From: a virus
IMG/VR virus record: IMGVR_UViG_3300027782_000389
Coordinates: 1-22,547 of that record
Direction: 5' to 3' (one strand)
DNA length: 22,547 nt
Shown one piece after another: positions 1 through 22,547 of this stretch. Every line of letters begins with the position of its first letter. Position 1 is the first letter of the stretch. The position numbers and the translations under genes were made by a program. Below the pieces are notes generated by a model. The model worked only from the letters and a program-made list of their open reading frames with translations, was not told where the DNA came from and made no database searches.

Positions 1-37
1 CAACAAAAACATCTATGTTTACTTTCCAAACTTTCAT
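1..37 (-). CDS. Truncated small phage gene, 5' end only
   Basis: Only the first 12 codons lie in the window (MKVWKVNIDVFV). The start ATG overlaps the TGA stop of the upstream gene as ATGA, and a GGAG sequence lies 8 nt upstream of it inside that gene. The same arrangement occurs at two other junctions of this minus-strand run, which supports a real start. No function can be assigned from 12 residues. Confidence 0.5.
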   Translation of the reverse strand, partial: MKVWKVNIDVFV

Positions 38-216
38 TTTGATTTCTCCAAACTATTTAATTTAGTGGGTTTTGCTTGTTTTAAAACAGTCTTTGCAAGT
101 TCAATGTCATGGGACAAGGCTTCAATCCATGCGCCATCCTCTATGTAACTATCGGCTGACTGCATAAGGTTTTTCAAGGCATTGCGTAGCAGTTTGATTT
201 TTTCTTGGTCGGTCAT
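34..216 (-). CDS. Small helical hypothetical protein (60 aa)
   Basis: I do not recognise a named family. The protein is predicted helical and mixed-charge, with a Leu/Ala heptad-like pattern (LLRNALKNL, then IELAKTVLKQA), so it may be a small helical-bundle or coiled-coil accessory protein. The start is well supported: AAGGAG lies 8 nt before the ATG. Its stop overlaps the next start in an ATGA, so translation of the two is probably coupled. It belongs to the minus-strand run of tiny accessory genes whose transcription would start in the 2010-2326 control region. Confidence 0.7.
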   Translation of the reverse strand: MTDQEKIKLLRNALKNLMQSADSYIEDGAWIEALSHDIELAKTVLKQAKPTKLNSLEKSK

Positions 217-229
217 CGGATGGTCTCCT

Positions 230-544
230 TTAGTGCGTCAATGAATAATGGTGGTCGATGGTGTCGCGGATCAGGTCAAGGTTTCGCGTAGCCTGTGCGT
301 GTTGTTCCTCGACTGTGCGCTGAGTCACTCGGGCGGGGCGGGTGCTCAAGATTGTTTTGTCGTAGTCTTTAAACGGCTCGTAATAGAAATAATTTCCGTC
401 TTTGTGTTCGACTGTCGCGGTGGTGCAGAGAGACCCGCCCCATCGTTTCATCGTGAGGATTCTCAGGCGCATGGTGTCGTTAATCTCAACGTGAGATTCT
501 GTGACCCATCCTCGGTGTATTGATTTGTGAGTTTTGGTTTGCAT
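230..544 (-). CDS. Hypothetical phage protein (104 aa)
   Basis: No domain is recognised. The protein is basic and rich in Thr, His, Arg and Tyr. Its N-terminal half (ESHVEINDTMRLRILTMKR) looks beta-stranded, and its C-terminal third (EEQHAQATRNLDLIRDTID) looks helical. There is no signal peptide or membrane segment. The start has AGGAG 8 nt upstream. A plus-strand reading frame of 91 codons lies antisense to it, but the minus frame has the ribosome binding site and fits the neighbouring gene run. The upstream gap to the next gene holds a stable hairpin (580-599). Confidence 0.65.
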   Translation of the reverse strand: MQTKTHKSIHRGWVTESHVEINDTMRLRILTMKRWGGSLCTTATVEHKDGNYFYYEPFKDYDKTILSTRPARVTQRTVEEQHAQATRNLDLIRDTIDHHYSLTH

Positions 545-579
545 TTAGTTTTCTCCTGTTCGGGCAAAAGTACCCTCCA

Positions 580-599
580 AAGCCCTCGGTTAAGGGCTT
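580..599 (-). other. Intergenic hairpin, copy 1
   Basis: A perfect 7-bp stem (AAGCCCT / AGGGCTT) with a 6-nt loop sits between two minus-strand genes. Almost the same hairpin, with the same flanks (CCAAAGCCCT on one side and GGGCTTCAGGC on the other, plus-strand reading), occurs at 1455-1474. There is no T-run after it on the minus strand, so it is not a typical intrinsic terminator. It could be an RNA-processing or stability element. Confidence 0.5.
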
Positions 600-606
600 C
601 AGGCGG

Positions 607-780
607 TCATCTAGCCTCTGCCCTGCCCAGTTCAAACAATCGGATGATCTCTAAGCGGTTGGCGCGGTCTTGGGCGGTGGCATTGGCTAGCCAAGTGCGG
701 TAGAAATTCGCGCGGGTGCTGCTTTTTGTTCGCTCAAATTTATAGCCCATATCAATGATGTAAGCGGGTGGGTAGTTCAT
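607..780 (-). CDS. Very small hypothetical protein (57 aa)
   Basis: This reading frame begins ATGAACTACCC and encodes 57 residues starting MNYPPAYIIDMGYKFE and ending RLFELGRAEAR. Its ATG overlaps the TGA of the upstream gene (ATGA), matching two other junctions of this run. The sequence is protein-like, with an aromatic N-terminus and an amphipathic Arg/Glu/Leu helix at the C-terminus. It fills a stretch that would otherwise be an unexplained gap in a densely packed operon. Function is unknown. Confidence 0.6.
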   Translation of the reverse strand: MNYPPAYIIDMGYKFERTKSSTRANFYRTWLANATAQDRANRLEIIRLFELGRAEAR

Positions 781-926
781 CCCGTGACCCCCTCAATGAC
801 AGAGAAAATGCGGTCTAATTCCTCATTGCTTAGATCAAGCTCGCGGGCGATCAGGTCGCCAGTTGCTTGGTGAGACAAAGCTACTCGGGCGATCTCTAAA
901 ATTGTTTGTAAATCTGATTTGCTCAT
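777..926 (-). CDS. Small acidic helical hypothetical protein (49 aa)
   Basis: The frame is open further upstream to 1010, but the likely start is the ATG at 926. It overlaps the TGA of the previous gene (ATGA) and has AAGGAG just upstream, encoded within that gene's last codons. The resulting 49-residue protein begins MSKSDLQTIL and is almost entirely predicted helix (ARVALSHQATGDLIAREL, then EELDRIFSVIEG). No family is recognised. The size and charge pattern suit a small regulatory or anti-host accessory protein, but that is only an inference. Confidence 0.6.
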   Translation of the reverse strand: MSKSDLQTILEIARVALSHQATGDLIARELDLSNEELDRIFSVIEGVTG

Positions 927-1210
927 GTTGTCTCCTTTTGCACCGAGTAAATGCCCGCCATGTATGCCGCGATAAGGTCGCTTAGTTGTCGTGCGCTTAC
1001 ATGACCACAAGAAAAGATGTCAGAACACCCGCCCGATTCGCCTACCATGCGGGAAAGGGCAAAGCCCCCATAAGCCCCGTCTAGGTGGTAATTGCCGATA
1101 TTGGCAAAGTGTTTCCCGTTCTCGGTGCGGTAGGCATTTAAAGGGTTGCCCGTGATTTGGTTTAATGTGTTGATCTGAGTTTCTAAAAATTTGCGTGTGA
1201 TTCTTTGCAT
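923..1210 (-). CDS. Hypothetical phage protein (95 aa)
   Basis: The family is not recognised. The first 20 residues (MQRITRKFLETQINTLNQI) look helical. The middle is Gly/Tyr-rich (NYHLDGAYGGFALSRM), followed by a Cys-containing segment (GGCSDIFSCGH) and a C-terminal helix (SARQLSDLIAAYMAG). The ATG follows AAGGA at 6 nt. This kind of protein, with a conserved Gly/Tyr core and a C-terminal helix, is common among small early genes of phages infecting Burkholderiales, which is background knowledge rather than a search result. Confidence 0.65.
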   Translation of the reverse strand: MQRITRKFLETQINTLNQITGNPLNAYRTENGKHFANIGNYHLDGAYGGFALSRMVGESGGCSDIFSCGHVSARQLSDLIAAYMAGIYSVQKETT

Positions 1211-1219
1211 GATGTTTCC

Positions 1220-1420
1220 TTACTTGGTTGATTCGAGGTGTGCGTGTAACTGCTCAAGGACTTGGGCGCGAGTGCCGGAGTAGCCCTCGGCCTTTAAGAT
1301 TTTGTAAGCTGAATCCCCGCGCTTTTTCATTCCCGCAATCTCAAGCCGCAAGGCGGCTCGGAGGGTCAAAAGGCGGTAACGGGCGATCTGCTCGGGTGTG
1401 TCTAAAACTATTGCGTTCAT
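1220..1420 (-). CDS. Small conserved phage hypothetical protein (66 aa)
   Basis: A short helical protein with the pattern LRLEIAGMKKRGDSAYKIL followed by a Gly/Thr loop and a helix ending VLEQLHAHL. I recall similar short proteins with an 'LRLEI-x-GM ... G-x-SAY' pattern in phages and prophages of Betaproteobacteria, always without an assigned function. AAGGAG lies 5 nt before the ATG. It is separated from the upstream gene by about 60 bp carrying the second intergenic hairpin. Confidence 0.7.
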   Translation of the reverse strand: MNAIVLDTPEQIARYRLLTLRAALRLEIAGMKKRGDSAYKILKAEGYSGTRAQVLEQLHAHLESTK

Positions 1421-1454
1421 GGTTTCTCCTTTGGTGGTTGGTAAGTAATCCCCA

Positions 1455-1474
1455 AAGCCCTCACAGGAGGGCTT
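1455..1474 (-). other. Intergenic hairpin, copy 2
   Basis: A perfect 8-bp stem (AAGCCCTC / GAGGGCTT) with the 4-nt loop ACAG lies in the gap between two minus-strand genes. It shares stem sequence and flanks with the hairpin at 580-599, so the two look like copies of one element. It is not followed by a T-run on the minus strand. Confidence 0.5.
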
Positions 1475-1484
1475 CAGGCATGGC

Positions 1485-1724
1485 TTAACGCTTTGCTTTA
1501 GGCTCGAAGAACCCTACCCACTGAGTGCCCTCTACTTGGGGTTGATACATCTTGATTTCGTAGGCGGCATCGTGCGGAACAGGCACAAGGAACAGGTTGT
1601 AAGGTTTACCCTCTTTGTCCATGTGTTTTATGAGTTGGCGAAGGTCTCGCGTCTCGTTGGTGGTTATCCAAGTCCAAACGGACGAGGCGAAAAAGTGGCA
1701 GTTTTCAGGTTGGTTGTTTGTCAT
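1485..1724 (-). CDS. Hypothetical phage protein (79 aa)
   Basis: No known domain is recognised. The C-terminal half (YNLFLVPVPHDAAYEIKMY, then QWVGFFEPK) has alternating hydrophobic residues typical of a small beta sheet. The N-terminal half contains a Trp/Thr-rich strand and a short helix. The start ATG has AAGGA 7 nt upstream. A longer open frame runs antisense (1536-2006), but the minus-strand frame has the ribosome binding site and sits in the co-directional run. Confidence 0.6.
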   Translation of the reverse strand: MTNNQPENCHFFASSVWTWITTNETRDLRQLIKHMDKEGKPYNLFLVPVPHDAAYEIKMYQPQVEGTQWVGFFEPKAKR

Positions 1725-1739
1725 GGTTTTTCCTTTGGG

Positions 1740-2009
1740 TTATTGGCGTTTGAAATTTGCGCCGTCGATCATCATTCGGAAGATGCCGTTTTCGAAGGCG
1801 AAGACAACGGCCTTGGAAGCGGTCTCGGAGATCGAGCAGGTGTCACAGGTCACAGTCAGTCCGTCGTCAGTCCTACGCACGATCAGGTCGTGTTGGTCAT
1901 TGAGCTTGAAGCGGGCAACGGGTTGAGCTTTGCGAGCTTTGATTTGTTCTCCTACGACTTTGCGAATACTTTGTGTCATGGTGTCGCTGATTGGTTGGTT
2001 GGTTAACAT
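1740..2009 (-). CDS. Hypothetical early protein, first gene of the leftward run (89 aa)
   Basis: The start is placed at the ATG at 2009, which has AAGGAT 7 nt upstream. The frame continues to a TTG at 2015, but that codon lies closer to the ribosome binding site than is usual. The protein has a basic N-terminal helix (SIRKVVGEQIKARK), then beta-like segments with a CxxC pair (CDTC, residues 55-58), and ends ANFKRQ. A single CxxC is not enough for a zinc site unless the protein dimerises. As the first gene after the divergent control region it would be the earliest transcribed of this set. Function is unknown. Confidence 0.6.
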   Translation of the reverse strand: MLTNQPISDTMTQSIRKVVGEQIKARKAQPVARFKLNDQHDLIVRRTDDGLTVTCDTCSISETASKAVVFAFENGIFRMMIDGANFKRQ

Positions 2010-2030
2010 TATCAATCCTTTTGCAAGTTG

Positions 2031-2082
2031 GTGTAAAGCAGTGTAACGAAATGTTGTGCCTTACACTATATAAGCATAATAG
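2031..2082. promoter_or_regulatory. Candidate divergent promoter with operator-like repeats
   Basis: GTGTAA occurs at 2031-2036 and again exactly 10 bp later at 2041-2046, and its reverse complement TTACAC lies at 2061-2066. One helical turn between direct copies plus an inverted copy is typical of an operator. It abuts the AT-rich stretch TATATAAGCATAATA, which can serve as a -10 on either strand, but no good -35 at 16-18 bp was found. The cluster lies 22-57 bp upstream of the leftward start codon, so a bound protein could control the small-gene run. Confidence 0.35.
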
Positions 2083-2223
2083 AATCGTGCCATGTATCAA
2101 AAAAGCCTTTAAAAACAACGCTAGGGGATTTCCCTATGTAATACGTTTGGTTTCAAAAGTGCAGTGATTCATGATTTGATATTGAAAACAAAATCATTAC
2201 AAAAACAAGCTGCCTAAAAGGTC

Positions 2224-2250
2224 TAGAAAATTGTTTTATTTTCTGTTCCA
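2224..2250 (-). repeat. Split, inverted relative of the 13-bp repeat
   Basis: Read on the minus strand, this segment contains TGGAACA followed, after a short AT-rich insertion, by ACAATTTTCTA. These are the two halves of the unit repeated at 3068-3191 on the plus strand. The terminase small subunit gene therefore lies between an inverted, interrupted copy and the direct array. Confidence 0.5.
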
Positions 2251-2269
2251 ATCGCGCCCGTAAGGAACT

Positions 2270-2291
2270 AGCGAAGCGGGACGGCTTTGCT
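2270..2291 (+). other. Leader hairpin before the terminase small subunit gene
   Basis: An 8-bp RNA stem (AGCGAAGC with GCTTTGCT, one G-U pair) and a 6-nt loop can form about 20 nt before the ribosome binding site of the gene at 2327. It has no following T-run. It may be a translation or stability element, or may be fortuitous. Confidence 0.3.
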
Positions 2292-2326
2292 TACTATTCC
2301 CCCAATCAAGTAGGAGAGAACACACC

Positions 2327-3064
2327 ATGAAGACACTAAGCAGAAAGCAGATCAAGGAAGGACTAGAACAAGTCCCAATGGCTGACATCCTCGGTGTATC
2401 CCGCAAGGCGATCACACCCAAAATGCAAGCGTTCGCCCAAGAGGTCGCTAAGGGTTCAACGAAGGCTGACGCATACCGCAAGGCGTACAAACCAAACGCA
2501 AGCAAGCATACGCTAGCGAGTAAGCCTTACGAGCTAGCCAAGGACGTAAGGATTCAGGCAGAGATCGAAGCCTATCAACTGGCAATTGAGGCGAGTAAAC
2601 ATCGCACCCCTGCGGCTTTGAGGGAGTTGGTCATTCAATCCCTTGTCCAAGTAGTGATCGACCCAAAGGCCAAACAGTCCACCAAAGTGGCGGCCGCTAA
2701 GGTGCTTGGCACAGTCACGGAAGTGGCGGCATTCACTGAGCGCAAGCAAGTGCACACGATAAGCAGTAGTGCAGACACCAAGGCGCAGATCATGGCGCAG
2801 TTGCGGCAGATGCTTAACGGGCGCGCGGAAGACGCGACGATAATAGAGGCGGACACGCTATTAAAAGAGTTGGCAGGCGAGACCCACCCCAGTGCCACCC
2901 CCCAAGCCAGCCAAGCGGAGTCCCATCTACAGTTACATACTATTCCACCCGAATCAACCCATTCAGGATCGGTTTCACCAACCCAACAAGATTTGGCCCC
3001 ACCCCCAAAAAATCCGTGGGGCGAGAACCCCACCCCTTCGTTTAGGGAAGACCCCCCGGCCTAG
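2327..3064 (+). CDS. terS: Terminase small subunit (TerS)
   Basis: It recognises phage DNA and presents it to the large subunit for packaging. Residues 29-85 fit the Terminase_2-type N-terminal helical region: ITPKMQAFAQEVAKGSTK, then ADAYRKAY, then a VRIQAEIEAY helix, a pattern shared by many TerS proteins. A second helical part (97-140) would form the oligomerisation core. Residues 185-245 are a low-complexity Pro/Ser/Thr/Gln tail, unusual in length and probably disordered. The start has AGGAG 10 nt upstream. The gene precedes the large subunit, separated by a repeat array and a small winged-helix gene. The functional call is from motif recognition and position; the symbol is generic. Confidence 0.8.
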   Translation: MKTLSRKQIKEGLEQVPMADILGVSRKAITPKMQAFAQEVAKGSTKADAYRKAYKPNASKHTLASKPYELAKDVRIQAEIEAYQLAIEASKHRTPAALRELVIQSLVQVVIDPKAKQSTKVAAAKVLGTVTEVAAFTERKQVHTISSSADTKAQIMAQLRQMLNGRAEDATIIEADTLLKELAGETHPSATPQASQAESHLQLHTIPPESTHSGSVSPTQQDLAPPPKNPWGENPTPSFREDPPA

Positions 3065-3067
3065 AAT

Positions 3068-3191
3068 CTGGAACAATTTTCTACAAAAAATTTTCTAGAA
3101 TCTGGAACAATTTTCTAGGTTGTAGAAACTGGAACAATTTTCTAAAAACTGGAACAATTTTCTACGATGCAGAAAACAGAACAATTTTCTA
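3068..3191 (+). repeat. Array of five 13-bp direct repeats between terminase genes
   Basis: The exact 13-mer GAACAATTTTCTA occurs at 3071-3083, 3105-3117, 3132-3144, 3152-3164 and 3179-3191. Four copies are preceded by CTG and one by ACA. A degenerate copy with two mismatches lies at 3085-3097. Start-to-start distances of the exact copies are 34, 27, 20 and 27 bp. Several units are flanked by TAGAA, so each can pair TAGAA with TTCTA as a small dyad. The first unit begins 4 bp after the TerS stop codon. Plausible roles are a TerS recognition (pac/cos-type) site, an operator for the downstream winged-helix protein, or an iteron origin. Confidence 0.85.
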
Positions 3192-3272
3192 CGATTTATG
3201 AGAGTACAGATAAATAAGAAGATGACGGCTCGAAAGAGTGACATGACGTTTAACGAGTGTATGGAGGTAGAT

Positions 3273-3497
3273 ATGACCCCGGTGCAGAAGGAAGTGTTTT
3301 TGATTATTGATGAGTGGTGGAAGAGGTATGGGTTCAGTCCTTCTTTAAAGGATATAGCCCATCAGAGGGGAAAGATGAGTATGTCTAATACTTCTAAAAT
3401 AATTAAGCGGCTTGTGAATATAGGTGTTATAAAGAAGGTGGATAGACAGGGTAGGACGATAAGACCTGTGTATATTAACTTTAGAAATTTGGAATGA
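3273..3497 (+). CDS. LexA-like winged-helix DNA-binding protein (74 aa)
   Basis: The protein matches the N-terminal DNA-binding domain of LexA: MTPVQKEVFLIIDEWW, then GFSPSLKDIAHQRG, then a recognition-helix region SNTSKIIKRLVNIGVIKK and a wing ending RTIRPVYI. The LexA peptidase half is absent, so it cannot self-cleave like LexA. The frame is open from an ATG at 3198, but the ATG at 3273 is preferred: GGAGGT lies 4 nt upstream and the protein then begins where LexA begins. Its stop overlaps the next start as ATGA, coupling it to the terminase large subunit. It may be a regulator binding the adjacent repeats, or a packaging accessory. Confidence 0.75.
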   Translation: MTPVQKEVFLIIDEWWKRYGFSPSLKDIAHQRGKMSMSNTSKIIKRLVNIGVIKKVDRQGRTIRPVYINFRNLE

Positions 3498-4984
3498 AGC
3501 TAGAAGATTTGATTGAGAAGTTGCCTGCGAACGAGCAGGAGGAGTTCTTGGCGAGTGTTGAGATGTATAAGAGTGCATTAACTCGGGAAAAGTGTCATGC
3601 TTCTTTTATGGAATATATCAAGGAGATGTGGCCGGGGTTCGTGGGAGGAAGACACCACTCTCTAATGGCTAAGAAGTTTGAAGATATTGCTAATGGGAAG
3701 ATTAAGAGATTGATTATCAATATGGCTCCTCGGCATACAAAGTCAGAGTTTGCTTCTTATCTTTTACCTTCATGGTTTCTTGGCCGTTTCCCGAATAAAA
3801 AGGTTATCCAGTGTTCTAACACGGCGGATTTAGCGGTGGGTTTCGGAAGGAAGGTTAGGAACTTAGTAGATTCAGAACAGTACTCTAGGATCTTTCCTAA
3901 TGTAAGTTTGAGACAGGACAGTAAAGCTGCCGGTAGGTGGGCGACCAGTGGGGGTGGAGAGTACTTCGCTATTGGTGTTCAGGGTACGGTAACGGGTAAG
4001 GGTGCAGATCTTTTAATTATTGACGATCCGCATTCTGAACAAGAAGCGGCTTTAGCTCAGGGAGATCCTACTGTATTTGATAAAGTTTACGAGTGGTACA
4101 CCTCTGGCCCTAGACAGCGACTTCAGCCGGGTGGGGCTATTGTTGTTGTGATGACGCGCTGGTCGGAGAAAGACCTGACTGGTAGGATCATTAAGGATGC
4201 AGCCAGTAGGGATAAAGGGGAGGAGTGGGAGGTAATTGAGTTACCAGCAATCATGCCGAGTGGGAAACCTTTGTGGCCTGAGTTTTGGAGTTTGGAAGAG
4301 TTGGAGGCTTTGAGAGATGAGTTGCCTCCTAGTAAGTGGAACGCCCAGTATCAACAAAGTCCCACGGGAGAAGAGGGAGCTTTAGTTAAAAGGGAGTGGT
4401 GGAAGATTTGGGAGAAGGAGGATCCTCCTAAGTGTGAATTTATCATTCAGAGTTGGGATACTGCTTTTACTAAGAATGAGAGATCAGACTATTCCGCCTG
4501 CGTGACTTTGGGTGTTTTTCACATGAACGAGAACCCCGAGGATGTGAACATTATTTTGTTGGATGCTTTTCAAAAGAGGATGGAGTTTCCTGAATTAAAA
4601 GAGAAAGCATACAACCACTATAAAGATTGGGAGCCGGATGCTTTTGTTGTGGAGGCTAAGGCCGCAGGAGCGCCGTTGATATTTGAATTAAGACGGATGG
4701 GGATTGTGGTGAGTGAATACACCCCGAGTAGAGGAAATGATAAGTTTGTGCGACTAAATTCGGTGACTGATTTGTTCAAGTCGGGTAAAGTATGGGCACC
4801 TGATACGAGGTGGGCGCACGAGTTGGTTGAGCAGATGGCGGCGTTTCCAAACGCAGATCACGATGACTTGGTTGATGCTTGTGTCCAAGGCTTAATTCGT
4901 TTCAGACAAGGTGGGTTTTTGCGGCTTGATACAGACGAGCGCGAAGATCTAGTCGGCTTTAGAAAAAAGCACGTTTACTATTGA
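3494..4984 (+). CDS. terL: Terminase large subunit (TerL), packaging ATPase/nuclease
   Basis: This is the motor that cuts concatemeric DNA and pumps it through the portal. The ATPase part shows a variant Walker A (MAPRHTKSE, about 77-85), Walker B (LLIIDDPH, 173-180) and a coupling motif (VMTRW, 219-223). The RNase H-like nuclease part has acidic residues at D322 (QSWDTAF), E387 (VVEAKAAG) and D457/D458/D461 (HDDLVDA). The length of 496 aa is normal. There is no clear ribosome binding site: the ATGA overlap with the winged-helix gene suggests coupled translation. Arg codons here are often AGG/AGA, unlike the capsid genes downstream. Confidence 0.95.
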   Translation: MKLEDLIEKLPANEQEEFLASVEMYKSALTREKCHASFMEYIKEMWPGFVGGRHHSLMAKKFEDIANGKIKRLIINMAPRHTKSEFASYLLPSWFLGRFPNKKVIQCSNTADLAVGFGRKVRNLVDSEQYSRIFPNVSLRQDSKAAGRWATSGGGEYFAIGVQGTVTGKGADLLIIDDPHSEQEAALAQGDPTVFDKVYEWYTSGPRQRLQPGGAIVVVMTRWSEKDLTGRIIKDAASRDKGEEWEVIELPAIMPSGKPLWPEFWSLEELEALRDELPPSKWNAQYQQSPTGEEGALVKREWWKIWEKEDPPKCEFIIQSWDTAFTKNERSDYSACVTLGVFHMNENPEDVNIILLDAFQKRMEFPELKEKAYNHYKDWEPDAFVVEAKAAGAPLIFELRRMGIVVSEYTPSRGNDKFVRLNSVTDLFKSGKVWAPDTRWAHELVEQMAAFPNADHDDLVDACVQGLIRFRQGGFLRLDTDEREDLVGFRKKHVYY

Positions 4985-4991
4985 GGCTCTC

Positions 4992-7358
4992 ATGGAAAAA
5001 TCTTTATACGAAATGCCACAGGGCATTGACTCTTTAACTCCGGATGTTGAGATTGAAGTCGAGAATCCGGAATCTATGTCTATTGAGATAGACGGGATTG
5101 AGATTGATTTAACTCCTCCGTCTGGGAAAGAGGACAACTTTGACGATAACTTGGCTGAGTTCATGGATGACAGTGAACTTGCTGCTGTGGGTTCGGATCT
5201 GATTGAAGATGTGGGATCGGACATTCAATCTAGAAAAGATTGGGTGGAGATGTACGTTAAGGGTCTAGATGTTTTGGGGATGAAGTATGAAGAACGTACT
5301 GAGCCATGGAACGGCGCTTGTGGAGTTTATTCGACGATCCTTACGGAAGCTGCGGTTAGGTTCCAGAGTGAAACGATTATTGAAACGTTCCCTGCGGCGG
5401 GGCCAGTCAAAACGGAAATTATTGGTGCAATTGACCGTCTTAAGACTGAAGCGGCTGCGCGAGTTCAGGAGGACATGAACTATAAGTTAACTGAGGAAAT
5501 GCCTGAGTACCGTCCTGAACATGAAAGGATGTTGTTTAATTTAGGATTAGCCGGATCAGCTTTTAAGAAAGTTTACTACGACCCTAACCTTGGCCGTCAG
5601 ACTTCTGTTTATGTACCGGCTGAAGATGTGATTATTCCCTACGGCTCTAGTGGGGCTAGGACTGCTGAAAGAGTTACGCACATCATGCGTAAGTCTAAGA
5701 ATGAGATTAGAAAACTTCAGGTAGCAGGTTTCTATACAGACGTAGATCTGGGAGAGCCGACTAATCTACATACAGACGTAGAGAAGAAAAAAGCGGATGA
5801 GCAGGGTTACTCAGTAACTGACGACGACCGTTATCAGATCTATGAGATTCAGGTGGATATTGATCTGCCGGGTTATGAGGATGAAGACGGGATAGCTTTA
5901 CCTTACATCATCACGATTGATGTAGGTACAAGTAAGATTTTGTCTATCTATAGGAACTGGAATGAGAATGACGATAAGAGACTTAAGCGCCAGCATTTTG
6001 TCCAATATGATTATGTACCCGGCTTTGGTGCTTATGGCTTTGGTTTCATACATCTTATTGGTGGTTACGCCCGAGCCGGCACATCTCTTATTAGGCAACT
6101 TGTTGATGCTGGCACACTAAGTAACCTACCCGGTGGACTTAAGTCTAGAGGTCTGAGACTTAACAAAGGGGACGATACTCCTATTGCGCCGGGAGAGTTT
6201 AGGGATGTAGACATTCCTAGCGGCTCTATCAAAGACAACATCATGACGCTTCCTTATAAGGAGCCGTCACAAGTTTTAGCTGGATTGCTAGACAAGATCA
6301 ACGACGAGGGTCGCCGTTTAGGATCTATTGCGGATATGAATGTATCCGACATGTCTGCTAACGCGCCCGTAGGAACGACGTTAGCTTTGTTGGAACGTCA
6401 GCTAAAAACAATGTCGGCGGTACAGGCTCGTGTTCATTACTCAATGAAACAAGAGTTTAAGTTACTCAAAGCTATTATCAGAGACTACGCTCCTACAGAG
6501 TATGAGTACGAACCTTCTTCTGGCACTAAGATGGCCAAGCAAGAAGACTATGACATGGTGGATGTTATACCTGTCTCAGATCCTAATAGCTCGACAATGG
6601 CTCAAAGGATCATGCAGTACCAAGCTGTGATGCAGATGGCGCAGCAAGCTCCGCAGATTTACAACTTACCTAACCTTCATAGACAGATGATTGAGGTTTT
6701 GGGTATTAAGAACGGAGAAAAGTTAGTACCAACTCCTGACGATGAACAGCCAAGAGATCCTATCTCTGAAAATATGGCATTCTTGAAGGGCGAACCTACT
6801 AAAGCGTTCATCTATCAGGATCAAGATGCTCACATTGCGGCTCATACGACGTTCATGCAGGATCCGATGATCGCTCAGACGATGGGACAGAACCCTATGG
6901 CTCAGCAAATGATGGCGGCTATTCAGGCTCACATTGCAGAGCACTTAGGATTCTTGTACAGACGCAAGATTGAAGAGCAAATGGGTGTACCGCTTCCTCC
7001 TCCGAACGAAAAACTGCCAGAAGATGTGGAAGTTCAGTTGTCTAAGTTGATTGCAGAGGCTAGTGCTCAGCTTTTACAGACAAATACCGCTATGGCTCAG
7101 CAGAAACAGGCTCAACAACAGGCGCAAGATCCGCTTATTCAGATGCAACAGGCTGAATTGCAGATCAAAGCGGAAGAAGTTAAGCGTAAAACTGCAAAAG
7201 ATCAGGCGGATATGGCTTTAGCTCAGGCTAGATTAGCAATTGATGCTGAAAGAATCAAGGCTGAGAGCCAAAGAGAGGCTATGAGACTGCAATCTCAACA
7301 GAAACAAACCGAACAGAAGCTTAAAGCTGATGTTATTACCAAAATGACGCGAGGCTAA
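4992..7358 (+). CDS. Portal protein (P22 type)
   Basis: The dodecameric portal forms the DNA channel at one capsid vertex and docks terminase and connectors. The protein is 788 aa, near the P22 portal size. It has an acidic N-terminus, then family-typical segments such as GACGVYSTILTEA (108-120), AGSAFKKVYYDP (187-198) and a RQLVDAG..NLPGG segment near residue 370-385. The last roughly 110 residues are Gln/Ala/Lys-rich helix, consistent with the long barrel helices of P22-like portals. GAGG lies 5 nt before the ATG. It follows terL by 7 bp, and the next gene abuts its stop as TAAATG. Confidence 0.9.
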   Translation: MEKSLYEMPQGIDSLTPDVEIEVENPESMSIEIDGIEIDLTPPSGKEDNFDDNLAEFMDDSELAAVGSDLIEDVGSDIQSRKDWVEMYVKGLDVLGMKYEERTEPWNGACGVYSTILTEAAVRFQSETIIETFPAAGPVKTEIIGAIDRLKTEAAARVQEDMNYKLTEEMPEYRPEHERMLFNLGLAGSAFKKVYYDPNLGRQTSVYVPAEDVIIPYGSSGARTAERVTHIMRKSKNEIRKLQVAGFYTDVDLGEPTNLHTDVEKKKADEQGYSVTDDDRYQIYEIQVDIDLPGYEDEDGIALPYIITIDVGTSKILSIYRNWNENDDKRLKRQHFVQYDYVPGFGAYGFGFIHLIGGYARAGTSLIRQLVDAGTLSNLPGGLKSRGLRLNKGDDTPIAPGEFRDVDIPSGSIKDNIMTLPYKEPSQVLAGLLDKINDEGRRLGSIADMNVSDMSANAPVGTTLALLERQLKTMSAVQARVHYSMKQEFKLLKAIIRDYAPTEYEYEPSSGTKMAKQEDYDMVDVIPVSDPNSSTMAQRIMQYQAVMQMAQQAPQIYNLPNLHRQMIEVLGIKNGEKLVPTPDDEQPRDPISENMAFLKGEPTKAFIYQDQDAHIAAHTTFMQDPMIAQTMGQNPMAQQMMAAIQAHIAEHLGFLYRRKIEEQMGVPLPPPNEKLPEDVEVQLSKLIAEASAQLLQTNTAMAQQKQAQQQAQDPLIQMQQAELQIKAEEVKRKTAKDQADMALAQARLAIDAERIKAESQREAMRLQSQQKQTEQKLKADVITKMTRG

Positions 7359-8147
7359 ATGACTAAACCGCTAGTATCCCTATTAATGGCTGCGTATAAC
7401 AACGTGGCTTACATCAAAAACGCTATTGATAGCGCGAAAAAGCAGACTTATAAGAATTGGGAACTGATAATTCTCGATGATGGGTCTGATGATGGTACTT
7501 GGGAGCTAGCGCAGGTCTTATCTAAGGGCGATAAACGCATAAAAGTCCACAAAAATGGGGTAAATATTGGCTATAACAGCACAATGTTGAAGCTTTCTGG
7601 GCTTGCAAAAGGGGACTTTTATGCTCATTTTGACAGCGATGACATGCTTGAAAGGTATGCCATTGAGGAGATGTTGCTGGCTTTTGACCAGTTACCAGAC
7701 GTTAAGTTTATATATTCAGACTTTGCCCAGATAGGTAAGAAGGGTGAGGTTGAGCACTATTCCCCAAGTCCCACATTTGATCCTAACAAATTACATCAAC
7801 ACGGCTGGAGACATTTTGGAATGTACCGCTCAGATGTAATGAAGCACATTCAAGGTTACAACGAGAAGCTGGCTAGTACTAATGGCTGTGCAGATGGCGA
7901 TTTGTTTATGCAAATTGTTGAGAAGTTTCCTGCGGCACGATTACCTAAAGTGTTGTATTTATACCGAAACCACGGAAATAATATTAGTACAAAGAATGCC
8001 AAGTGCGAGTCATGTCCTTTAAGAAAGGATTGTAACTTTGCACGAGTATGGTGTAAGTCGGCTAATTACGACATTAATACTTTTAAATTAATAGAGGTGC
8101 ATCATGGAATTGAAGATATTCGACATCCTGAATCAGCGAATAAATGA
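7359..8147 (+). CDS. GT2-family glycosyltransferase with C-terminal Cys cluster
   Basis: This is a GT-A fold enzyme that would transfer a sugar from a nucleotide-sugar donor. The N-terminal pattern LVSLLMAAYNN, the DDGSDD motif (40-45) and the metal-binding DSDD (92-95) are diagnostic. NGCADGDLFM (175-184) corresponds to the acceptor-side acidic motif. The last third has four cysteines (C216, C219, C225, C232) spaced CxxC-x5-C-x6-C, suggesting a bound zinc or a structural cluster, which is unusual for the family. It starts directly after the portal stop and overlaps the next gene by 44 bp, so it is embedded in the head operon. The acceptor is unknown. Confidence 0.88.
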   Translation: MTKPLVSLLMAAYNNVAYIKNAIDSAKKQTYKNWELIILDDGSDDGTWELAQVLSKGDKRIKVHKNGVNIGYNSTMLKLSGLAKGDFYAHFDSDDMLERYAIEEMLLAFDQLPDVKFIYSDFAQIGKKGEVEHYSPSPTFDPNKLHQHGWRHFGMYRSDVMKHIQGYNEKLASTNGCADGDLFMQIVEKFPAARLPKVLYLYRNHGNNISTKNAKCESCPLRKDCNFARVWCKSANYDINTFKLIEVHHGIEDIRHPESANK

Positions 8148-8301
8148 GAGAGTTCAGGAATTAAATAGGTCTTTGAGTGACGGCGTAGCTAAAGACTACG
8201 CTGATTACAAGGGGTTGTGCGGAGTAATTAAAGGTCTACAAACCGCGCAGTTTGAGTTGAATGACCTTTTAAGAAAAATTAAGGATGATGACGATGAGTG
8301 A
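8104..8301 (+). CDS. Small helical protein (65 aa)
   Basis: It is predicted to be a helical hairpin or coiled coil: FDILNQRINERVQELNRSL, a short middle helix, then LQTAQFELNDLLRKI and an acidic tail DDDDE. GAGGTG lies just upstream of the ATG, which supports initiation inside the end of the glycosyltransferase gene. Small helical proteins of this kind are common beside phage co-chaperonin or portal genes, but no function is established to my knowledge. It may be a minor head or assembly factor. Confidence 0.65.
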   Translation: MELKIFDILNQRINERVQELNRSLSDGVAKDYADYKGLCGVIKGLQTAQFELNDLLRKIKDDDDE

Positions 8302-8701
8302 ATTTGATGTGTCTGCTGTTGATCTTTCTGGCCTTTTAAATAAAAACCCAGAAGAAAAAGCTAGGCAGGTGCCCGATCCCGCTACTTACCATATTCTTTG
8401 TATGCTCCCCAAAGCAGAAGATGAATATAGCGAAACTGGCATTTTAAAATCTGCAACTGCTATGCACCATGAAGAATTGCTTTCTCCCGTCTTGTTTGTG
8501 GCCAAGATTGGCCCAGACGCTTTTAAAGACGAAAAACGATTTCCTTCAGGAGCGTCTTGCAAAGTTGGAGACTTCATCATTACGCGACCCAATACTGGGA
8601 CACGTATGAAAATTCACGGTACCGAGTGGCGACTGATTAACGATGATAGCGTCGAAGCGGTTGTTCAGGATCCCCGTGGAATTCAACGACCTAACTTTTA
8701 A
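8294..8701 (+). CDS. GroES-like co-chaperonin
   Basis: The C-terminal half matches the GroES/gp31 fold as seen in phage co-chaperonins: FVAKIGPDAF (68-77), KVGDFIITRPNTGT (90-103), then HGTEWRLINDDSVEAVV (108-124). The segment ETGILKSATAMHHEE (47-61) sits where the GroEL-binding mobile loop of GroES lies. At 135 aa it is longer than host GroES (about 97 aa), with a 30-residue N-terminal extension. The ATG at 8294 is preferred over 8285 because AAGGA is 8 nt upstream. Placed just before the scaffold and capsid genes, it probably adapts the host chaperonin to fold the capsid protein, as T4 gp31 does. That role is inferred. Confidence 0.85.
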   Translation: MSEFDVSAVDLSGLLNKNPEEKARQVPDPATYHILCMLPKAEDEYSETGILKSATAMHHEELLSPVLFVAKIGPDAFKDEKRFPSGASCKVGDFIITRPNTGTRMKIHGTEWRLINDDSVEAVVQDPRGIQRPNF

Positions 8702-8711
8702 GGAGTAATTC

Positions 8712-9644
8712 ATGGCCGATATTGAAAATAAAGAATTTACTTTTCCTGATGAAGTAGACAAAAAAACAACAGTTCAGGAAGACGATGGTGGGGTAGATGT
8801 AGAGATTCAAACCTCTACAAAAGAAACAAAACCTACTCAATCTAATGACGACGATGAACTTGAAAAGTACGACGAAAAGGTTAAGAAAAGAATATCTGAT
8901 CTTCAGTCTGGTTTTCATAGTGAACGTCGCCGTGCGGAAGAAGCTAGCAGAGAGCGGGAAGAGGCTATTGCCTTTGCCCAATCAGTAGCCGAAGAGAATA
9001 AGAAACTCAAAGGTTCATTATCTGAGGGGCAGTCAGCATTATTAGAGCAGGCCAAAAAGGTAGTATCTAATGAGGTAGATGAAGCCAAGCGGCGTTATAA
9101 ATCTGCTTATGAATCAGGTGATTCTGATGCTTTAGTTGAGGCTCAGGAGTTATTAACTTCTGCCAAAATTAAAATGGAGCGAGTAAATAATTTCAAACCC
9201 GCTTTACAAAAAGAAGAAACTGAGGTAAAAATCGCACCTAGGGAAGTCCCTCGTCAACCTCAAGCAGACCCTAAAGCTGCGAGATGGCAGAGCGAGAATT
9301 CTTGGTTCGGTAGCGATGATGAAATGACCAGCTTTGCTCTGGGCTTACATACTAAGCTCATTAAGAATGGTATTGACCCTAACTCCGACGAATATTACAC
9401 GCGACTTAATTCGCGAATTCGCCAAGTGTTTCCAGAGAACTTCGGTCTGGACAGCAACGAACCGGAAACTCAGCAGAGTCAATCCGCTCCTCGTCAAAAA
9501 TCGAATGTCGTCGCACCTGCGACACGGAGCACCTCATCTTCCAAGATCCGGCTCACTCCATTTCAGGTAACGATGGCTAAAAAGTTCGGTGTATCCCACG
9601 AACTTATGGCTCAAAAAATTGCAGAATTAAGAAAAGGTGATTGA
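8712..9644 (+). CDS. Capsid scaffolding protein
   Basis: It would guide procapsid assembly and leave before packaging. Sequence features fit: a highly acidic N-terminus, a long charged coiled-coil stretch (about 50-165), a Pro/Gln/Ser-rich linker, a conserved-looking segment NSWFGSDDEMTSFALGLH (196-213), and a basic C-terminal helix-turn-helix (KIRLTPFQVTMAKKFG, then ELMAQKIAELRK) that in P22-like scaffolds contacts the coat. The position between portal and capsid genes agrees. AAGGAG precedes the ATG by 6 nt. No protease gene is visible, so prohead maturation by cleavage is not supported here. Confidence 0.85.
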   Translation: MADIENKEFTFPDEVDKKTTVQEDDGGVDVEIQTSTKETKPTQSNDDDELEKYDEKVKKRISDLQSGFHSERRRAEEASREREEAIAFAQSVAEENKKLKGSLSEGQSALLEQAKKVVSNEVDEAKRRYKSAYESGDSDALVEAQELLTSAKIKMERVNNFKPALQKEETEVKIAPREVPRQPQADPKAARWQSENSWFGSDDEMTSFALGLHTKLIKNGIDPNSDEYYTRLNSRIRQVFPENFGLDSNEPETQQSQSAPRQKSNVVAPATRSTSSSKIRLTPFQVTMAKKFGVSHELMAQKIAELRKGD

Positions 9645-9645
9645 T

Positions 9646-10101
9646 ATGTCTGAAACTCAAACTCGTGCTAAACGTGAAACTGAAAGTCGTGAAGCTTACG
9701 CTCGTCCAAAACATTGGATGCCGCCCCAGCTTTTGCCCGATCCTCATCCTGAACCCGGCTACGCTTTTCGTTGGATCCGTGTAAGCACCTTGAATAAAGC
9801 AGATGCAACAAACATCTCTCAAAAACTGCGCGAAGGATGGGAACCCGTCAAAGCTTCCGATCACCCTGAAATCCGTTTGTTTGGTTCTAACAATGGTCAG
9901 TTTCCAGACAGCGTAGAGGTAGGTGGATTGTTACTTTGTAAAACCCCGGTAGAGTTTACTGAGCAGCGTGATGCTTACTATCGACAGCAGTCGGAAGCGC
10001 AGATGCAAGCGGTAGACAATACTTACATGCGAGAGAACGACCCACGGATGCCTATGTTCAAAGAACGTAAGTCCACGGTTACTTTCGGTAAAGGCATTTA
10101 A
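9646..10101 (+). CDS. Conserved phage head-region protein (151 aa)
   Basis: I recognise the style of a conserved but unnamed protein found between scaffold and capsid genes in aquatic phages: a basic N-terminus, then WMPPQLLPDPHPEPGYAFRW, followed by SQKLREGWEPVKASDHPEI and a helix EQRDAYYRQQSEAQM. The C-terminus ends VTFGKGI. The frame is open to a GTG at 9637, but the ATG at 9646 has AAAAGG 8 nt upstream. It is likely a minor head protein or assembly factor. The function is not established. Confidence 0.7.
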   Translation: MSETQTRAKRETESREAYARPKHWMPPQLLPDPHPEPGYAFRWIRVSTLNKADATNISQKLREGWEPVKASDHPEIRLFGSNNGQFPDSVEVGGLLLCKTPVEFTEQRDAYYRQQSEAQMQAVDNTYMRENDPRMPMFKERKSTVTFGKGI

Positions 10102-10121
10102 ATTTTATTTGGAGTCTATAG

Positions 10122-10736
10122 ATGGCATACCCTACCATTGATAAGACGTATGGTTTCAAGCCTGTCAATCGCATTGACGGCCTACCTTACGCCGGAGCGA
10201 TCCGTCAAATCCCAATCGCGCCTGCCTACGCTACAGCTATCCTGAACGGTGATACCGTTAAGATTGATACTAACGGTTACATCGTAGCTGCTAGTACAAC
10301 TGACTCAGGTTCAGTTGCTGGTGTGTTGGTTGGTTGTTCTTACATCAACTCTTTGAGCCAGCCTACGTTTAGCCAGTACTATCCTGCGGCAGTCTCTACT
10401 TCTACAGCTATGGCTTTTGCCTTTGTTGTAGATGATCCCATGGCAGCTTTCAAAGTTTGCGCTACAGTCGCTGGTTCCACAACTCCTACAGCTTATAGCC
10501 GTGCGATTGTTGGTTCTAACGTGGCTTTGGTTGCAACCGTTGGTTCAACTACCACTGGTGACTCGTATTACGGTATTGACGGTTCTTCCGCCAACACTAC
10601 TAATACTCTTCCCGTTCGTGTGATTGATGTGGTGGCTGACACCGCAACTGGCAATGCTAACGTAGCTGCCACGACTTATTACGAGTTCCTCGTTAAGTTC
10701 AACACGAACCAGTACAACAATACCACTGGTATCTAA
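10122..10736 (+). CDS. Probable head decoration or accessory capsid protein (204 aa)
   Basis: The protein is Ala/Thr/Val-rich and predicted all-beta. It starts YPTIDKTYGFKPVNRIDG and includes an ILNGDTVKIDTNG segment, a style typical of small capsid-associated proteins encoded directly before the capsid gene. There is no signal peptide or membrane segment. GGAG lies 7 nt upstream, and the capsid gene follows after 13 bp, implying co-expression at high level. Codon choice here resembles that of the capsid gene (CGT, AAC), consistent with an abundant virion protein. The decoration role is inferred from position. Confidence 0.65.
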   Translation: MAYPTIDKTYGFKPVNRIDGLPYAGAIRQIPIAPAYATAILNGDTVKIDTNGYIVAASTTDSGSVAGVLVGCSYINSLSQPTFSQYYPAAVSTSTAMAFAFVVDDPMAAFKVCATVAGSTTPTAYSRAIVGSNVALVATVGSTTTGDSYYGIDGSSANTTNTLPVRVIDVVADTATGNANVAATTYYEFLVKFNTNQYNNTTGI

Positions 10737-10749
10737 GGAGTAACTCACC

Positions 10750-11661
10750 ATGGCTATTTCACGCGCACAACTACTTAAAGAGTTGCTCCCCGGTCTGAAC
10801 GCTTTGTTTGGTCTGGAGTACGCTAAATACGGCGAAGAGCACAAAGAGATCTACGAAACAGAGACATCTGAGCGTAGCTTTGAAGAAGAGACAAAACTGT
10901 CTGGTTTCTCTGCCGCACCTGTCAAAAATGAAGGCTCAGCCATCAGCTATGACAATGCACAGGAAGCATGGACTGCTCGTTATACACACGAAACAATCGC
11001 GATGGGTTTCTCCATCACCGAAGAAGCCGTGGAAGATAACTTGTATGACTCTTTGTCTTCACGTTATACCAAGGCTTTGGCCCGTGGTATGTCTTATACA
11101 AAGCAAGTTAAGGCCGCTTACGTCCTGAACAACGCTTTCACTGGTGGCCCTACTTATGGCGACGGCGTGGTTTTGTGCTCAACAGCACACCCACTCGTTT
11201 CCGGTGGCACCAACAGCAATCGTCCTACAACTGGCGCTGACTTGAATGAAACATCGTTGGAAAACGCTGTTATTCAAATCGCTGCTTGGACAGACGAGCG
11301 TGGTCTTTTGATCGCCGCTAAGCCTAAGAAGCTGGTCGTTCCTCCTTCATTGATGTTCGTTGCTACTCGTCTTCTTGAGACTGAGTTGCGCGTCGGTACA
11401 ACTGACAACGACATCAACGCATTGAAGAACAATGGTTCAATCCCTGAAGGCTACACAGTTAACCACTTCTTGACCGACACAAACGGTTGGTTCTTGTTGA
11501 CTGACGTACCTAACGGCTTGAAGCACTTCATCCGTACTCCTATGTCTACAGGCATGGACGGTGACTTTGACACAGGTAACGTTCGTTACAAAGCCCGTGA
11601 GCGTTATAGCTTTGGCGTGTCAGATCCATTGGGTATCTTCGGATCACCCGGTTCGTCCTGA
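10750..11661 (+). CDS. Major capsid protein (Mu gpT-like, HK97 fold)
   Basis: The 303-residue protein has the pattern of Mu gpT-like coat proteins: GLNALFGLEYAKYGEEHKE (15-33), ERSFEEETKLSGF (41-53), an alpha-rich TARYTHETIAMGFSITEEA segment (75-93), CSTAHPLVSGG (143-153) and KPKKLVVPPSL (191-201). It would form the icosahedral shell. AAGGAG lies 9 nt before the ATG. It follows the scaffold and accessory genes and is followed by a double hairpin and terminator, as often seen for highly expressed capsid genes. Codon use is strongly biased to CGT/CGC for Arg and AAC for Asn, unlike the packaging genes. Confidence 0.88.
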   Translation: MAISRAQLLKELLPGLNALFGLEYAKYGEEHKEIYETETSERSFEEETKLSGFSAAPVKNEGSAISYDNAQEAWTARYTHETIAMGFSITEEAVEDNLYDSLSSRYTKALARGMSYTKQVKAAYVLNNAFTGGPTYGDGVVLCSTAHPLVSGGTNSNRPTTGADLNETSLENAVIQIAAWTDERGLLIAAKPKKLVVPPSLMFVATRLLETELRVGTTDNDINALKNNGSIPEGYTVNHFLTDTNGWFLLTDVPNGLKHFIRTPMSTGMDGDFDTGNVRYKARERYSFGVSDPLGIFGSPGSS

Positions 11662-11667
11662 TAGGAT

Positions 11668-11689
11668 AAATATTTCTTCGGAAATGTTT
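11668..11689 (+). other. UUCG-capped hairpin after the capsid gene
   Basis: AAATATTTC and GAAATGTTT pair over 9 bp (one U-G) around a C(UUCG)G tetraloop, an exceptionally stable RNA loop. It sits 6 nt after the capsid stop and just before a terminator stem, so it probably protects the 3' end of the capsid transcript or aids termination. Confidence 0.6.
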
Positions 11690-11690
11690 G

Positions 11691-11716
11691 AAGGGAGCCT
11701 TGTGCTCCCTTTTTAT
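11691..11716 (+). terminator. Rho-independent terminator after the capsid gene
   Basis: AAGGGAGC, a 5-nt loop and GCTCCCTT form an 8-bp GC-rich stem followed by a T-rich tail (TTTTTATTTG). This is the clearest intrinsic terminator in the window and would end or attenuate the head-module transcript. Confidence 0.85.
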
Positions 11717-11728
11717 TTGTTGTATATT
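11700..11728 (+). promoter_or_regulatory. Weak candidate promoter for the downstream structural genes
   Basis: TTGTGC (11700-11705) and TATATT (11723-11728) are separated by 17 bp, the optimal sigma-70 spacing. The -10 matches 5 of 6 positions and the -35 only 3 of 6. It overlaps the terminator, so transcription of the genes from 11818 onward could restart here. Evidence is limited to these matches. Confidence 0.25.
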
Positions 11729-11748
11729 GTTCTTAATCCGGGCTTTCC

Positions 11749-11794
11749 GGTGTATCAAACTGTCCCGGCAGACATCATGCAAGACTGATACACC
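11749..11794 (+). repeat. 9-bp inverted repeat in the leader before 11818
   Basis: GGTGTATCA (11749-11757) and its exact reverse complement TGATACACC (11786-11794) are 28 nt apart. They could form an RNA stem ending about 10 nt before the ribosome binding site of the next gene, or serve as a two-site operator. No homologous copy was noticed elsewhere in the window. Confidence 0.55.
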
Positions 11795-11817
11795 TTTAAC
11801 TGCATGAAGGAAACATC

Positions 11818-12351
11818 ATGGGATTTGCTACTCACCTCGGCCCTTGGCTCTTGGGCACCGTTAAAAACACAACCGGCACTACTGCTGGCACGATCCAAAA
11901 TACTGGCGCAACAATGGTTGCTCAGACTAAACAAATTAATATGGTTGGCGCAACTTCTGCCGCCGCAATTACTTGTTTTACTTTGCCTGCTGGTTCACAC
12001 ATTATTGACTTTGTTGTTGATACTTTGACCACTTTGTCTGGCACTGTTACAGCCGCCGTAATGACAATTGGTACAAGTACAACTGCTGATTTGTTCTGGC
12101 CTTCTACTACCATCTTGACTGCTGGTCGTCAAAGTGCAACGCTGACAACCACTCAAGTTACAGCTTATGCTGGCGCTAGTTCTACTGCCGCTCCTAACGG
12201 AATTGGTATTGGCTCTACTGATGTAATTGTAGTGGCAACTCCTACATTTACCACTGGCGCTCCTAGCACAGCCGGTATTGTTCAAATTACTTGCCGTTAC
12301 ATTGTTGCCGATTCAACTGGCGCTTTGGTTCCATCTCCTTCACAGGCTTAA
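11818..12351 (+). CDS. Virion structural protein, function unknown (177 aa)
   Basis: The protein is low in charge and rich in Thr/Ala/Gly/Ser and predicted almost entirely beta. It begins MGFATHLGPWLLGTVKNTTG and contains LPAGSHIIDFVVDT, a pattern typical of phage beta-sandwich virion proteins such as head fibres or decoration proteins. AAGGA lies before the ATG. It is the first gene after the terminator and inverted repeat. No specific role can be assigned; a head fibre or stabilising protein is possible. Confidence 0.6.
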   Translation: MGFATHLGPWLLGTVKNTTGTTAGTIQNTGATMVAQTKQINMVGATSAAAITCFTLPAGSHIIDFVVDTLTTLSGTVTAAVMTIGTSTTADLFWPSTTILTAGRQSATLTTTQVTAYAGASSTAAPNGIGIGSTDVIVVATPTFTTGAPSTAGIVQITCRYIVADSTGALVPSPSQA

Positions 12352-12359
12352 TTGATCTA

Positions 12360-12375
12360 GGGGGCTTCGGCCCCC
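12360..12375 (+). other. GC-rich UUCG hairpin between structural genes
   Basis: GGGGGC and GCCCCC pair perfectly around a UUCG tetraloop. There is no T-run after it (the following bases are ATTTAC), so it may slow or partly end transcription or stabilise upstream mRNA. The next ribosome binding site (AAGGAG) lies 6 nt downstream. Confidence 0.6.
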
Positions 12376-12394
12376 ATTTACAAGGAGATTGATT

Positions 12395-12901
12395 ATGAAT
12401 CAGACACCTGTCAAACAGGCGCATATAAACGCTAGTGGATTTATGGTTCTTGGTCGCAACCGAGTCAAAGCCATTTCATTCACTGGCTCTGCCACTGCTG
12501 GGTACGTTACGTTATTTGATACCACCGTTGCCCCGGTAACTACGGCAACTTATGGTCGTTCTGGTACAACCATCACCGTTACATTAACTGCTCACGGTTT
12601 AACAACTGGTCAAGTTATTGGCGTTGATTTTGCGGCAGGTACAGGCGGCACTGCTACTAATGGCAACTACGCAGTAACTGTTACAAACTCAAGTACATTT
12701 ACACTTACAGACATTAACTCCGGAAGTATTACTGCTGGAGCGGCAATGGTTTTTGCAAACCGTTGGTTGATGACATATGACGTAGCGGCAAATGATCCAT
12801 ATAACAATGCGCCATTCATTCCTGATGATGGTGTAGTTGCTACCGATGGTGTTTATGCCCAAATGAGTAACGTAGTAGCTTGTAATATCTATTATGGCTG
12901 A
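12395..12901 (+). CDS. Virion structural protein with an inserted beta domain (168 aa)
   Basis: The ATG at 12395 has AAGGAG 7 nt upstream; a TTG at 12389 in the same frame is less likely. The outer parts (1-46 and 119-168) look like one small beta fold (KAISFTGSATAGYVTLFDTT, then NRWLMTYDVAANDPYNNAPF). Between them, residues 48-118 form a separate module with the pattern TVTLTAHGLTTGQVIGVDF, then NGNYAVTVTNSSTFTLTD, which resembles 'HGL-x-x-G' beta domains found in many phage virion proteins. The function is unknown; a surface-exposed virion protein is likely. The next gene overlaps its end by 8 bp. Confidence 0.65.
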   Translation: MNQTPVKQAHINASGFMVLGRNRVKAISFTGSATAGYVTLFDTTVAPVTTATYGRSGTTITVTLTAHGLTTGQVIGVDFAAGTGGTATNGNYAVTVTNSSTFTLTDINSGSITAGAAMVFANRWLMTYDVAANDPYNNAPFIPDDGVVATDGVYAQMSNVVACNIYYG

Positions 12902-13634
12902 AACAAAACAGGCAACATTGATGGGGCGTAAGCTGTTCATAGGCATTCCAGCTTATGACGGCAAACTAAATATCAAGACCGCATTTGCACTGGCGCAGTT
13001 AATGCCCAAGGCAATTAGTCTTGGTGTGTCCGTCACGTTGTCTGATTTGTCTAATTGCTCAATTATTACCATGGCTCGTAATGCTTTGGTACACGAATTC
13101 TTAAAGACAGACTGCACAGAGCTTTTGTTTATTGACGCGGATGTAATCGTTAACCCTGATGATATTCTACGTCTGCTTGCCCAAAGCGGTGATAAAGACA
13201 TCACTGCCGGAGCATACCCACGCAGAGCCAAAGACGCTAAGTTCTTTGCAGATATTTACTTTGATGACAATGGCGACCTAGAGTTTGATGGCTCTCTAAT
13301 GCGTTTAAAACGTGCGCCTACTGGGTTTATGTTGATCCAGCGTCATGTTATTGAACGATTGATAGAAGCACATCCAGAGTGGACTTATGAAAAGTCCCCT
13401 ACAGAAAAGATGTCAGCCGTATTTGACTTTGCAATCAGGGACGGTAAGTATGTTGGAGAAGACTATTTGTTCTGCGATAGAGCTACTGAAATGGGTTTCA
13501 CTGTTTATATCGACGTTGACATTAGCTTGCCCCACGTTGGACAAGAAACATTTGAGCGAAACTTTCGAGAAGAAGTTGTAATGCCAATGTTGGAAAATAT
13601 CCATAACTCCAGATTGAGAGTTGTTAATGGCTAA
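12894..13634 (+). CDS. Second GT-A type glycosyltransferase
   Basis: The protein has a Rossmann-like start (LFIGIPAYDGKLN), the segment SIITMARNALVHEFL, and a DxD metal/nucleotide-sugar motif in FIDADVIVNPDDI (79-91). It continues with APTGFMLIQRHVI and GEDYLFCDRATEMGF (188-202), matching the catalytic acidic motif of GT2-like enzymes, and a conserved-looking His (LPHVG). It lacks membrane segments. Donor and acceptor cannot be read from sequence. It overlaps the preceding virion gene by 8 bp and the following gene by 8 bp, so it is part of the structural operon. No strong ribosome binding site precedes the ATG. Confidence 0.82.
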   Translation: MAETKQATLMGRKLFIGIPAYDGKLNIKTAFALAQLMPKAISLGVSVTLSDLSNCSIITMARNALVHEFLKTDCTELLFIDADVIVNPDDILRLLAQSGDKDITAGAYPRRAKDAKFFADIYFDDNGDLEFDGSLMRLKRAPTGFMLIQRHVIERLIEAHPEWTYEKSPTEKMSAVFDFAIRDGKYVGEDYLFCDRATEMGFTVYIDVDISLPHVGQETFERNFREEVVMPMLENIHNSRLRVVNG

Positions 13635-13881
13635 GAAAGCACCCTCTCTTGCTATTGGTCGCGGTGAAAAGTTGCCAGCATCTAAGGGTGCAGGTTTAAC
13701 TGCTAAAGGCCGAGCCAAGTACAACGCCGCAACAGGTAGTAATTTAAAAGCTCCACAGCCTCAAGGCGGTAAACGTAAAGATTCTTTCTGTGCTCGGATG
13801 TCTGGTGTACCCGGCCCTATGAAAGATGAGAAGGGCAAACCTACCCGTAAAGCTGCGGCTCTTGCGAGATGGAAATGTTAA
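13627..13881 (+). CDS. Small basic phage protein ending in Cys (84 aa)
   Basis: It is Lys/Arg/Gly/Ala-rich. It includes GLTAKGRAKYNAATGSNLKA, then SFCARMSGVPGPMKDEKGK, and ends ALARWKC with cysteine as the last residue. I recall this pattern as a conserved, uncharacterised protein of many podoviruses and aquatic phages. Its basic charge suggests nucleic acid or membrane contact, perhaps as a minor virion component. The ATG at 13627 lies inside the end of the glycosyltransferase gene; a TTG at 13621 is a weaker alternative. The next gene starts immediately after its stop (TAAATG). Confidence 0.7.
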   Translation: MAKKAPSLAIGRGEKLPASKGAGLTAKGRAKYNAATGSNLKAPQPQGGKRKDSFCARMSGVPGPMKDEKGKPTRKAAALARWKC

Positions 13882-14118
13882 ATGGACTTGAATACTATTT
13901 GGTCGGCAGCACTGACCTTGATAACCACGCTCATTGGTTTCACAATGAAGGAAAAGTTTGCCGAACTCAAACGTTTGGATATTCTTTTGAACAAAACCCG
14001 AGAGGAGTTAGCGCGTGATTACACTACTAACGCAGAAGTGCAAAGAATTACTGACCACATTGACCAACGTTTTAACAGGCTTGAAGCAAAAATTGACCAG
14101 CTTATTCAAAAGGGGTGA
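13882..14118 (+). CDS. Small single-span membrane protein with coiled coil
   Basis: The N-terminus is a hydrophobic segment (IWSAALTLITTLIGFTM, residues 6-22) followed by a long charged helix (KFAELKRLDILLNKTREEL) and a second coiled-coil stretch (IDQRFNRLEAKIDQLIQ). This one-span-plus-coiled-coil layout is common among small phage proteins of unknown role. A lysis-related role (holin or spanin-like) is possible but unproven: no endolysin gene is next to it and there is no lipobox. A virion-associated membrane protein is an alternative. The start abuts the previous stop. Confidence 0.6.
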   Translation: MDLNTIWSAALTLITTLIGFTMKEKFAELKRLDILLNKTREELARDYTTNAEVQRITDHIDQRFNRLEAKIDQLIQKG

Positions 14119-14124
14119 GTAATT

Positions 14125-14916
14125 ATGGCTGGAATTCAATCATTGTTAGGTGGTGGCGCAAAGACTTTTGGCATAGATAAGCTATCTGAAAACTTGTCAC
14201 CCCAAATGAGAGAACTATTGCCATTTGCTATAAACCCACAAGGGTACTTAGTTGGTAAAGCTGTAAATTCACTTGCAGATTATTTAGGTTATGGCAATGA
14301 AGTTAAAGATCTTCAAGAAGGCGCAAAAGCTGAAAAAGATTATTCAAAAGGAATTATAAGAGATACTGTTGGAGATTTATTGCCACAGCCAATCGGTGAT
14401 TTTGTACGTTCAACTCCCAACACACCTTATGAGCCAGTGGGTTCATATTGGGATCCAAGTCAAAATTCTTTTGTAAATCCAAATGAAAACAATTTGGATC
14501 CAACTGGTCAAACAGTTAATAACAATGAAGAACTTAGAGAAGCTCTGTATGGAACAATAACTCCTAACTTTCCTAATTTTGTTGGCCCGCAAGAATTTAA
14601 TAGTCCAGCAGATCAACTGGATATGAAATATTTGGCAGAAGATCTTGGTGTGCCGCCAACTCAACAAGAAACAGGAGTAAATATTCTTGATGTGTTGAAT
14701 GCAATGAATGCTGATGGAACAATTAATACTGACAGCCAATCTTTTACTGGGCCGCAAATTGAAGGTAGTCAGTTGTCTGAAAATAATGCTTATGATTTAG
14801 GAAACAGTTTAAGCGATTATTTATCTACAACTGGTAATGATGGAAAGTTAGAAAATCTTTTACAAGATCAAACTTCATATAAATACGGTGGTCAAATTTA
14901 CGGAGGTAGACGATAA
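14125..14916 (+). CDS. Hypothetical virion-associated protein (263 aa)
   Basis: No family is recognised. The first part (GIQSLLGGGAKTFGIDKLSE, then LLPFAINPQGYLVGKAVNSL) resembles amphipathic, membrane-interacting helices seen in ejected phage proteins. The rest is Asn/Gln/Asp/Pro-rich and probably disordered. It ends KYGGQIYGGRR, echoing the Tyr/Gly-rich motifs in the following small proteins. Composition is more AT-rich than its neighbours, with many Asn and AAT/GAA codons. The end overlaps the next start as TAATG. A minor or ejected virion protein is plausible, but this is a guess. Confidence 0.5.
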   Translation: MAGIQSLLGGGAKTFGIDKLSENLSPQMRELLPFAINPQGYLVGKAVNSLADYLGYGNEVKDLQEGAKAEKDYSKGIIRDTVGDLLPQPIGDFVRSTPNTPYEPVGSYWDPSQNSFVNPNENNLDPTGQTVNNNEELREALYGTITPNFPNFVGPQEFNSPADQLDMKYLAEDLGVPPTQQETGVNILDVLNAMNADGTINTDSQSFTGPQIEGSQLSENNAYDLGNSLSDYLSTTGNDGKLENLLQDQTSYKYGGQIYGGRR

Positions 14917-15416
14917 TGCCAAGCGTAAGTAAGAAACAACATAATTTCATGGAAGCGATTGCACATTCGCCATCGTTCGCCAAGAAAGTAGGAGTGCCCA
15001 TGTCAGTGGGTAAAGATTTTTCAAAGGCCGATAAAGGCCGTAAATTTTCTAAAGGTGGCGATATGAAAAAAGGTTACGCAGATGGCGGTATGACTATGGT
15101 CAACAAGGGCGGCAAAATGGTTCCTGACTTCGCCGCTGACGGCGTAGGCAAGATGGCCAAAGGCGGCATGTCCAAAATGGCTAAAGGCGGTATGGCTAAG
15201 AGCGACATGAAAGAAGACATGAAAGCTGATCTTAAACAAGATAAAGCTATGATGCAAAAGGCTGTGAACAAACACGAAGGTCGTTTGCATAAAGGTGCAT
15301 CTATGACCAAGTTAGCTGGTGGCGGTACGTTCCGTGCAGCCGCTAATGGTATTGCCCAGCGTGGTAAGACCAAAGGCACACAGATTAAAATGAACAAGGG
15401 CGGCATGGCCTGCTAA
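14916..15416 (+). CDS. Lys/Gly/Met-rich basic protein with shared C-terminal motif (166 aa)
   Basis: The N-terminus (MPSVSKKQHNFMEAIAHSPS, then FAKKVGVPMSVGKDFSKADK) matches a conserved uncharacterised module I have seen in phage and bacterial small proteins. The middle has tandem KMAKGGMS-like units (79-93), a YADGG motif (54-58) and a charged helix (DMKADLKQDKAMMQKAVNKH). The last 30 residues carry NGIAQRGKTKGT and end GGMAC, a motif shared with the next gene and with the protein at 17327. GGAGGT lies 8 nt before the ATG, which overlaps the previous stop. The function is unknown; the charge suggests DNA or capsid binding. Confidence 0.7.
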   Translation: MPSVSKKQHNFMEAIAHSPSFAKKVGVPMSVGKDFSKADKGRKFSKGGDMKKGYADGGMTMVNKGGKMVPDFAADGVGKMAKGGMSKMAKGGMAKSDMKEDMKADLKQDKAMMQKAVNKHEGRLHKGASMTKLAGGGTFRAAANGIAQRGKTKGTQIKMNKGGMAC

Positions 15417-15425
15417 GGAGCAATT

Positions 15426-15728
15426 ATGAAAAAACATAAATTTGCTGAAGGCGGTATTTATACTGCTGAAATGGGTAAGCCACCTACAGATCCTGAAGGT
15501 GTTCCGGCTGCTAAGAAGCCTATGCCTAAAGCTCCTGCCCCTAAGAAACCTGTGCCTAAAGACACAGTTTTTCGTGAAGGTATGCCAGTCCCTCAAGATA
15601 TTGATGGTGCTTCAGTTAAAAAATTAGCTAAAGGCGGATCAGCTTCTAGTCGTGCTGATGGTTGTGCTACCAAAGGTAAAACCAAGGGCACTATGATTAG
15701 CATGAAAGGCGGCGGTTACGCCTGTTAA
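15426..15728 (+). CDS. Small basic protein, same C-terminal motif family (100 aa)
   Basis: It begins MKKHKFAEGGIY, has a Pro/Lys-rich linker (PMPKAPAPKKPVPKDT), and ends with a 30-residue block (DGCATKGKTKGT, then MKGGGYAC) that aligns without gaps to the C-terminus of the preceding protein. The last residue is again cysteine. AAGGAG lies 5 nt before the ATG. The domain shuffling between neighbours (same tail, different body) suggests the tail is a targeting or docking module. No function is known to me. Confidence 0.65.
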   Translation: MKKHKFAEGGIYTAEMGKPPTDPEGVPAAKKPMPKAPAPKKPVPKDTVFREGMPVPQDIDGASVKKLAKGGSASSRADGCATKGKTKGTMISMKGGGYAC

Positions 15729-15731
15729 ATT

Positions 15732-15980
15732 ATGATGCCAAGTCGTGGAATGGGTGACATGCTACCCAGTAAAATGCCTAAAGCTGTACGCAAGTCGCGT
15801 AGAGATGACACCGACTTTACGCAATACGCGGAAGGTGGGCCTGTTGGCCTTTATGCCAACATTAACGCTAAACGTAAGCGGATAGCCGCTGGTTCAAAAG
15901 AGAAGATGCGTAAGCCCGGATCTAAAGGTGCTCCTACTGCTGACGCTTTTGTTCAATCTGCAAAGACTGCTAAAAAATGA
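15732..15980 (+). CDS. Conserved small basic phage protein (82 aa)
   Basis: The C-terminal half GLYANINAKRKRIAAGS, then KEKMRKPGSKGAPTADAF, is a pattern I recognise from many aquatic phages, always uncharacterised. A YAEGG motif lies at 32-36, similar to FAEGG and YADGG in the two preceding genes. There is no clear ribosome binding site; it lies 3 bp after the previous stop. Its last bases overlap the next gene as ATGA. The high Lys/Arg content suggests nucleic-acid contact or a minor head role, which is an inference. Confidence 0.7.
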   Translation: MMPSRGMGDMLPSKMPKAVRKSRRDDTDFTQYAEGGPVGLYANINAKRKRIAAGSKEKMRKPGSKGAPTADAFVQSAKTAKK

Positions 15981-16903
15981 CCACTACCGGCTCCACCCTC
16001 TTTAACATGGATTTTACGGAGATTGCTGAAGAGGCGTGGGAGCGGGCTGGTCGTGAGATGCGTACTGGTTATGACTTGAGAACTGCCCGTCGTTCAATGA
16101 ACTTGATGACTATTGAGTGGCAGAACAAGGGCATCAACATGTGGACTATTGAGCAGGGATTCATTAACTTGACCCCCGGCTTAGCCACTTATGCTCTTCC
16201 TACAGATACCATTGATTTGCTTGAACAAGTTATTCGTACAGGTTCAAATACATCTTCAACGCAAGCTGATTTAAGTATTACTCGTATTAGTGTTTCTACC
16301 TATGCGACTATTCCTAATAAACTACAGCAAGCTAGACCTATTCAAGTATGGGTTCAACGTCTTTCCGGTCAGGTTAACCCAACAAATACGGTTCTTAATG
16401 GTGCAATTACTTCTACCGATACAACGATTACGCTTGACTCGGTAGTTGGACTAGCTGGATCAGGGTTTATTCGTTTAGAGTCTGAAGACATTTACTACAC
16501 ATACCTCACAGGTAATGTTTTAGGTGGTGTATTTCGTGGCCAAAATAATACAACTGCCGCATCCCATGTGGACGGAACAGCGGTATATGTTCCTCAACTT
16601 CCTGCTGTAACTGTATGGCCAACGCCAGATAACAGCACACCATATCAGTTTGTTTACTACCGTTTCCGTCGTATTCAAGATGCTGGCGCTGGTGTAGAAA
16701 CAGCAGACATGAACTTTAGGTTTTTACCTTGTGTTGTGGCTGGATTGGCCTATCACATTGCAGTTAAAACACCAGAATTAATGCCTCGCATTCAAATGCT
16801 GAAGCAGATTTACGATGAGACCTTTGAGATTGCTGCAGGCGAAGACCGTGAAAAGGCAGCAATTAGGTTTGTTCCTAGACAGATGTTTATTGGTAGCAGT
16901 TAA
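15977..16903 (+). CDS. Head-tail connector-like protein with inserted beta domain
   Basis: The N-terminal helices (FTEIAEEAWERAGREMRTGY, then TARRSMNLMTIEWQNKGINM) and the strand segment TPGLATYALPTDTIDLL are typical of podovirus connector or tail-adaptor proteins that dock under the portal. The C-terminal part (YQFVYYRFRRIQDAG, FRFLPCVVAGLAYHIA, QMLKQIYDETFE) continues that fold. Residues about 143-206 look like an inserted beta module (TSTDTTITLDSVVGLAGSG, IRLESEDIYYT, VFRGQNNTTAASHVDG), as seen in other virion proteins. The start overlaps the previous stop (ATGA). Assignment as connector is from family style and position. Confidence 0.75.
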   Translation: MTTTGSTLFNMDFTEIAEEAWERAGREMRTGYDLRTARRSMNLMTIEWQNKGINMWTIEQGFINLTPGLATYALPTDTIDLLEQVIRTGSNTSSTQADLSITRISVSTYATIPNKLQQARPIQVWVQRLSGQVNPTNTVLNGAITSTDTTITLDSVVGLAGSGFIRLESEDIYYTYLTGNVLGGVFRGQNNTTAASHVDGTAVYVPQLPAVTVWPTPDNSTPYQFVYYRFRRIQDAGAGVETADMNFRFLPCVVAGLAYHIAVKTPELMPRIQMLKQIYDETFEIAAGEDREKAAIRFVPRQMFIGSS

Positions 16904-17316
16904 TGGGTAATCGTTTTGCATCCGGCAAAAAAGCGATTGCCATGTGCGACCGCTGTGGACAGCAGTTTTTATTGAAGACGCTTAAGACTGAGATCATTAA
17001 GCAACGTAAATATCAACTATTGGTCTGTGGTGAATGTTGGGATCCGGATCAGCCTCAGTTAATGTTGGGTACGTTTCCTGTAGATGATCCACAAGCTTTA
17101 CGTAATCCACGACGGGATACAACTTATGTAACGGCTGGTGTAAATGGTTTACAGCTTTACCCTGTTGACAGTCCTTCCGGTGGTGTTCCAACTGGTGGTT
17201 CTAGAGATATTCAATGGGGCTGGTATCCGGTTGGCGGAGCCAGTAATTTTGATGCAGGAATGACACCAAACTACTTGGTGGCAACGACATTTGTTGGTAC
17301 AGTAACGGTAAGTTAA
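16903..17316 (+). CDS. Zinc-ribbon phage structural-region protein (137 aa)
   Basis: CDRCG (15-19) and CGECW (42-46) form two CxxC knuckles, separated by a Lys-rich beta hairpin, a typical treble-clef or zinc-ribbon arrangement. This is followed by DPDQPQLMLGTFPVDDPQAL and NPRRDTTYV, a conserved-looking run I associate with uncharacterised proteins encoded beside podovirus connectors. The C-terminal third is Gly/Pro/Tyr-rich and beta-like. It overlaps the connector gene by one base (TAATG), so the two are probably co-translated. The role is unknown; a structural zinc site in a minor tail or head protein is likely. Confidence 0.7.
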   Translation: MGNRFASGKKAIAMCDRCGQQFLLKTLKTEIIKQRKYQLLVCGECWDPDQPQLMLGTFPVDDPQALRNPRRDTTYVTAGVNGLQLYPVDSPSGGVPTGGSRDIQWGWYPVGGASNFDAGMTPNYLVATTFVGTVTVS

Positions 17317-17326
17317 GGAGATTATT

Positions 17327-17512
17327 ATGGGATACAGAACAGCAGCCGATGGAATTGCCAAAAAAGGTAAAACTGAAGGTACAAATTTGGGTAACAGTGG
17401 CCCCACTCAAAAAGAAATGATGGGTGGTAAAAAGACTTCAGGCGTTACCGGAATGGAAATGCGTAAAGTTGGTCGTAACATGGCTCGTGCTAACAATCAA
17501 AAGCGAGGCTAA
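17327..17512 (+). CDS. Tiny basic protein with the shared Gly/Lys motif at its N-terminus (61 aa)
   Basis: The first 21 residues (RTAADGIAKKGKTEGT within them) align without gaps to the C-terminal block of the proteins at 14916 and 15426, but here the motif is at the N-terminus. The rest is basic (VTGMEMRKVGRNMARANNQ). AAGGAG lies 6 nt before the ATG. It is a gene of unknown function in a cluster of similar small proteins around the connectors. Confidence 0.65.
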   Translation: MGYRTAADGIAKKGKTEGTNLGNSGPTQKEMMGGKKTSGVTGMEMRKVGRNMARANNQKRG

Positions 17513-17514
17513 TC

Positions 17515-17781
17515 ATGGCTACATTTAGCAAAAAGATGATGGGCAAAGAAGTTGGCGATGCTAAGGTCTATGCCAAACCACACACTATGACTGGCAAAGC
17601 AGTATCTGTTTCTGCTAATCCCGGTAGTGGCTCTAACCGCAGTAAGCTTGAAAACTTAGACCTTAGCGTTGGTGCTGAAAGTAAATCTGCTGGTGATGAA
17701 AAAGTTAAAACTAGCGGCATTAAAGTTCGTGGTACTGGTGCGGCTACTAAAGGCTTGATGGCTCGCGGCCCAATGGCTTGA
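17515..17781 (+). CDS. Small basic protein with Gly-rich C-terminal motif (88 aa)
   Basis: The body is Ser/Lys/Gly-rich and probably flexible. The C-terminus IKVRGTGAATKGLMARGPMA carries R-x-x-G-x-A-T-K-G, matching the core of the motif in the neighbouring small proteins. I have seen 'RGTGAATKG' endings in uncharacterised proteins of many aquatic phages. GAGG lies 6 nt before the ATG. It sits between the zinc-ribbon region and a connector-like gene, so a minor virion or assembly role is possible but not shown. Confidence 0.68.
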   Translation: MATFSKKMMGKEVGDAKVYAKPHTMTGKAVSVSANPGSGSNRSKLENLDLSVGAESKSAGDEKVKTSGIKVRGTGAATKGLMARGPMA

Positions 17782-17791
17782 GGTTTAAATA

Positions 17792-18643
17792 ATGGCAATG
17801 ACATACGCTCAACTTGTAGCTGCGGTAGTTGATTACACGCAGAACACGTTTGATACGACCACTATCAATACGATGATTAAGCAGGCGGAGCAGCGCATCT
17901 ATAACACGGTGCAAATTGCCAACTTGCGTAAGAACGTAACGGGCGTTTTGTCTACTGGTAATAAGTACTTAGCTTGTCCAGAAGATTTTCTCTCGACATA
18001 CAGTCTTGCTGTATACCCGTATAACACTACAACAGCGACCGGAACTTCTGGTGCCAAGACTATTGTTGTTGCTAGTAATACGGGGATAGAAAAAGGACAG
18101 CAGGTTACGGGTACTGGTATTGGGACTAACGCAACTGTGCGTAGTATTAACGGGACTACGATTACTTTGACAGTTGCTAACAGTGGTACTGTATCTGGAA
18201 CAATGATATTCCAAGGTGACTTTAAATATCTTTTAAACAAAGATGTTAATTTTATGCGTGAGGCGTATCCTTTAACTGCTCAAACATCTGAGCCAGTTCA
18301 CTACGCCATCTTTGGCCCACAGTCTACAAACGTTAATGAGTTGTCATTCATTATGGGGCCAACGCCTAATGCTAACTATAACGCTGAGTTGCATTACTAC
18401 TACTATCCAGAATCTATTTGCACTACTAGCACTACATGGTTAGGTGATAACTTTGATTCTGCATTGCTTTATGGAACACTTTCTGAAGCTGGCGTTTACA
18501 TGAAGAGTGCTCCTGATGATGGTATGTATAAGATGTACCAAGAACGGTACGTTCAGGCTATTGCACTTCTTAAGAACTTGGGTGATGGTAAACAACGTAT
18601 GGATGCTTATCGAGATGGTCAGGTACGAGTGGCGGTCTCATGA
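17792..18643 (+). CDS. Tail tubular/connector-like protein with inserted beta domain
   Basis: The N-terminal pattern YAQLVAAVVDYTQNTFDTTT, then IKQAEQRIYNTVQIANLRKN, and the C-terminal parts ELSFIMGPTPNANYNAELHY and WLGDNFDSALLYGTLSEAG are those of a widespread podovirus adaptor family, often annotated as tail tubular protein A-like. Residues about 79-142 (SGAKTIVVASNTGIEKGQQV, SINGTTITLTVANSGTVSGT) look like an inserted small beta domain, because the sequence on either side (YLACPEDFLSTYSLAVY and KYLLNKDVNFMREAYP) reads as continuous. GAGG lies 8-9 nt before the ATG. The next gene overlaps its stop (ATGA). Confidence 0.75.
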   Translation: MAMTYAQLVAAVVDYTQNTFDTTTINTMIKQAEQRIYNTVQIANLRKNVTGVLSTGNKYLACPEDFLSTYSLAVYPYNTTTATGTSGAKTIVVASNTGIEKGQQVTGTGIGTNATVRSINGTTITLTVANSGTVSGTMIFQGDFKYLLNKDVNFMREAYPLTAQTSEPVHYAIFGPQSTNVNELSFIMGPTPNANYNAELHYYYYPESICTTSTTWLGDNFDSALLYGTLSEAGVYMKSAPDDGMYKMYQERYVQAIALLKNLGDGKQRMDAYRDGQVRVAVS

Positions 18644-19056
18644 GCAATATTCTCCAAACTCAGACTACTAGCTTTAAAAAAGAGCTATATACAGGCGTTC
18701 ATAACTTATCTACCAATACGTTAAAGATTGCTTTGTATACGGCTAATGCTGATTTAAACGAATCAACCACTGTTTACACGACCACCGCAGAGGTGACGGG
18801 CACAGGATACGTTGCAGGCGGTGTGGCCTTGACTGGCGTAACCATTAACTCATCTGGGTTTACAGCTTACGTAGACTTTTCTGATGTAGTGTTTAACGCA
18901 TCTGTTACGGCACGTTGTGCTTTGATCTACAACGTTACTCAGGGTAATAAATCTATTGCTGTGTTGGACTTTGGGTCTGACAAAACATCTACCAATTTCA
19001 CCATCACAATGCCTGCTAACACAGCGTCAGCAGCATTGATTCGTTCTTCCAATTAA
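18640..19056 (+). CDS. Phage tail-region structural protein (138 aa)
   Basis: The start TTSFKKELYTGVHNLSTNTL, then KIALYTANADLNEST, and the later segment YVDFSDVVFNASVTARCALI match a small beta protein family found near fibre genes in tailed phages, without a firm function. It is neutral, Thr/Ala/Val-rich and lacks any signal. It starts by ATGA overlap with the connector-like gene. It may be a tail-surface or fibre-attachment protein. Confidence 0.68.
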   Translation: MSNILQTQTTSFKKELYTGVHNLSTNTLKIALYTANADLNESTTVYTTTAEVTGTGYVAGGVALTGVTINSSGFTAYVDFSDVVFNASVTARCALIYNVTQGNKSIAVLDFGSDKTSTNFTITMPANTASAALIRSSN

Positions 19057-19066
19057 GGAGTTTCCT

Positions 19067-19636
19067 ATGACCATGGACAAAATTACCGCTACAGATAAAG
19101 TGGAAGCGGTTACTAAATACAACACAATGCCTGAAGATACGATGGGTATTGGTGGCCATTACACGGCTATTTGCTATAGCGCAGATGGTTTTGTTAAGTG
19201 GGTAGATGAAATTGACAACATTGTCACAACTGTTGGCCGCAACTTCACTTTAGATACAGCCTTTGGAAATTCCGCTGGCGGCGCAGTTGTGATGGGTTTA
19301 AAAGGTACTGGTACAGCAGTAGCTGCTGACACCCAAGCATCTCATGCAAGTTGGTTAGAAGTTGGTTTAGCTAACGCCCCTACGTATTCAGGAAATCGTC
19401 CTACGCCATCGTTTAGTGCGGCTTCAGCGGGTAGCAAGGCAACGTCCTCTGCCGTGTCATTCTCTATGACAAGCACAGGTACTGTAGCCGGTTGCTTTAT
19501 TAACATTGGCGGTAGCGCAACTAAAGACAATACAACAGGAACGTTGTTTTCTGCTGGTGATTTTTCTAGTTCTAAGTCTGTTGTGTCAGGCGATACCATT
19601 GCGGTAACTTACACTGCCACATTAACAGCGACCTAA
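19067..19636 (+). CDS. Phage tail-region structural protein (189 aa)
   Basis: GHYTAICYSADGFVKWVDEI near the N-terminus, followed by VGRNFTLDTAFG and a Ser/Thr-rich beta region (PTPSFSAASAGSKATSSAVS, then SGDTIAVTYTATL), matches a family of virion proteins often located with the previous gene. No enzymatic motif is seen. AAGGAG lies 6 nt before the ATG. The two proteins probably work together on the tail or fibre base, inferred from gene pairing. Confidence 0.68.
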   Translation: MTMDKITATDKVEAVTKYNTMPEDTMGIGGHYTAICYSADGFVKWVDEIDNIVTTVGRNFTLDTAFGNSAGGAVVMGLKGTGTAVAADTQASHASWLEVGLANAPTYSGNRPTPSFSAASAGSKATSSAVSFSMTSTGTVAGCFINIGGSATKDNTTGTLFSAGDFSSSKSVVSGDTIAVTYTATLTAT

Positions 19637-19637
19637 G

Positions 19638-20414
19638 ATGGCAACTGGATGGGGTGATCTTGCATGGGGTGATGGCTACTGGGGTGGCGCGGATGTCTAC
19701 GCCGTTGATGTAACCGAATCCATGTCAGTCACCGCATCCGAGGCGGCAACAGCTAACTTTGGCGTTTCCATTACTGAGTCTGCGGCATATACAGAAGCTC
19801 AATCAGTATTGGCGACCTTTGCGGTGGCTAGAACAGAATCTGCGGCATACACAGAAGTTCAAATAGTAGCTGCAACGTTTGCTCAAAGTGTTACTGAAAG
19901 TGCATCCATTTCAGATACCAATGCGGCGGCAACAGCTTACACAGCCAGCGTATCGGATTCTGCGGCCATCAGTTCTGCTGAGTCAGCTACGGCAAACTTC
20001 CCTGTATCTGTTACAGAAAATGCCAACATTGCAACTGTAGAACAAGCTGTAGCTACGTTTTTAGGTAGTGTTACTGAATCTATTTCTGTAGCAGAAGTGG
20101 CTTTGGCTACGTTGATTATGACCATTAATGAGTCTATGTCAGCGTTGGACAGCACCACGGTTGGTACGTTTTATACTGAGTTTCTTAATGAGTCTGTATC
20201 TATTGTAGATACGCCAACTGCAATCACTGGTTATGGTGTAAACAGAACTGAGACAATGGCAATTACTGACACAAACAGTGGACGCAATTTGTGGGAAGTA
20301 ATAGATGACACAGAGACTGCAAACTGGCAAAATATCAGTAATCCACAAACACCGGGCTGGGCTGATATAAGCAATACAGAAACTCCCGGTTGGACACAAA
20401 TTTCTACACAGTAG
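19638..20414 (+). CDS. Tail fibre-like protein of ten ~20-residue repeats
   Basis: Residues 1-22 are Trp/Gly-rich (GWGDLAWGDGYWGG). Residues 23-218 divide into ten units of 20 (two of 18) residues with consensus xxVTESxSIxxxxxAxATFx; examples are VSITESAAYTEAQSVLATFA and QSVTESASISDTNAAATAYT. The C-terminus (219-258) has three shorter TxTPGWxxIS-like units. Such regular repeats suggest an elongated beta or fibrous rod. It starts one base after the previous stop, without a good ribosome binding site, so coupling is likely. It may be an adhesin or fibre shaft. Confidence 0.7.
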   Translation: MATGWGDLAWGDGYWGGADVYAVDVTESMSVTASEAATANFGVSITESAAYTEAQSVLATFAVARTESAAYTEVQIVAATFAQSVTESASISDTNAAATAYTASVSDSAAISSAESATANFPVSVTENANIATVEQAVATFLGSVTESISVAEVALATLIMTINESMSALDSTTVGTFYTEFLNESVSIVDTPTAITGYGVNRTETMAITDTNSGRNLWEVIDDTETANWQNISNPQTPGWADISNTETPGWTQISTQ

Positions 20415-20423
20415 GAGCAATAA

Positions 20424-21245
20424 ATGGCAAATACATCCCTAATCGGTCTAACCCTTCCAGCCACAGGCACACTGTCTGGGCAGTGGGGAGACACAGTTAA
20501 TAACGCCATCTCGCAGATCATTGACGTTGCGGTAGCTGGTACGCAGACAATCTCCACTGATGCAGACATTACGCTGACCCTAACTACGGGTACATACGCA
20601 AGTACAGGTTTGACTGGTAATAGCTCACAGTACGCAGTGATCTTATGGACGGCTGGCGGTACAGCTACAAGAACTATTACAGTCCCTGCACAGTCTAAGA
20701 CTTACGTTGTTATCAATAAAACGTCTAGCACTCAGTCAATTACCATTCAAGGTACGACTGGAACAGGCGTTACTGTGGCGGCTGGTACACGGGCTATTGT
20801 GGCTTGGGACGGTGTTAACTTTGTAAACGTAGGCGGCGGATCGGCTGGCGGTTCTACAACTCAAGTCCAGTACAACAGTAGCGGTTCATTTGCTGGTTCT
20901 GCAAATATGACGTTTGACGGCACTAAGTTGACTGTTGGTAACATTCTGGATTCCGGCTTGACAGCAAGCAAGCCTGTATTCACAGACGCTAGTAAGAACT
21001 TGGTATCTACTGGAACTCTTGGTGTGGATCAAGGCGGTACAGGGCTTTCTACAACTACAGCTTATAGTGTGGTGTTTACTGGTACTACAGCTACAGGTAA
21101 CTTCCAAGCTACGGCTGGCCCCGGTACATCAGGGTATATTTTGACAAGTAATGGCGCAGGAGCGTTACCAACTTTTCAAGCCCCAGCAGCTTCTGGCGCT
21201 ACCAAGGGTCAGGCAATCGCATTCTCAATGATCTTCGGTCTGTAA
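20424..21245 (+). CDS. Tail fibre-like protein (273 aa)
   Basis: The protein starts SLIGLTLPATGTLSGQWGDT and contains two modules typical of phage fibre proteins: TQVQYNSSGSFAGSANMTFD (146-165) and LGVDQGGTGLSTTTAYSVVF (199-218), followed by GPGTSGYILTSNGAGALPTF (232-251). It is almost entirely beta and low in charge. AGGAG lies 7 nt before the ATG. The short C-terminus (KGQAIAFSMIFGL) lacks a receptor-binding head, so it may be a shaft or collar protein that carries another tip. Confidence 0.75.
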   Translation: MANTSLIGLTLPATGTLSGQWGDTVNNAISQIIDVAVAGTQTISTDADITLTLTTGTYASTGLTGNSSQYAVILWTAGGTATRTITVPAQSKTYVVINKTSSTQSITIQGTTGTGVTVAAGTRAIVAWDGVNFVNVGGGSAGGSTTQVQYNSSGSFAGSANMTFDGTKLTVGNILDSGLTASKPVFTDASKNLVSTGTLGVDQGGTGLSTTTAYSVVFTGTTATGNFQATAGPGTSGYILTSNGAGALPTFQAPAASGATKGQAIAFSMIFGL

Positions 21246-21254
21246 GGAACCATC

Positions 21255-21632
21255 ATGGCAAATCCAAATATTGTTAACGTTACGACCATCACTGGTAACA
21301 CAACGTATTTAACACCCGGCAACACAACAGCTAACACCTTGCTGTCTAACGCCGCATCTTCTGGCTTGGTCTACAAGATTAACCAGATCGTGTGTGCTAA
21401 TGTGAACGGCTCAAGTGCAGTAAATGCAACGGTGGCAATTAACAGTTTAGCTGCCGGCGCAGGTACAAACTACCCAATTATTTCTACGATCTCAGTGCCA
21501 GCTAGTGCATCTGTGATTGCTGTAGATAAGACCACGGCGGTTTACCTGATGGAGAACTCATCCATTGTGGTGACATCGGGCACAGCAAGCGGTATCACTT
21601 ACACGATCAGCTACGAATCTATCCAAAGCTGA
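21255..21632 (+). CDS. Small beta-rich virion protein (125 aa)
   Basis: The pattern NPNIVNVTTITGNTTYLTPG, then KINQIVCANVNGSSAVNATV and VYLMENSSIVVTSG, resembles small beta-sandwich proteins encoded in fibre regions of tailed phages. There is no charge cluster, signal peptide or membrane segment. AAGGA lies 6 nt before the ATG. Its position between a fibre gene and the RCC1-like gene suggests a fibre adaptor or capping protein, which is an inference. Confidence 0.62.
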   Translation: MANPNIVNVTTITGNTTYLTPGNTTANTLLSNAASSGLVYKINQIVCANVNGSSAVNATVAINSLAAGAGTNYPIISTISVPASASVIAVDKTTAVYLMENSSIVVTSGTASGITYTISYESIQS

Positions 21633-21644
21633 TAGGGGAACAGT

Positions 21645-22547
21645 ATGTCTATAAGACAAATGTTTCCGGGGAGTATTGTTAAGCCGGGGTTTAATCCTCT
21701 GGGGGCGCAGACTGCTTCAACTTTATTAAGTTTATTCAGTTGGGGATATAACAATCATGGACAACTTGGTATAAATAGTTTAACAACTTATAGTTCGCCT
21801 CAGCAAGTTGGCGCTTTAACTGATTGGCTTACTGTTGCTTGTGGCTATTACCATAATGTTGCTACAAAAAATGACGGAACATTATGGACTTGGGGTTGGA
21901 ATAGCACTGGACAACTTGGACTTGGTAATACAACACAGTATTTATCTCCAAAACAAGTGGGCGCACTAACTTCTTGGTCTACAGTTTCGGCTGGAGGGGG
22001 TACTACTGCCGCAATTAAAACAGATGGAACCCTATGGACTTGGGGATATAACAACTCTGGTCAACTTGGTTTAGGTAATACTGCAAGCCGTTCGTCTCCA
22101 AATCAAGTTGGTGCATTAACAAATTGGTCATCTATTGCTGTTTTAGTCCGTTCAACTTTAGCAGTTAAAACAGATGGCACTTTATGGTCTTGGGGTCAAG
22201 GTTCTTTTGGGAATTTAGGTCTTGGTAACACCACAAATTATTCCAGTCCTAAACAAGTAGGTGCATTGACCGCATGGTTAAAAGTTGCTGGTGGTTTTTA
22301 CTCTTCTATTGCAATTAAAACAGACGGAACTCTTTGGTCTTGGGGATATAACTTTCGAGGTCAATTGGGTTTAGGGGACACAACTAACCGTTCTAGCCCC
22401 GTGCAAGTAGGTATACTTACTAATTGGTTAAGCGCAACTTGTGGTTATGTTAATAGCGTTGCCGTTAAGACTGACGGTACTTTGTGGACTTGGGGGGGTG
22501 GTAATCAAGGCGGGTTGGGTCTTGGTAATACAACTAATTATTCTTCG
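21645..22547 (+). CDS. RCC1-repeat beta-propeller-like protein, 3' end missing
   Basis: The frame stays open to the right edge (301 codons, no stop). After a 31-residue leader, five exact 50-residue units (residues 32-281) and 20 residues of a sixth repeat. The consensus contains WGYNxxGQLGLGxTTxxSSP, then QVGALTxW, and ends VKTDGTLW. This is the RCC1 repeat, normally seven blades of a propeller. GGGGA lies before the ATG. It is the last gene of the fibre block, so a host-receptor or glycan-binding tip is plausible. RCC1 repeats in eukaryotes bind chromatin, but here only the fold is implied. Confidence 0.88.
   Translation, partial: MSIRQMFPGSIVKPGFNPLGAQTASTLLSLFSWGYNNHGQLGINSLTTYSSPQQVGALTDWLTVACGYYHNVATKNDGTLWTWGWNSTGQLGLGNTTQYLSPKQVGALTSWSTVSAGGGTTAAIKTDGTLWTWGYNNSGQLGLGNTASRSSPNQVGALTNWSSIAVLVRSTLAVKTDGTLWSWGQGSFGNLGLGNTTNYSSPKQVGALTAWLKVAGGFYSSIAIKTDGTLWSWGYNFRGQLGLGDTTNRSSPVQVGILTNWLSATCGYVNSVAVKTDGTLWTWGGGNQGGLGLGNTTNYSS

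Follow-up and report, generated by a model that had tools for sequence, protein, structure and literature searches.

The window analysed here, a 22,547-bp linear IMG/VR fragment, carries a repeat array between the gene of the small terminase subunit (terS) and a gene for a winged-helix protein, with the gene of the large terminase subunit (terL) next in line. The 13-mer GAACAATTTTCTA occurs five times without a mismatch on the + strand, at 3071, 3105, 3132, 3152 and 3179 (spacings of 34, 27, 20 and 27 bp), just as an earlier note on this DNA had described, and the additional degenerate copy that it mentioned is likewise present at 3085-3097, with two mismatches. In 200 dinucleotide shuffles of the window, and also in 2000 shuffles restricted to the 500 bp around the array, no 13-mer exceeded two copies within 200 bp. 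The full repeat unit extends beyond these 13 bp. It is the 22-bp TAGAAWCTGGAACAATTTTCTA with symmetric ends, an imperfect palindrome of the form TAGAA-N12-TTCTR, and the centre of the units in the window (type A) is weakly palindromic. The features of the locus are as follows.

2224..2245, - strand: sixth copy, an isolated, inverted and degenerate site CAGAAAATAAAACAATTTTCTA upstream of terS
2327..3064, + strand: terS, small terminase subunit, 245 aa (PHROG 51)
3062..3083, + strand: array unit 1, TAGAATCTGGAACAATTTTCTA, whose first three letters are the terS stop codon TAG (3062-3064), so that unit and gene overlap
3085..3097, + strand: degenerate half copy AAAAAATTTTCTA, within an A/T-rich spacer
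3096..3117, + strand: array unit 2, TAGAATCTGGAACAATTTTCTA
3123..3144, + strand: array unit 3, TAGAAACTGGAACAATTTTCTA
3143..3164, + strand: array unit 4, TAAAAACTGGAACAATTTTCTA, sharing the TA with unit 3
3170..3191, + strand: array unit 5, CAGAAAACAGAACAATTTTCTA, whose end lies 6 bp from the winged-helix start codon
3198..3497, + strand: winged-helix protein, 99 aa (Pfam LexA_DNA_bind)
3494..4984, + strand: terL, large terminase subunit, 496 aa (PHROG 38)

Comparison with related phages offers a greater level of detail about the array. A TerL search yielded 80 related loci, all on metagenomic contigs that may be incomplete. In about 20 phages with 93-98% identical TerL, an array occupies the same place, the gap between terS and the winged-helix gene, and differs in its centre. 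The site ends TAGAA/TTCTR are common to this whole clade and the centre is specific for the phage type, examples being TAGAAAAATTAAAATTTTTCTG (type B), TAGAAATGATTAATGATTTCTA (type C), TAGAAAACTTAAAAGTTTTCTA (F-like) and TAGAAATATTTAAATATTTCTG (type D); the centre of type A2, TAGAAATGAGAACAATTTTCTA, is nearest to that of the window. Within one phage, one centre is common to all sites, and in the close relatives checked, the site upstream of terS equals or closely resembles the phage's own array in type and is sometimes in the opposite orientation. The arrays of the relatives comprise 2-6 direct copies with A/T-rich spacers. At the position of the degenerate copy at 3085-3097, an A/T-rich spacer of comparable length, ending in TTCTAG regardless of the site type, is present in most relatives, with a variant in G011 and G007. 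As for the repeats being absent in close relatives, a case the earlier note would have counted against its reading, the exact 13-mer is indeed missing from nearly all of them, but another palindrome stands at the same place. Spacings that differ by multiples of 7 proved to be a property of the window and not of the relatives, where values of 20, 22, 24, 26, 27, 32, 33, 34, 35, 46 and 60 occur. TerL was also considered as a lead to the host; its matches in bacterial genomes are limited to four short contigs, binned under phyla that are unrelated to each other, and we therefore assign no host.

In the long relatives, further cognate sites lie away from the array. One of them lies at a convergent gene border and shares bases with the stop codon of a giant gene, roughly 1780 aa long. 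Another is located just upstream of a promoter-like TTGACA/TTGCAA-N19-TATAAT sequence in the early region, at about 5-7 bp (mostly 6-7 bp) from the -35 element in 11 of the 11 clade contigs in which the promoter motif was found. Upstream of terS, no clear promoter was seen. When each phage was scanned with the consensus of every type, it returned sites of its own type, and cross-matches arose nearly exclusively among B, F and G, which are similar types, the others being a few coding or near-type matches in C phages; 20 shuffles gave no match, and neither did the clade contigs scanned with the site pattern read backwards. One apparent site, within a gene resembling nucleotide-sugar epimerases (G002 53938, G004 19603, also in G001), was discarded as a coding coincidence, being nearly one sequence across different types.

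The early region shows two further features. Directly 3' of the site-bearing promoter lies a conserved structured RNA (L119:6398-6700 and nine relatives, L118, L120-L123, L125, L127, L128 and L131), with 52 predicted pairs, 17 of them with compensatory changes, which ends in a strongly conserved GAGACTGGGACTG...CAGTYCCAGTCTC stem and matches neither Rfam nor tRNA. An extra stretch with repeated GGGGCAAATGGGGCAA-like sequence, absent in G001-G003, lies between terminator and promoter of the early region in G004 (42306-42734, L102:2306-2734).

About 7-9 kb from the array, these phages encode a ParB-like protein, whose gene is followed by those for a helicase and a primase-like protein, an order that recurs in the GenBank phage MW202545. 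All 20 of the 20 members compared match PHROG 1033, 'ParB-like partition protein', and Pfam ParB_N gives a weak match below the cut-off. The AlphaFold model is of moderate quality (pLDDT 76, pTM 0.47), and a Foldseek search with it retrieves structures of ParB, Noc, KorB and Spo0J with E-values down to 2.4e-6, KorB 8qa9 being matched at 1.7e-5. Judged from this model, the protein has a ParB-type N-terminal fold followed by a helix-turn-helix (HTH). Its motifs TQSR, GYHRYFA and AENGRHR resemble, by eye only, the nucleotide boxes of ParB proteins, and the nucleotide could be CTP or ATP. The clades with 78-90% identical TerL encode a ParB-like protein as well. Several of these have dispersed palindromes of their own, such as GTGGTAACGTTACCAC, GTTGCAACGTTGCAAC and CCGTTAAATTTAACGG, and in some, one site lies inside the ParB-like gene. 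For many of the wider set of relatives no palindrome was recovered, often because the terminase region falls outside the contig.

To see which protein tracks the site centre, we compared site distances with whole-protein distances for orthologues present in at least nine contigs. The best agreement is found for TerS, the ParB-like protein, its small neighbour and the winged-helix protein. Sliding windows over 15 contigs separate these candidates, with a peak at the HTH of the ParB-like protein (Spearman 0.62; permutation p = 0.0005), values near zero for the N-terminal 60 columns of TerS, and zero or negative values for the winged-helix core. The strongest windows of TerS and of the winged-helix protein are the segments next to the array, in TerS the C-terminal tail, and this array-adjacent signal is linkage. 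The small gene beside the ParB-like gene also correlates with the site (0.56-0.58), probably again through linkage. Upon collapsing the set to 11 phages, the HTH retains a correlation of 0.46 (p = 0.003), compared to 0.26 for the N-domain and 0.03 for the C-terminus. Site types agree in 14 of 14 contig pairs with identical HTH, against 3 of 11 pairs with near-identical TerS N-termini.

A near-minimal natural pair points in the same direction. The ParB-like proteins of G021 (type B, like G004) and G001 (type C) are 97.6% identical and have identical N-domains; in the recognition helix, NL is replaced by ES, and the two phages differ in site type. G001 and G002 (type F) form an exception. They have VTLVESVR as recognition helix in common, and within the HTH only N/S at about residue 118 distinguishes them, yet the two phages differ in their centres; the centre must then depend on more than this helix. 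In G011 (type A2), the recognition helix reads VSAFLVASVRGK. In the wider family of 26 phages, helix and site show a partial correlation of 0.47 (p = 0.0002) with the rest of the protein allowed for, and since other windows of the ParB-like protein score equally high in this set, descent is a confounder. At the level of sequence, cognate cis palindromes co-vary with the ParB-like HTH, with G001/G002 as the one exception pair, and the 22-bp sites probably pair with the ParB-like protein. The contig of the window stops short of the ParB-like gene, and the pairing of its own array with its own ParB-like protein is predicted; the recognition helix of that protein would be a distinct one, closest to the helix of G011. 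We looked for this gene by way of a type-A site placed in front of a -35 element, which gave 39 chance stretches, none of them related, and the inverted form gave 0.

These patterns bear on the reading put forward in the earlier note, namely a packaging site of the pac/cosB type. At such a site TerS would bind the repeats, TerL would cut nearby and DNA packaging would begin. The array does lie directly after terS, its repeats are in tandem, and many relatives inspected have at least one palindrome in the terS-to-terL interval. However, the sites are not confined to this region, since single cognate copies occur well away from the terminase genes, where the giant gene stops and at the early-region promoter, and the N-terminal region of TerS does not change with the site, as columns 1-60 show a correlation of about 0 with the site type. 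The claim of a TerS-read packaging site thus finds no support, and we consider such a function quite unlikely. TerS is a mosaic among phages of near-identical TerL, with N-terminal alleles of at least two kinds (ADILGVS... and TELLGVS...) combined with different site types, and closely similar TerS N-termini accompany four types, in the window (A), L005 (B), L012 (C) and L013 (F). TerS was accordingly rejected as reader of the centre, its N-terminal part being without co-variation and its strongest window being the tail encoded physically beside the array; it could still bind the constant TAGAA/TTCTR ends. The winged-helix protein, which the earlier note had named beside TerS as a possible binder (the 3273 protein), has a core that hardly varies from one site type to the next, and it was therefore excluded as the factor that reads the centre.

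Synonymous-site conservation was tried as a clue to a hidden packaging site and abandoned, because windows of low variation are spread over terS, the winged-helix gene and terL alike. Across 19 phages, synonymous changes are almost absent at 3399-3437 of the window (winged-helix codons 68-80) and at about 4763-4813 (terL codons 424-440).

The array can be best explained as a cluster of loading sites for an orphan ParB/KorB-type protein from the phage replication module, a reading that the sequence comparison makes fairly likely. Each 22-bp palindrome would be bound by one dimer via its helix-turn-helix, and the site centre would change together with the recognition helix, phage type by phage type. 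In analogy to KorB, loading would take place at these sites, perhaps followed by closure of the protein as a nucleotide-dependent clamp. The early promoter would be controlled from the site 6-7 bp upstream of its -35 element, and the late operon starting at terS from the site upstream of terS, the array before the winged-helix gene and terL, and the site where the giant gene ends. The comparison itself reveals the sites, their dispersal, the concerted changes of their centres, the co-variation with the HTH and the ParB fold, and direct binding, nucleotide clamping and transcription control with its sign are what we infer. An operator array had been the fallback reading of the earlier note; this fits best, although the reader would be a protein that it did not foresee, encoded elsewhere in the genome.

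Other functions for the same sites have to be weighed. The ParB fold, the clustered palindromes with dispersed copies, and the site within the parB-like gene itself in other clades would suit a centromere for partition or DNA organisation (a parS cluster), with the phage kept as a plasmid or using a ParA of its host. Against this, searches of 14 long relatives, in contigs that may be incomplete, found no ParA-type ATPase (PF13614, PF01656), with controls giving signal, and no integrase or resolvase (PF00589, PF00239), and we regard partition as rather unlikely. The absence of these proteins, along with an early-promoter geometry like that of KorB proximal operators, leads us to favour transcription control as the main role of the system, an assignment by analogy to which we give a little under an even chance. 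KorB proximal operators lie 4-10 bp upstream of promoters, with other KorB sites being distal (PMC11790492); here, the site close upstream of its target promoter is the one at the early promoter.

The proximity of the ParB-like gene to helicase and primase-like genes, also in MW202545, and the 2-6 direct array copies with A/T-rich spacers bring to mind an origin with iteron-like repeats, at which the ParB-like protein would act as initiator and melt the DNA. The array is nevertheless about 7-9 kb away from the replication genes, cumulative GC skew has no turning point there (G002, G004), and sites occur also at a promoter and a gene end, which makes an origin unlikely. Between terS and the genes that follow it, the palindromes might also act as transcribed hairpins, in processing or termination. 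The predicted folding of array transcripts is better than that of shuffles (z of -2.7 to -8.2), yet any inverted repeat would behave in this way. A symmetric G-G mismatch is present in type C and pairing in the centre is poor in type A, one site lies upstream of a promoter and hence outside its transcript, and the co-variation is with a DNA-binding helix; a role at the RNA level is therefore highly improbable.

Our preferred reading, loading sites for an orphan ParB/KorB-type protein, has parallels in several known systems. The KorB-OB system of plasmid RK2, with its CTP clamp repressor, shares the ParB-fold HTH protein, the dispersed operators and the palindromic promoter-near sites, binding being predicted in our case. 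In contrast to KorB-OB, the present system is phage-borne, its site centre varies by phage and no KorA homologue was identified, the winged-helix protein beside the array being a candidate partner. ParABS systems, including those of phages P1, N15 and cyanophage Mic1, likewise combine a ParB-like protein with clustered and dispersed palindromic cis sites, and a site inside the parB-like gene has its counterpart in our other clades. In Mic1, however, a parS-like palindrome goes with both ParA and ParB (PMC7156551), whereas ParA was not found in the 14 long relatives, whose sites lie at promoters and gene ends. The nearest regulatory analogue are the stoperators of cluster A mycobacteriophages, dispersed phage-specific sites that are numerous and vary in sequence along with a DNA-binding protein of the phage (PMC6550527). 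Here too, dispersed phage-specific sites are matched to a phage-encoded candidate DNA-binding protein, but the reader would be a ParB-fold protein and not an L5-type repressor, the sites are far fewer, and the 14 relatives gave no integrase or resolvase; lysogeny of a plasmid-like kind is conceivable. In ParB/Noc, four residues in the HTH region suffice for a switch from parS to NBS (PMC7383237), and natural variation in these phages falls in the equivalent helix region. Unlike that switch, many site types exist here among phages whose other genes are mostly >90% identical, and the dispersed sites change in concert. Our literature search returned general surveys of orphan ParB proteins (PMC12704722) as well as ParABS systems of phages, and no description of a dispersed, co-evolving site set in ParA-less phages.

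If the preferred reading is true, an orphan ParB-type protein takes the place of a classical repressor or activator in a group of uncultured phages that is abundant. The phages would also provide a natural series of matched protein-site pairs for reading the ParB recognition code, including the near-minimal pair with identical N-domains, and would allow one to ask why phages diversify this code. A bolder reading, which we consider possible but doubtful, is a regulation, perhaps immunity-like, by a ParB-fold clamp, in which each lineage has its own protein-site code, sites are rewritten in concert and co-infecting relatives ignore each other's regulator.

Outside the array, the window displays several other features. 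To the left of terS, among small genes on the minus strand, are repeated hairpin-like elements of the CCAAAGCCCTC...GGGCTTCAGGC type at 568-604 and 1443-1479. An ORF at 7359-8147, flanked by the portal gene on one side and the capsid genes on the other, resembles family-2 glycosyltransferases and occurs in two allele classes, about 63% and >90% identical. The run of structural genes is closed by an open-ended ORF of RCC1-type repeats with a period of 150 bp (21645-22547).
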